Positions 1-64,000 of a stretch of DNA of 64,000 bases are shown here, piece by piece. The DNA is from Agrobacterium tumefaciens (lineage in GTDB: Bacteria; Pseudomonadota; Alphaproteobacteria; Rhizobiales; Rhizobiaceae). Every line of letters starts with the position of its first letter. The first letter of the stretch is position 1. The notes below the pieces were generated by a model. That model was not told the origin of the DNA, made no database searches, and saw only the letters and a list, made by a program, of their open reading frames with translations. The stretch covers positions 1,492,001 to 1,556,000 of the forward strand of contig CP048486.1 in the NCBI GenBank assembly GCA_025560025.1, written 5' to 3'. Position numbers and translations under genes: made by a program.

Positions 1-776
1 CCGCTCTGATATTCGACGATCGCGGTCTGATAGTCGATAATGTCACCATCGCTCTCGAAGACGGCGGCGCTCTCGAGCCAACCGCTGGGCTTTTTATAGA
101 ACTCCTGCTGCTGAAACGCGGAGAGCCGATCTGGACTGTTTTCCACAACGAAGGACTTTCGGCCTCCAAAGCTGGCGACGGCCATCGCCCGCTCCCCTAC
201 AACGCTGCCATATAGATCGATGTCGTGGCAGCATTTTTCCAGGATGAAGGGGCCTGCGTAGCGCGTATGCCGCCGCCAATCGCGCATGAAAAAGGCGCCG
301 TGATAAGGTGCGATATGCTCGGATGCCTCAATCGACGTGATCGATCCGATGTGACCTTCAGCCTGTGCCGCACGCAGATCCCTGTAGAGGTCAGAATAAC
401 GCAGTACGAGGCCCACCATAACGCTGTCACTGCCATACTCAGCGAGCAGCCGTGCCATCCTCATCGTCTGGTCTTCATCTATAACCACTGGCTTTTCCGT
501 GAAAACCCGTACGCCTGCGCGCAATCCGGCGGTGATATGATCCAGATGGAAAAGATTGGGCGAGCCGACCATGAGGAGATCCGGCTGCGTCTGCGTCAAC
601 ATCGCCTCCATGGTCTCGAAACGTTGCGGCTCCTGCAGACCGGAAGACAGAATGGCCGGCAGTCCCGCAGGCTGGGGATCCATCAGGCCGACGATTTCCA
701 ATTCGGGGCAGGCCTTGCGGAAGGAGGCAATGACATTGGCAAGCCGAAAGCCAAGCCCGGCGACTGCGATTTTCAT
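1..776 (-). CDS. Gfo/Idh/MocA family oxidoreductase (C-terminus cut by window edge)
   Basis: NAD(P)-dependent sugar or polyol dehydrogenase family. The reading frame starts at an ATG at 776-774 and stays open to base 1, giving 258 codons without a stop, so the C-terminus lies outside. The N-terminus MKIAVAGLGFRLANV is a Rossmann nucleotide fold. EKP at about residues 125-127 is the family motif at the nicotinamide site, and EKCCHDIDL near residue 200 carries the His and Asp expected in the active site. The gene lies 31 bp behind the ROK regulator on the same strand and is probably co-transcribed with it. The substrate is unknown; given the divergent importer and phosphatase it may oxidise the imported sugar or polyol after dephosphorylation (inference). 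Confidence 0.88.
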   Translation of the reverse strand, partial: MKIAVAGLGFRLANVIASFRKACPELEIVGLMDPQPAGLPAILSSGLQEPQRFETMEAMLTQTQPDLLMVGSPNLFHLDHITAGLRAGVRVFTEKPVVIDEDQTMRMARLLAEYGSDSVMVGLVLRYSDLYRDLRAAQAEGHIGSITSIEASEHIAPYHGAFFMRDWRRHTRYAGPFILEKCCHDIDLYGSVVGERAMAVASFGGRKSFVVENSPDRLSAFQQQEFYKKPSGWLESAAVFESDGDIIDYQTAIVEYQS

Positions 777-807
777 GTTTTAGTCCTGTCGGCGAGAGTT
801 ATACAAA

Positions 808-2058
808 TCAGGAAGACGTGTCGTCGTCCGTTGGCGCGCCTGCGACCCGATCAAAGCGTCTTTCGAAATCGATAGTCTGGCTGCGTCCGCGCATGGATGA
901 GAGACGCCTGAAGTCCGGGCTGCCATGGGCAATCACGGGCAGCATGGCCGCGCCGATGGCGGCGGCCTCCAGTCCCAGGGCGCCGGCACGCAGCCGGGGA
1001 ATATCCCGGTGGCTGCGGGCACTGACGGACGGCAAAAGGGGGTAGGCCCGGTCGATCAGGGAATTGGTGAGGACTGCCGGAAAATGCCCCCCGACCACGA
1101 TGGTCTGCGGGTCCATGATGTTTTCAAGCAGCGAAACCAGCAACCGCAGACGCTTTGAATTAAGATCGAGCCACCGCATGAGAACACTGTCGCGTTGAGT
1201 GTAAAGTTTCTCTAATGCGCCAGGCCGTGCAATCTCGCTGCTTTCGCACGACAGCATCGCTGCAAGCTCGTCGATGGAAAAAGGGGTCTGCCCCACCGCA
1301 TCTGGATTGGCGAGTTCCGCAGGCCATGTCAGGAGACCGATTTCTCCAGCATTATTCCAAAATCCCTGAAGCGGCATGCTGTCATTGATGATGCCGGCAC
1401 CAAGTCCATGTCCGACAAAGATATGGACGTAATGGGTCAGTCCTGCCGCGCTGCCAGCCCTCAGTTCGGCAACCGCTGCGGCGGTCGCGTCATTCTCGAT
1501 GATGGTGGGGAGATTGCATGCATCTTCGATGGCTTCCGCCACCGGTATGCGGCTCCACGCATTCCAGCCCGGCGGACCGACAGGATGTTCAAATTCCGCC
1601 TCCTGCAGTGTCGGCATCGCAATACCGATGCCCCAGGCGGCACGATCCACCGCAACGGAGCGCAGACGCTGCGTCATGTCGGCGATGGCGCGGATCGTAT
1701 CGGATGGATCTTCGAGCGATGCCGATGCGGTTTCGCGCCCCAGTTCCTGTCCCGCCAGATCGCAGACGATGCCCAAAAGCCCATCGCGATCCACATGAAT
1801 GCCCAGGCAGCAACCCGCTTCGGCGCGAACCCGCAACTTCTTTTGCGGTGCGCCGCGCGCACCCTCCTGTTGAATTGTTTCCACCACCAGCGAGCGGTCG
1901 ATCAGGTCCTTGCAGATATTGGACATTGTCTGCGGTTTCAAACCCGTCACATCAACAAGGTCCCGCCGGCTGATGCCATCGCCAGACCGGATAAGGTCGA
2001 AAACGAGGCGACGATTGTAACGGCCCGAATATGTGTGGTTGCTGCCCATCAGGCTCAT
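808..2058 (-). CDS. ROK family transcriptional regulator (NagC/XylR type)
   Basis: 416 aa sugar-responsive repressor. Residues about 12-75 form a winged helix-turn-helix (RRDLVDVTGLKPQTMSNI), followed by a ROK sugar-kinase-like domain (ENDATAAAVAEL, GHGLGAGI). The zinc-binding CxCGxxGCxE motif usual in ROK kinases and many ROK repressors is missing: after GLGAGI the chain runs through NNAGEIGLL instead. Effector binding may therefore differ from NagC or Mlc. The gene is divergent from the ABC operon starting at 2272 and upstream of the oxidoreductase ending at 1, so it probably controls both directions through the dyad at 2071-2090. Confidence 0.92.
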   Translation of the reverse strand: MSLMGSNHTYSGRYNRRLVFDLIRSGDGISRRDLVDVTGLKPQTMSNICKDLIDRSLVVETIQQEGARGAPQKKLRVRAEAGCCLGIHVDRDGLLGIVCDLAGQELGRETASASLEDPSDTIRAIADMTQRLRSVAVDRAAWGIGIAMPTLQEAEFEHPVGPPGWNAWSRIPVAEAIEDACNLPTIIENDATAAAVAELRAGSAAGLTHYVHIFVGHGLGAGIINDSMPLQGFWNNAGEIGLLTWPAELANPDAVGQTPFSIDELAAMLSCESSEIARPGALEKLYTQRDSVLMRWLDLNSKRLRLLVSLLENIMDPQTIVVGGHFPAVLTNSLIDRAYPLLPSVSARSHRDIPRLRAGALGLEAAAIGAAMLPVIAHGSPDFRRLSSMRGRSQTIDFERRFDRVAGAPTDDDTSS

Positions 2059-2070
2059 GGGGTCTGGTTC

Positions 2071-2090
2071 CTATTTAATCTATTAAGTAG
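2071..2090. promoter_or_regulatory. Candidate ROK operator (inverted repeat)
   Basis: Arms CTATTTAAT and ATTAAGTAG are inverted repeats with one mismatch and a two-base centre. They lie just upstream of the ROK start codon in the 213 bp divergent region that also serves the ABC operon. AT-rich dyads of this kind are typical ROK operators. A second TTAAT-rich stretch lies at about 2206-2230. The binding itself is inferred. Confidence 0.4.
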
Positions 2091-2271
2091 AATTTATCAG
2101 GGTGTTTTGTACGCGTCAAGCAGTTCAGGATATGCGAAGACCCAAGTTTTGGTCATAATACTGTTACGAAAACTCCCTAAATCAGCGAAAAAGGCAGCTT
2201 GATTTTTAATCCGGTTAATGGAATTAATTGAGGCGCCTTCTTCTCAGTGACTTCAAAAAGGGAACATAGTC

Positions 2272-3231
2272 ATGCTGAAATGGACCTTGCGGCGGATCAT
2301 AGCGGGCGCGTTGGCGTCGGCATCAATCATCAGTGTTGCGAATGCCGGGGAACTGGTCGTCTACACCGCTCATGGGGAGGCAACATCGGCTCCCATCCTC
2401 GATGCTTTCGCCAAGGCAAATCCGGATGTGAGGGTGACCGTCGTGCGCGGCGGAACGGGCGAACTCATCGAGCGTCTTCGCGCCGAAGGTGGCAATTCCT
2501 CGGCAGACGTCATGTGGGGCGGACCGACGCAGACCTTCGAAGAAAATGCCACGCTCTTCCAGGCTTACGAGAGCAAGTCCGACGCCGACATGGTGACGAC
2601 CGATCCCAATCACATCTGGCATCCGTTCACGGTGCTGCTGCAGCCGTTGATCGTCAGCACCAAACGTGTAGGGGCAGGCTCGATACCCAAGACACAGAAG
2701 GATCTCGTCTCGCATGACTTCGCAAAGGACGGTGGCCTGATTATTCCAGACCCGGCGAAATCCGGTACAGGCTACGTCATCCTTTCTGCCCTTGCCGGCA
2801 ATTTCGGTTGGGATTTCGTCGGTCAAATGGTCAAGGGTACGCGCATCGCACCCGGCTCCGATGACGCTTTTAACGCAGTGCGTGACGGGGAAGCAGCCGT
2901 TGGCTGGATCAACGAGGATCTCGGCGCCAAGTGGAAGGCCCAGGGTCTGTCGATCGATATCGTCTATCCGACCGATGCCGTTACCGGTCAGATCGATGCC
3001 CAGGCCATCGTCAAGGGTGCGCAGCACATCGACGACGCAAAGAGCTTCATCGATTTCCTCGGCAGCAAGACTGCGCATGAAATCGTTCGCGACGCCACTG
3101 TTCGCCGTTCGGCACGCAAGGACGTAACACCACCAGCCATCCTGCCCGACATGTCCTCTCTGACAATCGTCTCCGCGGTCGATCCGCGCCCCGTCGTCGT
3201 CGCTCGCTTCCAGGAGCTTCGCGGGAAATGA
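2272..3231 (+). CDS. ABC transporter substrate-binding protein, ferric/AfuA-like family
   Basis: Periplasmic binding protein of 319 aa, the usual size for the FbpA/AfuA family. Residues 1-26 form a Sec signal peptide ending VANA, cleaved before GELVVYTAHG. The GGTGELIERLRAEGG and ADVMWGG segments are typical of the family. I do not see the paired tyrosines that bind iron in FbpA, so iron is unlikely; AfuA of Actinobacillus, from the same family, binds hexose phosphates. The start at 2272 has a good AAGGGAA ribosome site. It is the first gene of a four-gene operon (binding protein, permease, ATPase, phosphatase) and overlaps the permease by 4 bp. Confidence 0.92.
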   Translation: MLKWTLRRIIAGALASASIISVANAGELVVYTAHGEATSAPILDAFAKANPDVRVTVVRGGTGELIERLRAEGGNSSADVMWGGPTQTFEENATLFQAYESKSDADMVTTDPNHIWHPFTVLLQPLIVSTKRVGAGSIPKTQKDLVSHDFAKDGGLIIPDPAKSGTGYVILSALAGNFGWDFVGQMVKGTRIAPGSDDAFNAVRDGEAAVGWINEDLGAKWKAQGLSIDIVYPTDAVTGQIDAQAIVKGAQHIDDAKSFIDFLGSKTAHEIVRDATVRRSARKDVTPPAILPDMSSLTIVSAVDPRPVVVARFQELRGK

Positions 3232-5234
3232 AGGTGCTGCGCGACAATTGGCTTATCTTTTCCATCGTCGCGCTCGTGGTCTGCGGCCTGACGATTATCG
3301 TCCCGCAAATTCGTCTGATGGCCGCCTCCCTCCTCGAGGAGGGCGGTCGTTTCACCCTGTTGCACAATAAAGATGGACTACAATCCGTCCCGGAAATGAC
3401 CAGCCGCTACGACGTGGCGAAGCGCTCTGACGGCCTCGCCATATCGCTGAATTCGACGGAGAGTCTGACTGTCGACGTCCAGGATGACCTAACGCTGCGC
3501 CTCTCTTCGCAAGAGCCGATTTCGGTTGGCAAGGACGAGGTCGGGCTGCTTGAACTCGATCTGGGCTCCGCTCGGTTCACGCTCTCGCAGCAAGCGCCCC
3601 GCGGGCTCTTCGCCACCACCGCTCCCGCACCTTTGGACATCAAGGCGCAGTCTGCCAACTCCGTCTTGCTGTCTCACGCCGCCAATGCCTACATCACCTT
3701 CGAAAACAAGGCGTTGTCGCTCTCTCCAATCCACTACATCGATTTCTTCACGCGCTCGGAAACCCTCTCCGCCACAATAAACAGCCTGCTGATTGCGCTG
3801 ACGTCCACCGGGCTTGCCGCCTTAATCGGCGTTTCGCTCGCTTATCTTATTGCGCGTTACAGGGTCGCGGGAAGCACGGCTATCGTCTTCCTCGTCACCA
3901 TGGCCTCTGTGTCGCCGCCATTTCTCGGTGCGTATGCCTGGCGGCTGCTTCTTGGACGCAATGGCGTTGTGACCAACTATCTCGGCCTCGATGTCTCGAT
4001 TGTCGGCCTGCATGGCGTCATCTGGGTTATCACCTGGCTGGTCTTCCCGATCATCTTTCTGCTCAGCCACAGTTCGTTTCAAAGTCTGGATGCCGGCCAT
4101 ATCGAGGCGGCGGAAAGCCTTGGCGCCAAGCCGCCTCGCGTTCGAATGTCGGTGGAAATTCCGCTTGCACTTCCCGGCATCATCACCGGTCTCTATCTTG
4201 CAACGATGGCGGCTCTGTCGGATTTCGGTACGCCGCGTATCATCGGTCTCGATGTCAACGCCCTGCCGGTTCTGATCTACACCTCTTTCCTCAGCGAGGC
4301 GGGCCGCAATCCGGCGCTTGCGGCAACAGGATCGATGGTCCTCATCACTATTTCCAGCCTGTTCCTGATGGCGCAGCAGATTTATCTGGCGCGCCGCGGT
4401 TTCGCCGTGGTCTCATCACGCGCATTGGAACGCAAGCCGCTCTCGCCTCTTGGCCATGCATTGGTGCTTGGCGCCGTTACGATTGCTCTCCTCATGGCAT
4501 TCACTCCCCACCTCACGGTGCTGGTCTCCAGCTTCATGGAATGGCGTGTCGGCCTGCCCAGAGCAAACTTCACGCTCGCAAACTACACGACCATGTTGCG
4601 TACCGGCATGGGACCGGCATGGGTGACCCTGTCGCTCGGCATCGCCGGAACGCTGGCCGCAAGCGCGATTGGTCTGGGGATCGCCTATGTGATTATCCGC
4701 AAGCGCTACCGGGTCATCGCCCCTGTTCTCAGCCTGACCGTCATGATGCCTTACGTCATTCCCGGCACGGTGCTTGGTATCGGCCTGATCATGATGTTCA
4801 ACAAGGCACCGCTGCAGCTGACCGGCACATGGTTCATCCTCGTCCTTGCTTATCTCATCCGCAACCTGCCCTTCACAGTGAAGGCATCAGAGGCCGCGCT
4901 GCGGCGGGTTCATCCCGCACTCGAAGAGGCGGCGATCAGCCTTGGAGCGCGGCCACTCAGGGTGTTCGTCACCATTACCGCACCACTAGTGCTTGCGGGC
5001 GCCGTGACAGGAGCGACGCTGACCTTTCTTCACATCGTCACGGAGCTGTCTTCCACCATCGTTCTCTATCGCCCGCCATGGAAGCCAATGACGGCCGTGA
5101 TCTTCGAGAACACGTTGGTGGATGCCGATTTCGGTGTCTCCGCGGCGCAGACCATCCTGCTAATGCTGATCATTTATATCCCGCTCTATTTCATTGTCCG
5201 TTACGGCCAAATTCGAGGAAAATCCGGTGGTTGA
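3228..5234 (+). CDS. ABC transporter permease, double-length ferric/AfuB-like, with periplasmic insert
   Basis: Inner-membrane permease of 668 aa with two fused permease modules, as in FbpB/AfuB. Each half has the EAA-type cytoplasmic loop that contacts the ATPase (IEAAESLGAKPPRVRMSVEIPLA in part near residue 290; LEEAAISLGARPLRVF near residue 565). The first transmembrane helix (about 8-32) is followed by about 150 mostly polar residues before the next helix at about 182. This periplasmic segment makes the protein roughly 100 residues longer than usual for the family. It overlaps the binding-protein gene by ATGA and so is translationally coupled. Confidence 0.92.
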   Translation: MKVLRDNWLIFSIVALVVCGLTIIVPQIRLMAASLLEEGGRFTLLHNKDGLQSVPEMTSRYDVAKRSDGLAISLNSTESLTVDVQDDLTLRLSSQEPISVGKDEVGLLELDLGSARFTLSQQAPRGLFATTAPAPLDIKAQSANSVLLSHAANAYITFENKALSLSPIHYIDFFTRSETLSATINSLLIALTSTGLAALIGVSLAYLIARYRVAGSTAIVFLVTMASVSPPFLGAYAWRLLLGRNGVVTNYLGLDVSIVGLHGVIWVITWLVFPIIFLLSHSSFQSLDAGHIEAAESLGAKPPRVRMSVEIPLALPGIITGLYLATMAALSDFGTPRIIGLDVNALPVLIYTSFLSEAGRNPALAATGSMVLITISSLFLMAQQIYLARRGFAVVSSRALERKPLSPLGHALVLGAVTIALLMAFTPHLTVLVSSFMEWRVGLPRANFTLANYTTMLRTGMGPAWVTLSLGIAGTLAASAIGLGIAYVIIRKRYRVIAPVLSLTVMMPYVIPGTVLGIGLIMMFNKAPLQLTGTWFILVLAYLIRNLPFTVKASEAALRRVHPALEEAAISLGARPLRVFVTITAPLVLAGAVTGATLTFLHIVTELSSTIVLYRPPWKPMTAVIFENTLVDADFGVSAAQTILLMLIIYIPLYFIVRYGQIRGKSGG

Positions 5235-6288
5235 AACCTCATCTTCCAAGACTCCAACCCAGGGCTGCGAGGTCGTCATCGACGCTGTCTCCAAGACCTT
5301 CGGCAATCACGCGGTTCTGAAAGACATCAGTTTCACGATCAGGCCCGGTGAATTCTTCACGCTGCTCGGACCATCCGGCTGCGGCAAGACCACGCTGTTG
5401 CGCGCCATTGCAGGCTTTCACCCGATCAATGGCGGGAAGATCCTGTTCAACGGACAGAACGTGACCACGCTTCCCGCCTGGGACAGGAATATCGGGTTCG
5501 TCTTCCAGAACTATGCGCTTTGGCCGAACCAGACCGTGTTCGATAATGTTGCTTACGGGCTGAAGTTGCGCAAATTTTCCAAAGGCGAAATTGCCCAAAG
5601 AGTTCAGGCCGCATTGGCACAAGTCGAGCTTCATGGCGTTGAAAAGCGCTTTCCTGCAGAAATGAGCGGTGGCATGCAGCAGCGCATCGCGCTTGCGCGC
5701 GCGCTCGTCATAAACCCGCCGCTGCTTCTCATGGATGAGCCCATGTCCAATCTCGATGCGCGCCTTCGCGTGACCCTTCGCCATGAATTGCGCAATCTGC
5801 AGAAGCGCCTCGGCCTGACCGCGATCTACGTCACGCATGATCAGGAGGAGGCCTTGGAGATGTCGGACCGGATCGCCGTCATGCAGAATGGCATCGTGCA
5901 ACAACTCGCAGATCCGGAGACCATCTATTCGAGACCGGCAAACAGCTTCGTCGCGGAATTTGTTGGCAGCGCCAACTTTCTCGAAGGCAGTTTTGACGAG
6001 ACCGGCTTCGTGATGGCGGATGGGTCCAGGTTTGCCATGACTGGAAAGAGCCACAGCGGCAAAGGCACACTCGTGGTGCGTCCCGAACAGGTAGTGATCC
6101 GCGAATGCGGCAACGCTCTTGCCGATGCGACGGTGGAAGACCGCCGCTTCATGGGCAAAGCCTGGACCCAAAACCTTCGGCTTGAGAATGGTTCGACTAT
6201 TTCGGTGGAAACACGAAGAGCGCTCGATCTCGGGTCACGCGTGGGCGTGGATTTCGAGAGCGTAACCTTTCTACCCGCGGGAGCATGA
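5227..6288 (+). CDS. ABC transporter ATP-binding protein, AfuC/PotA-like
   Basis: Cytoplasmic ATPase energising the preceding permease. Walker A is GPSGCGKTTLLRAI, the signature is MSGGMQQRIALARAL and Walker B is LLLMDEPMSNLDARLR. The C-terminal part is a TOBE/OB regulatory domain typical of CUT1 and ferric ATPases. A TTG in frame at 5194 would add 11 residues, but the GTG at 5227 has a GAGGA site 7 bp upstream and overlaps the permease stop by 8 bp, so I take GTG (353 aa). Its stop lies 3 bp before the phosphatase gene. Confidence 0.92.
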   Translation: MVETSSSKTPTQGCEVVIDAVSKTFGNHAVLKDISFTIRPGEFFTLLGPSGCGKTTLLRAIAGFHPINGGKILFNGQNVTTLPAWDRNIGFVFQNYALWPNQTVFDNVAYGLKLRKFSKGEIAQRVQAALAQVELHGVEKRFPAEMSGGMQQRIALARALVINPPLLLMDEPMSNLDARLRVTLRHELRNLQKRLGLTAIYVTHDQEEALEMSDRIAVMQNGIVQQLADPETIYSRPANSFVAEFVGSANFLEGSFDETGFVMADGSRFAMTGKSHSGKGTLVVRPEQVVIRECGNALADATVEDRRFMGKAWTQNLRLENGSTISVETRRALDLGSRVGVDFESVTFLPAGA

Positions 6289-6291
6289 CTT

Positions 6292-7092
6292 ATGGCGGAT
6301 CTGTCGCTTGACGAACTGATGCAGTTGGCATCTTCCGCCGCACTTGCTGGCGGCGCTGAATTGAAGACACATTTTGGCGCTCTGCCGCAGACGAGTATTC
6401 AGCGAAAGGCGCTGGGAGACTATGCATCCAGAGCTGATCTCGCCGCGGAGGAGGCGATTGCCGCCGTCCTGGCAAAGGCAGGAGATAGCTATGGCTTCGT
6501 TGGTGAGGAAACCGGTGTCCGTAAGGGCGATGCGCAGCGCCGCTGGGTCGTGGATCCGCTCGACGGAACGAGCAACTTCATCTGGGGCATCCCCTATTTT
6601 GCCGTGAGCATCGCTCTGTGCGACGATGCAGGCGAACTACTGGGCGTGGTCCTTGACCCATTGCGCGACGAAATGTTCACCGCGGTTCGAGGCGAGGGCG
6701 CCCGGCTGAACGGTAGAGAATTGGCTACGTTGGAGGACAAGCGGCCGGAAGAGGCTATCGTCTCCCTATCGATGCCGATCCGCGGACAGTTGACGGCAAT
6801 CGAGCGCAGCACCTTCTTCCTTGCTTTGGACGACATCACAAACGAGACAGCAGGCGTGAGACGGCTCGGGTCGGCGGCGCTTGATCTCGCCTATGTGGCG
6901 GCAGGCAGGCTCGATGGATATTTCGAGGATGGCCTCAGCCATTACGATTACGCCGCCGGCAAGCTTCTCGCAGAGGAAGCGGGAGCTCTCGTCACTTCGC
7001 TCACTGGGGGTGTCCCAGTAGAGGGCGGTTCTCTGCTGGCCGGAGCCTCATCCATGCACCAATGGCTAAAGAGCAAGTTTCGACATGGCTGA
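6292..7092 (+). CDS. Inositol-monophosphatase family phosphatase
   Basis: 266 aa Mg-dependent phosphatase of the IMPase/SuhB/CysQ fold. The metal-site motifs are complete: GEETG at about 72-76, DPLDGT at about 88-93, and HYDYAAG at about 223-229 in place of the usual WDxAAG. It follows the ATPase by 3 bp, so the operon couples uptake to dephosphorylation. This supports a phosphorylated sugar or polyol as the imported ligand (inference). The same enzyme family recurs in the acc-like operon at 38403-39215, but the two proteins are clearly different sequences. Confidence 0.9.
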   Translation: MADLSLDELMQLASSAALAGGAELKTHFGALPQTSIQRKALGDYASRADLAAEEAIAAVLAKAGDSYGFVGEETGVRKGDAQRRWVVDPLDGTSNFIWGIPYFAVSIALCDDAGELLGVVLDPLRDEMFTAVRGEGARLNGRELATLEDKRPEEAIVSLSMPIRGQLTAIERSTFFLALDDITNETAGVRRLGSAALDLAYVAAGRLDGYFEDGLSHYDYAAGKLLAEEAGALVTSLTGGVPVEGGSLLAGASSMHQWLKSKFRHG

Positions 7093-7147
7093 GACCGCAA
7101 ATTGAAGAGTTCGCTCGACCCCGGTATCAGAGACAAGACGAGCGTGG

Positions 7148-7774
7148 CTAACAGTAGGTCAATCTGATAAATCCGGCGATGCCGATGCCGATCTGGCGAG
7201 TATTCTTCGCGTCCAGATGAATGCCGTCGAACGAACAGGTCTGCGCGGTAACAGCCGTATCGAAGAAACCACAGCCGTTTTCATCTGCAACGGCACGATA
7301 ATGACCAGCAAGCTTTTTGGATTCTTCGACAAGCCGACCGCCCCTCAATCCGCCATTGTCCGGAATGCGGAAATGCGGTGGGCTGACGAGCAGGATTTGC
7401 GGGGCGGTATAGCCATAGTCATAAGGGAAGGTCCTGACGATCTTCACAAGACGCGCCATGCCGCCAGCCGTACCAGCAGCGTGGCCGCAAATATCCTGCT
7501 TCAGATCGTTCGCTCCGAGCAGGATCACCACAAGATCGAGCGGATAGTGGCTGCCGAGCAGAACAGGCAGGATGCGCGCACCGTTGCGGTCCGCCGCACC
7601 GTTTGCATCGTCAAAAGCCGTTGTACGGCCCGGCAAGCCCTCCGGGATAACCCGCGTGCCAGGCAACAGCCTTTCCAGCACCGTCGGCCAGCGGTCCTCG
7701 TGGGCATGCCGTCCACGACCGGGATCGACGCCCCATGTCAGACTGTCGCCGAAGGCCAGAATGGTCCGCGTCAA
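7148..7774 (-). CDS. SGNH/GDSL hydrolase (arylesterase-like)
   Basis: 208 aa esterase of the SGNH fold, close to rhizobial arylesterases. Block I is FGDSLTWG (catalytic Ser about residue 11), the block III region is LLGANDLK, and block V is FDGIHLD with the catalytic Asp-x-x-His. There is no signal peptide, so it acts in the cytoplasm. The start is TTG at 7774, overlapping the stop of the M20 gene in a TTGA junction, so it is translationally coupled as the last gene of the C45/ABC/aconitase operon. It may cleave an ester in the imported compound or a product of the other hydrolases (inference). Confidence 0.88.
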   Translation of the reverse strand: MTRTILAFGDSLTWGVDPGRGRHAHEDRWPTVLERLLPGTRVIPEGLPGRTTAFDDANGAADRNGARILPVLLGSHYPLDLVVILLGANDLKQDICGHAAGTAGGMARLVKIVRTFPYDYGYTAPQILLVSPPHFRIPDNGGLRGGRLVEESKKLAGHYRAVADENGCGFFDTAVTAQTCSFDGIHLDAKNTRQIGIGIAGFIRLTYC

Positions 7775-9210
7775 CCTGCAAGGCTCCAGGATTCGGGTTG
7801 TGCAGGGATTGGCGGCATCACGTCATCGGGGATCGGATTGATGAAGGGCGTTTCGGCAAGGCGGGCACGATGGTCAGCCTTGGCGTCGGCGACAAGCGCA
7901 GGGTTGGCGATCAGCTCTATCGCCGTCGACGCCATGATCTTCGCCGCATGGGCCATGCCCTTGTGGGCGGTGGGCAGCTTGCCCTGCGCGACGAGTTGCC
8001 ACGAGTGGCCGGGTGTGCCGATGGCATAGGTCGTGCCGCGCAACTGCACGGTCGGAACCACCCAGCTGACACTGCCGACATCGGTGGAGCCGACCAATGT
8101 GCCATCACCGGCATAAAGCGGTACGATCTCGTCAGAGAGCGGCTCGTCAAACTTCGGCGGCAGGTGGAAGCGGGCATAGGAGGTCAGGATATCCTCCCGC
8201 GTAAACGTCGCCTGAAATGCGCGGGCGGTATCGCGGTCCTGCGCATCGAAATGCGCAGGTCCAAGCCGTTCGAGCTGCGCATGCATGCACTGTTCCAGCG
8301 GTGCATTACCGACGAGATTGGCATCGCCGGTCAGGATTTCCTGGCGCATCGACGTCTCCGTCATCAGCGCCGCACCTTCGGCCACCTTGCGAACGCGCGC
8401 TACCAGCGCCAGAAGATCGGGCAGCGTGCGCGACCGAACGAGATAACGCACCGCCGCTTTCGCCTGCACCACGTTTGGCGCATGGCCGCCGGTATCGGTG
8501 ATCGCATAGTGAATACGCGCCGTCGAGGGCATATGCTCGCGCAGATAGTTGACGCCGACATTCATCAGTTCCACCGCATCGAGCGCGCTACGGCCGAGGT
8601 GCGGCACGGCGGCGGCATGGGCGGCGCGCCCGGTGAAATGGAAGACCATTTCGCTGCACGCAAGCGAGATCGGATTGTTGACGCCGGTAAACGCGGCGGG
8701 ATGCCAGGAAATTGCGATATCGACGTCATCGAACACGCCCGCACGCACCATGAAACCCTTGGAAGAGCCGCCTTCTTCGGCCGGGCAGCCGTAATAGCGA
8801 ACACGCCCCTCAATTCCCTCGGCTGCAAGGTAGTCCTTCACGGCCGCAGCCGCCAGCATGGCACCGGAACCGAGAAGATTGTGACCGCAGCCATGGCCAT
8901 TGCCGCCGGAAACCAGCGGTTTTTCCTCGGCGACACCCGCCTCCTGGCTCAGCCCCGGCAATGCGTCATATTCACCGAGAATGGCGATGACCGGCCCGCC
9001 ATTGCCGGCTTCGCCCATGATCGCCGTCGGAATGCCCGCAATGCCGTGGCTTACCCGGAAACCCTCCTGCTTCAGGAGTTGCAGGTGCTCGGCAGAGGAG
9101 CGGTACTCCTCGTAATTGGTTTCCGGCATATCCCAGATGCGGTCGCTAAGGTCGAAGAAGGCCGGGGATTTTTCATCAACGATGTTCCAGACGGATTGGG
9201 AGTTCTGCAT
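7771..9210 (-). CDS. M20 family amidohydrolase, AbgB-like
   Basis: 479 aa metallo-amidohydrolase, the same length and layout as p-aminobenzoyl-glutamate hydrolase subunit B. Metal and catalytic motifs are in order: GEYDALPG, GHGCGHN, CPAEEGGSSKG, and WHP. The dimerisation-domain segment FTGRAAHAAAVPHLGRSAL is also typical. There is no AbgA partner or AbgT transporter in the window. The family splits N-acyl or peptide-like amide bonds in the cytoplasm. The gene follows the aconitase after a 106 bp gap with two hairpins and has an AGGA ribosome site 9 bp before its ATG. Together with the C45 hydrolase it points to a substrate with two different amide bonds (inference). Confidence 0.92.
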   Translation of the reverse strand: MQNSQSVWNIVDEKSPAFFDLSDRIWDMPETNYEEYRSSAEHLQLLKQEGFRVSHGIAGIPTAIMGEAGNGGPVIAILGEYDALPGLSQEAGVAEEKPLVSGGNGHGCGHNLLGSGAMLAAAAVKDYLAAEGIEGRVRYYGCPAEEGGSSKGFMVRAGVFDDVDIAISWHPAAFTGVNNPISLACSEMVFHFTGRAAHAAAVPHLGRSALDAVELMNVGVNYLREHMPSTARIHYAITDTGGHAPNVVQAKAAVRYLVRSRTLPDLLALVARVRKVAEGAALMTETSMRQEILTGDANLVGNAPLEQCMHAQLERLGPAHFDAQDRDTARAFQATFTREDILTSYARFHLPPKFDEPLSDEIVPLYAGDGTLVGSTDVGSVSWVVPTVQLRGTTYAIGTPGHSWQLVAQGKLPTAHKGMAHAAKIMASTAIELIANPALVADAKADHRARLAETPFINPIPDDVMPPIPAQPESWSLAG

Positions 9211-9231
9211 CTTGTCGGTCCTGCCAGAGCA

Positions 9232-9313
9232 TTTCCAGCAAAAGCGTGAAACTGCTTTGCCGGAAACGCGTAAAACAACGAATTAGAATTTGCGCTTCAG
9301 CGAAAGCGCAAAT
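9232..9313. repeat. Extragenic palindromic element with two hairpins
   Basis: The gap between the aconitase and M20 genes holds two adjacent inverted repeats. The first pairs TTTCCAGCAAA at 9232-9242 with TTTGCCGGAAA at 9256-9266 (one mismatch). The second pairs AATTTGCGCTT at 9287-9297 with AAGCGCAAAT at 9304-9313 around a 6-base loop. The GCATTTCCAGCAAAAGCGTG-like start resembles a dispersed extragenic element I associate with Rhizobiaceae genomes, but I see no second copy here. It could end or damp transcription between the two genes. Confidence 0.5.
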
Positions 9314-9316
9314 GCT

Positions 9317-11968
9317 TTAGTGGGAATTCTCGGCCTGGGGCCATTGCGCAGCCCCTTCGTCCGCCGCAATCCGCGTCAGGATGGAGGGAAGAATGCCGCC
9401 TGCCCGCAATGTTGCGATTTCCAGTTCCGTTTCGATCGCCAGCCGGCAATCGAGGCTGAAAGTCGTACCATTGCCGGCTTCAACCGTGACGAAAAGCGTG
9501 CCGCGCGGCCGCAGGGTTTCGGGAGCCGCATCGATACCGATGTGCCGTGGCGCCTCATCAGCAAGGCTGCGCGAGGTGAGGTCCGGCGGCAGCAGGACAG
9601 GCAGAATGCCCATGCCGATGAGGTTCGAACGGTGGATACGCTCGAAGCTCGAGGCAAGCACAGCCCGCACGCCCAGCAACGCCACGCCTTTCGCCGCCCA
9701 GTCGCGGGAGGAGCCTGTGCCGTACCGTTTACCGGCGAGGATCACCGTTGAAATGCCATCGCGTTCGTATCGGGCTGCCGCTTCCATCAGGGGAACAATA
9801 TCGCCGGAAGGTGCATGCCGGGTCGTGCCTGCAGGCAGGGCTTCATCGATAAGGTTGCGGAGCGTCGGGTTCGTGAAAAGGCCGCGCAGCATCGCTTCCC
9901 AGTTTCCGCGCCGGGAGGCGAAGACATTGAGATCCTGAGGGTCTTCACCACGCTCGGTCAGGTAATGGCCTGCGGCGCCGGAAAGTGGAATCTGACCGGC
10001 AGGCGAAATGTGATCCGTCGTGATGTCGTCGCCGAGGATCAGCAGCGGCGTTGCCGCATAATTGCCGAGCCTGCTTTTCTGCGAGAAGGAGACAAATGGT
10101 GGACGGCGGACATAGGTCGAGGCCTCATCCCAGGGAAACAGCACTCCATCCGGGGCCTGTAGCCCGGCCCATGCCTTGTTGGCCGTAGCTTCCGTAAAGG
10201 CAGCGCTGAAATCGCCAGGCGCGGCGGTCTGAGCCAGCATGGCATCGATCTCGGCGCTGGATGGCCAGAGGTCATGCAGGAAGACGGCGGCGCCATCCGG
10301 CCCGTGGCCGATCGGTTCTGCCGTTATGTCCTGCTTCACGCTGCCAGCCAGCGCATAGGCCACCACGAGCGGCGGCGAGGCAAGATAGCCCGCCTCGATC
10401 TGCGGATGAATGCGGCCGGGGAAATTGCGATTGCCGGAGAGCACAGCCGCCAGCATCGTGCCCTTCTCGGCGGCAGCTGCCGCGTCCGGTGTCAGGGCGC
10501 CCGAATTGCCAATGCAGGTGGTGCAACCAAAGCCGACAATATCGAATCCGGTGGCGGACAGATCGTCCAGCAGGCCGGTGCGCCGGAGGTAACGACCGGC
10601 GGCAGGGGAGCCGGGTGCGAGCGATGTTTTCACCCATTGAGGCGGCTTCAGCCCGAAGCGGCGGGCCTTGCGGGCAACGAGCCCCGCTGCGACAAGCAGG
10701 CGCGGGTCTGTCGTGTTCGTGCAGCTGGTGATCGCCGCGATTGCGATGGCGCCATCCGGCACCTCGCCGTCATGGGCTTCGCCAAGCGCGCGGCCATAGG
10801 CCCTTTCGAGTGTGGGTCGCATCTCGGCAGGTGCGATGCGATCCTGCGGGCGGCGCGGACCGGCAAGCGAGGTCTTGATCTGTGACAGGTTGATATCGAG
10901 CGTCGATGTATAGCGCGGCGAAACCTCCGGCTCGAACCAGAGGCCCTGGCCGACGGCAAGCGCCTCCACGAGATGCAGGTTTTCACGCATGCGTCCCGTG
11001 GCGGCGAGATAACCGATCGTATTTGTATCGATCGGGAAATAACCACTCGAAGCGCCGTATTCCGGCGCCATGTTGGCAACCACGGCGCGGTCGCCGACGG
11101 AAAGCGTGGAGACGCCGGGACCGAAGAATTCGACAAATTCGCCGGAAATACCGTGGCGGCGCAGGGCCTGCGTTACTGCCAGTGCAAGATCGGTGGCGGT
11201 TGCGCCTTCCTGAAGTTTGCCGAGGAGCCGCACGCCGACGATATCGGGAATACGCAGCATCACAGGCATGCCGAACATGACGCTTTCGGCCTCTATACCA
11301 CCCACGCCCCAACCCAGCACGCCCATACCGTTGACCATCGGCGTGTGGCTGTCGGTGCCGATCAGCGTATCGGGAACGGCCCAGTCGGCCGCGCCGATCT
11401 GGCGGATCGTGGCCACGGTCGCGAGCTGTTCCATGTTGATGGTGTGCATGATGCCCGTTCCGGGCGGGTGGACACGCAGATTGTCGAAAGCGCCGGTCGC
11501 CCATTTCATCAGGCGGTAACGCTCGGCATTGCGCTCGATTTCCTTTGCGACATTGATGCGCAGCGCATCCGCCGAACCATAGGCATCGACGGCAATGGAG
11601 TGATCAGTCGAAACGTCGATCTTCAGCCCTGGGTTCAGCCGCGCCGGGTCAATCCCGGCTTCGGCGAGCTCCGAACGCAGTGCCGCCATGTCCACCAGTG
11701 CAGGCACGCAGGTCGTGTCGTGCATCAAGAGGCGCGATGGATAAAAGGCGATCTCCGCCGTGCTGGTACGGGTTTCTAGCCAGCCTCGAAACGCGGCGAT
11801 CAGTGTCGCTGCCTCTTCCGGCGCATTGCGCAGGGCGTTTTCGATGATGATGCGCATCGCCATCGGAAAGGCTTTCAGTTCGTCGCCGAAGATGCGCGGC
11901 AGATCGATGAAGCGCAGCTTCTGGCCAGCGACGTCGAGTTTGCCGGAAAGGGTATCGAGCGTGGTCAT
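9317..11968 (-). CDS. acnA: Aconitate hydratase A (AcnA-type), operon-encoded copy
   Basis: 883 aa aconitase interconverting citrate and isocitrate, near the usual AcnA length. The cluster cysteines are in SCTNT and GCTTCIGNSG, and substrate-site motifs GTDSHTPMVNG and YGTGSSRDWAAKG are present. It overlaps the preceding ABC ATPase by 4 bp, so it is firmly inside a transport/hydrolysis operon and is unlikely to be the housekeeping TCA-cycle copy. It may act on a tricarboxylate released from the imported compound, or on a related acid such as methylcitrate or a citrate analogue (inference). No homologue of PrpB, PrpC or AcnD-PrpF is nearby, so a methylcitrate cycle is not supported. Confidence 0.93.
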   Translation of the reverse strand: MTTLDTLSGKLDVAGQKLRFIDLPRIFGDELKAFPMAMRIIIENALRNAPEEAATLIAAFRGWLETRTSTAEIAFYPSRLLMHDTTCVPALVDMAALRSELAEAGIDPARLNPGLKIDVSTDHSIAVDAYGSADALRINVAKEIERNAERYRLMKWATGAFDNLRVHPPGTGIMHTINMEQLATVATIRQIGAADWAVPDTLIGTDSHTPMVNGMGVLGWGVGGIEAESVMFGMPVMLRIPDIVGVRLLGKLQEGATATDLALAVTQALRRHGISGEFVEFFGPGVSTLSVGDRAVVANMAPEYGASSGYFPIDTNTIGYLAATGRMRENLHLVEALAVGQGLWFEPEVSPRYTSTLDINLSQIKTSLAGPRRPQDRIAPAEMRPTLERAYGRALGEAHDGEVPDGAIAIAAITSCTNTTDPRLLVAAGLVARKARRFGLKPPQWVKTSLAPGSPAAGRYLRRTGLLDDLSATGFDIVGFGCTTCIGNSGALTPDAAAAAEKGTMLAAVLSGNRNFPGRIHPQIEAGYLASPPLVVAYALAGSVKQDITAEPIGHGPDGAAVFLHDLWPSSAEIDAMLAQTAAPGDFSAAFTEATANKAWAGLQAPDGVLFPWDEASTYVRRPPFVSFSQKSRLGNYAATPLLILGDDITTDHISPAGQIPLSGAAGHYLTERGEDPQDLNVFASRRGNWEAMLRGLFTNPTLRNLIDEALPAGTTRHAPSGDIVPLMEAAARYERDGISTVILAGKRYGTGSSRDWAAKGVALLGVRAVLASSFERIHRSNLIGMGILPVLLPPDLTSRSLADEAPRHIGIDAAPETLRPRGTLFVTVEAGNGTTFSLDCRLAIETELEIATLRAGGILPSILTRIAADEGAAQWPQAENSH

Positions 11969-13575
11969 GCGGCAATGCCCAGCGTTGGCGTCGCAGCCAG
12001 AAGCGCCTTGGTATAGGGGTGCTGCGGATGGTCCAGAACGGCATCCACACCGCCCTCTTCCACGATCAGACCCTGCTCCATCACGACGATGCGGTCGGCG
12101 ACGCGCGAAACGGCGCCAAGATCGTGCGAAATGAACATGCAGGCGAAGCCGTGATTTTCCTGCAGGCTGCGGAAGAGGTCGAGCACCTGTTTTTGAATGG
12201 TCATGTCAAGCGCCGACACTGGCTCGTCGGCAACGACGAAGGCCGGATTGCGGATGACGGCGCGGGCAATGGCCACGCGCTGGCGCTGCCCGCCGGAAAG
12301 AGCATGGGCATAGCGACCACCGAAGCCGGAGAGACCCACTTCGTTGAGTATCTCGGCCACACGCTCGGTCTTTTCGGCGCGGCTCATCTTCGGTCCATGC
12401 TGGAGCGGCTCGCCGACAATCTCGGCAATTGTCTGACGCGGATCGAGTGACGAGTACGGATCCTGGAACACCAGCTGACAGGACAGGCGGAAATCGCGGG
12501 CGGTCGCCCGGTCTGCACCGGCCATGGAGCGGCCGCGAAAATGCACGTCACCGCCCGAAAGCGGCAGAAGCCCGATCATGGCGCGACCAAGCGTCGTCTT
12601 GCCGGAGCCGGAACCACCGACCACGGCCACGACTTCGCCCGGCTTGACGGCAAGCGATACGCCCTTGACCGCGAGTTTCTTTTCGGCGCTCGAGAAGATG
12701 TTCCCCGCACCCGCATAGGTCACGGCGACATTCTTCGCCTCGATCAGCGGAGCAGTGTCGGCAACCGGCTTGCGGCCATGGTCACGCTTGGGCAGTGCGT
12801 CGATCAGCGTGCGGGTATAGGTTTCCTTCGGCTTATAGAGGACCTCTTCCACCGGGCCGGATTCGATCAGCTTGCCGCGCTGGAGGACCACAACCTTCTT
12901 CGCATATTGTGCGACGAGCCCGAGATTGTGGGTAATGAGAAGGACGGCCGTTCCGTAGGTCCGGGTCAGATCGACCATCACCTCCAGCACCTCGCGCTGG
13001 GTCAGCGTATCGAGCGCGGTCGTCGGCTCGTCGGCGATCAGCAGACGGGGGCGCAGCAGCATGACCGAGGCGAGCATGATGCGCTGGCGCATGCCGCCGG
13101 AAAACTGGTGCGGGAAGGCCGCAAGACAGGATTCCGGATCGGGAATTTTCACACGGGCCAGCATTTCGGCGGCGCGTTTGCGTGCCTCCTCGACGCTCAA
13201 GGCCTCATGCAGGCGCAGTCCCTCGACAAGCTGCGCGCCGATGGTCATTGCCGGGTTCAGCGAAACCATCGGTTCCTGAAATACCATGCCGATCCTGGCG
13301 CCACGCACCTCGCGGATTTCGGCATTGTTCATGGCAAGAAGATTGCGGCCTTCGAACAGGATCTCGCCCGAAACCGGCCGGATCGCTTTTGGCAGCAACT
13401 GCATTGCCGCACGCGCCGCGACCGTCTTGCCGCTGCCGCTTTCCCCGACCAGGGCGACGATCTCGCCCTTGCCGACATCGAAGGAGATGTTATCGAGGAT
13501 GGAGAGATCGCCGGAGCTGCGGACACAGAGGTCGCGCACGCTGAGCAGCGGACTGGTCGTGGCGTCAGACATCAT
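11965..13575 (-). CDS. Dipeptide/oligopeptide ABC transporter, fused dual ATP-binding protein
   Basis: 536 aa protein with two complete ATPase modules in tandem, equivalent to DppD and DppF fused. Walker A motifs are GESGSGKTVAARAAM and GGSGSGKTTLGRAM; the signatures are FSGGMRQRIM and [10 protein letters not shown]. Such fusions are common in rhizobial peptide importers. It overlaps both neighbours by 4 bp (permease upstream, aconitase downstream). Confidence 0.93.
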   Translation of the reverse strand: MMSDATTSPLLSVRDLCVRSSGDLSILDNISFDVGKGEIVALVGESGSGKTVAARAAMQLLPKAIRPVSGEILFEGRNLLAMNNAEIREVRGARIGMVFQEPMVSLNPAMTIGAQLVEGLRLHEALSVEEARKRAAEMLARVKIPDPESCLAAFPHQFSGGMRQRIMLASVMLLRPRLLIADEPTTALDTLTQREVLEVMVDLTRTYGTAVLLITHNLGLVAQYAKKVVVLQRGKLIESGPVEEVLYKPKETYTRTLIDALPKRDHGRKPVADTAPLIEAKNVAVTYAGAGNIFSSAEKKLAVKGVSLAVKPGEVVAVVGGSGSGKTTLGRAMIGLLPLSGGDVHFRGRSMAGADRATARDFRLSCQLVFQDPYSSLDPRQTIAEIVGEPLQHGPKMSRAEKTERVAEILNEVGLSGFGGRYAHALSGGQRQRVAIARAVIRNPAFVVADEPVSALDMTIQKQVLDLFRSLQENHGFACMFISHDLGAVSRVADRIVVMEQGLIVEEGGVDAVLDHPQHPYTKALLAATPTLGIAA

Positions 13576-14387
13576 TTCTGCTCCATTCTAGGATCGAAGC
13601 GGTCGCGCAGCGCGTCGCCCAAGAGGTTGATTCCAAGTAGCGTCATCGAGATGCAGACGCCGGGGGCAAGACCGAGCCAGGGTGCCTTCTCGATATAGGG
13701 GCGGGCAGAGGCCAGCATATTGCCCCAGGTCGGCGCCGGTGGCGGCACGCCAAGTCCGAGGAAGCTGAGGCCGCTTTCCGCCAGCACCACCCAGCCGAAC
13801 ATGGAGGTCGCCAGTACGACAATGGGCGCCACGCAGTTTGGCAGAACATGCCGGAACATGGTGGCGAATTCGGAATTGCCGATGACCCGCGATGCTTCGA
13901 CATATTCCCGCTCGCGCGCCGAAAGCACGCTTCCACGTACAATTCTGAGCACGGAGGGCGAATAGGCGATACCGAGCGCCAGGATGATGCCGTATTTGTT
14001 CGGCCCGGCGATCACCATCAGGCCGAGCGCCAGAAGCGTGCCGGGGAAGGCAAGCACCGCATCGCTGAAAACCATCAGCACGCGGTCCACGAGGCCGCGG
14101 ACATAGCCCGCCACGAGGCCGATCACCGTTCCGACGGTCACGGCGAAAACGACGGTCAGCGCCGCGACAATCATGCTCTGGGAAGCACCGGCCATCAGTC
14201 GCGAGATCACGTCGCGGCCAAACTCGTCGGTGCCCAGCCAATGCTGGCCCGAAGGCGCCTGAAGACGGGCGGCCAGCTTGATCGCGGCCGGGTCGTGCGG
14301 CGTCCAGACCAGCGCAAGCGCGGCCATGACGCCGATGAAGAGGAGCAGCAGCGTACCGATCGCCTGATTCAGAGGTTGCCGCATCAT
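13572..14387 (-). CDS. Dipeptide-type ABC transporter permease, DppC-like
   Basis: Inner-membrane permease of 271 aa with one N-terminal helix, the LGTDEFGRDVISRL periplasmic motif typical of DppC/OppC and the EASRVIG coupling loop. The frame is open further upstream, but the ATG at 14387 overlaps the stop of the upstream permease in an ATGA junction and immediately precedes the first membrane helix, so I chose it over the start 90 bp upstream. Confidence 0.92.
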   Translation of the reverse strand: MMRQPLNQAIGTLLLLFIGVMAALALVWTPHDPAAIKLAARLQAPSGQHWLGTDEFGRDVISRLMAGASQSMIVAALTVVFAVTVGTVIGLVAGYVRGLVDRVLMVFSDAVLAFPGTLLALGLMVIAGPNKYGIILALGIAYSPSVLRIVRGSVLSAREREYVEASRVIGNSEFATMFRHVLPNCVAPIVVLATSMFGWVVLAESGLSFLGLGVPPPAPTWGNMLASARPYIEKAPWLGLAPGVCISMTLLGINLLGDALRDRFDPRMEQK

Positions 14388-15337
14388 GAGGCGGCGACCC
14401 GCGGATCGAAGAAGGGATAGCAGAGATCTACGATCAGATTGACGAGCACGTAGATCAGGGCTGTAAAGAGCAGACATCCTTGCACCACCGGATAGTCGCG
14501 AGCGAAGATCGCTTCGACGAGTAGGCGCCCGAGGCCGGGCAGAGTGAAAACTGTTTCGAGAACGGCGATACCGCCGAGCAGACCGCCGAGAACGAGGCCG
14601 ATCATTGTCCAGGTCGGCGCAAACGCGTTGGGCAGCACATGCCGCAGCAGCACCTTGCGTTCGGAAAGACCCTTGGCGCGGGCGTGCATCACGTATTCAA
14701 GGCGCAACACCTCGATTGCACTGGCCCGCATCATGCGGGTCAGCACGCCGACTTCGATCAGCATCAGTGTCGTGACAGGCAGCACGATATAGGTAAGCGC
14801 CGTCCACGGGTTCTCGGTGAAGGGCACGAAGCCTACCACCGGCAGCCAGCCGAGCTTCAGCCCGAAGACAAGCAGCAGCACCAGACCCAGCCAGAAGCTC
14901 GGGACGGACATCAGCAGCGTGGACGCGGCGACGATCGTCACGTCCAGAGTGCTGTTCTGCCGCCATGCGGCAACAAGCCCGGCTGGAAGTGCGATCAGCG
15001 TCGCAAGTCCGACGGCAACGAGAACGATCGTCGCGCTTACCTGGAAACGGTCGAGCATCAGGCTCAACACTGGCACACCATTGGAGATCGAGTGCCCGAG
15101 ATCGCCTTCCAGCACATGACCAAGCCAATATCCGAACTGCACCGGCACCGGCTGGTCCAGCCCGAGCGCGGCGCGAAGGTGCGCAAGCTCGTCAGGCGTC
15201 GCCCCGTCGCCAAGGATAAGCTGGGCGGGATCACCGGGGATCATTCGCACCATGAAGAATACGATGACGGCGACCAGCAGCAGGGTGGGAAGCGTCCATA
15301 ACAGACGCTTCGCGATGTATTTCAGGAGAGCCTGCAT
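14384..15337 (-). CDS. Dipeptide-type ABC transporter permease, DppB-like
   Basis: 317 aa inner-membrane permease. MQALLKYIAKRLLWTLPTLL is the classic DppB/OppB start. It is followed by MVRMIPGDPAQLILG and the coupling loop (HARAKGLSERKVLLRHVLPNA). It forms the heterodimeric channel with the DppC-like protein. It begins 3 bp after the binding-protein stop codon, so no processing hairpin separates it from the binding protein, unlike four other ABC operons of the window. Confidence 0.93.
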   Translation of the reverse strand: MQALLKYIAKRLLWTLPTLLLVAVIVFFMVRMIPGDPAQLILGDGATPDELAHLRAALGLDQPVPVQFGYWLGHVLEGDLGHSISNGVPVLSLMLDRFQVSATIVLVAVGLATLIALPAGLVAAWRQNSTLDVTIVAASTLLMSVPSFWLGLVLLLVFGLKLGWLPVVGFVPFTENPWTALTYIVLPVTTLMLIEVGVLTRMMRASAIEVLRLEYVMHARAKGLSERKVLLRHVLPNAFAPTWTMIGLVLGGLLGGIAVLETVFTLPGLGRLLVEAIFARDYPVVQGCLLFTALIYVLVNLIVDLCYPFFDPRVAAS

Positions 15338-15340
15338 CGA

Positions 15341-16912
15341 TCAGTTTCCTGCCGTGAAGGAGACGCCCCACATGCGGGGATAACCGACAGGCCAGGTCTT
15401 GTAGCCTTCAACGTTCTTGCGCACGGCACTGACGCGGCTTCCGGCATAGATGACGGCCATGGGCACATCCGCACGGATCATGCCTTCCAGCTTGTCGAAG
15501 ATCTTCTGCCGTTCCGCAGGATCGCTGATCCGGCTTGACTGGGCGATCAGCTCCCGGCCTTCGGCATTGTCCCAGACCTTGTTCGGCTGCTTGTCCTTGT
15601 TGCCGCTCACCATGTCGAAGGAGAGCGAAGGATCAAGCCGGGCGGAATAGGTAAATGACATGGCGCTGTAGTTGCCCTTGCTGTAGCGGTCGAGCAGGGT
15701 CGCCCAATCGAGCGTTTCGATGTCGATTGTGATACCTGCTTCCTGCGCCATGGCCTGAACGAGCACGGCCGCGTCGAAGAGCTGCGGATAGAACTTGGTC
15801 GTCAGCCACTTGATCGGCTGGCCTTTATAACCTGCTTCCGCCAGCAGCGTCTTCGCCTTCGCGATATCGCGTGCCGGAACGTCGGCCTGGGTCGCACCGA
15901 AATAGGGGCTCGGCTGCGGAATGACGGAGAAGCTCGCCTTCGACTCGCCGCTGGAAAGCGCCTCGGCAAGTTGCGGCAGGTCGAGCGAGAGCCGCAGGGC
16001 TTCGCGGATGCGGACATCCTGTAGAAGCGGATCGCGCGTCTGGAAGAGCAGCGCCGTGAGGCCCATGCCAGGAGCCTTGTCGACGACAACCTGATCGGTA
16101 GCGGATAGTTCGGCGATATCGGACGTCAGCACGTCGCTCAGCACATCGATGTCGCCGGAATAAAGGGCAGCCTTGGCGGAGGAATCGTCCGGAACGACCA
16201 TGAAGCGCACGCCGGAGACCTTCGGGGTCTTGTCGCCGACATAACCGACCCGTTCACCTTCACCCGGTGTGTAGTTGGGGTTTGCCGCGAGATCGACATA
16301 CTGGCCCGTGCGCCACTCACCGAAAGTGAAAGGGCCGGTGCCGATCGGCTTGACCCATTTTCCGTCGGCAGCAAGAGAGGACTTGTGGTAGATGCCGGTG
16401 CCGCCGCAATCCGTGCGGGCAAGGGTGGGCAGGAAGAGCGCCGTCGGCTTTTCGAGGGTGAAGACGACCGTCTCGGCATCTGGTGCGGTCACGCCGCTGA
16501 CGGCGGCCACACCGCCGGCAGAGGTATCCGTCAGACAGCGCCAGGAGGTCTTGGGGTCGGTGTAACGCTGCCAGGAAGCCAGCACGTCAGCCGAAGTCAG
16601 CGGTTCGCCGTTGCTGAACTTCACGCCGCTGCGCAGCTTGAAGGTATAGGTCTTGCCATCGGGCGAAACATCGATCGAGCTGGCGAGCAGCGGTGCCACG
16701 GAGGCGTCATCGCGATAGCCGACAAGACCTTCCAGCACATGCAGCAGCACCGCATCGCTGTTGGCGTCGCGGTTGACACCCGGATCGCTAGAGCGCACGT
16801 CCGAATTGATGCGAACGCGCAGCACGTCGTCCTTTGCATGCGCGGACGTCATCGTCATTGCCGCCATCACCGCCGTCAGGGCGGCGCTGGATATAAAGTT
16901 GCGGTACTCCAT
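15341..16912 (-). CDS. Dipeptide-type ABC transporter substrate-binding protein (SBP family 5)
   Basis: 523 aa periplasmic protein of the DppA/OppA family. The signal peptide is about 1-27, ending MTSAHA. The mature N-terminus DDVLRVRINSDVRSSDPG and the family block SPDGKTYTFKLRSGVKFSNG are typical. GGGAGAATTCG directly before the ATG is a good ribosome site. It follows the C45 hydrolase gene by 40 bp. The ligand is unknown; family members bind peptides, but also nickel chelates, opines and sugars. Confidence 0.93.
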   Translation of the reverse strand: MEYRNFISSAALTAVMAAMTMTSAHAKDDVLRVRINSDVRSSDPGVNRDANSDAVLLHVLEGLVGYRDDASVAPLLASSIDVSPDGKTYTFKLRSGVKFSNGEPLTSADVLASWQRYTDPKTSWRCLTDTSAGGVAAVSGVTAPDAETVVFTLEKPTALFLPTLARTDCGGTGIYHKSSLAADGKWVKPIGTGPFTFGEWRTGQYVDLAANPNYTPGEGERVGYVGDKTPKVSGVRFMVVPDDSSAKAALYSGDIDVLSDVLTSDIAELSATDQVVVDKAPGMGLTALLFQTRDPLLQDVRIREALRLSLDLPQLAEALSSGESKASFSVIPQPSPYFGATQADVPARDIAKAKTLLAEAGYKGQPIKWLTTKFYPQLFDAAVLVQAMAQEAGITIDIETLDWATLLDRYSKGNYSAMSFTYSARLDPSLSFDMVSGNKDKQPNKVWDNAEGRELIAQSSRISDPAERQKIFDKLEGMIRADVPMAVIYAGSRVSAVRKNVEGYKTWPVGYPRMWGVSFTAGN

Positions 16913-16952
16913 CGAATTCTCCCGTTTTGGGTTCCCTTGTTTAATGTTCTGA

Positions 16953-18110
16953 TCAGGCCGCGTCGGTCTGTTGCAGGTCGTTGCGCACGACGGGAGCGAT
17001 GCTCATGTCGAGGCTGAAATTCGCGAAGTTCGGATTGAGCGCTGGCAGCAGCGCCACTTCCATGCGTCCAAGCGCCGGAACCATGACGATGGTCGCAACC
17101 GTCGCCGACTGGTTGTTGGAGAGCGACTTGCGCGGCGGGCGGCACACCGACCACGGCGTCTCGAAGGTATCGAGCAGCGCCGTCTTCACGTCCGCCGTCG
17201 TCACCTTGCCGAGCGCAGGCTCGATCAGGCTACGCACGCGCACGTCGCGGTAAAGCGAATCCGGCATGTTGACGACGCCCTTGTCCTGCAGCTTGGAAAG
17301 CGCAACCGGGCTCTGGAAATGGTTGGCATGCACCAGCAGCCCGCCCTGCGGATGAACAAGGAAGGTTTCGTCCGGCGCGCATTCGAAATCGATCGCGACG
17401 CCATGCGCATGGCCCACCATCATGTTGTTGGAGGCGGACTTGCGCGTGCCGTAGACGGCCTGCATGGACATGGCGAGGTGATCCTGCTCCAGCACCTTGC
17501 GGCGAATGATGGCGAGCGGCACGCCGAGCGTGCGGTAATCCCGATCGGTTTCGAGGTAGTTGCCGCTGATCGAGATGCCGGCGGCGTTGAAGCCGGTGCG
17601 TGCCAGCCCGCCCGCTTCGGTGAATGTCAGGATATCAGGCCCATCACTGCGCTTGACCTTCAGCACGACTGCGGTTTCGGCGCATTCGGCCTTCCAGTCC
17701 CAGTTCTGCGCATGGATGAACTGTCCGTCGCGCGTAACCTCCGGCATCACGAAGACGCCGGTGCAGCCATCCGACATGAAATCGTCCAGCCCCTTTTCGC
17801 GCCGGCGGGCAAGCTTCAGGATTTCGGTGCGCGCGTTGATGAGCAGGATGGCCGACAGCTCCGTGCCGACCGCCTTGGCGATGCCGCGCATTTCCTCGAT
17901 ATATTGCGGACCGTATTCTTCGATCGCCCCGGCGAAGCGGTCGATGATCGTTTCGAGATCGCCGGCCTTGAGGCCAGAGGCCCGGATCTGGTGCTGGTAA
18001 TGCTCTATACCCTTGCGGATGCGGTCGCCCGCCTGTTCTCCATATTGTTGACCGCGCTCGAATGGCGTACCCGTAACTTCGATGAGAGGGCAGGTGAGAG
18101 AAAGAGTCAT
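16953..18110 (-). CDS. Peptidase C45 / acyl-CoA:6-APA acyltransferase-like Ntn hydrolase
   Basis: 385 aa member of the isopenicillin-N acyltransferase (AAT) family, which are N-terminal-nucleophile enzymes that cut themselves and then hydrolyse or transfer acyl groups on amides. The nucleophile is Cys116 in SDGCTGVF, which should become the new N-terminus after self-cleavage. The family motif NWDW is at about 136-139, and NNMMVGHAHG and HANHF follow. No signal peptide. The frame is open to 18377, but that part overlaps the divergent regulator; the ATG at 18110 matches the family start. It is the first gene of the operon, facing the GntR regulator. Confidence 0.88.
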   Translation of the reverse strand: MTLSLTCPLIEVTGTPFERGQQYGEQAGDRIRKGIEHYQHQIRASGLKAGDLETIIDRFAGAIEEYGPQYIEEMRGIAKAVGTELSAILLINARTEILKLARRREKGLDDFMSDGCTGVFVMPEVTRDGQFIHAQNWDWKAECAETAVVLKVKRSDGPDILTFTEAGGLARTGFNAAGISISGNYLETDRDYRTLGVPLAIIRRKVLEQDHLAMSMQAVYGTRKSASNNMMVGHAHGVAIDFECAPDETFLVHPQGGLLVHANHFQSPVALSKLQDKGVVNMPDSLYRDVRVRSLIEPALGKVTTADVKTALLDTFETPWSVCRPPRKSLSNNQSATVATIVMVPALGRMEVALLPALNPNFANFSLDMSIAPVVRNDLQQTDAA

Positions 18111-18173
18111 GACAGCAGGTCGTCCCCGATAGAGTGAATGTCGGATGCAGGGGCTTGAATGCCTGCACCAAAA

Positions 18174-18191
18174 TTGTATTTTATATAACAA
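18174..18191. promoter_or_regulatory. Candidate GntR operator in divergent promoter region
   Basis: AT-rich interrupted dyad with TTGTAT and ATAACAA ends in the 112 bp gap between the C45 hydrolase and the GntR gene, just upstream of the GntR ribosome site. Short inverted repeats in this position are usual for FadR-type GntR autoregulation. Assignment is by position and symmetry only. Confidence 0.35.
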
Positions 18192-18222
18192 AAACCAAAA
18201 CTGATGAGAAGGCAAGAGAAAA

Positions 18223-19095
18223 ATGTCCGACGCGAACACGCCTTTGCAGCAGGATCTCCTGCGCCGCATCATCGAGGTGATCCACGAGGATGGCCTTGAG
18301 CCCGGCGCGCGGCTACGCCAAAGCCAGCTCGCAGAGCGGCTGAGCGTGTCGCGCACCCCGGTCATCGTCGCGCTCAACCGTCTGCATGAACTGGGTTATG
18401 CCGAGCATTTGCCAAACAAGGGCACGGTGCTGACCGGCATTCCGCCGCAGTCGGAGATGGCCGAACATCAGCGCTCCGACGAAGCGCTGATCGTCGCCGT
18501 CGCCAAGCTGCGTCGTGAGGGTGGGATTTCGAACCAGTTTACAGAGCTGGAACTGATGCGGCTGACCGAGAGCGAACGTGCGCCAGTGCGCCAGGCCCTC
18601 ATCAAGCTTGAAGAGCTTGGCGTCGTTATGCGCCGCAAGGGATACGGCTGGGAATTCATGGATAGCGCCCGCGATGCTCGCGCCCGCGAGGAGAGCTATA
18701 ATTTCCGTGTGTTGATCGAGTGCGCCGCAATCATGTCACCGCAGTTTGCCTTGCTGCCTGCCTGGATCGACGCCATGCGCAAGCGCCATGAGGACGTCAT
18801 GCGAGCAAAATGGACGGAAACCTCCAGCGTGATGCTGTTCGAGATGAATGCAGAGTTTCACCTCGGCATCAGCGCCGCTTCCGGCAATCGCTATCTCAAG
18901 GAGGCCATGCACCGGCAGAATCAGCTCCGTCGTCTGTCCAATTACAACTGGAACTACGGTCCCGAGCGCGTCGTGACCACCTGCAGGGAACACCTGGAGA
19001 TTTTGGGCCGCCTTCAGGAAGGAGAAAACGAGATCGCATCCGCCCTTATGAAGCGGCATCTAAGCGGTGCAAGCAGGGCTATACGAAAGGACTGA
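18223..19095 (+). CDS. GntR/FadR-type regulator with two tandem winged-HTH domains
   Basis: 290 aa. The first winged helix is about 10-70 (LRQSQLAERLSVSRTPVIVA then NKGTVL). A second region at about 87-146 has the same pattern (LELMRLTESERAPVRQAL, KLEELGVVMRRKGYGWEF) and reads as a second GntR wHTH. The C-terminal FCD ligand domain is about 155-285, with the metal-type histidines in EFHLGI, EHLEIL and MKRHL. Standard FCD regulators have a single wHTH and about 230 aa, so the extra length equals one domain. It is divergent from, and presumably controls, the C45/Dpp/aconitase/M20 operon. Confidence 0.9.
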   Translation: MSDANTPLQQDLLRRIIEVIHEDGLEPGARLRQSQLAERLSVSRTPVIVALNRLHELGYAEHLPNKGTVLTGIPPQSEMAEHQRSDEALIVAVAKLRREGGISNQFTELELMRLTESERAPVRQALIKLEELGVVMRRKGYGWEFMDSARDARAREESYNFRVLIECAAIMSPQFALLPAWIDAMRKRHEDVMRAKWTETSSVMLFEMNAEFHLGISAASGNRYLKEAMHRQNQLRRLSNYNWNYGPERVVTTCREHLEILGRLQEGENEIASALMKRHLSGASRAIRKD

Positions 19096-19236
19096 ATGAT
19101 TTTTGTGTCGTAAAAGGCATTTTTTATTGTCGAATCTTTGCGCGGCCATGCGCGCGGTGAGTGCCACCGATACGCTGCAACTTCCATCGGCAGAGCCTGG
19201 CGGCCTGATACCCGGTTAGGCACATTGGACGGCGGG

Positions 19237-19641
19237 CTATTGCGAAGGTTCGCCCTCCTTAGCCAAGGCATCGGTTGCAGGACACTCGGCTGCCCACGTC
19301 AACAGGGCGTCGAGCGCGGGACACAAAGCCTGCCCCCAATCCGTCAGCGCATATTCGACCTTCGGGGGCACCTGATGGTGAACAATGCGGACAACGATGC
19401 CGTCCTGCTCCATTTGCCTAAGCTGCTGGATCAGCATCTTCTGCGAGATCGCCGGGATTGCGCGTTCGAGGTCGGAGAAGCGCATGATCCGGCCGCCGAA
19501 GAGATGGAACAGGATCACCAGCTTCCACCGCCCCTCTAACAATTTCAGCGCCCGCTCGACGCCTTCCGCCGCCGTCTCGCGGGTATAAGAGTGGGCCTTA
19601 CTTTTAGGTGAGTACCTTACTTTTTCGTGCGTTCTTGTCAT
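19237..19641 (-). CDS. HxlR family transcriptional regulator
   Basis: 134 aa single-domain winged-helix repressor. Family blocks are GVERALKLLEGRWKLVILFHL, split by the usual tryptophan, then RFSDLERAIPAISQKML and VEYALTDWGQAL. The frame is open further upstream to 19791, but the ATG at 19641 gives the normal HxlR length and leaves an 80 bp divergent promoter region before the NTF2-like gene at 19722. It probably represses that two-gene operon, as HxlR genes commonly sit beside the oxidoreductases they control. It converges with the GntR gene over 141 bp that hold no clear terminator. Confidence 0.9.
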   Translation of the reverse strand: MTRTHEKVRYSPKSKAHSYTRETAAEGVERALKLLEGRWKLVILFHLFGGRIMRFSDLERAIPAISQKMLIQQLRQMEQDGIVVRIVHHQVPPKVEYALTDWGQALCPALDALLTWAAECPATDALAKEGEPSQ

Positions 19642-19721
19642 TTGGTGATCGTACGGCCATTTTCCGCCCCATGCAATCCTGGTCCCGGATTTGGACCGGA
19701 CACGAAAAAGGAACCCGAACA

Positions 19722-20045
19722 ATGGTCGATCTACCATCACCGATCTCCCTCTATTTCGCGGCAGACACAGGAGACGGCGATGCCGTCGCAAAGTGCTTTA
19801 CCGAAACCGCCATCGTCAAGGATGAAGGCAATACCTATGCCGGACGGGAGGCGATCCGGCGCTGGAAGGCCGACAGCTCTACCAAGTACACTTACACTGT
19901 CGAGCCCTTCGCAATCGCGACTGAAGACGGCAGGACAGTCGTCACGAGCCACCTGACGGGTAACTTCCCCGGCAGCCCGGTGGATCTCCGCTACTTCTTT
20001 TTTCTTGAAGGCGACAAGATCGCAGAACTGGAAATCACGCTATGA
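19722..20045 (+). CDS. NTF2-like / SnoaL-like small protein
   Basis: 107 aa protein with the cone fold typical of NTF2-like proteins: [22 protein letters not shown], then the GREAIRRW segment and a C-terminal beta sheet. Members act as small hydrolases, isomerases or ligand carriers; no catalytic residues can be assigned from sequence. The ATG at 19722 follows a AAAGGAACC-type ribosome site. It overlaps the SDR gene by ATGA. HxlR, NTF2-like and SDR together form a common small redox or stress module whose substrate is unknown. Confidence 0.87.
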
Positions 20046-20824
20046 GCTTCGATCTTGCGATTGCCGGTCGTCGTGCGCTCGTTACCGCCGGCACGAAAGG
20101 CGTCGGCGCTGCCGTGGTCAAGACACTGACAGAAGCCGGGGCGAAGGTGGTGGCCACCGCGCGGACGGTCCCGGACAAATCTCCGGAAGGCCTTCAGTAC
20201 GTCGCGGCGGACATCACAACCGCTGACGGCTGCGCCGCGGTCGCCAGGGGCGTGCTCGACCGCCTGGGCGGGGTCGACATTATCGTCAACGTTCTCGGCG
20301 GCTCGTCCGCACCTCCCGGCGGTTTTGCTGCTCTAGGCGATGACGAATGGCTCAGGGAGCTTAACCTCAACCTCATGCCGGCGGTGCGGCTCGACCGCGC
20401 CCTCCTGCCATCGATGATCGAGCAGGGTTGCGGCGTCATCATTCACGTCACGTCGATCCAGCACCAGTTGCCGCTGCCTGAATCTACGACGGCCTATGCC
20501 GCCGCGAAGGCTGCGCTTTCAACCTACAGCAAAAGCCTCTCCAAGGAGGTCACGCCCAAAGGTGTCCGCGTCGTTCGTGTCTCACCAGGCTGGATCGAGA
20601 CCGAGGCGGCGGTCGCTTTGGCGGAACGCTTGGCGACCGACGCCGGAACCGATTACGAGGGCGGCAAGCAGATCATCATGAAGGCCCTCGGCGGCATTCC
20701 GCTCGGGCGGCCCGCCAAGCCTCAGGAGGTCGCCGATCTTATCGCGTTCCTCGTGTCGCCACGCGCTGGTGCGATCACGGGAACCGAATTCACCATCGAC
20801 GGTGGCACGGTTCCGACCGCTTGA
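20042..20824 (+). CDS. SDR family oxidoreductase
   Basis: 260 aa classical short-chain dehydrogenase. The cofactor loop is [11 protein letters not shown], a variant of TGxxxGIG; the catalytic Ser region is HVTSIQ and the Tyr-Lys pair is in YAAAKAA. The C-terminal [14 protein letters not shown] is usual for the family. It is coupled to the NTF2-like gene by a 4 bp overlap. Substrate unknown. After its stop, 220 bp without a recognisable gene separate it from the convergent LysR gene. Confidence 0.9.
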
Positions 20825-21044
20825 GACGGTTAGGCCGCAAGCGGGTACGCTCGCGCAGCTCGTTAATATTGGCAAATCGCCCAAGGTATCGCCAGCCAGC
20901 GGTCAACCCGCGCACAAGCCGCAAATCTTTTTTCTTGCTGTGACCGAGTAGGTTTCAAACGACCTATCGGCCCGAAGCCTACCGCTCGGCGAAGTGTTAG
21001 ATACTTGGACCCGAGTTGCAGGAGCCGAGCCTGCCCGGCCACCA

Positions 21045-22265
21045 TTAGTTCATCATATCAAGCAGCTGAAGAACCCGCTGCGCCATATCTGTGCCTCTGT
21101 CGTCGGCGCGCCAGGCCAATAGCAATGGAACGGAAAATGTCATCGGCAATGGGATTTTCGTCACCTTGGGGGAGGTTATTCCCACGCCGGACGGCAATAT
21201 CGAACAATATCCGTGGCCGACAATCAGTTGCACTGCCACCGGTATGCTGTCGATCTCAATCAACTGCACCTTTGATAGCCACGTTGGTCCAAGCAGATGC
21301 TCGAGAAAGCTTTCGGCCGTCTGGCGCAGTCCGGAGGCGCGGGAAGGCAGTACCAGAGGGTGCTTGAGGATCGCCTCGCGCATCTGTGACGGCGAATCTG
21401 CATCCGTCAGTTCAGGTGCTTCATGCTGCAGGAAACATGAAAGGTGGCTGCGCAAAACCTCACGGCTGCGCAGGCGAGAATTGTTGACTGGCATGTCGAC
21501 AAGGACTGCATCGTATCGCTGTTGTTCAAGTCCTTCCAGCAGGCTGTCTGCAAGTCCGGGCTGCATTAGCAGCGGTGTGTCGAAACGCCGTGCCCAGTTG
21601 GCGGCAATTCGCGCCAGAATAATTGCCGACGGGCTGTCCGTCGTTGCGGGAGGAATGCCGCCGAATGACCAATGCCGCAAATGCCGCTTGAAACGCAGGG
21701 CGGATGTGGAGTCCAGCGCAGCCCAGATATCGCGTAATTTGTGGACGTGGGGCGATATGCGCAGGCCCTCGGGCGATGCGCGCGAGCCGCTGCGGGTCCG
21801 TTCAAAAAGCCGGACGCCCAGATTGTCTTCCAGCATCGCCATCATCCGCGTCAGCTGTGGTTGCCCGATTTGAAGCCTCAATGCGGATTTACGGATCGAG
21901 CCCGATTCGAGAATGTCCACGAAGCGGAAGAGTGCAATCAGCGACACGCTTCTCTGATAAATATCTTTCTTACGGTCATCGCCGCACGCGCCATGGATCG
22001 CAAAGATTTCATGGGCGGCCTGCGCTAGATATGGGCCAAGTCTTCCGCCTTCCGCCGTCAGGATCAGGCCTTTTGCACCCTGGACGAAAAGCTTGACGGA
22101 CAGGGCGGTTTCCAGGCGGTTGACGGCGTCCGATACAGTTGAAACCGGAATTCCCGTTGTGTTGGACGCAAGGTGGATGCCGCCGAGCCGAACCACCTGG
22201 TCACATAAAAGAATCGTCGAAACCTTCACCGCCCACGCCTCGTCTTGGCCTTCCCATTTCGGCAT
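21045..22265 (-). CDS. LysR family regulator with two tandem HTH domains
   Basis: 406 aa, about 100 residues longer than a normal LysR protein. The extra length is an additional N-terminal winged HTH: residues about 15-75 (GIPVSTVSDAVNRLETALSV, then KLFVQGAKGLILTAEG) repeat the LysR pattern seen again at about 107-170 (QIGQPQLTRMMAMLEDNLGV, then RLFERTRSGSRASPEG). The effector domain is about 190-400. It is divergent from the hydantoinase gene over 72 bp and is the likely regulator of the ergothioneine-type operon. The ATG at 22265 has only a weak ribosome site; the first HTH needs it or a GTG 36 bp downstream. Confidence 0.92.
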   Translation of the reverse strand: MPKWEGQDEAWAVKVSTILLCDQVVRLGGIHLASNTTGIPVSTVSDAVNRLETALSVKLFVQGAKGLILTAEGGRLGPYLAQAAHEIFAIHGACGDDRKKDIYQRSVSLIALFRFVDILESGSIRKSALRLQIGQPQLTRMMAMLEDNLGVRLFERTRSGSRASPEGLRISPHVHKLRDIWAALDSTSALRFKRHLRHWSFGGIPPATTDSPSAIILARIAANWARRFDTPLLMQPGLADSLLEGLEQQRYDAVLVDMPVNNSRLRSREVLRSHLSCFLQHEAPELTDADSPSQMREAILKHPLVLPSRASGLRQTAESFLEHLLGPTWLSKVQLIEIDSIPVAVQLIVGHGYCSILPSGVGITSPKVTKIPLPMTFSVPLLLAWRADDRGTDMAQRVLQLLDMMN

Positions 22266-22337
22266 CGTCTGTCCGGATTTTGGGATATACCACTAATTTA
22301 ATTGTGCCTCATAGTCGAAATATGACAGGAGGACGAC
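22266..22337. promoter_or_regulatory. Divergent promoter region, LysR / ergothioneine-type operon
   Basis: 72 bp AT-rich gap between the two start codons. It contains ATACCACTAATTTAATTG, which includes a T-N11-A-type arrangement usual for LysR sites, and an AGGAGG ribosome site 7 bp before the hydantoinase ATG. There is room for one LysR operator and overlapping promoters only. Confidence 0.45.
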
Positions 22338-23720
22338 ATGGCGGATTTCGATACGGTTTTGGCGGGACGGGTCATTCTGACCGACCGCGAGATTTCTCGA
22401 GGTTTCGTGGCCATTCGCGAGGGGAAAACGGCACTCATCGGAGAAGGCCCCGCGCCGGCTGGGCGAGAAAATCATGATTTCGGCACCGGCCTTATATTGC
22501 CTGGCGCTATAGACGCACAGGTGCATTCGCTGTCGCAGAAGGGGGCCGAAGGTTTTGCGGCTTCGACCCGTGCGGCGGCGGCGGGCGGCGTCACGACAAT
22601 CGTGGACATGCCCTATGATGAGGGCAATCTCGTGTGTTCCGCCGAGGCCGTCAGGCGCAAGGTCGCGATGATCGACGGTGAGGCGCGCATCGACGTTGCG
22701 CTTTATGGCACTGTCGATCCGCAGGAGGGGGCTGCCCGCATTGCCGAACAGGCGGCGGCGGGAGTTTGTGCCTACAAGTTCTCGACCTTCGGCACGGATC
22801 CCCAACGCTTTCCGCGTATCCCACCCGCGCTGCTTCGCGCCTGTTTTGCCGAAATTGCAAAGACCGGGCTTGCCGCAGGCGTGCACAATGAGGACGACGC
22901 CTATGTCCGCGCCGCGATTTCCGAGGTCGAAGCATCCGGTATAACCGACTGGCGTGCGCACGGTCTGTCACGTCCCGAACTGGCCGAGACGCTGGCGATG
23001 CTGCAGATTTACGAAACCGGCGCCGAGACGGATTGTCCGGCGCATGTCGTCCATTGCTCCGTCAGCCGCGGTTACGAAATCGCCGAGATGTATCGCAGGA
23101 ACGGCCGGTATTCCTCCATCGAATGCTGCATTCACTACCTTGTTCTGGATGAGGAGAATGATGTCGCGCGGCTTGGCGGCAAGGCCAAGATCAACCCGCC
23201 GATACGCCCCCGCAAAGAAGTGGAGGCGATCTGGCGCCATCTGGCGGAAGGGCGGGTGTCGATGGTGTCCACCGATCACGTGAGCTGGAGCGAGGACCGC
23301 AAGACCAATCCCGATATGCTGAAAAATGCTTCCGGCGTCCCGGGGCTGGAGGTGATGGTGCCGCTTTTCGTCAAGGGCGCGATCGCACGCGGTGTGCCGC
23401 TGGTGTGGGCGGCCCGGCTTATGGCTGAAAATCCGGCCCGGCATTTTCGTCTGGACCACCAAAAAGGCGGGTTGCAGGTCGGGCGCGACGCTGACGTCAT
23501 GGTGCTGGTCGATCGGCCCGTGGTGTATGACGCAGCCACCAGTCCTCACTCCATCGCGGGGTGGTCGCCTTATCACGGCATGGAGCTGCCCTGGACGGTC
23601 GCAGCCACCTGGCGGCGAGGCGAGATGGTCTTTGACGGTGAAAACGTGCTGGCTGCGCCGGGAACAGGCGTTTTCGTGCGGCCGCCCGAAACACTTGGTC
23701 TGCGCAAGGTGCTGTTGTGA
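22338..23720 (+). CDS. Hydantoinase/dihydroorotase-like amidohydrolase (probable hydantoin-5-propionate hydrolase)
   Basis: 460 aa cyclic amidohydrolase of the hydantoinase/allantoinase group. The carbamylated lysine is probably K147 (CAYKFSTFG), with metal or substrate histidines H183 (GVHNEDD), H236/H239 (HVVHC) and D313 (STDHVSW). The N-terminal HxH metal motif reads D59-A-Q-V-H63, so its first histidine is glutamine. In the ergothioneine pathway this step opens hydantoin-5-propionate to N-carbamoylglutamate, and the next gene product would release glutamate. First gene of the operon, with a strong AGGAGG site; it overlaps the next gene by TGATG. Confidence 0.88.
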   Translation: MADFDTVLAGRVILTDREISRGFVAIREGKTALIGEGPAPAGRENHDFGTGLILPGAIDAQVHSLSQKGAEGFAASTRAAAAGGVTTIVDMPYDEGNLVCSAEAVRRKVAMIDGEARIDVALYGTVDPQEGAARIAEQAAAGVCAYKFSTFGTDPQRFPRIPPALLRACFAEIAKTGLAAGVHNEDDAYVRAAISEVEASGITDWRAHGLSRPELAETLAMLQIYETGAETDCPAHVVHCSVSRGYEIAEMYRRNGRYSSIECCIHYLVLDEENDVARLGGKAKINPPIRPRKEVEAIWRHLAEGRVSMVSTDHVSWSEDRKTNPDMLKNASGVPGLEVMVPLFVKGAIARGVPLVWAARLMAENPARHFRLDHQKGGLQVGRDADVMVLVDRPVVYDAATSPHSIAGWSPYHGMELPWTVAATWRRGEMVFDGENVLAAPGTGVFVRPPETLGLRKVLL

Positions 23721-24958
23721 TGCGCCGCAATCTCGATGCGTCAATAAAGGACATAGAAGCGGATCTCGACGCACTGGCGCAGATTACCGATCCGGAACGT
23801 CCCTGGACCCGCCGCGCCTTCTCGCCCCGTTTCGATGAAGGGCGCGACTATCTTCGGCGGCGTTTCCTGAGTGAAGGATTGAATGTCTCGACGGATGCGG
23901 GCGGGAACCTGATCGGTCGACGCGAAGGCACCGAGCCGCACGTCGGGACGATCATGCTGGGTTCGCATTCCGACACTGTGCCGGACGGCGGACGTTTTGA
24001 TGGTGTTGCCGGTGTCGTCGTTGCATTGGAGGTCGCACGCATTCTCTCACGGCGCGGTGTTGCCTTGCGGCACAATCTGGCCGTTGTCGATTTTCTTGCT
24101 GAAGAGGTATCCATTTTCGGGGTTTCCTGCATCGGTTCGCGAGCGATGGCGGGCGTTCTGCCGCAAGACTGGCTGAGGCGCATCAGTGACGGGCGCGATC
24201 TGGCGACGGCCATACGTGATGTGGGCGGCAAGCCGGAAAGTCTTGAAGCTCCCTTGGCTGACGACCTGAAGGCCTTTCTGGAACTACACATCGAGCAGGG
24301 GCCGGTTCTCGAACGGGAAAAGATTGCGCTTGGGGTGGTGACGACCATTGTCGGCATCAATCGCGTCGAGATCGAGGTTATGGGTCGTCCCGATCATGCC
24401 GGTACGACTCCGATGGGGTTGCGTACGGATGCCCTCGTTGCTGCGGCGCGGATCGTGAGTGAGATCGAGCGGTACGCGACGGAGCTTTCCGGTGGTCCCG
24501 GACATTTCACCGCAACTGTGGGCGAGTTCGAAATCTCCCCCAACGCCGCCAATGTGGTGCCGGGCCGGGTCCGCATGCTGGTTGATATCCGCGCCGAGCG
24601 GGCCGAGGACAAGGAAGCATTCGTATCCTGGCTGACCGGACTTGATGCGGACGGCGAAAACACGATCGAGGCGCGGCTGATTTCCGCCAATCCCGGCGTG
24701 CAGATGGATGATGGATTGCAGGAGACGCTGGCAAAGGCCGCCGACGGGCTGGACACGCCCTATCGAAAGATGGTGTCGGGTGCAGGCCATGACGCGGCAT
24801 TCATGACACGGCTGTGTCCTTCGGCGATGCTCTTCGTCCCTTGCCGCGACGGCCGTTCCCATTGCCCGGAAGAGTGGGCGGATGCGGCCGATCTCGCTTT
24901 GGCGGCTGAAGTTCTGGCGAACACGATTATGGAATTGGACAGAAAAAGGGAGGGCTGA
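23720..24958 (+). CDS. N-carbamoyl-L-amino acid / allantoate amidohydrolase (M20 family)
   Basis: 412 aa binuclear metallo-amidohydrolase of the HyuC/AllC type. Metal and substrate motifs are GSHSDTVPDGGRFDG, LAEEVSIFG, ELHIEQGPVLE and GRPDHAGTTPM, and the late HCPEEW supplies the last metal histidine. Here it probably cleaves N-carbamoyl-L-glutamate to glutamate, CO2 and ammonia. A GTG at 23717 is also in frame, but the ATG at 23720 forms a TGATG junction with the hydantoinase stop. The DUF917 gene begins 2 bp after its stop. Confidence 0.92.
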   Translation: MRRNLDASIKDIEADLDALAQITDPERPWTRRAFSPRFDEGRDYLRRRFLSEGLNVSTDAGGNLIGRREGTEPHVGTIMLGSHSDTVPDGGRFDGVAGVVVALEVARILSRRGVALRHNLAVVDFLAEEVSIFGVSCIGSRAMAGVLPQDWLRRISDGRDLATAIRDVGGKPESLEAPLADDLKAFLELHIEQGPVLEREKIALGVVTTIVGINRVEIEVMGRPDHAGTTPMGLRTDALVAAARIVSEIERYATELSGGPGHFTATVGEFEISPNAANVVPGRVRMLVDIRAERAEDKEAFVSWLTGLDADGENTIEARLISANPGVQMDDGLQETLAKAADGLDTPYRKMVSGAGHDAAFMTRLCPSAMLFVPCRDGRSHCPEEWADAADLALAAEVLANTIMELDRKREG

Positions 24959-24960
24959 AA

Positions 24961-26052
24961 GTGGCCAGAATTCTGACGGAGAAGGATGTGGAACCCGCGG
25001 TGCGGGGAGGCGCGGTCTATGCGGCCGGCGGTGGCGGCTGGGTCCATCATGGACGGAAGCTGGGCTATGCCGCGGTGAACGCCGGTGCGCCGGAACTCGT
25101 CTCCATCGACGAATTGAACGAAGACGACTGGGTGGCGACGGCTGCCGCCATCGGTGCGCCGGCCTCCACGACGCCCTGGGAAATGCGGGGCGTGGATTAT
25201 GTCAAGGCCGTGCAGCTTTTGCAGGACGAGCTTGGTGCGAAGGTCGCGGCCCTGATGATCGGGCAGAATGGCAAGTCCTCGACCCTCAACGCATGGCTGC
25301 CTTCGGCTATCCTGGGCTGCAAGGTGCTGGACGCGGTGGGTGACATGCGCGCCCATCCGACCGGCGACATGGGGGCGATCGGCATGGCCGGTAAACCGGA
25401 CCAGTCGATCCAGACGGCCGTCGGCGGAAATCGCGATCAGAACCGCTATATCGAACTCGTAACGCGTGGCGCAACCGGCCGTATCTCTCCCATCCTGCGC
25501 ACCGCCTCCGACATGTCGGGTGGTTTCATCGCCTCGGCCCGCAATCCGGTTCGCGCCGGTTACGTCGCGAAGAATGCGGCGCTCGGCGGAATTTCCAAGG
25601 CGCTGGAGCTTGGTCACGCAATCCTCGCCGCCGAGCCTCGAGGGCATGCGGCCGTTCTCGATGCGATCCTTTCGACCACGGGCGGCAGGATCATGATTGA
25701 AGGAGAGATCACCGCGAAGGATGTCGTTTATACGAATGAGGCTTTCGACGTCGGCACCGTCACCATCGGCAGGGGCGATGCGGCGCTGACCCTGCATGTG
25801 ATGAACGAATACATGGCGGTCGATGCGGTCGATGGCCGTCGTCTCGCAACCTTTCCGGATGTCATCACCACATTGTCGCAGGAGATCGAGCCGCTGTCTG
25901 TCGGCGAGCTGAAGGTCGGCATGAAGATCCACCTGCTGCATGTCCCAAAGACCCTCATTCCGATCGGCGCGGGCCTGATGGACCCGGCGATCTATGTCCA
26001 CCCCGAAAAGGTCATGGGTATCAACCTGACCAACTACGCATTGGAGGCCTGA
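24961..26052 (+). CDS. DUF917 / S-methyl-thiohydantoin desulfurase family protein
   Basis: 363 aa member of the DUF917 family. The glycine-rich start YAAGGGGWVHHGRKLG and the block RTASDMSGGF are characteristic. The family is linked in the literature to removal of sulfur from thiohydantoin in ergothioneine breakdown, converting the 2-thiohydantoin propionate to hydantoin propionate. It sits between the carbamoyl amidohydrolase and the urocanase homologue, exactly where that step is needed. The start is GTG at 24961. No cofactor motif can be assigned from sequence alone; the role rests on family and context. Confidence 0.87.
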   Translation: MARILTEKDVEPAVRGGAVYAAGGGGWVHHGRKLGYAAVNAGAPELVSIDELNEDDWVATAAAIGAPASTTPWEMRGVDYVKAVQLLQDELGAKVAALMIGQNGKSSTLNAWLPSAILGCKVLDAVGDMRAHPTGDMGAIGMAGKPDQSIQTAVGGNRDQNRYIELVTRGATGRISPILRTASDMSGGFIASARNPVRAGYVAKNAALGGISKALELGHAILAAEPRGHAAVLDAILSTTGGRIMIEGEITAKDVVYTNEAFDVGTVTIGRGDAALTLHVMNEYMAVDAVDGRRLATFPDVITTLSQEIEPLSVGELKVGMKIHLLHVPKTLIPIGAGLMDPAIYVHPEKVMGINLTNYALEA

Positions 26053-26054
26053 AG

Positions 26055-27713
26055 ATGCCGAGAGAGAATCCCCGCAATCCCGGCTTCCCGATCCCTTCAG
26101 GACCCGACCTTCGAGCGAAGGGCTGGCGGCAGGAAGCCCTGCTGCGCCTTATGGAAAATGTGCTGGCTGTCGGTGAAGACCCGGAAAATCTCGTCGTCTA
26201 CGCAGCACTCGGGAAGGCGGCGCGCAACAAGGCCGCATATGATGCCATCGTGCGTGCATTGACGACCATGGATGAGGATCAGACGCTTGTCATCCAGTCG
26301 GGAAAGCCGGTCGGGTTGATGAAGACTTCGGCCGAGGCTCCGATGGTCATCATGGCAAATTGCAACATGGTCGGCCAATGGGCCAAGGCCGAGAATTTTT
26401 ATGCTCTCGAACGCAAGGGTCTCATATGCTGGGGCGGCCTGACTGCGGGGGCATGGCAATATATCGGCTCGCAGGGCGTCATTCAGGGCACCTATGAAAT
26501 CTTCATGCGCATTGCCGAACGCCGCTTCGGCGGCACGCTGAACGGGCGTTTCGTATTGACCGCGGGCCTTGGCGGCATGGGAGGCGCACAGCCGCTTGCC
26601 GGCCGCATGGCGGGCGCGGCCATCCTGTGCGTGGAGATCAATCCGGAACGGGCCCGCACCCGCAAGGATATCGGCTATCTGGACGAGATTGCCGATGATC
26701 TCGATAGCGCACTGGCACGGATTGAAGAGGCCCGTTCGAAGGGTGAGGCGCTGTCCGTCGGCCTTGTCGGCAATGCAGCGGAAATCTATCCCGAAATAGC
26801 TGCGCGCGGGATCATCCCGGATATCGTGACCGACCAGACCTCCGCCCATGATCTTGTTTATGGCTATATTCCAATCGGTTACGATCTGGAACGGGTACGC
26901 CGCCTGCGCAGCCAGAATCCGGATGAACTGATCGAGGCCGGCAGGGCGTCGATTGCCAAACAGGTAACAGCCATGCTGGAATTCCAGCGGGCCGGCTCGG
27001 AGGTTTTCGACAATGGCAATTTGATCCGCACGCAGGCGCAGGCCGGCGGGGTTGCTGACGCCTTTGATATTCCGGTCTTCACTGAAGCTTATCTGCGCCC
27101 GCTGTTCTGCCGGGCGATTGGTCCCTTCCGCTGGATGGCCCTGTCGGGTGAGGCCTCGGACATTGCGCGGATAGACGAGCTGGTGCTGGAGATGTTTCCG
27201 GACAACAAGATTGTTACCAACTGGATTTCGCTGGCGCGCAAGTATGTTCCGTTCGAGGGGCTGCCGGCGCGCATCGCCTGGCTCGGCCATGGCGAACGAA
27301 GCGCACTCGCACGGCGGGTCAACGCTCTGGTCGCTTCGGGCGAATTGAAGGGGCCGGTCGCCTTCTCTCGCGATCACCTCGATTCAGCGGGCATGGCGCA
27401 TCCGAACATCATGACGGAGAACATGCTTGACGGTTCTGACGCCATCGCCGACTGGCCGCTTCTTGACGCGATGTTGCTCTGCGCTTCGCGCGCCGACCTC
27501 GTCGCGCTTCATTCCGGCGGTGGGGGATATGCGGGTTTCATGACCTCGGCAGGGGTCACGATCGTCGCTGACGGCACCAATGCGGCTGACGACCGGCTCT
27601 CGCAATCGCTCGACAACGATACGGGGCTCGGCGTCATCCGTTACGCGGATGCGGGCTATGCCGAGGCACAGGATGAAATTGCCAGCAAGGGCATAAATCA
27701 CGTGCAGATCTGA
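26055..27713 (+). CDS. Urocanase homologue, probable thiourocanate hydratase
   Basis: 552 aa, full urocanase length. NAD-binding TAGLGGMGGAQPLAGRMAG (about 169-187) and RPLFCRAIGPFRW are conserved. Two departures from HutU stand out: the loop YGQMTAGSW is WGGLTAGAW here (about 126-134), and GLPARICW is GLPARIAW, so the position of essential Cys410 of Pseudomonas urocanase is Ala408. These fit a different substrate, namely thiourocanate from ergothioneine. The neighbours carry no HutH with MIO, no HutI and no HutG, which argues against histidine degradation. It starts 2 bp after DUF917. Confidence 0.88.
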   Translation: MPRENPRNPGFPIPSGPDLRAKGWRQEALLRLMENVLAVGEDPENLVVYAALGKAARNKAAYDAIVRALTTMDEDQTLVIQSGKPVGLMKTSAEAPMVIMANCNMVGQWAKAENFYALERKGLICWGGLTAGAWQYIGSQGVIQGTYEIFMRIAERRFGGTLNGRFVLTAGLGGMGGAQPLAGRMAGAAILCVEINPERARTRKDIGYLDEIADDLDSALARIEEARSKGEALSVGLVGNAAEIYPEIAARGIIPDIVTDQTSAHDLVYGYIPIGYDLERVRRLRSQNPDELIEAGRASIAKQVTAMLEFQRAGSEVFDNGNLIRTQAQAGGVADAFDIPVFTEAYLRPLFCRAIGPFRWMALSGEASDIARIDELVLEMFPDNKIVTNWISLARKYVPFEGLPARIAWLGHGERSALARRVNALVASGELKGPVAFSRDHLDSAGMAHPNIMTENMLDGSDAIADWPLLDAMLLCASRADLVALHSGGGGYAGFMTSAGVTIVADGTNAADDRLSQSLDNDTGLGVIRYADAGYAEAQDEIASKGINHVQI

Positions 27714-27781
27714 CAGGTCAAAGCGAGGAGATGCCATCAATCGCCACGAAGGGCGGAAAATTACGATCACCAATCAACATC

Positions 27782-27801
27782 GCCTGCCGGCACCGGCAGG
27801 C
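27782..27801 (+). promoter_or_regulatory. Perfect hairpin in the leader of the MFS gene
   Basis: GCCTGCCGG and CCGGCAGGC are perfect inverted repeats around a 2-base centre. The element lies in the 103 bp gap after the urocanase homologue, 1 base before the AAGAGGGG ribosome site of the transporter. There is no T tract, so it is not a standard terminator; it may stabilise the upstream mRNA or limit translation of the transporter. Confidence 0.5.
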
Positions 27802-27816
27802 CAAGAGGGGACAATA

Positions 27817-29124
27817 ATGGAAAAAACATATCAAAATTTGTCAGTGACACCGGCCAGACGGTCATCACCGGAGCGCGCCGTTGCGGCAGCATCGATAGGC
27901 AACGCCCTGGAATGGTATGACTTCACCGTCTATGCGCTGTTTGCAATCTACATCGCCCATAATTTCTTTCCCGGCGGCGATCACACGGTCGAACTCGTGA
28001 AAGCCTTTCTCGCCTTCGGGCTAGGCTTCGTGATCCGCCCCCTGGGAGCCATCGTGATCGGGGTCTATGGCGACAAGGCTGGTCGAAAAGCCGCACTGTT
28101 CCTGACCATCATGATCATGGCGGCGGGTACCCTGCTGATCGCGGTGGCGCCGACCTACGCCGCGATCGGTGTGGGAGCGCCGCTCATGATCCTTGCCGGA
28201 CGAGTCCTTCAGGGCTTCTCCGCAGGTGGAGAAATCGGCGGAGCAGCCGCCTTTCTTGTCGAACATGCGCCCGCCGACAAAAAAGGCAAATATGCTTCCT
28301 GGCTGCAGGCAAGCATGGCGATTTCCAACATCATGGGTGCACTCGTCGCCTTTGCGGTTACCTCGCTTCTGACGGAGCAGGAGATCGGAGACTGGGGCTG
28401 GCGGATTCCGTTCTTCATTGGCGTACTGATCGCGCCGGTGGGCCTGTGGCTGCGCAAGACGCTGGACGAAACGCCGGCTTTTCAGGCCGAACAGGCAAGT
28501 CTGGAGAACCAGTCCGCCAAAACACCCCTGAAGCTCGTCTTCTCGGACTATTTCGGCCATCTGATCAAAGGCTTCGCTTTCTCGATCCTGTGGGCGGTTT
28601 GCGTTTATGTGCTGATCATCTACATGCCGATCTTCGTTCAGCGTGCTTTCGGTTTCAGCCCTTCGGAGGCGTTTACGGCATCGCTGATTGGTAACGTCTT
28701 CCTTGCCGTCGGTTGCGTCAGCGCCGGCAGCATTTCGGACAGGATCGGTCGGCGCTTGATGCTTGCCATTGCCGCCGGCGCAATGCTGGTCGCGGTCTAT
28801 CCCCTGATCTGGTGGTTGCAATCTTCGCCGACACTGACGACGCTCATCATCGTGCAAAGCCTCTTCTGCATCATGGTCTCGGGATATGTCGGGGTCGCAC
28901 CCGCAACCCTGTCCGAGGTTTTCCCGACGAATATCCGCACCACGGGCATGTCATTGGCCTACAATGCCGCCGTGACGATCTTCGGAGGATTTGCCCCGGC
29001 GACGCTGACCTGGCTTGGCAGCACGGGCATCGGTTATCACGCGCCCGGATTTTACGTCATGGCCGCCGCATTCATATCGCTGATAGCGGTCCTGATCCTG
29101 CCGAAGCCGTATTCCACGAACTGA
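27817..29124 (+). CDS. MFS transporter, metabolite:H+ symporter (ProP/ShiA-like)
   Basis: 435 aa inner-membrane carrier with 12 predicted helices. NALEWYDFTVYALFA near the N-terminus and the loop GVYGDKAGRKAAL (the MFS motif A) place it in the MHS group, which includes the betaine carrier ProP and the shikimate carrier ShiA. In this operon it would import either ergothioneine, a betaine, or thiourocanate if the lyase acts outside the cytoplasm. It lies 103 bp after the urocanase homologue and 142 bp before the lyase, longer gaps than elsewhere in the cluster. Confidence 0.92.
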   Translation: MEKTYQNLSVTPARRSSPERAVAAASIGNALEWYDFTVYALFAIYIAHNFFPGGDHTVELVKAFLAFGLGFVIRPLGAIVIGVYGDKAGRKAALFLTIMIMAAGTLLIAVAPTYAAIGVGAPLMILAGRVLQGFSAGGEIGGAAAFLVEHAPADKKGKYASWLQASMAISNIMGALVAFAVTSLLTEQEIGDWGWRIPFFIGVLIAPVGLWLRKTLDETPAFQAEQASLENQSAKTPLKLVFSDYFGHLIKGFAFSILWAVCVYVLIIYMPIFVQRAFGFSPSEAFTASLIGNVFLAVGCVSAGSISDRIGRRLMLAIAAGAMLVAVYPLIWWLQSSPTLTTLIIVQSLFCIMVSGYVGVAPATLSEVFPTNIRTTGMSLAYNAAVTIFGGFAPATLTWLGSTGIGYHAPGFYVMAAAFISLIAVLILPKPYSTN

Positions 29125-29167
29125 AGGAGATGGGCCGCTCAAGGCCCAGCTCCCCCAATTGCTCCAC

Positions 29168-29237
29168 CCGTCATGTCTGGAAGTTTCCAGTTGAAGCGAA
29201 GCCGTTTCGACGCCGGACAATGCTGCAGACATGACGG
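29168..29237. promoter_or_regulatory. 12 bp perfect inverted repeat upstream of the lyase gene
   Basis: CCGTCATGTCTG at 29168-29179 is the exact reverse complement of CAGACATGACGG at 29226-29237, separated by 46 bases. A nested palindrome CTGGAAGTTTCCAG at 29177-29190 shares three bases with the left arm. The right arm ends 29 bp before the lyase ATG. It could be two operator half-sites bridged by the tandem-HTH LysR protein, or a structured RNA leader. A separate small hairpin, TGGGCC/GGCCCA at 29131-29148, lies directly after the transporter stop. Confidence 0.5.
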
Positions 29238-29266
29238 CATAATAATAACCAACTCAAGGGAACATC

Positions 29267-30931
29267 ATGTCTGTTAAAAACGGGACTATTCATCGCCTCT
29301 CCATTGTCACAGCTTTTGCGATCACCGGGCTTGCTGCTTCAAACGCACGGGCGGAACATTGGTCCATCGATGGTCAAAACCTGACCGTGGAACAGGTCGT
29401 CGGCCTGGCGCGGGATGACAGCGCCAAGATTACTCTCACCGAAAGTGCGGGCAAACGGATCGCCGAAGGCTTCGATCTGGTGATGGAGGCTGCCCTGCAG
29501 GGCAAGGCGGTCTACGGCCTGACGGTTGGCGTTGGCTGGAACAAGGATCGCCCAGTTTTCGCGATGAAGGACGGCAAGCGCGTGCTGGACGACGATCTGC
29601 TGAAGCTGTCACGCGCTTTCAATTCTACATCCCTGCGCGCGCATGGTGCAGGCGTGGGTGAGCCGATGGCGGTCGAGGCCGTGAGGGCGGGCATGGCGAT
29701 CCGTCTAAACCAGATTGCAACCGGCCGAACCGGCGTTCAGAGCGCTGTCGCGGAAATGTATCGACAGTTTCTGGAGCAGGGGATCACCCCGGTCGTTCCT
29801 TCACGCGGTTCTGTGGGCGAGGCGGATATCACCCTTGCCTCCCATATCGGTCTGGCGATGGTCGGCGAGGGGGAGGTCTTCATGAAAGGCAACCGCATTC
29901 CCGCAGCGCGCGCCCTGACCGAGGCCGGCATCGCTCCGCTCGAACCGGTTGGCAAGGATTTCCTTTCGATCCTCAGCACGAATGCGCTGACCGCTGGACA
30001 GGCTGCCCTGCTGGCGCACGATACGGCGGGTTATCTCAAGAAGGAAGCCGTTGTCTTTGGTCTTGCACTGGAAGGTTTTAACGGCAATGTCGCCCCTTTC
30101 CTCGCGGCGACGAACGAGCTGCGCCCCTTTGCCGAAAACACATCCGGGGCACTGATGGTTCGCTCTGCCCTTGACGGCAGCTATCTCTGGTCGCCCGCGA
30201 AGGATCGGGCGCTGCAGGACCCACTGTCTTATCGCACCATGGCCTATGTGCTTGGCGGAGCCGAAATTGCAACGCAGGATTTGACCAGGGCGCTGGAAAT
30301 CCAGATCAATCGCAGTGATGACAATCCGGGCGTAGTTGCGGGAGCCTCGGACGACAAGGCTTCCGGACAGGTCTCGCAGTATTTTATCGAGGGCGACGTA
30401 TCGGGAGCGATCTATCCGAGTGCGGGTTTTGAGATGTTGCCGGTGGCCTCAAGGGTTGAAACACTGAACACGGCGCTGGTGCGTCTGTCACAGGCCATTA
30501 CGATGCAGACGATCCGCTTCGAAAACCCGGATTTGACGCATCTTTCGCGGTTCCTTGCTGCTGAAACCAATCAAGGACATGCGTTTGGCGCGATCCAGAA
30601 GCCACTCGTCGCGCTTCTGGCCGAAAACCAGCAGATCGGCGCGCAGGCTCCCGTCGGCTCGGTTGCGATGGCAGGAAATATCGAGGATCTGGACAGCCAC
30701 GCACCGCTTTCGGTCGCCAATCTCGGCCGAATTCTGGATAATCTGTACTGGATGTCCTCGATCCAGTTGCTACATGCGGCGCAAGCCGTTGATCTGCGCA
30801 AACCCGGGACGTTGGGAGCGGGAACAAAAGCGCTGTTTGAAGATTATCGCCGCAATGTGCCCTTTGTGGCGGTGGACCGAATATATAGCAATGATTTCAG
30901 TACGGGTTATCGGTTTCTCAAGGCCCGTTGA
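29267..30931 (+). CDS. MIO-less ammonia-lyase homologue with signal peptide, probable ergothionase
   Basis: 554 aa histidine/phenylalanine ammonia-lyase fold. The family backbone is clear (RAHGAGVGEPM, TPVVPSRGSVG, GEGEVFMKGNR), but the Ala-Ser-Gly that forms the MIO electrophile is E185-A-D187. The known MIO-free branch is ergothionase, which eliminates trimethylamine from ergothioneine to give thiourocanate. Residues 1-29 form a typical Sec signal peptide (K4 and R10, hydrophobic core, ARA before E30), so the mature enzyme should be periplasmic; the usual lyases are cytoplasmic. AAGGGA precedes the ATG. The gene completes the ergothioneine set with the urocanase, DUF917, hydantoinase and carbamoylase genes. 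Confidence 0.9.
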   Translation: MSVKNGTIHRLSIVTAFAITGLAASNARAEHWSIDGQNLTVEQVVGLARDDSAKITLTESAGKRIAEGFDLVMEAALQGKAVYGLTVGVGWNKDRPVFAMKDGKRVLDDDLLKLSRAFNSTSLRAHGAGVGEPMAVEAVRAGMAIRLNQIATGRTGVQSAVAEMYRQFLEQGITPVVPSRGSVGEADITLASHIGLAMVGEGEVFMKGNRIPAARALTEAGIAPLEPVGKDFLSILSTNALTAGQAALLAHDTAGYLKKEAVVFGLALEGFNGNVAPFLAATNELRPFAENTSGALMVRSALDGSYLWSPAKDRALQDPLSYRTMAYVLGGAEIATQDLTRALEIQINRSDDNPGVVAGASDDKASGQVSQYFIEGDVSGAIYPSAGFEMLPVASRVETLNTALVRLSQAITMQTIRFENPDLTHLSRFLAAETNQGHAFGAIQKPLVALLAENQQIGAQAPVGSVAMAGNIEDLDSHAPLSVANLGRILDNLYWMSSIQLLHAAQAVDLRKPGTLGAGTKALFEDYRRNVPFVAVDRIYSNDFSTGYRFLKAR

Positions 30932-31101
30932 GCGGTTGTTATATTGGTGTTGAACAGATGAGAGGACCGATGTCTTCGGTTCCGTTTCGCAAAGCAAAGA
31001 CTTGATGCTTGCGGCACGGCCCGAAGACCTCGGCACCCCATTCGTCAGGAACGCTGTATGGGATGCGTGCTTCCGGTTTGTCTCGTCGGTATCGGACTAA
31101 T

Positions 31102-32712
31102 CTATCGTGCCATCTCTGCCGAAAACGCGGATTTGATCAGTGTTTTGGTATATTCAGCCGTCGGCCTGTCGAATATCGCGTCCGTTTCTCCCTCCTCCAC
31201 GATCTTCCCGTTTTTCATGACGATCACGTAATCCGAAATGGCCTTGATCACGGAAAGGTCGTGGCTGATGAAGATGTAGGAAAGGCCATGTGTCTTCTGC
31301 AAACCACGCAGCAGGTCGATGACTTGTCCCTGAACGGATCGGTCCAGCGCAGATGTGGGTTCGTCGAGAATGACGACATCCGGCTTGAGGATGATCGCGC
31401 GGGCAATTGCGATACGCTGACGTTGTCCGCCTGAAAACTCGTGCGGGTAGCGGTTGCGGGCGGCGGGATCGAGACCGACTTCTTTCAGTGCTGCGATTGC
31501 CCGTTCGTCTCGCTCTGCGCGGCTGAGCTGCGGCTCGTGCACAAAAAGGCCCTCGGTGATGATCTCGCCAACAGTCTGTCTTGGCGAAAGAGATCCATAG
31601 GGATCCTGAAATACAAGCTGCAGCTGCCGCCGCAAGGGCCTCATTGCCTTACGATCAAGTCCGGTGATTTCCGTCTTGCCGAAGAAAATCTGGCCTTTTG
31701 ACGGTGCCAGGCGAAGAAGTGCACGACCGAGCGTGGACTTGCCTGATCCGGATTCACCGACGATGCCGATGGTCTGCCCTTGATGAAGGCTGACATTGAC
31801 GCCATCCACGGCGCGAAACTCCCGCGATTTTGACAGGAAGCCGCCCGGAATCACATAATCAATCGTCACGTTTTGGCCGGCGAGAACAACCGGCGCCCCT
31901 TCACCGACAGGCGGCTTGTGCCCGCTGGGCTCGGCATCGAGAAGCATCTTCGTATAGTCCGCCTGCGGGCGCTCGAAGATATCTTCCGTTGTACCGGCTT
32001 CAACGATCTCCCCCCGGCGCATGACCGCAACACGATCGGCAAAATGCCTGACCACACCCAGATCGTGCGTGATCAGCACCACGGCCATGCCGAAGCGCTG
32101 CTGCAACGACTTCAGAAGATCGAGAATCTGCGCCTGGATTGTCACGTCGAGCGCGGTGGTTGGTTCATCCGCGATCAGAATATCCGGCTCGTTTGCCAGC
32201 GCCATGGCGATCATGACGCGCTGGCGCTGCCCGCCGGAAAGCTCATGCGGATAGCTGTCGATGCGCCGCTCCGGCTCCGGAATCCCCACGAGCTTCAGGA
32301 GTTCGAGAACGCGTGCCCTCGCTTCCTTCTTGCTGCCGCCCCGGTGGTGGACGATGGGTTCGGCGATCTGCGCGCCGATCCTGTAAAGCGGATCGAGCGA
32401 GGTCATCGGCTCCTGAAAAATCATGGTGATTTTCGCGCCACGGATATTGTTCAGCTCGTTGACCGGCAGGTTTATCAGCTCACGTCCACGATATTTGGCT
32501 GAACCCTGGATGACGCCGTTGGAGGAGAGCAGTCCCATGATGCCCATCATGGTCTGGCTTTTGCCGGAGCCGGATTCTCCGACAACGGCAAGCGTTTCTC
32601 CCTGTTTGACATCGAGATCGATGCCTTTGACGGCGTTCACCGTGCCGTCCGGCGTCGTGAAATCGACCTTGAGATTGCGGACGGTGAGAATGGTTTCAGA
32701 TGTCGTATTCAT
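31102..32712 (-). CDS. Oligopeptide ABC transporter, fused dual ATP-binding protein (OppD-OppF type)
   Basis: 536 aa with two ATPase modules: Walker [16 protein letters not shown] and [14 protein letters not shown], signatures [12 protein letters not shown] and [12 protein letters not shown]. The frame is open upstream to 32760, but the ATG at 32712 lies 1 bp after the permease stop and starts directly before the conserved [11 protein letters not shown], so I use it. Last gene of the opp operon. It converges with the lyase gene across 170 bp with no convincing terminator. Confidence 0.93.
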
Positions 32713-32713
32713 G

Positions 32714-33844
32714 TCAACGATCCTTGGGATCGAGTGCATCACGCAACCCGTCGCCCACAAAATTGAGCGAGAACAGGGTCAGCACGAAGAAGATTGCCGG
32801 AAATATCAATAGCCACGGGGCAGATTGGATATTGTTCGCGCCTTCGGAAATCAGCGCTCCCCAGCTCGTCAGCGGCGCCTGCACGCCAAGCCCGAGGAAA
32901 GAGAGGAAGCTTTCCAGAAGAATGACTTTGGGTACGACAACCGTGACGAACACGACGACGGGGCCGATCGTATTCGGAATGATGTGGCGGCGGATGATCT
33001 GCCAGTCGGTCAGGCCCAAAGCCTGGGCCGCACCCACGAATTCCCGCCGTTTCAGGGCAAGCGTCTGGCCACGCACGATACGGGCCATATCCAGCCACTC
33101 CACCGCACCGATGACCAGGAAGATCAGGATGAAGCTGCGCCCGAAAAAGACCACCAGAACGACGACCAGGAAGACGAAGGGGAGCGAATAGAGGATCTCG
33201 ACGAAACGCATCATGACATTGTCGACGCGCCCACCGATGTAGCCCGCCGTTGCGCCGTAAAGAACGCCGATGCCGAGCGAAACGAGACTGGCGAGAACGC
33301 CGACGGCGATGGATATCTGACCGCCCAGCATGACGCGAGCCAGCATATCGCGACCGTTGGAATCCGTGCCGAAGAAGAAGTATTCGCGATTGACATCGCC
33401 TTCCAGCTTCAGCGTTCGACCATCATCTTCCGTTGCAACGACCTTCGTATTTTCGAATTCGTTGGCGCGGTCGAAATACCGTGTCGTGCGCGGGTCGATC
33501 GGGCCGCTGGAGGTGACGGTTGCCGTGAAGGTCTGGCCTTCGACGGAAAATTCCTTCAGCTCCACGCGGGCGCGGCCCGCCACACCTTCCATGACGCTCT
33601 GGAGGTTGTTGACGTCCGGGCGCGGCTCAAGGCTTGGCGCGACGGAGACATAGGATGAAAACACCTGATCATAGGTGTGTGAAAGGAAATGCGGGCCGAT
33701 AAACGAGAAAAGCGTGATCAGCACGAGCATGATGGAGCCAGCCATGGCGGCTTTGTTTCGTCTGAAACGCATGGCGGCAAGCTGGAACAGGCTTCGGCTT
33801 TTCACCGATGGTTGAGGGGCGATATTGCCGGAGATATCAGTCAT
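32714..33844 (-). CDS. oppC: Oligopeptide ABC transporter permease OppC
   Basis: 376 aa inner-membrane permease. After the first helix (about 27-48) there is a periplasmic stretch of about 130 residues ending YFFGTDSNGRDMLARVM, the OppC motif; this long segment is seen in some alphaproteobacterial OppC proteins. The coupling loop is AAQALGLTDWQIIRRHI. An open extension to 33988 overlaps the upstream permease; the ATG at 33844 overlaps it by only 8 bp and precedes a normal cytoplasmic N-terminus, so it is preferred. Confidence 0.92.
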   Translation of the reverse strand: MTDISGNIAPQPSVKSRSLFQLAAMRFRRNKAAMAGSIMLVLITLFSFIGPHFLSHTYDQVFSSYVSVAPSLEPRPDVNNLQSVMEGVAGRARVELKEFSVEGQTFTATVTSSGPIDPRTTRYFDRANEFENTKVVATEDDGRTLKLEGDVNREYFFFGTDSNGRDMLARVMLGGQISIAVGVLASLVSLGIGVLYGATAGYIGGRVDNVMMRFVEILYSLPFVFLVVVLVVFFGRSFILIFLVIGAVEWLDMARIVRGQTLALKRREFVGAAQALGLTDWQIIRRHIIPNTIGPVVVFVTVVVPKVILLESFLSFLGLGVQAPLTSWGALISEGANNIQSAPWLLIFPAIFFVLTLFSLNFVGDGLRDALDPKDR

Positions 33845-34760
33845 GTCTGACCCTCGGATCGAGCAGGCCGTAGAGAATATCGACCACGAGATTGAACAGG
33901 ATGACAAAAATGGCGATGAGAACGACGGTTCCCATGACCAGCGTGTAGTCACGATTGATGGCGCCAAGAACGAAGTAGCGACCGACACCCGGGATAGTGA
34001 AGATCGTCTCGATGACCGCCGAACCCGTCAACAGAGCTGCGGCACAAGGCGCAAGATAGGAAACGACCGGCAACATTGCCGCGCGCATGGCGTGAAACAC
34101 CACCACGCTGCGGGCTGGGAGGCCATAAGCCCTGGCGGTGCGAATATGGTCCATCCGCAGCGCCTCGATCATTGCGCCGCGTGTCAGGCGCGCGATGACG
34201 GCAAGCTGTGGCAAAGCGAGCGCGATCATCGGAAGAATGAGATATCGCAGCGATCCATCACCCCAGCTGCCGGCGGGCAGAAGCCCGAGCAACACGGCGA
34301 AGATCAGCGTGAGAACAGGCGCGACAACGAAGTTCGGCACGGTGATGCCGACGGTCGAGATGGACATGATCGAGAAATCGAAGGCGCTATTTTGCCTGAG
34401 CGCGGCAAAGGTGCCGGCAAGAACGCCGCCAATCAGCGCCAGCAGAAGAGCATAACAACCGAGCTCCAGCGAATAAGGCAGCCCCTTGCCGATCAATTGC
34501 GCGACGGTGTTGTCCTTGTAGATGTAGCTCGGACCGAAATCGCCGGTGACGGCATTGCCGAGATAGATGAGGTACTGGCGCCACAATGGCTCATCCAGAT
34601 GATAGGTCCTCATCAGGTTTTCCATGGTCTGCGGCGGCAGGGGGCGTTCGAGGTTGAACGGACCGCCCGGTGCAAAACGCATCAGGAAAAACGAAATCGT
34701 GACGACGATAAACAACGTCGGCACGGCGCTCGCCAAACGGCGCAGGATAAACGAGATCAT
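33837..34760 (-). CDS. oppB: Oligopeptide ABC transporter permease OppB
   Basis: 307 aa with MISFILRRLASAVPTLF at the start, FLMRFAPGGPF (the OppB proline-glycine motif) and the coupling loop TARAYGLPARSVVVFHAM. Six membrane helices are visible. It is separated from the binding-protein gene by 55 bp that contain a strong hairpin, so it is probably made in lower amounts than the binding protein. It pairs with OppC. Confidence 0.93.
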   Translation of the reverse strand: MISFILRRLASAVPTLFIVVTISFFLMRFAPGGPFNLERPLPPQTMENLMRTYHLDEPLWRQYLIYLGNAVTGDFGPSYIYKDNTVAQLIGKGLPYSLELGCYALLLALIGGVLAGTFAALRQNSAFDFSIMSISTVGITVPNFVVAPVLTLIFAVLLGLLPAGSWGDGSLRYLILPMIALALPQLAVIARLTRGAMIEALRMDHIRTARAYGLPARSVVVFHAMRAAMLPVVSYLAPCAAALLTGSAVIETIFTIPGVGRYFVLGAINRDYTLVMGTVVLIAIFVILFNLVVDILYGLLDPRVRHD

Positions 34761-34780
34761 GATTTTTCAGGCTCCCCGCA

Positions 34781-34808
34781 TGGCACGGTGGTGTCAGCCA
34801 CCGTGCCA
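34781..34808 (-). terminator. Strong intercistronic hairpin between oppA and oppB
   Basis: An 11 bp perfect stem, TGGCACGGTGG with CCACCGTGCCA, around a 6-base loop. It starts 8 bp after the binding-protein stop, reading on the minus strand. No T tract follows, so it is more likely an mRNA-stabilising or attenuating element than a full terminator, like the structures after malE and other binding-protein genes. Confidence 0.6.
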
Positions 34809-34815
34809 GCACTGC

Positions 34816-36411
34816 TTATTCGGAAACGCTCAGGAAGCGGCTGAGGTGTTCGTTAGCAGCATTGTCTTCCCAACCCTTCACGCGGTTGGAAACCAGCCAC
34901 AGGTCTGCCTGCGTCAGAAGCGGAGCGACCGGCTGTTTTTTCATGAGGATGGTTTCTGCCTCATGCAGCAGCTTGGAGCGAGCTGCCGCATCCTTTTCGT
35001 CATATGACTTCTGCATCAGCGCGTCATATTCGGCATTGTTGAACTTCGAATAGTTGAAGGTCTTGTTGGAGGATATGGAAAGGGCGAGGAAGTTTTCCGC
35101 ATCCGCATAGTCGGCAACCCAACCGGCACGCGCCACATTGAATTTGCCGCCTTCCTGGAGATAGCCATAGTGCGAGGCGACGTCGAGGTTCACCAGCGAT
35201 ACCTTCGCGCCAAAGGTGTTCTTCCACATATCCGCGATAGCCGTTGCGACGCGTTCGTGGTTCGGGTTGGTGTTGTAGCGGATTTCGATGGAAAGCGGCT
35301 TGCCGCCCTCACCGTAACCGGCTTCCTTCATCAGCTTGAGGGCTTCGTCTTCACGATCAAGCTGTGAAAGCGTGGCAAAATCGGCTTTTGCGGGCTCACC
35401 GTAGGAGTCCATGCCCGGGGGAACCATGGAATAGGCGGGAACCTGCGAACCGCTGTAGATTTCCTTGGCAAGGAAATCGCGGTCGACTGCCATGGAAAGG
35501 GCCTGGCGGACACGGACATCGTCATACGGCGCTTCGCGTGTATCGAAGGTGTAATAATAGGTCGCAAGCGTCGGCGAAACGTGAACCTGTTCGCCATAGG
35601 ACTTGCGCAGACGGTCGATCTGGTCCGCGGAAAAATTATACGCGAGGTCCATTTCCTTGGCTTCGAAACGACGAACGGATGCGGCCTGATCATCGATGGG
35701 GTAGAAAATGACCTTGTCGATCTTGGTGTTCGATGCGTCCCAGAAGTTGGTGTTCTTGACGACGGTCAAGCTATCATTGGGAACATGCGCTTCGAGCTTG
35801 TAAGCACCGTTCGAGACCATGACGCCCGGCTTTACGAAGTCGGTGCCGTTCTTTTCGTAGCTCGCCTTCGAAATTGGCAGAGCCGCCTGGTGAGCGAGAA
35901 GCTCAACGAAGAAAGGTGTCGGGCGCTCAAGCGTGATCTCAAGGGTCTTGTCATCCACCGCCTTGACGCCAAGCTGGTCAACCGGCGTTTCGCCCTTGTT
36001 GATCTTTTCGGCGTTCTTGATCGGATAGAGAATATTCGCATATTTTGCCGCGGTCTTTGGATCTTCGACACGCTGGTAGGAGAAAACAAAATCTCCAGCC
36101 GTTACCGGTGTGCCATCCGACCACTTTGCATCCGCACGCAGTTTGAACGTGTAAACGGTGCCATCCTCAGACAGCGTCCAGCTTTCCGCCGTACCGGGAA
36201 TGATCTTGCCGGCAGCATCGTAAATGGTGAGACCTTCATAAAGGTCTTTCAGGATAAAAGCCTCGATGTTGATGGAGGTCTGCGCCTGATCGAGCGTCTG
36301 CGGTTCTCCGGCATTGCCACGATGCAGAACTGTTTCCGCAAGTGCGGAACTGGCGCCAATCAGAAGCGATGCAGCCAGCAGCGTGGCGCGCGTTGTTGCT
36401 GTTATAGACAT
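34816..36411 (-). CDS. oppA: Oligopeptide-binding protein OppA
   Basis: 531 aa periplasmic protein. The signal peptide is about 1-24, ending SSALA before ETVLHRGNAGEPQTLD. The OppA blocks KDLYEGLTIYD, KWSDGTPVTAGDFVFSYQR and DDKTLEITLERPTPFF are close to those of E. coli OppA, and the length is normal. An open extension to 36537 is not needed: the ATG at 36411 has GGGAGAG 6 bp upstream and begins the signal peptide. First gene of the opp operon, with its promoter in the 36412-36729 gap. Confidence 0.93.
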   Translation of the reverse strand: MSITATTRATLLAASLLIGASSALAETVLHRGNAGEPQTLDQAQTSINIEAFILKDLYEGLTIYDAAGKIIPGTAESWTLSEDGTVYTFKLRADAKWSDGTPVTAGDFVFSYQRVEDPKTAAKYANILYPIKNAEKINKGETPVDQLGVKAVDDKTLEITLERPTPFFVELLAHQAALPISKASYEKNGTDFVKPGVMVSNGAYKLEAHVPNDSLTVVKNTNFWDASNTKIDKVIFYPIDDQAASVRRFEAKEMDLAYNFSADQIDRLRKSYGEQVHVSPTLATYYYTFDTREAPYDDVRVRQALSMAVDRDFLAKEIYSGSQVPAYSMVPPGMDSYGEPAKADFATLSQLDREDEALKLMKEAGYGEGGKPLSIEIRYNTNPNHERVATAIADMWKNTFGAKVSLVNLDVASHYGYLQEGGKFNVARAGWVADYADAENFLALSISSNKTFNYSKFNNAEYDALMQKSYDEKDAAARSKLLHEAETILMKKQPVAPLLTQADLWLVSNRVKGWEDNAANEHLSRFLSVSE

Positions 36412-36729
36412 TGTTTTCTCTCCCCGTGAGTATTTTGCGTCCACAAACAAGGCCAAATTGCTTCGAAGTGCAACCACAACAATTTGTGAGTTGATGCAGA
36501 AACCACAACTTTCAGTTCGGCTGCGCATCTGTGCCACCTCATCCGCGATGATGGGCAGCGCCGAATTTGATACAAGGCAGTCTGTCGATCTATATTTCGA
36601 CAGGACCTGGAACTGGCTTTACAGAGGAATATCGGCAGATAGCTAACAGCAGGGGCCCATCATTTTGTGGAGGGGCTGGAGACTGGAATCGAGCGGGGTA
36701 TCGCAAATACTCCAAAGCCTGCGCCCGTT
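36412..36729. other. Intergenic region upstream of oppA
   Basis: 318 bp without a supportable gene. It should hold the oppA promoter. The nonamer AACCACAAC occurs twice in direct orientation (36472-36480 and 36501-36509), 29 bp apart, about 60-100 bp upstream of the oppA start; it may be a regulator site. The half near 36600-36729 also holds the 3' end of the convergent-facing DUF4432 transcript direction, with no clear terminator. Confidence 0.4.
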
Positions 36730-37704
36730 TCATGAGGGAAGCAGATCTATCTGCAGCTTGTAGGTACGGCTTTCCCCTGCGTCCAGCTGACCGCCTTCGG
36801 GTGGCCGAAGATCGGATCGGGGCTCGATCCCAAGTGCGAATACGCCGGACTGATAGGCGCGCCAGGTCGCAAATTTGGGGAGCGCCACCTGATCATAGGT
36901 CAGGGAGAGGGAGAAACCACATCGCTTGTTTTCGAGAACAATTGGCGTGTTGTGCGGAGTGATGCGGCAGTCGATATGATCCACTTTCTCTCCGAAGCTG
37001 TCGTGAGGGATCGGCGGAGTCGAATTGATTTCGCAAAGCGCAGGTTCAGGCAAGCCCTTCACGATCAAGGTCTCGTCCAGGAAAGGATATCCGACATTGA
37101 GGTGATAGAGGATAGCGTGTTCGGATGGTCGAAAGCTTCGGTTCGTTACCGTGTCTTCAATGAGCAATGTGGACTCGAAAATCGGGACGGTTATTTTGCG
37201 GTGCAGTTCTAGAACCTCTCCGAAAACACTTGATTGTCGCACCGTGCCCTCGCAGATGATGGTGCTTGTCCCAACCTCGACGCCAAATCTCTTCAGCCGC
37301 GACTTCTCGGACGAGATCCGGCCGTGCTGCGGTAACCGCCTGGATTTGAGATTTGGATATCCGTAATGTGTGACATCGGAGTCATGAGGCCTGCTGTATT
37401 GGTCCAGACCGCATGTCACCATGAAGCCATCGAAATTGCGGAAAAAGCCCAACCCCTCTTCTGAATCCGGGTCATGTGGCGAGAATGGCATCTGGTTGGA
37501 AGAGTGCCAGCCTACATTCACCCCCTTGAACGACAGCGATGACACGTCGAAACCACGATCGACCGCGATTTCGAAGCCGATACCGGCGGCATTTCTGGCA
37601 ACGATAAGACGTTGTCCTCTGCCCGGGCCATCTTCCATTGTTAAAAGCCTTGCGTCGGCAACCGAACGGAGATCTGCGGTTCGGCGGAGCAAATCCATAT
37701 CCAT
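36730..37704 (-). CDS. DUF4432 family protein (aldose-epimerase-like beta-sandwich)
   Basis: 324 aa with a galactose-mutarotase-like fold. DRGFDVSSLSFKGVNVGW near the N-terminus, YHLNVGYPFLDE near residue 205 and WRAYQSGVFALGIEPRS near the C-terminus are the DUF4432 hallmarks. Relatives are thought to bind or epimerise sugars; no reaction can be assigned. The ATG at 37704 (AGGA site) is preferred over the TTG one codon upstream. It follows the NUDIX gene by 15 bp. It may act on arabinose or sucrose released by the acc-like operon upstream (inference). Confidence 0.87.
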   Translation of the reverse strand: MDMDLLRRTADLRSVADARLLTMEDGPGRGQRLIVARNAAGIGFEIAVDRGFDVSSLSFKGVNVGWHSSNQMPFSPHDPDSEEGLGFFRNFDGFMVTCGLDQYSRPHDSDVTHYGYPNLKSRRLPQHGRISSEKSRLKRFGVEVGTSTIICEGTVRQSSVFGEVLELHRKITVPIFESTLLIEDTVTNRSFRPSEHAILYHLNVGYPFLDETLIVKGLPEPALCEINSTPPIPHDSFGEKVDHIDCRITPHNTPIVLENKRCGFSLSLTYDQVALPKFATWRAYQSGVFALGIEPRSDLRPPEGGQLDAGESRTYKLQIDLLPS

Positions 37705-37719
37705 CAACTGATCCTCATT

Positions 37720-38226
37720 TTACGGCTCGGAGCGCTGATACGTGGCCGGCAATGCCAGGGTTTCAAGTTTTGAGATCAAGCAACGAAGCTCCGGCTCCCT
37801 TACGGAAGAGGCTGCGGCTGCCGGCGTGAACCAGCTCAGTCTGCGTTCGTCCTTTTCGGGATAATCGCTCTCGAGCCCTTGCACATCGAGCAAGTGAACC
37901 TGGACCATCGCAGGGACAAGATTTCCGTCATCCAGCCTCTTAAGATAGGTGTAATGACCCCATGCCTTTTTCTGGACACGGCCTCTCACTCCTGCCTCCT
38001 CCCAGGCCTCGGTGCAGGCAACTTGGTGGGGCTTCTTCTTCCCCATAGGCCATCCCTTTGGGACGACCCAACGGCCGCTGTCTCTGCTCGTTATCAGCAG
38101 GACTTCAATCGCTCCGTCTTGCTCAGGCATGCGTCGAAAGCAAATTGCAGCATATTGCGTCCTGACATCGCCCTTCGGAAGCCTGTCGTCTATTGGTGCT
38201 GAAACTTCGGTCGTTTTGTGTGCCAA
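37720..38226 (-). CDS. NUDIX hydrolase (diphosphoinositol-polyphosphate-phosphohydrolase-like)
   Basis: 168 aa. The Nudix box region is WVVPKGWPMGKKKPHQVACT followed by EAWEEAGV; the metal-binding EExG core is intact, while the arginine of the usual REUxEE is threonine, a form common in rhizobial members with the VPKGWPM lead. Members hydrolyse nucleoside diphosphate derivatives or inositol pyrophosphates. The start is probably the TTG at 38226, with AAAGG 8 bp upstream; no better ATG precedes the domain. It forms a pair with the DUF4432 gene. Confidence 0.86.
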   Translation of the reverse strand: MAHKTTEVSAPIDDRLPKGDVRTQYAAICFRRMPEQDGAIEVLLITSRDSGRWVVPKGWPMGKKKPHQVACTEAWEEAGVRGRVQKKAWGHYTYLKRLDDGNLVPAMVQVHLLDVQGLESDYPEKDERRLSWFTPAAAASSVREPELRCLISKLETLALPATYQRSEP

Positions 38227-38286
38227 GTCGATAGCCTTTCACACTCCTGTCATGCACGTCCGATATAGGATTGGTGGATCAAGAGT

Positions 38287-38309
38287 GCTGAATATCTCGA
38301 TTATTCAGC
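38287..38309. promoter_or_regulatory. 8 bp dyad between accG-like gene and NUDIX gene
   Basis: GCTGAATA and TATTCAGC are perfect inverted repeats around 7 bases in the 176 bp gap. With no T tract on either side it looks more like an operator upstream of the NUDIX/DUF4432 pair than a terminator of the acc-like operon. Confidence 0.35.
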
Positions 38310-38402
38310 GGCTTGACTGACGAAATGCTTGAAGGTTTTGTCTGATTGTGAGGAGCGTCGCACCGGCTTGCGCGGCGCCCGTTGGTAAAAGGTGATTGAG
38401 GG

Positions 38403-39215
38403 TCAGGCAGCCGCCGAAAGGTTGTTCAGCACCGGCTTTACTCGATTGAGAAACTCCTTGGAGCCGCAGACGAAACGAAGTTTCTGCGGTAGTTCCGTAT
38501 TATCCCAATCGATCGTGTGAGTGACGCCCAGTCCCGCGAGGATTGGCAGTGCCGCCATGACGTCCCATGTGGAGTCACCGACAGAAACGTACCCATCTGT
38601 CTCACCCATCATCACTTCGATCAACGAGAGCGTTGCGGACCCCGTGAAGCGGAAGCTTATGCGCAGGTCATCCGAGATGAACCGGATGACCTCCAGCCTG
38701 TCAGCCGTCGAGACCGATGGATGAATGCTGAAACCTGTCGATGCGCGAGACATGTCGAGCGCTGGCAGGGGGCCGAGAGGCTTTCCATTGAGCTGCGGTA
38801 CGATGGCGTGACCACCGATCAACAGAAGGTCGCGTGCAGGAGCGAAAATAACGCCGAAGGCGGGACGCCGGTTCTCGAAAAGCCCGATTGAGACAGCCCA
38901 GTTCTGGGCGCCGCGGACATAGTTGAACGTCCCGTCAATCGGATCGATGACCCAGATGCGACCCGAAGTGCCGGTGATCTCGCCGCCCTCTTCTCCGAAT
39001 ACCCCATCATCTGGAAAAGCTTGACGAAGCCTCTCGATAATCAGGGCTTCGACCTGCTTGTCGGCTTCGGTGACCAGGTCGAGGTGCCCCTTCTTCTCGA
39101 CCGGCAGGGTGGCCAGCTTTTTGAAGTGGTATAGAGCCAGGTTTCCAGCTTCCCGCGCAATGCCCTCGACAATGCGCGCCTGATCCGAAGAGACTGTTGT
39201 GTTTACCTTATCCAC
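38403..39215 (-). CDS. accG: Inositol-monophosphatase family phosphatase, AccG-like
   Basis: 270 aa Mg-dependent phosphatase: GEEGGEI at about 86, DPIDGT at about 102 and STWDVMAA at about 213 supply the metal ligands. In the Ti-plasmid acc operon the corresponding AccG removes phosphate from arabinose phosphate released from agrocinopine. The frame is open to 39323, but no ATG suits; the GTG at 39215 overlaps the GDPD gene by 8 bp and gives normal length. Last gene of the acc-like operon. Identity as AccG rests on operon order and family. Confidence 0.87.
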   Translation of the reverse strand: MDKVNTTVSSDQARIVEGIAREAGNLALYHFKKLATLPVEKKGHLDLVTEADKQVEALIIERLRQAFPDDGVFGEEGGEITGTSGRIWVIDPIDGTFNYVRGAQNWAVSIGLFENRRPAFGVIFAPARDLLLIGGHAIVPQLNGKPLGPLPALDMSRASTGFSIHPSVSTADRLEVIRFISDDLRISFRFTGSATLSLIEVMMGETDGYVSVGDSTWDVMAALPILAGLGVTHTIDWDNTELPQKLRFVCGSKEFLNRVKPVLNNLSAAA

Positions 39216-40008
39216 GCGCCTGATCCCGCAACCGTGCGATCTGTGCGACATCGTCACCGAGAAGCTGATCGAGCTGACCTTCGCGGACCCACTGGACAAG
39301 TTGAGATTCGACGTCCACGCCATACGTCATCAATTTTTCATGGTGGCCGGCTGGCAGATAGCAGAAGGCCGCGAAGCCCCCTTCATGCAGCTGGCGCGCC
39401 TCGCCGCTGGCAAAATGATAGACTTCGATATTCATGGCATCGAGATTGGCCTGGCGAGCAAGCGACGCAGGATCGATGAGGCGGGAGTGCATCAGGCCGA
39501 CGGTCGGAACCTCCGGGATGGCTTTCTTGACGTCCCTCAGCTGCACATAGTCGAAGGAAGAGAACTGCAACAGGTCGGCGGCACCAAGCTCATCGATCAA
39601 TGCGCGCAGCTTCGGGAAAAACACGTCGTTCTGGTCGTAGATCTTGAGTTCCAGCTGGTAGATGATGCCAAGCTCTCGTGCGAGTATCAGCGCATCACGC
39701 AGTCGTGGCACCTGCTCACCTGCAAACTCGTCACTGAACCAGCTGCCGGCATCAAGCTTCGCCAGCTCAGCATAGGTCATTTTCTGGACGATGCCGTGGC
39801 CATTCGTCGTGCGATCAACGGTCTTGTCGTGCATCAGAACGAGCTCGCCATCGCTGGTGATGGAGAGGTCGGTCTCGCAGGTCGTAAGCGGGCCGCCATA
39901 CTCGAAAGCCTTGCGAAACGCGACCAGCGTATTTTCCGGGGCGCCGGCGCTGTGGCCGCGGTGGCCACCGATGCGCATGTTTTCAATCGTCATTCGAAGC
40001 GGATTCAT
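39208..40008 (-). CDS. accF: Glycerophosphodiester phosphodiesterase family enzyme, AccF-like
   Basis: 266 aa GDPD TIM-barrel. GGHRGHSAGAPENTLVAF (catalytic His, Glu-Asn) and CETDLSITSDGELVLMHD with TVDRTTNG are the conserved family core; ELKIYDQ supplies the later glutamate. No signal peptide, so the phosphodiester is cleaved after uptake. The Ti-plasmid AccF, from this family, hydrolyses agrocinopine to sucrose and arabinose phosphate. AGAAGGAAAAG precedes the ATG. It lies 17 bp after the second permease. Confidence 0.9.
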   Translation of the reverse strand: MNPLRMTIENMRIGGHRGHSAGAPENTLVAFRKAFEYGGPLTTCETDLSITSDGELVLMHDKTVDRTTNGHGIVQKMTYAELAKLDAGSWFSDEFAGEQVPRLRDALILARELGIIYQLELKIYDQNDVFFPKLRALIDELGAADLLQFSSFDYVQLRDVKKAIPEVPTVGLMHSRLIDPASLARQANLDAMNIEVYHFASGEARQLHEGGFAAFCYLPAGHHEKLMTYGVDVESQLVQWVREGQLDQLLGDDVAQIARLRDQARG

Positions 40009-40025
40009 AGTCTTTTCCTTCTGAG

Positions 40026-40892
40026 TTAACGGAGGCGCGCGTCGAAGCGATCGCGCAGATAGTCGCCAAGCAGGCTAATGGAGAGCGTCGTCAGGACAAT
40101 CACTGCGCCGGGGAATGCGGCGATCCACCATGCGATTGCGAGATAGTTGCGGCCGTCAGCGACCATCAGTCCAAGGCTCGTTTCCGGAGCTTGAATGCCA
40201 AGACCGAGAAAACTCAGGCCACTTTCCAGAAGGATGATTTCTGGAAAGTTCACGGTGAACTGAACGATCAGGGGCCCAGCGATATTGGGCAGCATGTGGC
40301 GCAGATAGATGCGCATCGGCGGCACGCCGACGATACGCGCAGCTTCTGCATAGCCTTCCTCCTTGGCGCTCAGGACCAGGCCGCGCGTGAGACGCGCATA
40401 ACGTTCCCAGCTGGCGAAACCGACAAGGAACACGAAGAGAATTGGGCTGGAACCAAGCAGCGCCAGGACGCCGAGAGCAATGACGATGAAAGGAACCGAC
40501 GCCATGGCGTCGGCGAAGCCCATGATGGTGTTATCCACCCAGCCGCCGAAATGGGCCGCCAGCAGGCCGAGCGTTGTCCCCATGATGGCGCAAATGATGG
40601 AGCCAACCAGCGCGATCATCAGCGTCATCTGTGTCGCGACGAGCAGGTTGCTTACCACGTCGCGACCGAGATAGTCGGTTCCAAGAAAGTGCTCGGCCGA
40701 CAGGAATGGCCTGGCAAACCGCGCGATCGGATCCTGGCTCAGGTAGTCAAAGGGCGAAATCCAGCGTGCCGTTACGCCGATGACGACGACGATCGCAATC
40801 CAGAGGCAGCATAGAGTTATGCTTGCCGGCATTTTGCGGAACGGGGCCAGCACGGAGATTGGCGCGGGATTGGAGGAGGTGGCCGATGCCAT
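40026..40892 (-). CDS. accE: ABC transporter permease, AccE-like (DppC type)
   Basis: 288 aa inner-membrane permease. LGTDYLGRDVVSNLLVATQ is the DppC periplasmic motif, and EAARIVGVPPMRIYLRHM is the coupling loop. The upstream extension to 40937 overlaps the first permease; the ATG at 40892 lies 1 bp after that gene's stop. It pairs with the AccD-like permease to form the channel for the phosphodiester ligand bound by the Tat-exported binding protein. Confidence 0.9.
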   Translation of the reverse strand: MASATSSNPAPISVLAPFRKMPASITLCCLWIAIVVVIGVTARWISPFDYLSQDPIARFARPFLSAEHFLGTDYLGRDVVSNLLVATQMTLMIALVGSIICAIMGTTLGLLAAHFGGWVDNTIMGFADAMASVPFIVIALGVLALLGSSPILFVFLVGFASWERYARLTRGLVLSAKEEGYAEAARIVGVPPMRIYLRHMLPNIAGPLIVQFTVNFPEIILLESGLSFLGLGIQAPETSLGLMVADGRNYLAIAWWIAAFPGAVIVLTTLSISLLGDYLRDRFDARLR

Positions 40893-40893
40893 G

Positions 40894-41811
40894 TCAGTGC
40901 TTCCTGATTTTCGGATTGAGAACCGCATAGAGAACATCGACGGTGAGGTTGATGGCCACCATGAACGCGGTGAAGAGGATGATCATGGCCTGTACGACGG
41001 GTAGATCGCCGGTGCTCGTCGCATTGACGAACCCACTTCCGAGACCTGGCCACGAGAATACCGGCTCTATGAGTGCGGATCCGCCAAGCAGGCCGCCTGC
41101 GACGAAGCCGAGTGTCGTCACCATCGGAATTGCTGCATTCGGAAGGGCGTGACGCAAGATGACGTCCCAATGCGGTATGCCATCCGCACGGGCTGCCGCG
41201 ATATACGGCTGACCGAGCACGTCGATCAGCGTGGAGCGCATGAACCGCGCCACGGCCGCAGCGTTGAACAGCGCGAAGGTCGCTATGGGCAGGATGGCAT
41301 GGTTCCATGTTGAACTGCCGGAACTCGGCAGCACCCGTAGCCACACTGCAAACACGAAGACGAAGACCAGACCGAGCAGGAAGTTTGGAATGCTGTAGCC
41401 GAGAACAGCGCCAGCCATCACGCCCTTGTCGACAGCAGATTCACGACGCACAGCCGCAATAATTCCGACGGGGATTCCGATGAGGAGGCTCAGGAAAAAG
41501 GCCGAAACCGTCAACAGCAGGGTTTTAGGAATTCGTTCGCTGATAACGTCGAACACCTCTCGGCCATCTGCGAATGATGTCCCGAAGTCGCCATGGAATG
41601 CATTGGCGACATAGTAGAGATATTGTTCCGGGATAGAGCGGTCGAGACCCCATTTCTCGTTGAATGCGGCAAGTGCCTCCGGCCCGGCATTATCCGACAA
41701 CATCGACTGCGCGGGATCACCGCTCAAGCGCAAGATGACGAAAACGATGGTAACCGTGAACACGAGAACGACGATGGCGCGTGCGACGCGGGCGAAAATG
41801 AAGCTGGTCAT
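40894..41811 (-). CDS. accD: ABC transporter permease, AccD-like (DppB type)
   Basis: 305 aa inner-membrane permease, with MTSFIFARVARAIVVLV at the start, LRLSGDPAQSML as the DppB-type proline-glycine motif and coupling loop AARADGIPHWDVILRHAL. It overlaps the upstream ATPase gene by 4 bp (ATGA), and the second permease follows after 1 bp, so the membrane and ATPase parts are translated as a coupled block. Confidence 0.92.
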   Translation of the reverse strand: MTSFIFARVARAIVVLVFTVTIVFVILRLSGDPAQSMLSDNAGPEALAAFNEKWGLDRSIPEQYLYYVANAFHGDFGTSFADGREVFDVISERIPKTLLLTVSAFFLSLLIGIPVGIIAAVRRESAVDKGVMAGAVLGYSIPNFLLGLVFVFVFAVWLRVLPSSGSSTWNHAILPIATFALFNAAAVARFMRSTLIDVLGQPYIAAARADGIPHWDVILRHALPNAAIPMVTTLGFVAGGLLGGSALIEPVFSWPGLGSGFVNATSTGDLPVVQAMIILFTAFMVAINLTVDVLYAVLNPKIRKH

Positions 41812-42827
41812 ATGGCCAACTCCTTCTTCACGACGACATCAGCCGCCGGGACGGCTTGACGGTCAATCTCCTCTGCATGATGGCAGGCAGCTTGCTGGTT
41901 CCCGACCAGTCGCAATGCCGGCGTTTCACTGACACATCGGTCGATTGCAAACGGACAGCGTGCCCGAAACGCGCAACCCTTTGACGCATTGCTGGCATCG
42001 AGTTCGCCTTTGATCGGCGGTTCGATATTTCGAACCCTGGGATCCATGGTCGGCACGGAAGCCAGGAGTGCCCGCGTGTAGGGATGCCGCGGATTTTGGT
42101 AGACCGTCTTGATGTCGCCTGTTTCGACAATGCGGCCGAGATACATGACGGCGATACGATCGACGAGATGGCGAACGATCCTCAAATCATGGGTGATGAA
42201 GACGTAAGCGAGATCCATCTCCTGCCAGAGCTCACGCAGAAGTGCCACCACCTGGGCCTGCACCGAGACATCGAGCGCCGAAACAGCCTCGTCAAAAACG
42301 ACCAGCTTTGGATCCAGGATCAGCGCGCGTGCGATGACGACGCGCTGGCGCTGGCCGCCTGACATCTGGTGTGGGTAGCGGTTCATCATCGCTCCGGAGA
42401 GGCCGACACGTTCCAGCATCGCGGCTGCCCGCCGATAGGCCTCTTCCCGACCACAGACATGATGAACGATCAGGCCTTCGGCGACCTGCTGGCCGATCGT
42501 CATTTGCGGATTAAGCGCCGCGAGCGGGTTCTGCTGCACGAGGGAGGTGCGAACACGGAAATTCTTCCAGTCCACCTTTGTCCGGTCTTTGTGGTTCACG
42601 CCGTCAAACCATACGTCACCGCTGGTCGGGGGTGTCAGACCGAGGAGCAGTCGGCCAAGTGTCGACTTGCCGCTACCGGATTCGCCGACAACACCGATGC
42701 GTTCCCGAGCCGACAGCTCGAAACTGATGTGGTTCGCGGCGAGCTGCTGCGTCGGCCTGGTGAAGAAACCAGTCTTGTGCCTGTAAGCCTTCGTCAGATC
42801 GCTTGTCTGAAGCAGGGGCGTCATCAT
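41808..42827 (-). CDS. accC: ABC transporter ATP-binding protein, AccC-like (DppF type)
   Basis: 339 aa. Walker [15 protein letters not shown], signature [12 protein letters not shown], Walker B KLVVFDEAVSALDVS. The C-terminal oligopeptide-transporter extension carries the cysteine set CAFRARCPFAIDRC seen in Dpp/Opp ATPases. The frame extends to 42902, but the ATG at 42827 overlaps the first ATPase gene in an ATGA junction and precedes the conserved start, so it is chosen. Confidence 0.92.
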   Translation of the reverse strand: MMTPLLQTSDLTKAYRHKTGFFTRPTQQLAANHISFELSARERIGVVGESGSGKSTLGRLLLGLTPPTSGDVWFDGVNHKDRTKVDWKNFRVRTSLVQQNPLAALNPQMTIGQQVAEGLIVHHVCGREEAYRRAAAMLERVGLSGAMMNRYPHQMSGGQRQRVVIARALILDPKLVVFDEAVSALDVSVQAQVVALLRELWQEMDLAYVFITHDLRIVRHLVDRIAVMYLGRIVETGDIKTVYQNPRHPYTRALLASVPTMDPRVRNIEPPIKGELDASNASKGCAFRARCPFAIDRCVSETPALRLVGNQQAACHHAEEIDRQAVPAADVVVKKELAI

Positions 42828-43771
42828 GCGACCACCGGATGATAGCAGGAAGCTTCGTGGGACAGGCCGATGCTGGAGGGAGCAGGGAAGCGAGCCACAC
42901 ATTCCTCGGCCACGCGCGGACAGCGCGGATGGAAGTAACAGCCATCTGGCAGGCTCTCGAGAAGAGGAACAGAACCCGGGATTGGGATCGGTGGCTCAAG
43001 ATCGGCGGGATCGATGCTCGGCATACAGTCGATCAGAGCGCGGGCATAGGGATGAGCGGGCCGCGCAAGCAGCTCCGCAATTGGCGCCGTCTCGATGATC
43101 TTGCCGCAATACATGACTGCTGCCTTGTCAGCGAGACGCGCGATCACCCCGAGATCGTGGGAAACGATCATCAGGGCCATGCCAGTCTCGGCCTTCAACT
43201 CTTCGAGGAGGTGGAGGATCTGCGCCTGCATCGTGACATCGAGCGCAGTCGTCGGTTCATCGGCGATCAGCAATTGAGGCTTTGCCGCGAGTGCATGTGC
43301 GATCATGACGCGCTGGTTCATGCCGCCGGAGAATTGATGGGGGTAGGCGCGCAGACGGCTTGCGGCGCGGTCAATACCGACGTGCTCGAGAAGCCGCATG
43401 GCTTCCAGCCGGGCATCGTTGCCTTTCAGCCCCTGATGGCGATAGAGCGCCGATTCAAGGTAGCGGCCTATTGTATGAACCGGGTTCAGGCTGCTGGTTG
43501 GGTCCTGGAATATCATTGCGATCGTCGGATCAGCGACCTTGCCGGATTTCGTCGCATCACGTTCGAACTCGATGGAGCCACCGGTGCGGGCGATTCCGCG
43601 CGGCAGCATGCCCGCGACGGCGTAACAGGTCATGCTCTTGCCGCAACCGGACTCCCCAACAAGACCGAGGGTCTCACCGGCATCCACACTGAAGCTGATC
43701 CCATCAATGATTTTGGTATTGCGTGCCGGGACTTCGACGACCAGGTCGCGAACGGTCAAGAGCTTTGGCAT
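42824..43771 (-). CDS. accB: ABC transporter ATP-binding protein, AccB-like (DppD type)
   Basis: 315 aa. Walker A GESGCGKSMTCYAV, signature FSGGMNQRVMIA, Walker [17 protein letters not shown]. The C-terminal cysteine region YFHPRCPRVAEEC is normal for DppD. It follows the binding-protein gene after 59 bp that contain a strong hairpin. It works with the AccC-like ATPase as a heterodimer. Confidence 0.92.
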   Translation of the reverse strand: MPKLLTVRDLVVEVPARNTKIIDGISFSVDAGETLGLVGESGCGKSMTCYAVAGMLPRGIARTGGSIEFERDATKSGKVADPTIAMIFQDPTSSLNPVHTIGRYLESALYRHQGLKGNDARLEAMRLLEHVGIDRAASRLRAYPHQFSGGMNQRVMIAHALAAKPQLLIADEPTTALDVTMQAQILHLLEELKAETGMALMIVSHDLGVIARLADKAAVMYCGKIIETAPIAELLARPAHPYARALIDCMPSIDPADLEPPIPIPGSVPLLESLPDGCYFHPRCPRVAEECVARFPAPSSIGLSHEASCYHPVVA

Positions 43772-43787
43772 TCTTCAATCTCCTTGG

Positions 43788-43813
43788 GGCGATGCGCACG
43801 GATGCGCATCGCC
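43788..43813 (-). terminator. Strong intercistronic hairpin between accA-like and accB-like genes
   Basis: A 10 bp perfect stem, GGCGATGCGC with GCGCATCGCC, around a 6-base loop, 18 bp after the binding-protein stop on the minus strand. There is no T tract. It resembles the element after oppA in position and strength and probably raises binding-protein expression over the membrane parts. Confidence 0.6.
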
Positions 43814-43830
43814 GAGGCAGCGTGTTGTGA

Positions 43831-45396
43831 TCAGCTGAAGCTGAGGTTGTTGCGAAACTCCATCATCTCAAAGCTGATGGGCTTCCACTGGACATTCTTG
43901 CGTGCCGCATAGACGTCGAACGGCTGGTAAAGAATGACGGCCGGTGCTTCTTCCTCGAAGATGTCACGCATGCGGCTCCAGGCGTCGAAGCGTTCCTTGC
44001 CATTCGGCATCTGGGAAACCTTGGTGCAGAGTTCGTTGAACTCGGCCGGAGCCTTCCAGCCCCAACGCTTCTGCACCTGGCCTTTCGGACCAAATTCGCA
44101 AACCATCGTCGCCCAGGCGTCCGTCATCCACTGGCCATTCGACCAGTTGCGGATGTAGCTGTCCTGGTCTTTCGGTGCGGCGCCGGGAGCGAATACCTTC
44201 GGAACCACCGTGACGCCGATCTGCTTCCACATCTCGATCATCATCATGAGCGCGGGAACGGCGTTGGCGTAGTAATTGCCCATCGTGTGGTAAGTGATGG
44301 GGGTGCCGTCGTAGCCACTTTCCTTGACCAGGCGCCTGGCTTCCTCGACGTTGTATTCCATCGCCTTGCGGTTTGGATCGAAAGACTCACCGTAGTTCGG
44401 GAAGTTGAAGCCATGGGGGATCGAGGCTTTGCTCTTCCAGAGCGATTCGACCATGATCGGGCGGTTGACCGCTAGCGCGAGGGCGCGGCGGAGCGTCTTC
44501 GACTGGAACACCTTCTGGTTCATGTTGAAGGTGAACATGTGGAAATTCTCAACGACCTTTCCGCGTGTTTCCAGGTCGGAATAGCCGTTGATGAGTTCCA
44601 TATCGTCGGGCGTGAGGGTGGTGACGATATCATATTCACCGCTGATCAGACCGGCAACACGGGCGGCTGGTTCGGCGACAAGCTGGTAGGTGATCTTTGA
44701 GGCAGTGGGTTTGATACCCCAGTAGTCGTCGTTCGGTTCAAGAACCACGCGGTCGCCAGCGATCATCTCGACGAATTTATACGGGCCTGTTCCGATTGGC
44801 TTGCTGCCAAAACCGACAGTGCCAAGGCTCTTATAATAGTCCTTCGGGACGATGCGGCCCATCCAGGAGGTAACATACGTCTCCGTCAGATAGCTCGGCG
44901 TTTTCGTGCGCAGAACGACAGTGTATTTGTCCTCGATAACGGGCTCGTCGAAGTCCAGCGAATAGGAGCCACCAAGCGGAATGGTCTTGATTGCTTCAGG
45001 ACCCCACAGGCGCTCGGACGAGAACGTGTAGGCGACGTCATCAGCAGTCATTTCGACGCCGTTGTGGAACATGACCTTCTGGCGCAGCTTGAAGCGCACG
45101 GACCTGTCGTCGATGCGTTCCCAGCTTTCAGCCAGTGACGGCATCAGACCGAGGCCTGTTCCCGGCGCATCGTTCCCGAAAAAATCGCGGGCGATGAGCG
45201 TGTCGTAGATCTGGTTGACAATGCGCGGTCCGACGTTGCTGATCGCATTGACCGGCTCCAGCGTGGCTGGCAGCCCGTTGACACCGATCCGAAGCTCACG
45301 GCGCTCCTGGGCAAATGCAAATTTCATGCTGGTGGTCGATGCCAGCGCCGCAACGCTTGCACCGATGATGAATTTTCTGCGGCTGGTCGAAAGCAT
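43831..45396 (-). CDS. accA: Periplasmic binding protein, AccA-like (SBP family 5), Tat signal
   Basis: 521 aa. The N-terminus carries STSRRKFIIGA, a twin-arginine motif, followed by a moderately hydrophobic core and FAFA before QERRELRIG, so export should be by the Tat pathway, unlike the Sec-type signals of the other binding proteins here. Family 5 blocks are LMPSLAESWERIDD and RSVRFKLRQKVMFHNG. AccA of Agrobacterium, the agrocinopine and agrocin 84 receptor, is also 521 residues as I recall. Together with operon order this supports the assignment, but the ligand remains inferred. Confidence 0.88.
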   Translation of the reverse strand: MLSTSRRKFIIGASVAALASTTSMKFAFAQERRELRIGVNGLPATLEPVNAISNVGPRIVNQIYDTLIARDFFGNDAPGTGLGLMPSLAESWERIDDRSVRFKLRQKVMFHNGVEMTADDVAYTFSSERLWGPEAIKTIPLGGSYSLDFDEPVIEDKYTVVLRTKTPSYLTETYVTSWMGRIVPKDYYKSLGTVGFGSKPIGTGPYKFVEMIAGDRVVLEPNDDYWGIKPTASKITYQLVAEPAARVAGLISGEYDIVTTLTPDDMELINGYSDLETRGKVVENFHMFTFNMNQKVFQSKTLRRALALAVNRPIMVESLWKSKASIPHGFNFPNYGESFDPNRKAMEYNVEEARRLVKESGYDGTPITYHTMGNYYANAVPALMMMIEMWKQIGVTVVPKVFAPGAAPKDQDSYIRNWSNGQWMTDAWATMVCEFGPKGQVQKRWGWKAPAEFNELCTKVSQMPNGKERFDAWSRMRDIFEEEAPAVILYQPFDVYAARKNVQWKPISFEMMEFRNNLSFS

Positions 45397-45439
45397 CTAA
45401 GGTCCCCTTGCTTGGCAAGATCTACGTGGAAAGGAAGGT

Positions 45440-46231
45440 TCACGTCGCGATGACGAACTTTTTGCGCAGCTTCTCTGGCGCCGCGTCGATGATGGTTTTC
45501 GAGCCGCTGTCGGTGACAACGATGCCGATATCTTCGATCTTGCCGACAACGGACAGGCTGCTCTTTGTGAGCTTCGAGTGATCGGCAACGACAATCGTCC
45601 GGCGTGAGACCTCGATCATGACCTTCGCGATGCTTGCGTTGACGGGTTCAACGGTACAGACGAGACCGCGGTCGACGTCGATCGACGCCGCATTCAAGAT
45701 GAGCTTGTCGACGTTGAACTGCCGGATGAACTGCTCTGCCAGCGGTCCGCGGAAGGAATGGTTCGTGTCGGTGTATTCACCGCCAACAGAATAAATCTTG
45801 TGATCACCCTGGCGCGTCAGCTCGGCAACGATGTCGAGGCCGTTCGAGATGATCGTGAGGTTCTTTCGACCCGCGAGCATTTTCGCGACTTCCAGCGCGG
45901 TGGTGCCCGCATCGAGCAGGATCGTGTCTCCATCCGAAATCATTGCGACAACGGTGGCAGCAATTGCAGCCTTTTCAGCCTGCTTCCACACCAGACGAGC
46001 AGAGTTCGTCGCATCTTGCGCTACCTGGTTGAGCCCGACTGCGCCGCCGTGAGTTCTGCGAAGAAATCCCGACTCCTCAAGCTCGACGAGATCGCGACGA
46101 GCGGTCGCCACAGATATGTCAAAACGCTCAGTCAGGGTTTTGAGGTCAACGAAGTTCTGCTCACGCAGAAGCTCGACGATCTTGGCCTGCCTGCCTTCTG
46201 CTTGTGTCGGTATTGGCTGGATCTCGTTCAT
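45440..46231 (-). CDS. accR: DeoR family repressor, AccR-like
   Basis: 263 aa sugar-phosphate-responsive repressor. The DeoR HTH is about residues 14-68 (ALTERF-type helix LKTLTERFDISVATARRDLV, then FLRRTHGGAV). The effector domain has DAGTTALEVAKML, the sugar-phosphate-binding loop. An ATG at 46252 is also in frame; the ATG at 46231 has GAGAAG 9 bp upstream, and the earlier one has no ribosome site. It precedes the binding-protein gene by 43 bp on the same strand, as accR does on Ti plasmids, where it represses the operon until agrocinopine is present. Confidence 0.9.
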   Translation of the reverse strand: MNEIQPIPTQAEGRQAKIVELLREQNFVDLKTLTERFDISVATARRDLVELEESGFLRRTHGGAVGLNQVAQDATNSARLVWKQAEKAAIAATVVAMISDGDTILLDAGTTALEVAKMLAGRKNLTIISNGLDIVAELTRQGDHKIYSVGGEYTDTNHSFRGPLAEQFIRQFNVDKLILNAASIDVDRGLVCTVEPVNASIAKVMIEVSRRTIVVADHSKLTKSSLSVVGKIEDIGIVVTDSGSKTIIDAAPEKLRKKFVIAT

Positions 46232-46691
46232 GTCGTGATGCTTCTCGTTCATTTGTGAGCGTTATCTATCGGCCTTGGATGACATCAATATGACAAAAGA
46301 GGCCATAAAAGTAGGTATAATGGATTTTGCAGGGCACCAATTCGATGCTGCAATGCGCTTTGCTAATGAAATATGAGCGATATCGTTCACGCTTAGGGCG
46401 GCAAACCAATAGAAGCGGGTAAGCGCTCAAACCCGTTTCGTAGGCGCTGTCTCGGTTAGAAGGGCGCAGCCTTCGGCTGCGCGGTGATCGCGTCCGTCTG
46501 TGTTTCTTCGAAGGAAGCTGCCATAAAGTGCAGGTGAGAGATTTCCGCTCTTAGCGGTAATCACGCTGATCGGCTGTGGTCATATGGTCGAGAGTTTTTC
46601 AGCACCGGTTTCCCGGCGCCGGCCAATCGAGCAAGTCCTGCTGTGCGAGCCAACGTTGTTGAGCGCGTGACGGCGCACGCTTTCTCGTGCA
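46232..46691. other. 460 bp intergenic region upstream of accR-like gene
   Basis: No supportable gene. It should contain the promoter of the acc-like operon at its left end (AT-rich around 46290-46380) and the 3' end of the ROK gene at its right end. A perfect hairpin, GCGCAGCC with GGCTGCGC around a 3-base loop, lies at 46464-46482. It is not followed by a T tract on either strand. Confidence 0.45.
46464..46482. terminator. GC-rich hairpin, possible terminator of the ROK gene
   Basis: An 8 bp perfect stem, GCGCAGCC and GGCTGCGC, with loop TTC, about 210 bp beyond the ROK stop codon on the minus strand and about 230 bp upstream of the accR-like start. The stem is strong but no U tract follows, so the terminator role is uncertain. 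Confidence 0.35.
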
Positions 46692-47930
46692 CTAGAGCGC
46701 CGGGCGTGCACTATGACGCAAGATCACCATTTCGACGTTCTGTGCCTTCATCTGTTCCTCAACCACGAGGATCGCAGCGCCCATGATGCCCGCGTCGGGG
46801 TCCGGGGGCGAGATCACCAGTTCCAGCTCCCTGGTCGCCAGCGGAAGCGAGCGCTTGTAGACGAGTTCGCGTATGCCGGCGAGAAGGTGGTCGTTGGCGA
46901 TGGCCAGTGTCCCGCCGATTACGATCATCTGCGGGTTCAGGATGCTGACGAGGCTCGTCATGACCTCGCCGAGAATACGGCCGGATTCCCTGACGAGGTG
47001 AATGGCAAGCGGTTGGCCAAATTCGACCAGCCGGGTCACATCGCGGGCGGTATGCGCCTCGATGCCCTCTTTGCGCAGCTCGCGTGCGATCGCCCAGCCG
47101 GCGGCGCGCGCTTCGACGCAGCCGATCTTGCCGCAGCGGCAGAGCGGTGCGGGTTCGCGCGCGAACTGGATATGGCCGATATCACCCGCCGCGCCCTGGG
47201 CGCCGCGATAAAGGCGGCCTTCGGTGATGATGCCGCTGCCGATGCCCGTCCCGACCTTGACGAACACCATCTCGCTCACATTCGTCCGTCGTTGCCGATG
47301 GTCGCTCAAGGCCAGAAGGTTTACGTCGTTTTCGGCGTAGACGGGAACACCGAATCTTTCTTCAAGATGTTGCCTGATTTCGAAATTGTCCCATCCGACC
47401 ATTACGGAAGGACCGACGACCCGGCCGTTGGCGTAATCGACAGGAGCAGGCAGGCCAATGCCGATGCCCAGCACGTCGCCGGTTGTTTTGCCAATCTTCG
47501 CTAAAAGCACCTCGAACTGCTCTTCGATCCAGTTGAGAACCACAGCGGGGCCGCGCAGAATATCGAATGTTTCCGAGATTTCCGTCAGGATTCGCGGCTG
47601 CAGGTCGGTGACGGCGACGCGGATATGCTGCTCGCCGATATCGGCGGAGAGGATGACAGCAAAGTCGCGGTTCAGATCAAGGGCGCGTGTCGGGCGTCCG
47701 CCGCTGGGAAGCGTTTCCTCTGTCTCGCGGATCAACCCCGCATCGATCAGGCTCGCGAGCTTCTGATGTACGGTCGCCCGCGAAAGGCCGGAAAATTCGG
47801 TCAAGGCGCTGCGAGAGCGGGCGCGACCCGATCCGACAAGCGACAAGAGCGCCGCGCTTGCCTTGATCGCGTTGAGATCGCCTTGCCATTCGCGAGCCGT
47901 AGACCCTTGTCCGGAGGTTGTGCTTGCCAT
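46692..47930 (-). CDS. ROK family transcriptional regulator, likely regulator of the Frc-like operon
   Basis: 412 aa. The N-terminal wHTH is about 22-75 (LTEFSGLSRATVHQKLASLI). The ROK domain carries AENDVNLLAL, VKVGTGIGSGI, and the complete zinc motif CRCGKIGCVE, which the ROK protein at 808-2058 lacks. The frame is open to 48053, but the ATG at 47930 begins the normal N-terminus and leaves a 261 bp divergent promoter region. It is transcribed away from the sugar importer at 48192 and is its probable local repressor. Confidence 0.91.
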   Translation of the reverse strand: MASTTSGQGSTAREWQGDLNAIKASAALLSLVGSGRARSRSALTEFSGLSRATVHQKLASLIDAGLIRETEETLPSGGRPTRALDLNRDFAVILSADIGEQHIRVAVTDLQPRILTEISETFDILRGPAVVLNWIEEQFEVLLAKIGKTTGDVLGIGIGLPAPVDYANGRVVGPSVMVGWDNFEIRQHLEERFGVPVYAENDVNLLALSDHRQRRTNVSEMVFVKVGTGIGSGIITEGRLYRGAQGAAGDIGHIQFAREPAPLCRCGKIGCVEARAAGWAIARELRKEGIEAHTARDVTRLVEFGQPLAIHLVRESGRILGEVMTSLVSILNPQMIVIGGTLAIANDHLLAGIRELVYKRSLPLATRELELVISPPDPDAGIMGAAILVVEEQMKAQNVEMVILRHSARPAL

Positions 47931-48191
47931 TGCCAGTTCCCGTTCCTCAGAGCGTCTCCGAGTGTCTGGCACGCGGCCGAGCGATTTGCGAGGCTGCCTG
48001 CCAGGATTTCGCACAAAATCCAGACATATTCCGGAATTTGCAATCTTGAACATGATATATGTATAAAAAAATACAAAACAATAAACAGATAATGTTGACA
48101 GTATGCATAATCACGTTCAGTAATAATCGCGCCAAGACCGATTATGTCCTCCGAACGGGAGGGAGCGCTTGGCAATCTGGGAGGATTTCAC
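47931..48191. promoter_or_regulatory. Divergent regulatory region with structured leader, ROK / Frc-like operon
   Basis: 261 bp. A block of nearly pure A/T at 48050-48095 is followed by a consensus TTGACA at 48095-48100, with TAATAAT at 48121-48127 as the nearest -10-like sequence, a somewhat long spacing. Downstream, GCCAAG (48131-48136) pairs with CTTGGC (48168-48173), enclosing CCTCC (48148-48152) that can pair either with GGGAGG at 48157-48162 or with the true ribosome site GGGAGG at 48179-48184. This allows a leader that masks or frees translation of the binding protein. Confidence 0.4.
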
Positions 48192-49259
48192 ATGAAGTTT
48201 TTTGTAAAACCCGCTTCTGCGGGCAATTTTGCCATGTCCAGACGTCTCGGTCCTGCAGCGCTCGCTTTTGGTGTGAGCCTGGCGTTTGTTCCCGTGAGCG
48301 CACAGGCCGAGGACATCCTCATCGGCGTCATCACCAAAACCGAAGCCAATCCGTTTTTCGCCAAGATCCGCGAAGGCGCGACGTCGAAGGCCAAGGAACT
48401 CGGCGGCGTGAAGATCCAGAGTTTCGCCGGCAAGTTCGACGGTGACAATGAAAGTCAGGTTGCCGCCGTGGAAAACCTGATCTCCGCCGGCGCAAAAGGC
48501 ATTCTGATGGTGGCGAGCGACACCAAGGCTGTGGTGCCAGTGGTCGAGCAGGCCCGCAAGGCAGGTATCCTCGTCATCGCGCTCGATACGCCACTCGAAC
48601 CTGCCGATGCCGCAGACGCGACCTTTGCCACAGACAACTTCAAGGCTGGGGAACTGATCGGCTCCTGGGCCGCCAAGACGGTCGCCGACGCTTCCAAGGC
48701 GAAGGTCGCCTTTATCGATGCGCTTGAAAACCAGCCGACGGTGGATGTTGCCCGCGACCAGGGCTTCATGAAAGGCTTCGGTATCGATCCCAAGGATGTG
48801 ACGCGTTACCTCGATGAAGACGACGCGCGCATCGTGGGTCACCAGTGGGGGCAGGGATCGGAAGAGGGCGGCCGCACCGGCATGGAAACCCTTCTTCAGA
48901 AAGACAGCGATCTGTCCGTCGTTTACACCATCAACGAGCCGACCGCCGCTGGCGCTTATGAAGCGTTGAAGGCAACGGGCAAGCAGGACTCGGTCATAAT
49001 CACCTCCGTGGATGGCGGCTGCCCCGGCGTCAAAAACGTCAAGGCGGGCGTCATCGGCGCGACCTCGATGCAATATCCATTGAAGATGGCGTCTCTCGGT
49101 GTTGAGGCGATCGTCGAATATGTGAAATCCGGCAAGAAGCCTGAGGCAAGCCCCGGCCTGCCGTTCTTCAACACCGGCGTCACGCTCGTCACCGACAAGC
49201 CTGTCGCCGGCGTTGAATCGATCACCTCCGACGAGGCTCTGAAGGCCTGCTGGGGTTGA
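48192..49259 (+). CDS. Sugar ABC transporter substrate-binding protein, FrcB-like (CUT2)
   Basis: 355 aa periplasmic protein of the RbsB superfamily, closest by eye to FrcB, the fructose/mannose/ribose receptor of Sinorhizobium: [37 protein letters not shown] and [20 protein letters not shown] follow it closely. The signal peptide is about 1-40 with an extended n-region ([20 protein letters not shown]) and cleavage at AQA before EDILIG. GGGAGG precedes the ATG. Because an AraB-like kinase rather than FrcK ends the operon, the sugar may not be fructose. Confidence 0.92.
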
Positions 49260-49266
49260 GTGGCTT

Positions 49267-49301
49267 TGACGCCCCGTCCTCTCTCTGCCTGCGGGGCGTC
49301 A
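49267..49301 (+). terminator. Strong intercistronic hairpin after the FrcB-like gene
   Basis: A 10 bp perfect stem, TGACGCCCCG with CGGGGCGTCA, around a 15-base loop, 7 bp after the binding-protein stop. No T tract follows. The whole gap to the permease is 269 bp with no gene, so the hairpin may stabilise the upstream message or partly terminate transcription. Confidence 0.6.
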
Positions 49302-49528
49302 TTCCCGGCAAGATTTGTGTCCTTCCGGACAACTCCCGGGAGCAAGGCATGGCTTTTCGGCCCGGAAACCAAACGGCCATGTCTTGCAAACTTTACCGTA
49401 ACAGAACGCCGCATGTCCCCGTGGATGTGAAAAAAGGCGCTAAACCGTGTTGAATCTGTGCATCGCATTTTCCGGCAGGCGATCCGGTATCAGGGCCGGT
49501 GCCGCAGACCTGCGAAGGGTGTATCTCC

Positions 49529-50614
49529 ATGAATGAACCCAGCAAACATGCTTCGGCGGGTCCGACAGGCTTTGAGACCGGTCTGACAGGAAGCGAGACA
49601 TCGCACGCCGTATTCGAGGATCAGGACACGAACCCGCTTCGCAGGCTGCAACGCTTCCTGCACGGCAATCCGACAGTGGTGCCGTTCATCGTGCTGGCAG
49701 CCAGCATCGCGGTCTTTTCCATGGTGGTTGGCTCCCGGTTCTTTCAGCCTTTCAATCTTTCGCTCATCCTCCAGCAGGTCACCATCATCGGCATTATCGG
49801 CATCGCCCAGACGCTGGTGATCCTGACGGCGGGCATCGACCTGTCGGTTGGCGCCATCATGGTATTGACTTCGACGCTCATGGGTCGCCTTGCCGTTACG
49901 GCCGGGTTGCCACCGGAACTCGCTTTCCTTATCGGCCTTGGAGGCGGGCTGGGCTGCGGCCTCATCAACGGGTTTCTCATCACCTATGTGCGTCTCCCGC
50001 CTTTCATCGTCACCCTCGGAAGCTGGAGCGTTTTTGGTGCGCTGAACCTCTGGTATTCCGGCAGCCAGACCATTCGCAGCCAGGAAGTTGCAGAGGTTGC
50101 ACCGATCCTGCAATGGATGGGAGCCGCGATGCAGTTCGGCGGCGCGCGGATCACGCTCGGCACGGTGCTGATGCTGGCTCTTGCCGCTCTCGCCTGGTAC
50201 GTGCTCAACCGCACGGCCTTCGGCCGCCATGTCTATGCAACGGGTGACGACCCGGATGCGGCGGCGCTTGCGGGCATCGATACGCGCCGCGTGCTGCTGG
50301 CCGTTTATGCCTGTGCGGGTCTCATCTCCGCCATCGGCGCCTGGGCGTTGATCGGCCGTGTCGGCGCAATCAGCCCGACCTCCGGATCGACCGCCAATCT
50401 GGATTCGATCACCGCGGCGGTGATCGGCGGAACATCGCTGTTCGGCGGACGTGGCACCATCGTCGGTACTTTGATCGGCGCCCTGATCGTCGGGGTCTTT
50501 CGCAATGGCCTCGCGCTCGCCGGTCTCGATGCGCTGTGGCAGGAATTTTCGGTGGGCATTCTGATCGTGGCGGCCGTCGGCGTCGACCAATGGATCCGGA
50601 GGGTTTCGACATGA
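49529..50614 (+). CDS. Sugar ABC transporter permease, FrcC-like (CUT2)
   Basis: 361 aa inner-membrane permease with a long cytoplasmic N-terminus (about 45 aa) before the first helix. The CUT2 signature LTAGIDLSVGAIMVLTS is at about residues 105-121, and GGTSLFGGRGTIVGTLIGA is near the C-terminus. The ATG at 49529 is chosen over an upstream in-frame start because it follows AAGGG and matches FrcC. It overlaps the ATPase gene by ATGA. Confidence 0.92.
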   Translation: MNEPSKHASAGPTGFETGLTGSETSHAVFEDQDTNPLRRLQRFLHGNPTVVPFIVLAASIAVFSMVVGSRFFQPFNLSLILQQVTIIGIIGIAQTLVILTAGIDLSVGAIMVLTSTLMGRLAVTAGLPPELAFLIGLGGGLGCGLINGFLITYVRLPPFIVTLGSWSVFGALNLWYSGSQTIRSQEVAEVAPILQWMGAAMQFGGARITLGTVLMLALAALAWYVLNRTAFGRHVYATGDDPDAAALAGIDTRRVLLAVYACAGLISAIGAWALIGRVGAISPTSGSTANLDSITAAVIGGTSLFGGRGTIVGTLIGALIVGVFRNGLALAGLDALWQEFSVGILIVAAVGVDQWIRRVST

Positions 50615-51426
50615 CGCGCGAACTTGCGCTCGAAGGGCGCGGCCTGACCAAGCGATACGGCAATGTCGTCGCCCTCAACGGTGCGGATTTCGAATTGCGC
50701 CGCGGCGAAATTCTCGCCGTGATCGGTGACAACGGTGCCGGAAAATCCACTCTCATCAAGGCGCTTGCGGGCGCGGTTATACCCGACAGCGGTGAAATCC
50801 GGCTGGAAGGCAAGCGCGTCGATTTCAGAACGCCGATGGATGCGCGCTCCGCCGGCATCGAAACGGTGTTTCAGAACCTTGCGCTCTCGCCAGCGCTTTC
50901 GATCGCAGATAATCTGTTCCTGGGACGTGAAATACGCGTGTCCGGCGTCAACGGATCGGTGTTTCGGCTGCTCGATCGCGCCCGCATGGCGAGCGAAGCG
51001 CGGCGACATTTGTCGAACCTCGGTCTGATGACGGTGCAGGATATTCACCAGAGCGTTGAAACGCTGTCCGGCGGGCAGCGGCAGGGTATTGCCGTGGCGC
51101 GTGCCTGCGCGTTCGGTGGGCGCGTCGTCATTCTCGATGAGCCGACCGCAGCTCTCGGGGTCAAGGAATCCCGCAAGGTTCTCGACATGATCCTTAGCAT
51201 TCGCGACAAGGGCCTGTCGATCGTCCTTATCAGCCACAACATGCCGCATGTGTTTGAAATCGCTGACCGTATTCACATCCACAGGCTCGGCAGGCGGGCG
51301 GCCGTCGTCAGTCCGGAAGACGTCACCATGTCGGATGCCGTGGCGATCATGACCGGCGCCATGGCTGCTGCCGATCTCGATCCGCCGGGCCGGCGCACCC
51401 ATGCCGCTGCCAGCCCGACAATGTGA
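50611..51426 (+). CDS. Sugar ABC transporter ATP-binding protein, FrcA-like, single ATPase domain
   Basis: 271 aa. Walker A GDNGAGKSTLIKAL, signature LSGGQRQGIAVARA, Walker [14 protein letters not shown]. Most CUT2 systems use a tandem ATPase of about 500 aa; the Frc type uses one domain, as here, so it must act as a homodimer. The ATG at 50611 has GGAGGG upstream and overlaps the permease stop; an open extension to 50536 is not needed. The C-terminal 20 residues are poorly conserved. Confidence 0.92.
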   Translation: MTRELALEGRGLTKRYGNVVALNGADFELRRGEILAVIGDNGAGKSTLIKALAGAVIPDSGEIRLEGKRVDFRTPMDARSAGIETVFQNLALSPALSIADNLFLGREIRVSGVNGSVFRLLDRARMASEARRHLSNLGLMTVQDIHQSVETLSGGQRQGIAVARACAFGGRVVILDEPTAALGVKESRKVLDMILSIRDKGLSIVLISHNMPHVFEIADRIHIHRLGRRAAVVSPEDVTMSDAVAIMTGAMAAADLDPPGRRTHAAASPTM

Positions 51427-51524
51427 AGAATGGCAGTGTTCCACTTCCCCCCAATTGCGAGATCCCATGCCCCTGAATGATGCCCACACCATATTTGCCA
51501 GCAGTCTCGAGGGGGCGTGAGCGC

Positions 51525-53129
51525 ATGACCGATACCTATATGATCGGCATGGATTTCGGCTCGGAATCGGCGCGCGGCATTCTCGTCAATGCCCGCACCG
51601 GCGCGCAGGAAGGCCATCATGTCCATCCGTATCGCAACGGCATTCTGACGCATTCGCTGCGCGGTCGAAGCCTGCCCGCCAATTTCGTGCTCCAGGTCGC
51701 AGACGATTACACGGAAGCCGCCGAGATCATTCTGTCGGCGCTCGGCAACGGCCGTAACATTGCGGGGATAGGTATCGATTTCACCGCATCTTCCCCCATG
51801 CCCGCACGCGCCGACGGCACGGCGCTTTCAGTGCTTTATCCGGATGAGCCGCATGCCTATGTGAAGCTCTGGAAACATTCGGCGCAGGCTCATGCCGATG
51901 CGATCAATGCCTTGGGCGGTGATTACCTTGGAAACTTCGGCGGGAAGCTCTCCGGTGAATGGATGCTTGCCAAGGCGGCGCAAATGCGTGCTGAAGAACC
52001 CGCTTTGTGGGCCGAAACCGGGCGTTTCATCGAGGCGGGAGACTGGCTGGTCTGGCAGCTGACCGGCAACGAGGCGCGAAGCCTCGACTTCGCCTCCTAC
52101 AAGGCGCAGTTCTCCCGGGAAACCGGCTATCCGCAAGACGTGGTGCCGGGGCTTGCGGAGCGTCTTTCAAAACCGCTTCAGGTCGGTAGTCCGGCCGGTT
52201 CCCTGACGCAGGAATGGCGTCGCCGTACCGGGATTACAGGTGACGCCGTCGTTGCGGTTTCGGTTATCGACAGCCATGTCGTGCTGCCTGCGGTCGGCGC
52301 CGTCGGTCCCGGTGTTTTTGTCGGCGCGCTCGGAACCTCTGCCGGTTTTCTCATTCTGGACGGCGAGGGACGCGGCCTGCCGCCGGGGCTCGAAGGGGCG
52401 GCCTTTGGTGCCGCCCTGCCGGATCTGTGGTGTTACGAGGCGGGGCAGGCGGCGTTCGGCGATATGCTGGCCTGGTATGTGAAGACTTTTCCGCGCGATG
52501 ACGACCTTTCCCGTAACTTCGCCCTGCATAATGAGGCGGCGCAGGCGGTCAGTCCGGGCGAGGGCGGTGTTCTCGCGCTCGACTGGTTTGCGGGAAACCG
52601 CATTCCGCTGGCCGACTCCATGCTGTCGGGATTGCTGGTGGGCCTCAGTCTGAAATCGACCTCGGCCGGAATCTACCGGGCGCTGATCGAGGCGCTGTGT
52701 TTCGGCACGCGATCGATTCTGGATATGGCGATAGCGGGCGGTGTGCCGATCAGCCGTATCGTGATGACGAGCGGTCTGGCCCGCAGCAACCCGTTTCTGG
52801 TGCAGACGATGGCGGATGTGTTCGGGCGCACGATCGAGGTTCCTGACGTGGAGAACCCGACGGCGCTCGGCGCGGCAATCCATGCGGCGGTGGCGGCCGG
52901 GATCGTTGGCTCTTTTGCCGAAGGCGCTGAAAGGCTCGGTGCGCGCAGCTTACGCGAATTTGTGCCGAACCTGCGGCATTTCGAAAAATACGAGACGCTT
53001 TATGCCGAATATCGCCGGCTTGCGGCGGACGAGGAGCTCCGGCGAGCCATGCGCTCGCTTCATCTGTTTGCCGCACGTCAAAATGCACATTCGCAACCGC
53101 AGTCGCCGAACGCCGAGGCGGCACAGTGA
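51525..53129 (+). CDS. FGGY family carbohydrate kinase, AraB/ribulokinase-like
   Basis: 534 aa ATP-dependent sugar kinase. GMDFGSESARGILV is the N-terminal phosphate loop. YVKLWKHSAQAHADAINA, SGEWMLAKAAQ and EAGDWLVWQLTG are typical of L-ribulokinase (AraB), and MTSGLARSNPFLVQTMADV is the C-terminal FGGY block. It would phosphorylate a ketopentose or ketohexose delivered by the Frc-like importer. No AraA or AraD homologue is near, so the arabinose pathway itself is not indicated. The ATG at 51525 has GAGGGGG upstream. It converges with the DeoR gene over 25 bp. Confidence 0.9.
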   Translation: MTDTYMIGMDFGSESARGILVNARTGAQEGHHVHPYRNGILTHSLRGRSLPANFVLQVADDYTEAAEIILSALGNGRNIAGIGIDFTASSPMPARADGTALSVLYPDEPHAYVKLWKHSAQAHADAINALGGDYLGNFGGKLSGEWMLAKAAQMRAEEPALWAETGRFIEAGDWLVWQLTGNEARSLDFASYKAQFSRETGYPQDVVPGLAERLSKPLQVGSPAGSLTQEWRRRTGITGDAVVAVSVIDSHVVLPAVGAVGPGVFVGALGTSAGFLILDGEGRGLPPGLEGAAFGAALPDLWCYEAGQAAFGDMLAWYVKTFPRDDDLSRNFALHNEAAQAVSPGEGGVLALDWFAGNRIPLADSMLSGLLVGLSLKSTSAGIYRALIEALCFGTRSILDMAIAGGVPISRIVMTSGLARSNPFLVQTMADVFGRTIEVPDVENPTALGAAIHAAVAAGIVGSFAEGAERLGARSLREFVPNLRHFEKYETLYAEYRRLAADEELRRAMRSLHLFAARQNAHSQPQSPNAEAAQ

Positions 53130-53154
53130 ATTTGGCGATGAAAACGGCGGTTCG

Positions 53155-53976
53155 TCAGGTCAGTGGCGCAGGGGCAGCGGGCGAAACCAGCGTCACTTTG
53201 CACTCCGTCGCTTTGAGCGAGGTCATCGCATCCTGCGAAATGCCGTTATCGGTGATGACCTCATCTATCTGCGAAATATCCGAAAGCGTGCAGAAACCGG
53301 GCGCTGCGAATTTCGAGCTGTCGACCAGAAGCACGGTCCTGCGGGCCGCGGCGATCATGGCGCGCTTGAGCGAGGCCACTTCCAGCGAGGTTTCCGTCAG
53401 CAGCGTGCCGGTAACAGCCGAAGCCCCCGTCATGCAGATATCGGCATGCAGCGTTTTGATGAAGCTTTCCCCCGGCTCGCCAGCAAGATGGCGATGCCCG
53501 GGCCGCACCGTGCCGCCCGGCAGGATGGTGCGCCAGGATTTGATGTCGGCGGCGAAATCGGCGATCTGCAGGCTGTTGGTCACCACCGTCAAGGGAAGGT
53601 CGCGTTCGGCGGCGGCCCGCACCGCCTCCATAACCGTCGAGGAGCTGTCGAAAATGACGCTGTCGCCGGCACTCAGCCGCTCCGCCGCCTCGCGGCCTAT
53701 CGCAACTTTTTCCGCGTGCTGAAGCGCGGCATTCACCGTCATCTCCCGTTCGAAGGTCGCACGCATCGGCTGCAGCAGATGCGCGCCGCCGTGGGTGCGC
53801 TCGAGATAGCCTTTTTCCACCAGATGCTCGAGATCACGCCGCACGGTCGATTGCGATCCGCCGATCGTATCCGCGAGCTCCTGAATGCCCGCCGCGCCAT
53901 TGATGCGCAGGTGCTCCAGAATAAGCGCCCGTCTTTTGGCGGGAACCATATCAACACGCTTGCTCGAAGACTCCAT
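53155..53976 (-). CDS. DeoR/GlpR family transcriptional regulator
   Basis: 273 aa. The N-terminal DeoR HTH is about residues 14-70 (IQELADTIGGSQSTVRRDLE, then YLERTHGGAHLL). The effector domain has IFDSSSTVMEAVRAA, the sugar-phosphate loop. The ATG at 53976 is preferred over an open extension to 54033; another ATG at 53949 would still leave the HTH complete. Last gene of the kinase/SDR/DeoR operon, 60 bp after the SDR. It probably represses the divergent promoter region 56090-56586 and responds to a phosphorylated ketose of the pathway (inference). Confidence 0.9.
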   Translation of the reverse strand: MESSSKRVDMVPAKRRALILEHLRINGAAGIQELADTIGGSQSTVRRDLEHLVEKGYLERTHGGAHLLQPMRATFEREMTVNAALQHAEKVAIGREAAERLSAGDSVIFDSSSTVMEAVRAAAERDLPLTVVTNSLQIADFAADIKSWRTILPGGTVRPGHRHLAGEPGESFIKTLHADICMTGASAVTGTLLTETSLEVASLKRAMIAAARRTVLLVDSSKFAAPGFCTLSDISQIDEVITDNGISQDAMTSLKATECKVTLVSPAAPAPLT

Positions 53977-54036
53977 ACAATCACCCGGTTTTCGGCCCGT
54001 AGAAACGCGCCGATTCTCTCCAATGTCCGTCAAGCT

Positions 54037-54810
54037 CTACCAAATCGTGTATCCGCAATCCACTGCAACGATTGTGCCCGTCATGGCGCTGGCGGCGTCC
54101 GAAGCCAGAAACAGAATGGGCGCGGCGATCTCATCCGGTCTTGCGACGCGCTTCATCGGCGTCATCTCCATCCAGACCGGCATCAGGGTTTCGTCTGAAA
54201 AGCCGCCGCGCGACATGACGGTGTCGACATAGGTGGGCGCAACGCAATTGACCCGAACGCCGCGCTCAGCCCATTCGCCCGCGAGGCAGCGCGTCATGTG
54301 GTGAACGGCGGCTTTGGCCGTGTTGTAATGCACTTGCCGCTGTGGCTTGTTGGAAATCAGTCCGGACATCGAACCGAGGGTGACGATGGAGCCGTGTCCG
54401 CGCGCCAGCATCGGCCGGGCAAATTCACGGCATGACCAGTAAGCGCCGTTGAGATCGACATCCACCACCTTCAGCCAGACCTCGTCGCTCATCTCTTCGC
54501 CCGGCGTGTCCGGCCAGGCGATGCCGGCATTGGCAATCAGGATGTCGACGGCGCCGAAGCGGTCGTTGGCGGCCCGCGCGGCCTCGGCGACGGCTTTCGC
54601 ATCCGTTACATTGAGCTGCATGGCATCCGCCGCATGGCCTCGTGCCTTCAGTTCCGACAGACCCGCCTCCAGCACTTCGGCATTCATGTCGGAAATGATG
54701 ACATGCGCGCCTGCTTCCGCCAGCGCTTGCGCCGTCGCAAGGCCGATGCCGCGCCCGCCCCCGGTGATGAAGGCAGTTTTTCCATCCAGACGAAATCGTT
54801 CGAGAAACAT
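54037..54810 (-). CDS. SDR family polyol/sugar dehydrogenase
   Basis: 257 aa classical SDR. The cofactor loop is TGGGRGIGLATA, an NNAG-type segment is IANAGIAWPD, the catalytic serine is in LGSMSGLISNKPQ and the Tyr-Lys pair is in YNTAKAA. The middle resembles D-arabinitol and sorbitol dehydrogenases of the SDR class. The open frame continues to 55071, but the ATG at 54810 has AGGAAAAACG just upstream and the standard N-terminus. It follows the ADP-dependent kinase gene by 10 bp and may oxidise a polyol to the ketose used by that kinase. Confidence 0.9.
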   Translation of the reverse strand: MFLERFRLDGKTAFITGGGRGIGLATAQALAEAGAHVIISDMNAEVLEAGLSELKARGHAADAMQLNVTDAKAVAEAARAANDRFGAVDILIANAGIAWPDTPGEEMSDEVWLKVVDVDLNGAYWSCREFARPMLARGHGSIVTLGSMSGLISNKPQRQVHYNTAKAAVHHMTRCLAGEWAERGVRVNCVAPTYVDTVMSRGGFSDETLMPVWMEMTPMKRVARPDEIAAPILFLASDAASAMTGTIVAVDCGYTIW

Positions 54811-54820
54811 CGTTTTTCCT

Positions 54821-56089
54821 TCAGGCCTGTTTGAGGGCGGCGGGGGCGGTTGCGACGCCGGGATTTCCGAGAACGAGAAGGCACCCGGCGGTGAAACTGT
54901 CGCCGAGGCCAAGCGTGGTGGCGGGCTTTTCAACATAGGGCGAAGCGCAGGCAACAAAGGTCCAGCGGCCTTTCCGCACGCGATTATCGAAGGGCAACGC
55001 GTGGAACTGCGCCAGCGCATCGGTACGGATCGCGTTTGCCGGCTCCCCATTGGCGGCCCGGGCGCTGGCAATGGCGCATCCGGCCATCAGCGCCAGTTCC
55101 TCCTCGTCGGGGTCGTTGCGTGTCACAGCTGCCGCCCAGGTGTCGGCATGCACGCAGACGCGGTCTATATCCAGCCGGTCTCCGAGAGCGATCAGCGCCT
55201 CCATCGGATGCTGGGCGGTGCTATCCATCGCCAGCAGTTCCGAATGACTCATGCCGAGCGAACTGATTGCGCCCCTGGCCTGATCGAGCAACTCGCTTAC
55301 GGCGTCCTGCGAAGCGTAACCGGCAAGCTCGAAATGCACCGTCTTCAAGCCCGCATCCATCCAGTCGCGGCTGAGCGCAAAGACATGGCGGGCGGCGTCG
55401 CCGACATTTTCCGCGGCCTCGTCATTGAGGCCGGACAGAAGGCCGGCGGCGGCGGTGGAGGCGCGCTTTCGTGATACCGCCTCAAATGCCGCATCATGCT
55501 GGATACCGCGATCGCAAAAACGCACGATGATGCGTGTCGAACGATTGGGCGTGAGCGCACCGATTGGCTTGCCCGCGGTGAATTCGAAGATGAATATTTC
55601 AGGGATATGCCGTTCTGTCGGCGTCACTTCCGCTGCGGTTTTAAGTGCATTGCCCTCGGCCAATAAAACGCCCGGTGGGATCTGGCGAAGCTGTTGCTCA
55701 TGGCGATCCTCCAGCGCCACCAGGGAGGCGACGCCGAGCCGCGAAAGCACCCAGGCGGCCTGCGGGCCGGTGCCGCCCAGCGCGTAGCGAACATCCAGAT
55801 GATCGCGCAGCCATTGCGGGCCGTCCACCCAGTCGGCGCGTACTTCACCGCCGATACCCTTTGCGGCGCGCGCCAGCAACATGGCGGCGAATTGACCCGC
55901 CGGCGTTTCGGCTGGAGCATTAAGAAGCGGCTGCATATTGTGCATGTCGACCCGTGCATCGACACAGGTGGACATGCCGCACAAGAACAGCCCCGCCCGC
56001 GAAAGCGCCGATGTTCCAATCGGGCCGGAGCGCGGATCGGCGAGCGCAGCATAACGCTCCCCCCAGTCGCCTGTAAAAACGTCACCCAT
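54821..56089 (-). CDS. ADP-dependent phosphofructokinase/glucokinase family sugar kinase
   Basis: 422 aa, of the ADP-specific kinase family best known from archaeal glycolysis and rare in bacteria. Matches include ALGGTGPQAAWVLSRLGV (sugar-binding glycine motif), IFIFEF, TVHFELAGYA and the catalytic C-terminal motif TLGLGDSFTAGCLL, in which the Asp is the general base. The ATG at 56089 with GGAG 10 bp upstream is preferred over a GTG at 56110. First gene of a minus-strand operon with an SDR and DeoR regulator, divergent from a class I aldolase. A role phosphorylating a ketose or ketose phosphate is inferred; whether ADP or ATP is the donor cannot be read from sequence. Confidence 0.88.
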   Translation of the reverse strand: MGDVFTGDWGERYAALADPRSGPIGTSALSRAGLFLCGMSTCVDARVDMHNMQPLLNAPAETPAGQFAAMLLARAAKGIGGEVRADWVDGPQWLRDHLDVRYALGGTGPQAAWVLSRLGVASLVALEDRHEQQLRQIPPGVLLAEGNALKTAAEVTPTERHIPEIFIFEFTAGKPIGALTPNRSTRIIVRFCDRGIQHDAAFEAVSRKRASTAAAGLLSGLNDEAAENVGDAARHVFALSRDWMDAGLKTVHFELAGYASQDAVSELLDQARGAISSLGMSHSELLAMDSTAQHPMEALIALGDRLDIDRVCVHADTWAAAVTRNDPDEEELALMAGCAIASARAANGEPANAIRTDALAQFHALPFDNRVRKGRWTFVACASPYVEKPATTLGLGDSFTAGCLLVLGNPGVATAPAALKQA

Positions 56090-56586
56090 AGCCGAGTATC
56101 TCCTCCTCACGCGGCAATGATGTCAATTGCTACCATTATCTCTCAAATCGTCAACGAGATTTTGCGCTGAAAATGCTATTTTGCCAGAATTTGCGCAATG
56201 CAGCGCATTTTTAAAGCGGCGCAGCACATGTTTTGCGCATGCGAACGTCTTGGGTAGCGTATTGACCGCTAATTTGCCAAAAATAAAGACATTTCAAGCG
56301 TGTGGGCAGACGCCCATTGTGGCGCTGATGTTTTGTTGATGTGGCACGAAAAGACGCTGGAAGACGTTTGGACGAGTAATTTAAAATATTGATTTCTTTT
56401 TATAAAACTCGAACTTTGGAAACTTTGAGTCCTATCCTTCGGTCAAGAATATGGGGTGAGCCGCCTTCTTTTAGAGAGAAAAAGATAGCTATTGACAGAA
56501 TATGAGAAGTGGCCGTTTATAAATGCAAGTCTGCGGTCGCAATAGAAGCGCTGGCAGCCGAACTCCAACATTCATTGAGGGCTACG
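56090..56586. promoter_or_regulatory. 497 bp AT-rich divergent regulatory region with repeated TTTGCGC motif
   Basis: No supportable gene between the kinase and aldolase genes. The heptamer TTTGCGC occurs three times in the same orientation, at 56161, 56190 and 56232, and GCGCATTT near 56213 is an inverted partner. These may be operators for the local DeoR protein. The right half (56350-56480) is strongly AT-rich and should hold the aldolase-operon promoter. Codons just upstream of 56587 are open in frame to 56509, but GAGGG before the ATG at 56587 marks the real start. Confidence 0.5.
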
Positions 56587-57603
56587 ATGGTCACGAGACT
56601 CGACAGAAAACTGGCGAATATTCGCGCAGGGCGTTACAAACCGACTGATTTTATCATTGCCGATGCAAAGGACAGCGATGTCGGCGCGGGTGTCTCCGCC
56701 ACCGGTTTCGATTATTCCGTCAAGCCGCCCCGCCGTCGCACCCGCCAGGAATTCATCACCCAGATCGAGGAGATCATCGACCAGGACGTGGTCGACATCA
56801 TGCTGGTGTCGCAGTCCAATCTCGATCTGCTGGACGAGCGCGGCGCGTTTTCCGGCAGCGAGGTGAAACCGGCCATTCGCGGCAATCTCGAAAGCATGTG
56901 CTGGGGTGGCGTGCGGCATGGCACCTATACACAGTCGCCATCCGTGCCGTTCCGCGATACGGGCCTTGCCCGCGCCATCGCCAACTATCCGACCTCGGGC
57001 ACCGATCTCTGCCTTTATTCGGTGTGCTTCACCAACGATCTTGACCGCGACATATGCACGCTGAAAGCTTTCGCCGAGTTCCGCGCCGAAGCATCGAAGC
57101 ACAATTTCAAATATTTCTACGAGGTCTTCAACCCGAATGTCGATATCGGCCTGACGCGCGAACAGACCGGCGAGTTTGTCAATGACCACATCATCAAGTC
57201 ACTGGCGAGCGTGCCGCGTGCCGAACGGCCGCTGTTTCTCAAGATGCCCTATAATGGGCCGAAGGCGCTGGAGGAACTCGCCTCGTTCGATTCCGAGCTG
57301 ATCGTCGGCGTGCTTGGCGGCGGAGCGGGCACCACCCGCGATACGTTCGAGCTGGTGGCGCAGTCGGAGCGTTACGGTGCGCGGCTCGCGCTGTTCGGGC
57401 GCAAGATCAATCTGGCTGAAGCACCGCTCAATCTGATCGTGCTGATGCGCGCGGTTGCCGACGGCGCCCTGAAGCCGGAAGAGGCGGTTCGCGCCTATCA
57501 TGGCGAGCTGCAGACACTGGGGCTTTCCCCAGTACGCCCGCTCGCGGACGACCGCGTCATTACCGAGGACGTGCTGAAAGCGGCGGCGGCCAAGGCGGCC
57601 TGA
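56587..57603 (+). CDS. DhnA/FbaB-like class I aldolase family protein
   Basis: 338 aa TIM-barrel protein. The C-terminal half matches the class I aldolase (DhnA/FbaB) pattern: FLKMPYNGPKAL at about residues 220-231 has the lysine expected to form the Schiff base, GVLGGGAGTTRDTFEL is the phosphate-binding strand, and FGRKINLAEAPL corresponds to the GRNIFQxxxP motif. The N-terminal FIIADAKDSDVGAGV takes the place of the usual DQRGS. It would split a ketose phosphate into two three-carbon (or C3 plus C2) units. First gene of the CUT1 transporter operon, divergent from the ADP-dependent kinase. Substrate unknown. Confidence 0.85.
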   Translation: MVTRLDRKLANIRAGRYKPTDFIIADAKDSDVGAGVSATGFDYSVKPPRRRTRQEFITQIEEIIDQDVVDIMLVSQSNLDLLDERGAFSGSEVKPAIRGNLESMCWGGVRHGTYTQSPSVPFRDTGLARAIANYPTSGTDLCLYSVCFTNDLDRDICTLKAFAEFRAEASKHNFKYFYEVFNPNVDIGLTREQTGEFVNDHIIKSLASVPRAERPLFLKMPYNGPKALEELASFDSELIVGVLGGGAGTTRDTFELVAQSERYGARLALFGRKINLAEAPLNLIVLMRAVADGALKPEEAVRAYHGELQTLGLSPVRPLADDRVITEDVLKAAAAKAA

Positions 57604-57675
57604 TAGCTGCCGGGTTTCGAGTGAACGCGGCTCTGGGGAGGGCCGCGACAAAATCGGGCGGCAGGTCCGCCGGCA

Positions 57676-57702
57676 TCTTTAAACAATGCGTCTTTAAACA
57701 AT
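57676..57702 (+). repeat. Tandem 12 bp direct repeat before the binding-protein gene
   Basis: TCTTTAAACAAT occurs twice (57676-57687 and 57691-57702) with a 3-base spacer, giving a 15 bp period. It ends 2 bp before the AAAGGGAGG ribosome site of the binding-protein gene. It could be a regulator site or the trace of a small duplication. Confidence 0.55.
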
Positions 57703-57714
57703 AAAGGGAGGAAT

Positions 57715-59004
57715 ATGATGAGGAAGACGTTGTTTCTTGCAACGACAGTTCTGACTGCCGTTCTGTCCGCTGCTGTTGCGAGTGCCGCGCAGAAAGAAGT
57801 GACCGTATGGTCATGGTTCGTGCAAAGCACCATGAAGAAGTCGATCGCGGCCTTCGAGAAGGCCCATCCAGACGTGAAGGTGAACTACACCTATTACAAT
57901 TATTCACCGGAATATATCACCGCGCTGAAGGCGGCTGCGGCATCCGGGAGTTTGCCTGACATCATCGGCCTGCAGCCGGGGTCCCTCACACAGCAATATC
58001 GCGATAATCTCGAGCCCGTAAACGACCGCGCCGCCAAACAATGGGGTGCAACATGGGAGGAGAAGATTTTCCCCGTCAACCGCAAACAGATGTTGATGGG
58101 CAATCCCGTCGGCGACAAGAATTTCTACATCATTCCCCAGGAATCGCAGGTTCTCTGCATCTGGTATAACCGCAAGCTCTTCGAAAAACACAATATCGCT
58201 GTGCCGAAGACCTATGCGGAACTGAAGGCTGCCGCCAAGACGCTGAGCGATAACGGCCTCATCCCGATGTTTCAGGGTGCTGCGGACGGCTGGCAGAACG
58301 AAAACGTCTTCCTGATGCTCGCCAACCAGTTTTCCCCCGGCATCGTCGACAAGGCGCAGGCGGGTGAAACGCCGTGGACCGCGCCGGAGCTGGTGGCTGC
58401 CATGAAGGCGTGGAAGGGCCTCTTCGATGACGGCATCTTCCAGCAGGGTGCGCTTGGCGCGCATGCCTATCCGACCGGCGCACAGCTCTTCGCACAGGGC
58501 AAGGTGGGCATGATGGCGCTTGGCTCCTGGTGGATGCAGGAAAGCAAGTTCCCGCCGCCGCTCTCCGAATATGTACAGAACATGGACGGGTTCGACTTCT
58601 TCTACATGCCTCCCGTCAAGGAGGGTAACAAGGCAAGCCCGCCGGTCGGCGGCATCGACATTGGTTACGGCCTGACGAAGAATGGCGGCAAGAATGACGC
58701 CGCATGGACCTTCCTTGCCGAACTGACCAATGGTGTCGGTCTGCAGGAGGCGCTGAACGACCTGAACGATCTGCCGGCCTTCGAAGGCCATACGCCGAAG
58801 GGCGATATTACCGACCACGTCAAGCAATTGTCGGCGCGGTTCATGGCAGATCTGCCCAAGGCCGAAAACCAGCGCTTTTCTTCGCCGGCAGTGGCCGAGG
58901 CGCTGGACAACGCCCTGGCGGGCGTATCCGCTGGCAGCATCGAAGCCGAGGCTGCGCTGGCCAAGGTGGACGAGGCGACCAAAAAAGCGCTCGCGTCCAA
59001 GTGA
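57715..59004 (+). CDS. Sugar ABC transporter substrate-binding protein (CUT1, MalE-like)
   Basis: 429 aa periplasmic protein of SBP family 1. The signal peptide is about 1-25 (MMRKTLFLATTVLTAVLSAA, then VASA). The mature start QKEVTVWSWF and blocks DIIGLQPGSLTQQY, TPWTAPELVAAMKAWKGLFD and VGMMALGSWW are typical. It carries a strong GGGAGG ribosome site. Ligand unknown; relatives bind polyols, disaccharides or glycerol phosphates. It lies 111 bp after the aldolase gene, with the tandem repeat in the gap. Confidence 0.93.
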   Translation: MMRKTLFLATTVLTAVLSAAVASAAQKEVTVWSWFVQSTMKKSIAAFEKAHPDVKVNYTYYNYSPEYITALKAAAASGSLPDIIGLQPGSLTQQYRDNLEPVNDRAAKQWGATWEEKIFPVNRKQMLMGNPVGDKNFYIIPQESQVLCIWYNRKLFEKHNIAVPKTYAELKAAAKTLSDNGLIPMFQGAADGWQNENVFLMLANQFSPGIVDKAQAGETPWTAPELVAAMKAWKGLFDDGIFQQGALGAHAYPTGAQLFAQGKVGMMALGSWWMQESKFPPPLSEYVQNMDGFDFFYMPPVKEGNKASPPVGGIDIGYGLTKNGGKNDAAWTFLAELTNGVGLQEALNDLNDLPAFEGHTPKGDITDHVKQLSARFMADLPKAENQRFSSPAVAEALDNALAGVSAGSIEAEAALAKVDEATKKALASK

Positions 59005-59020
59005 CAGGCGGCCTCAAGAT

Positions 59021-59094
59021 GCCGGGCGCTGCCAAATGCGCCCGGCGGGTTGAAGCGCATCGACCAAGACAAGACCTCCCAGGTGCGCTTCAAC
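59021..59094 (+). terminator. Two strong hairpins after the MalE-like gene
   Basis: First stem GCCGGGCGC/GCGCCCGGC (59021-59029 with 59038-59046, 8-base loop). Second stem GTTGAAGCGCA/TGCGCTTCAAC (59049-59059 with 59084-59094, 24-base loop). Both are perfect and fill the 145 bp gap between the binding-protein stop and the first permease. Neither is followed by a U tract. As after oppA, they probably protect the upstream message or reduce read-through. Confidence 0.6.
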
Positions 59095-59149
59095 ACCTTT
59101 CGATGCCGTTTCGTTTGAGGGCGGCGTGATTATCAATCGGTGAGAACCC

Positions 59150-60088
59150 ATGCGTGCAGAAGTTTTAAGGGCCGGCGCTACGCCTGTTATCATTGAACGC
59201 AGCAGAGTTTCGAGGACGTCCATGCTTTATGTCTTCGCCCTTCCTGCCGTTCTGCTGTTCGTCGTTTTCATTGCCTATCCAATCCTTTGGGTGACGGGAC
59301 AGAGCTTCTATGCGGCTTCCGGCGAGGCACGCAGCTTTGCGGGGTTTTCGAATTACGCCACGGTTCTTGGTGACCCCACCTTCTGGATCGTCGTGCGCAA
59401 CATGGCGCTCTGGGGTGTCATCACCATTCCGGTCCAGATGCTGGTGGGCGGGGTGCTCGCCTGGTTCATCGAACGGCACACGGACCGTCTGCGCGGTTTC
59501 TTCCGCACCATGTTCTTCCTGCCCGTCGTCACCTCCGTTTCGGTGGTCAGTCTCGTCTGGGTGCAGATTTACGCGCCCTATTACGGCATCGCGCAGGAAT
59601 ATCTGAAATATGCCGGCATCGTCATGTCGACCTCGCCGATCGGCGATCCCAAAACGGCGATCTATGCCCTCATCGTTGTCAACATCTGGCAATGGACCGG
59701 GTTTTCCATGCTGATGTATATCGCCGGCATCGCCAACATGCCGTCTGAAGTGCTGGATGCGGCGCGCATCGATGGCGCGAAGGGTTTGAAACTCGCCGCC
59801 CATGTTGTGGTTCCCATGCTGGCGCCCGCCACGAAATCGTTGCTGCTTCTCGGCGTCATCGGCACGCTTCAGACCTTTCCCATCGTGCATCTGATGACCG
59901 GCGGCGGCCCGAACCGGGCAAGCGAGGTTTTCGGCACCTTCATCTTCAAGCAGAGCTTTGTGCTGGGCGATACCGGCAGCGGTGCAGCACTTTCCGTGAT
60001 CGTTCTTGTCGTGGCGCTTGGCCTCTCGCTGCTGCAGATCGCAGCACTTGGCGCGCGGCTGACGCCTGCCGGAAAGGATCGGTCATGA
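59150..60088 (+). CDS. Sugar ABC transporter permease (CUT1, MalF-like)
   Basis: 312 aa inner-membrane permease with about six helices. The first begins at about residue 25 (LYVFALPAVLLFVVFIAYPI), and the coupling loop is EVLDAARIDGAKGLKLAAHVV. The ATG at 59150 gives a 24-residue cytoplasmic tail; an ATG at 59222 just before the first helix is an alternative. It overlaps the second permease by ATGA. Confidence 0.92.
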   Translation: MRAEVLRAGATPVIIERSRVSRTSMLYVFALPAVLLFVVFIAYPILWVTGQSFYAASGEARSFAGFSNYATVLGDPTFWIVVRNMALWGVITIPVQMLVGGVLAWFIERHTDRLRGFFRTMFFLPVVTSVSVVSLVWVQIYAPYYGIAQEYLKYAGIVMSTSPIGDPKTAIYALIVVNIWQWTGFSMLMYIAGIANMPSEVLDAARIDGAKGLKLAAHVVVPMLAPATKSLLLLGVIGTLQTFPIVHLMTGGGPNRASEVFGTFIFKQSFVLGDTGSGAALSVIVLVVALGLSLLQIAALGARLTPAGKDRS

Positions 60089-60918
60089 CGGCTTTTGCCC
60101 GCAACCGCGCACGCGGCCTTCTCGTTCATGCGGTGCTGTTCATCGTGCTCGGCATCTGGATGGTCCCGCAGGTCTATATGCTGTCCGTGGGGCTGAGAAC
60201 GCCGGCGCAGGCTTTTGACGCCGCGCTCTTCACATGGCCCGTGACCTTCGACAATTTCATCACCGTCATCCGCGACAATCCGCTCGGCGGCATCTTCCTG
60301 AACAGCCTGATCGTGACGGTCGCGACGGTGGCGATCGTGGTCGCCGTATCATCGCTTTTTGCTTTTTCCATCGCCATCCTTCGGCTCAAAGGCACGCTGT
60401 TCCTCTACACCACGCTTCTGACCACGCTGATGGTGCCGCTTGCCTCGATGGTGTTGCCGCTTGCCATTCTCCTGAAGAATTTCGGCTGGGTGAACACCTA
60501 TATCGGCCTCATATTGCCCTATGCCGCCCTTGGCGTGCCCTTCGCCATGGTCATCCTGAAATCCTTCATGGAAGACGTACCGCGTGAATTGTTCGAGGCG
60601 GCCAAGGTGGATGGCTGCAACGCCTGGCAGACCTACTGGCATGTGGCGCTGCCGCTGGTGCGCCCGGCGCTGGTTTTCGTCACCATCTGGCAGTTCATCG
60701 TCACCTGGAACGAATTTTTCTTGGCGCTGATCGTGCTGACGAAAAGCGAGATGAAGACGCTCACCATCGTGCCCATGCAATATTCCGGCCTTTACATGGC
60801 CAATCCCGGCGCGCTGTTTGCGGTGCTGACCCTGATCGCGCTTCCCCTCATTCTTCTTTATGTGCTGGTGCAGCGCGCCTTCGTGCGTGGCCTGACTGCC
60901 GGTGCGGTGAAAGGCTAG
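60085..60918 (+). CDS. Sugar ABC transporter permease (CUT1, MalG-like)
   Basis: 277 aa inner-membrane permease. One helix near the N-terminus (ARGLLVHAVLFIVLGIWMVP) leads to the periplasmic loop, and the coupling loop ELFEAAKVDGCNAWQTYWHV near residue 170 matches MalG. It overlaps the first permease by 4 bp and is followed by the ATPase gene after 4 bp, so the three membrane-complex genes are tightly coupled. Confidence 0.93.
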   Translation: MTAFARNRARGLLVHAVLFIVLGIWMVPQVYMLSVGLRTPAQAFDAALFTWPVTFDNFITVIRDNPLGGIFLNSLIVTVATVAIVVAVSSLFAFSIAILRLKGTLFLYTTLLTTLMVPLASMVLPLAILLKNFGWVNTYIGLILPYAALGVPFAMVILKSFMEDVPRELFEAAKVDGCNAWQTYWHVALPLVRPALVFVTIWQFIVTWNEFFLALIVLTKSEMKTLTIVPMQYSGLYMANPGALFAVLTLIALPLILLYVLVQRAFVRGLTAGAVKG

Positions 60919-60922
60919 ACCC

Positions 60923-62047
60923 ATGGCGACGCTTTCGATCGACAAAATCACCAAGGCCTTCGGCAGCCTGACGGTCATTCCCGAATTGTCGCTGACCATA
61001 GAGGATGGCGAATTCTGCGTGCTGGTCGGCCCCTCCGGTTGCGGAAAATCGACGCTGCTGCGCATCATCGCCGGGCTGGAGCCGATCAGCTCGGGCCGCG
61101 TGCTGGTGGATGGCGCGGATATGAGCGATGCCGAGCCGCCCGAACGCGGCGTGGCCATGGTCTTCCAGTCCTATGCGCTTTATCCGCATATGGATGTTGC
61201 CCGCAATATCGGCTTCGGGCTGGAAATCGCCCGGACGCCTACGGCTGAAATCGGCGAGCGGGTGGGCCGGGCAGCCGGGAAACTCAAGCTTTCGAACTAT
61301 CTGAAACGCAAGCCGCGCGAATTGTCCGGCGGTCAGCGCCAGCGTGTCGCCATCGGCCGGGCGATGACGCGCAAGCCGAAGCTGTTCCTGCTCGATGAAC
61401 CGCTTTCCAACCTCGATGCGGCCCTGCGCGTCGGCATGCGGGTGGAAATCGCACGGCTGAAGGCGGAACTCGGCTGCACGATGATCTATGTCACACATGA
61501 CCAGGTGGAAGCGATGACGCTTGCCGACAAGATCGTCGTCATGAATGGCGGTCGCATCGAGCAGATCGGCTCGCCGCTTGCGCTCTACCAGCGTCCCGCC
61601 AATCTTTTCGTCGCGGGCTTCATCGGCTCGCCCGCCATGAACCTTCTGAAAGCGCGCGTTGTCGCCGTTGCAGAAGGCATCGCCACCGTGTCTCTCGCCG
61701 CTGGTCCCTCCCTCAATATTGCTGTTTCAAGGCCGCTTGAGTCCGGTGACACCGTAACCCTCGGCATCCGCCCCGAACATATTGCAATCGGTGAAGGGCA
61801 GGGCGGACAGTCCTATCAGATGAAAGCGACGATGGTCGAACTGCTCGGCAGCGATACTTTCATCCATGTCCGCGAGGGCGAGGAAACCATCACCATAAGA
61901 GACAGTTTTGGCCGCATGGTGCGCGCGGGAGACCGCATATCCATGTCATTCCCGGCCGCCGCCTGCCATCTGTTCGATGCGAACGGGCAGAGAGTGTCGC
62001 GGGATATGAAGAACCCGCAGGAAACTGAACCGGGGCGGATCAATTGA
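60923..62047 (+). CDS. Sugar ABC transporter ATP-binding protein (CUT1, MalK/UgpC-like)
   Basis: 374 aa. Walker A GPSGCGKSTLLRII, signature [15 protein letters not shown], Walker B LFLLDEPLSNLDAALR, switch histidine in VTHDQVEAM. The C-terminal TOBE domain (LGIRPEHIAIGEG) is that of multi-sugar ATPases. It completes a full CUT1 importer (binding protein, two permeases, ATPase), followed by the SDR gene 52 bp later. Confidence 0.94.
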   Translation: MATLSIDKITKAFGSLTVIPELSLTIEDGEFCVLVGPSGCGKSTLLRIIAGLEPISSGRVLVDGADMSDAEPPERGVAMVFQSYALYPHMDVARNIGFGLEIARTPTAEIGERVGRAAGKLKLSNYLKRKPRELSGGQRQRVAIGRAMTRKPKLFLLDEPLSNLDAALRVGMRVEIARLKAELGCTMIYVTHDQVEAMTLADKIVVMNGGRIEQIGSPLALYQRPANLFVAGFIGSPAMNLLKARVVAVAEGIATVSLAAGPSLNIAVSRPLESGDTVTLGIRPEHIAIGEGQGGQSYQMKATMVELLGSDTFIHVREGEETITIRDSFGRMVRAGDRISMSFPAAACHLFDANGQRVSRDMKNPQETEPGRIN

Positions 62048-62099
62048 AACGTTGTGAAGGGTGCGGAATCTTCGGCACCATGAGGGAGGAAGACGGGAA

Positions 62100-62828
62100 A
62101 TGACGGATTTTCAGGGCAGAACGATCCTTGTGACGGGCGGCAGCGGCGGTATTGGCGGGGAAACGGTGCGCCATCTCGTGCGCGCCAATGCCGATGTCAT
62201 CGCGGCAGGACGTTCGCAGGAGGCGCTCGAGGCGATCGCGAAGGAAACCGGTTGCCGTACATTGACGTTCGATCTTGCCCGCGACGAGGAAATCCGCGCC
62301 GCGCTGGAGGGGCTCGATCTATGGGGCGTCGTCAATTGCGGCGGTTTCGGTGGCGAGATCGCCACGCCGATGGATACGGATATCGCCATTTTCGACAAGG
62401 TCATCACCATCAATGCGCGCGGGGCGCTGCTGGTGACGAAATATGCCAGCCAGTCCATGGTGAGGCTCGGCAAGGGCGGCGCCATCGTCAACGTGTCCAG
62501 CCAGGCCGCTCTTGTGGCGCTGCCGGGCCATATCTCCTATGGGTCTTCCAAGGCTGCTCTCGACAACATCACCCGCTGCTCGGCGCTGGAGCTCGGCCGC
62601 TACAATATCCGCGTCAACAGCGTCAATCCAACTGTCGTGATGACACCGATCTCGTCCGGCCATTGGAGCCAGCCGCATGTGGCCGAGCCTTTCCTGAAGC
62701 AGATGCCGCTCGGCCGGTGGGCCAGCGAAGCGGAAATCGCCGCCCCCATCGTCTTCCTGCTCAGTGATGCAGCCTCGATGATTACGGGTGTTTCGCTGCC
62801 CATTGACGGCGGGTTCACCTGCTGCTGA
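62100..62828 (+). CDS. SDR family oxidoreductase, L-xylulose reductase (DCXR)-like
   Basis: 242 aa classical SDR. TGGSGGIGGETV is the cofactor loop, NVSSQAA holds the catalytic serine and YGSSKAALDNITRCSALEL the Tyr-Lys pair. The tail NPTVVMTPISSGHWSQPH and LPIDGGFTCC closely follow the mammalian dicarbonyl/L-xylulose reductase pattern, so xylitol/L-xylulose or a similar polyol-ketose pair is a reasonable guess. The ATG at 62100 follows GAGGGAGGAAG and is preferred over an upstream in-frame start at 62061. Last gene of the aldolase/CUT1 operon. Confidence 0.9.
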   Translation: MTDFQGRTILVTGGSGGIGGETVRHLVRANADVIAAGRSQEALEAIAKETGCRTLTFDLARDEEIRAALEGLDLWGVVNCGGFGGEIATPMDTDIAIFDKVITINARGALLVTKYASQSMVRLGKGGAIVNVSSQAALVALPGHISYGSSKAALDNITRCSALELGRYNIRVNSVNPTVVMTPISSGHWSQPHVAEPFLKQMPLGRWASEAEIAAPIVFLLSDAASMITGVSLPIDGGFTCC

Positions 62829-62954
62829 TTGGCAAGTTTATTCGGCGATCATCCGAATTGTGTGGCGCATCCATCAGGTGCTCCTCCTCTCCCCCGCATC
62901 TATCGCAAGATTGCCGAAGTCAGATTCCTTTGGATGCTTCACCATGAGCACCGC

Positions 62955-63743
62955 TTAAAGTCGATCCGAGCTACCTCCGTTTTTAAGAAACTGGGCGACC
63001 GCAGACTTCAGCGCTACACCGCTGACGCTGGTTTTCACCATGTCCCTGACCAGCATGGAAATGATCTTGGCGGCTTCGCGGACCGGCAAACCACCATCGC
63101 GGATGTTGGAAACGCAGTTCCGTCTGGAATCCGGGTTCCCCGATTTTGGACCGTAGGTGATATAGGCCCCTAGACTGTCGGCAGCGGAGAGGCCCGGACG
63201 TTCTCCGACCAGCACGATCGTCAGTTTTGCACCGAGCGCCTCGCCGACAGGATCACCAAGCGCAACCCGAGCCTGGTTCGCAAGTACAATCGATGCAATT
63301 GACAGGTTCAGGATAGCCAGTTTTGGCACAAGCGCCTCGATCAGTGGCGCTGAGTTGAGATCGACCGCACTGGATGACAAGCCATCTGCCGCGATAATCG
63401 CCACGTCATAACCCTTGCCCGCGCCCGCCTGTTTCAGCCGCTCGGTCGATTCCGCGGCGAGCAGTCGTCCGAGATCCGGTCGTCTTACATAGATGTTGCG
63501 ATCACTCGCCATGCTGTCGACCCGGACCACGGAAAGGCCGAGGCGGTTGAGCCGTTCCGTGAGCGCAGTCCTGTCAACGCTGGTCCAGACCGCTTCGCGC
63601 GCCCGCGCGTGATCGAGCAGGAAGGATAGCTGTGCTCCTGTTGGCAGACCTGCACCATGGCGCCCGAGCGAGACGCGCGCGTCGGTCATTTCCTTGAGGT
63701 TCAACCCCTGTTCGGTAACGGAGGGTTCGATCACCATTGTCAT
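62955..63743 (-). CDS. eutC: Ethanolamine ammonia-lyase small subunit EutC
   Basis: 262 aa light chain of the adenosylcobalamin-dependent lyase that converts ethanolamine to acetaldehyde and ammonia. DARVSLGRHGAGLPT near the N-terminus, IAADGLSSSAVDLNS in the middle and GERPGLSAADSLGAYITYGP at about 195 are conserved EutC blocks, and RRNCVSNIRDGGLPV contributes to the B12 site. It starts 3 bp after eutB. It converges with the DCXR-like SDR gene over 126 bp without a clear terminator. No microcompartment shell genes are visible. Confidence 0.94.
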   Translation of the reverse strand: MTMVIEPSVTEQGLNLKEMTDARVSLGRHGAGLPTGAQLSFLLDHARAREAVWTSVDRTALTERLNRLGLSVVRVDSMASDRNIYVRRPDLGRLLAAESTERLKQAGAGKGYDVAIIAADGLSSSAVDLNSAPLIEALVPKLAILNLSIASIVLANQARVALGDPVGEALGAKLTIVLVGERPGLSAADSLGAYITYGPKSGNPDSRRNCVSNIRDGGLPVREAAKIISMLVRDMVKTSVSGVALKSAVAQFLKNGGSSDRL

Positions 63744-63746
63744 ATA

Positions 63747-64000
63747 TCAGGCTCCGATCAAATTGCTGCTGCGGACATAGTCGGAGAGCACGGCCGGCTC
63801 GCCAATCAGCGCACCGTCGCAATCCGTCAGGCCGATTTCGGAAAGCCATCTTTCGAATTCCGGCGCCGGCGGCCGTTTCAGCGTCTCGCGGCAATAGACA
63901 GCATCGTGATGCGACAGCGACTGGTAGTTCAGCATGATATCGTCGGCACCCGGCACGGTAATCACGAAATTGACATTGGCGGCGCAGAGCAGCGTCAGCA
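63747..64000 (-). CDS. eutB: Ethanolamine ammonia-lyase large subunit EutB (C-terminal part only)
   Basis: The frame enters from the right edge and ends at 63747. The visible 83 or so residues include LCAANVNFVITVPGADDIML, followed by NYQSLSHHDAVYCRETL, the characteristic EutB C-terminal region, and PEFERWLSEIGLTD. EutB is the catalytic subunit of ethanolamine ammonia-lyase. The 5' part and any eat/eutR neighbours lie outside the window. Confidence 0.93.
   Translation of the reverse strand, partial: LTLLCAANVNFVITVPGADDIMLNYQSLSHHDAVYCRETLKRPPAPEFERWLSEIGLTDCDGALIGEPAVLSDYVRSSNLIGA

Follow-up and report, generated by a model that had tools for sequence, protein, structure and literature searches.

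A candidate secreted ergothionase and its carrier in a predicted ergothioneine degradation operon of Agrobacterium tumefaciens

Ergothioneine is a dietary antioxidant. A five-step bacterial ergothioneine pathway was reportedly reconstituted in vitro by Beliaeva, Leisinger and Seebeck in 2021, and Yan et al. are said to have described an ergothioneine sulfonate pathway in 2022 (ACS Catal.). The five-step pathway itself is known and curated, and NCBIfam 20.0 holds pathway-specific models for four of its five enzymes. A 2026 paper concludes from a BLAST-P survey that ergothionase is confined to a few bacterial genera, carries its own warning that divergent homologues are unaccounted for, and mentions an ergothionase identified in A. 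radiobacter (PMC13405746).

Here we describe a locus in a 5.68 Mb genome of Agrobacterium tumefaciens. The window, by which we mean the whole stretch of DNA that was analysed, is 64,000 nucleotides long. By its predicted protein families the operon belongs to the five-step pathway already known. We propose that it probably degrades environmental ergothioneine, with cleavage in the periplasm, import of thiourocanate by an MHS-family carrier and conversion to glutamate in the cell.

Layout of the locus and the four later enzymes

The open frames at positions 21045-30931 comprise five co-directional enzyme genes, an MHS carrier gene and a divergent LysR gene (Table 1). The frames of ErtD and ErtE overlap by 4 bases, and the family assignments of the locus proteins agree in Pfam and NCBIfam. 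An earlier reading of the sequence, the original prediction, had placed five enzyme families in one direction together with an MHS-type carrier and a divergent LysR gene, and all of these are where it put them.

Table 1. Features of the ergothioneine locus (positions within the window)
Feature	Position	Strand	Basis
LysR-family regulator, two tandem HTH_1 before the effector domain	21045..22265	-	Pfam HTH_1 (2 stretches) and LysR_substrate
ErtD, hydantoin-5-propionate amidohydrolase (hydantoinase)	22338..23720	+	NF058538
ErtE, N-carbamyl-L-glutamate amidohydrolase (M20)	23717..24958	+	NF058540
Thiohydantoin desulfurase (DUF917 / S-Me-THD-like)	24961..26052	+	NF058529
Thiourocanate hydratase (urocanase homologue)	26055..27713	+	NF058530, tree
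MHS-family secondary carrier, proposed thiourocanate importer	27817..29124	+	Sub-cut-off models, operon homologues
MIO-free aromatic-lyase-fold enzyme, proposed secreted ergothionase	29267..30931	+	PDB sequence search, fold, tree, residues
Predicted Sec signal peptide of the lyase, residues 1-29	29267..29353	+	Sequence, hand-made rule
Lyase G-S-V-G-E-A-D-I-T, residues 181-189, at the MIO A-S-G site	29807..29833	+	Alignment with MIO/HutH rows

The cluster is not a chance arrangement, since the same gene order recurs elsewhere. Three Agrobacterium/Rhizobium rhizogenes records (L008, L009, L013) carry all seven genes in this order, 91-100% identical to those of the window. Two Paracoccus records (L010, L011) have the six operon genes at 73-90% identity, and their LysR protein is just 34% and 63% identical to that of the window. 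Within the genus the lyase is patchy, being found at an identity of at least 93% in 7 of 39 genomes, the window genome counted.

Two HTH_1 stretches were found in all ten LysR proteins scanned, i.e. the window protein and nine at related loci. The LysR protein with its two DNA-binding domains probably controls the operon. Neither these paired domains nor the signal peptide of the lyase, discussed below, had been part of the original prediction. Scans gave 2 sigma-70 sites (shuffle mean 3.3) and 5 terminator sites (shuffle mean 9.0), neither in excess of the shuffled sequences, and therefore we claim no promoter.

The four enzymes after the lyase step exceed the cut-offs of their curated models: thiourocanate hydratase (NF058530, 1044.8 bits, cut-off 930), thiohydantoin desulfurase (NF058529, 559.7, cut-off 440), ErtD (NF058538, 757.7, cut-off 600) and ErtE (NF058540, 598.3, cut-off 520). 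For the ErtE protein the generic Zn-hydrolase model NF009531 scores higher still (668.7, cut-off 486). The nearest solved chain to the hydratase is 7ned, deposited as a urocanate hydratase. In a urocanase tree of 69 rows the window protein groups with 54 other hydratases from pathway loci, and 14 HutU-like rows are split from this group (100/99*). The two other urocanases of the host genome reach 686.9 on the thiourocanate hydratase model, which is under its cut-off. The step-for-step ergothioneine route of the original prediction is thus supported by the curated models, and the phylogenetic placement it had proposed as a check puts the hydratase with thiourocanate hydratases.

The original prediction had also expected automatic annotation to miss the pathway. 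Older records do show such labels. For example, a relative on a Paracoccus aminophilus plasmid carries 'amidohydrolase family protein', 'Zn-dependent hydrolase', 'DUF917 family protein' and 'urocanate hydratase'. Overall this expectation is not borne out, as NCBIfam 20.0 names four of the enzymes; current annotation models would name the pathway and leave just the lyase unnamed.

The lyase and its relatives

The window lyase has eight NCBIfam matches, every one of them under its cut-off, so that it passes no curated model. A sequence search of the PDB gave ergothionase from Treponema denticola (6s7j/6s7q) as the top match, with an E-value of 2.3e-80. A fold search gave the same top match (6s7j, TM 0.91 on the target), using an AlphaFold2 model with a mean pLDDT of 84.4 that was built on 21 sequences. 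Relatives that have been named carry labels such as 'histidine ammonia-lyase', 'aromatic amino acid lyase', 'HAL/PAL/TAL family ammonia-lyase' and similar. The label 'ergothionase' was not found among the 120 listed of 1839 Burkholderia arboris lyase matches, most of which are unnamed and the rest shown with shortened names.

The MIO-forming A-S-G is absent from the window lyase, as had been predicted, and G-E-A-D-I-T lies at that site. At residues 185 and 186 all 27 MIO/HutH rows carry A and S; these rows represent 25 distinct genes, the HutH of the host genome entering three times, and draw on 24 of 25 HutH loci, the remaining one being without a frame that bears the triad. The lyase shares K93, D94, N148, D231, S237 and N239 with T. 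denticola; each stands in 98-100% of the 94 rows of the secreted family and in fewer than 10% of the 27 MIO/HutH rows. Some secreted-family rows are repeats, L003 and L205 being a single gene and L010 and L207 a single species, and two rows of one further gene (G-S-L-G-Y-I-T-H) were set aside from the comparison. K445, which T. denticola also has, occurs in only 85 of the 94 secreted-family rows.

In a lyase tree built from 59 of 126 aligned rows, the window lyase is placed in an MIO-free clade and not with three HutH-like rows, which are separate from it (100/99*); a firm grouping with histidine-degradation enzymes, which would have refuted the original prediction, was not observed. Operon lyases without a signal peptide form one clade (100/100*) and those of the secreted type another (96/96*). 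The T. denticola ergothionase neighbours the secreted clade on a long branch (88/64, unstarred), a join that should be regarded as weak.

The N-terminus of the window lyase resembles a signal peptide, with K4 and R10, a hydrophobic stretch and A-R-A before a predicted cut after residue 29. The call of export uses hydropathy and a hand-made signal rule, not a trained predictor. This rule picks out 18 of 19 secreted-type operon lyases, the window included, and the only exception (L013) has the hydrophobic stretch and lacks the basic residue. It picks out 68 of 75 further secreted-family rows, T. denticola being one of the 75 and without a signal, and 1 of 26 signal-less-type rows. Among three MIO rows it picks out one, on a frame extended upstream. 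No signal peptide is visible in the T. denticola chain, which starts near the catalytic domain, or in two Enterococcus members, and export is therefore not universal in the family. Some actinobacterial members have hydrophobic C-terminal tails that resemble membrane anchors.

A contig scan with the lyase alignment yielded 493 places encoding relatives, and the 80 that were kept were examined. The MIO triad is absent from all 80, and most have signal-like starts. The window lyase thus belongs, as judged by sequence, to a large MIO-free and mostly signal-bearing family that is distinct from the signal-less operon lyases.

Searches with the pathway models recover a different set. Within the order, 32 of 397 genomes exceed the desulfurase cut-off; at the level of the phylum 6 of 398 do so, each of them already one of the 32. 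The hydratase cut-off is exceeded in 5 of 385 genomes of the class. The window genome is counted each time. In the 35 other loci above the hydratase or desulfurase cut-off, 25 have a signal-less MIO-free lyase (the start of one is cut off), with a motif such as G-S-I-G-C-A-D-I-G, one has an MIO-type lyase and nine have no lyase within reach. None of the 35 has a lyase of the window type, and we therefore regard the window layout as a minority in its order. Two class assignments need a remark: the lyase of L201, its start cut off by the fetched stretch, was called signal-less by motif and clade, and the second lyase of L054, put in the signal-less class by its motif, was reassigned by hand.

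Secreted-family lyases are common in settings where no hydratase or desulfurase lies within the fetched flank. At 47 of the 80 kept loci a reductase of the flavocytochrome-c family lies beside the lyase, 46 of them on the same strand and one 2.4 kb off; the reductase and cytochrome families were checked with models on one or two examples. Neither a hydratase nor a desulfurase was found in the fetched flank of any of these 47 loci, and 45 of them have, within 4 kb, an open reading frame with at least three CxxCH motifs. Reductase-adjacent relatives occur in Shewanella, Ferrimonas, enterobacteria and Parasutterella. To the eye, the starts of many neighbouring reductases look Tat-type. These neighbours strengthen the case for a lyase outside the cytoplasm, because an exported reductase would need the product of the lyase there.

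Carriers, the proposed route and its rivals

The MHS carrier scores 384.9 on TIGR00883 (cut-off 443.45), 358.5 on the model of the tricarballylate carrier TcuC (445) and 272.9 on that of the betaine carrier ProP (544), exceeding the cut-off of none. Not counting the window, 16 of 18 secreted-lyase operons contain an MHS homologue; in the remaining two, from Martelella and Photobacterium, TRAP genes lie directly before the lyase. No OpuAC-type (betaine-type) binding protein was found in the fetched flank of any of the 18. Of the 26 signal-less-type loci, 18 have an OpuAC-type binding protein and the other eight have none within reach; an MHS homologue was found in none of the 26. Twelve loci without a lyase have TRAP genes in four cases and amino-acid ABC genes in four.

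The set of 18 is made up of 16 operons from the lyase contig scan and 2 of 6 plasmid loci. The latter were examined among nine records with at least 60% identity, and are two of the secreted type, one signal-less and three without a lyase. Within the 18, L010 and L207 are one species, L015-L020 are six close relatives, and two operons are from metagenome-assembled genomes that are possibly misbinned. Contig ends truncate L024 and L012, and L024 shows the hydratase, carrier and lyase only. Fisher tests of the association between lyase and carrier give p-values of 3.7e-10 and 1.6e-6 that treat relatives as independent. Among the 36 rows used on the hydratase tree, the lyase type switches twice, each time along with the carrier, which makes two independent pairs and a sign test p of 0.5. 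Absent from this tree are L194, which has no hydratase match, L203, whose lyase is of the MIO type, L204, whose desulfurase score is under the cut-off, and the 265-residue hydratase of L024. The pairing of a secreted lyase with an MHS or TRAP carrier is suggestive, not proven. As the window group is nested in a clade of signal-less-type operons, it has perhaps acquired the secreted lyase and the MHS carrier together.

Computation gives the family identities, the missing MIO triad, the resemblance of the lyase start to a signal peptide, and the pairing of secreted lyases with carriers of the organic-acid type. We infer the substrate, the compartment, the cargo and direction of transport, and the regulation. 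In the proposed route a Sec signal peptide would export the MIO-free lyase, which would split ergothioneine in the periplasm into trimethylamine, left outside, and thiourocanate. This is a carboxylate that the MHS carrier would bring into the cytoplasm. There the thiourocanate hydratase would act, followed by the desulfurase, which would release sulfide and yield hydantoin propionate, and ErtD and ErtE would take this by way of N-carbamoylglutamate to glutamate. A single scheme, cleavage outside and import of a carboxylate, accounts for the signal peptide, the carrier and the absence of a betaine importer. EgtB and EgtD models gave no match in the host genome; no control genome passed the cut-offs, which makes this a weak absence.

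An ordinary cytoplasmic pathway, in which ergothioneine enters through the MHS protein as betaines enter through ProP and the N-terminus is no working export signal for a lyase that acts inside, is unlikely. The MHS family does include betaine carriers, and we count the resemblance to ProP, below its cut-off as it is, against our own proposal; the T. denticola chain, in its visible part, has no signal peptide either. Against this stand the higher, likewise sub-cut-off score for TcuC, the replacement of MHS by TRAP genes in two operons, the signal-like starts of the 68 further family rows, the anchor-like tails of some actinobacterial lyases and the reductases beside 47 of 80 lyases. It is quite unlikely that the main substrate of the lyase or of the operon is a relative of ergothioneine, e.g. 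ergothioneine sulfonate or hercynine. The work of Yan et al. (ACS Catal., as cited in PMC13405746) lends some weight to this idea, and the many family lyases without a hydratase or desulfurase nearby suggest that the range of substrates may be broader, but a protein pair that passes the desulfurase and thiourocanate hydratase models fits a 2-thio substrate.

Least probable by far is a misread operon for histidine utilisation or for S-methyl-ergothioneine. The hydratase does exceed the HutU model TIGR01228 (696, cut-off 375), but the lyase is without A-S-G and has a hutH score of 227.3 where the cut-off is 539.15, the HutU-like rows form a separate clade, and the host genome has other urocanase genes and other lyase genes, one of the latter above the hutH cut-off. 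The S-methyl variant was rejected on model scores, of 746.8 for the hydratase on the S-methyl thiourocanate hydratase model (cut-off 880) and 284 for the desulfurase on NF058532 (cut-off 450).

The proposal of outside cleavage can be extended to the family as a whole, in a reading that we hold tentatively and would not quite call probable. There would be two interchangeable layouts. In one, ergothioneine would be imported by a betaine-type ABC transporter and then cleaved by a signal-less lyase; in the other, a secreted lyase would cleave it outside and an MHS or TRAP carrier would import the acid, with lyase and carrier swapping together. The reductase-linked secreted lyases would feed a respiration in the periplasm that uses ergothioneine or a betaine related to it. 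If the family does split ergothioneine outside the cell, then trimethylamine would be released to the surroundings, thiourocanate would become a public good, and ergothionase activity would be more widespread than estimated so far. Some of the 80 kept loci, of the 493, belong to known gut genera, e.g. Parasutterella and Citrobacter.

Comparison with known systems

In the open-licence literature we found no description of a secreted first step combined with an organic-acid carrier, and nothing that links ergothioneine with urocanate reductase or ergothionase with a signal peptide. Studies of the Burkholderia sp. HME13 ergothionase (accession BAM63550 in PMC13405746) and of the ergothioneine sulfonate pathway may already touch on the secreted variant.

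The ergothionase of A. radiobacter named in PMC13405746 is from the same genus group as the host of the window lyase. Either the window lyase or a second secreted paralogue in the host genome (L205) may be its orthologue. Those relatives of the window lyase that have flavocytochrome-c-family reductases and open reading frames rich in CxxCH as neighbours recall UrdA-type periplasmic urocanate respiration. The window operon differs from that system in that it has no reductase and has catabolic enzymes instead.

The T. denticola ergothionase (6s7j, 6s7q) has in common with the window lyase the fold, the absent MIO triad and residues around K93/D94 and elsewhere. It differs in that its visible chain has no signal peptide, and the two are 34% identical in the structural alignment. 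As for the five-step pathway, all five enzyme roles are predicted at the window and four of them pass curated models. Unlike the 25 of 35 other model-found loci that have a signal-less lyase, the window pairs a lyase of the putatively secreted type with an MHS carrier.

Lyase relatives beside reductases

A flavocytochrome-c-family reductase is encoded near a relative of the window lyase, the proposed ergothionase, in 47 of the 80 loci kept from 493 places encoding such relatives, and a CxxCH-rich ORF is also present in 45 of these 47. It is possible that the reductase-linked relatives take part in a periplasmic respiration that uses ergothioneine or a similar betaine.

Further lyases and paralogues in the source genome

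The second lyase of the secreted family is 43% identical to the window lyase and carries the motif G-S-V-G-Q-A-D-M-T; neither a thiourocanate hydratase nor a thiohydantoin desulfurase gene adjoins it. Among the matches listed, one of this kind occurs in 2 of 39 genomes of the genus, both from the species of the source genome. The three DUF917 paralogues score 82.9-103.6 bits on the desulfurase model, far under the cut-off of 440.

The MIO site of the lyase in the second hut-type cluster reads G-S-L-G-Y-I-T-H, and its hutH model score of 467.3 bits lies below the cut-off (539.15). HutU adjoins this lyase, as do betaine/histidine ABC transporter-like and HutF-like genes, judged by eye. The cluster possibly encodes a histidine-betaine route.

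Features discussed in this section
Feature	Position	Strand	Remark
Second secreted-family MIO-free lyase	G000:C2:1606706-1608298 = L205:16698-18344	-	same genome as window
Three further DUF917 paralogues, source genome	G000:C2:513553-514527, 516386-517387, 2054142-2055137		desulfurase model search
Second hut-type cluster	L205:7277-14755	-	lyase, HutU, putative transporter and HutF genes
Reductase-linked lyase loci, examples	L026, L038, L039, L075, L071		42 others of 80 kept

Lyases and regulators at other loci

The actinobacterial secreted-family lyases P0095, P0107, P0120 and that of L023 end in a hydrophobic stretch and a basic tail, which look as if they were membrane anchors. At L203 (genome G086), a lyase with the MIO triad adjoins a hydratase-desulfurase pair. 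A Pseudochrobactrum-like ergothioneine operon was seen in L018, a record titled Bacillus subtilis that is probably a mislabelled assembly.

All ten LysR regulators of such operons that were scanned, including that of the window (21045-22265, minus strand), contain two tandem HTH_1 domains, a seemingly unusual layout.
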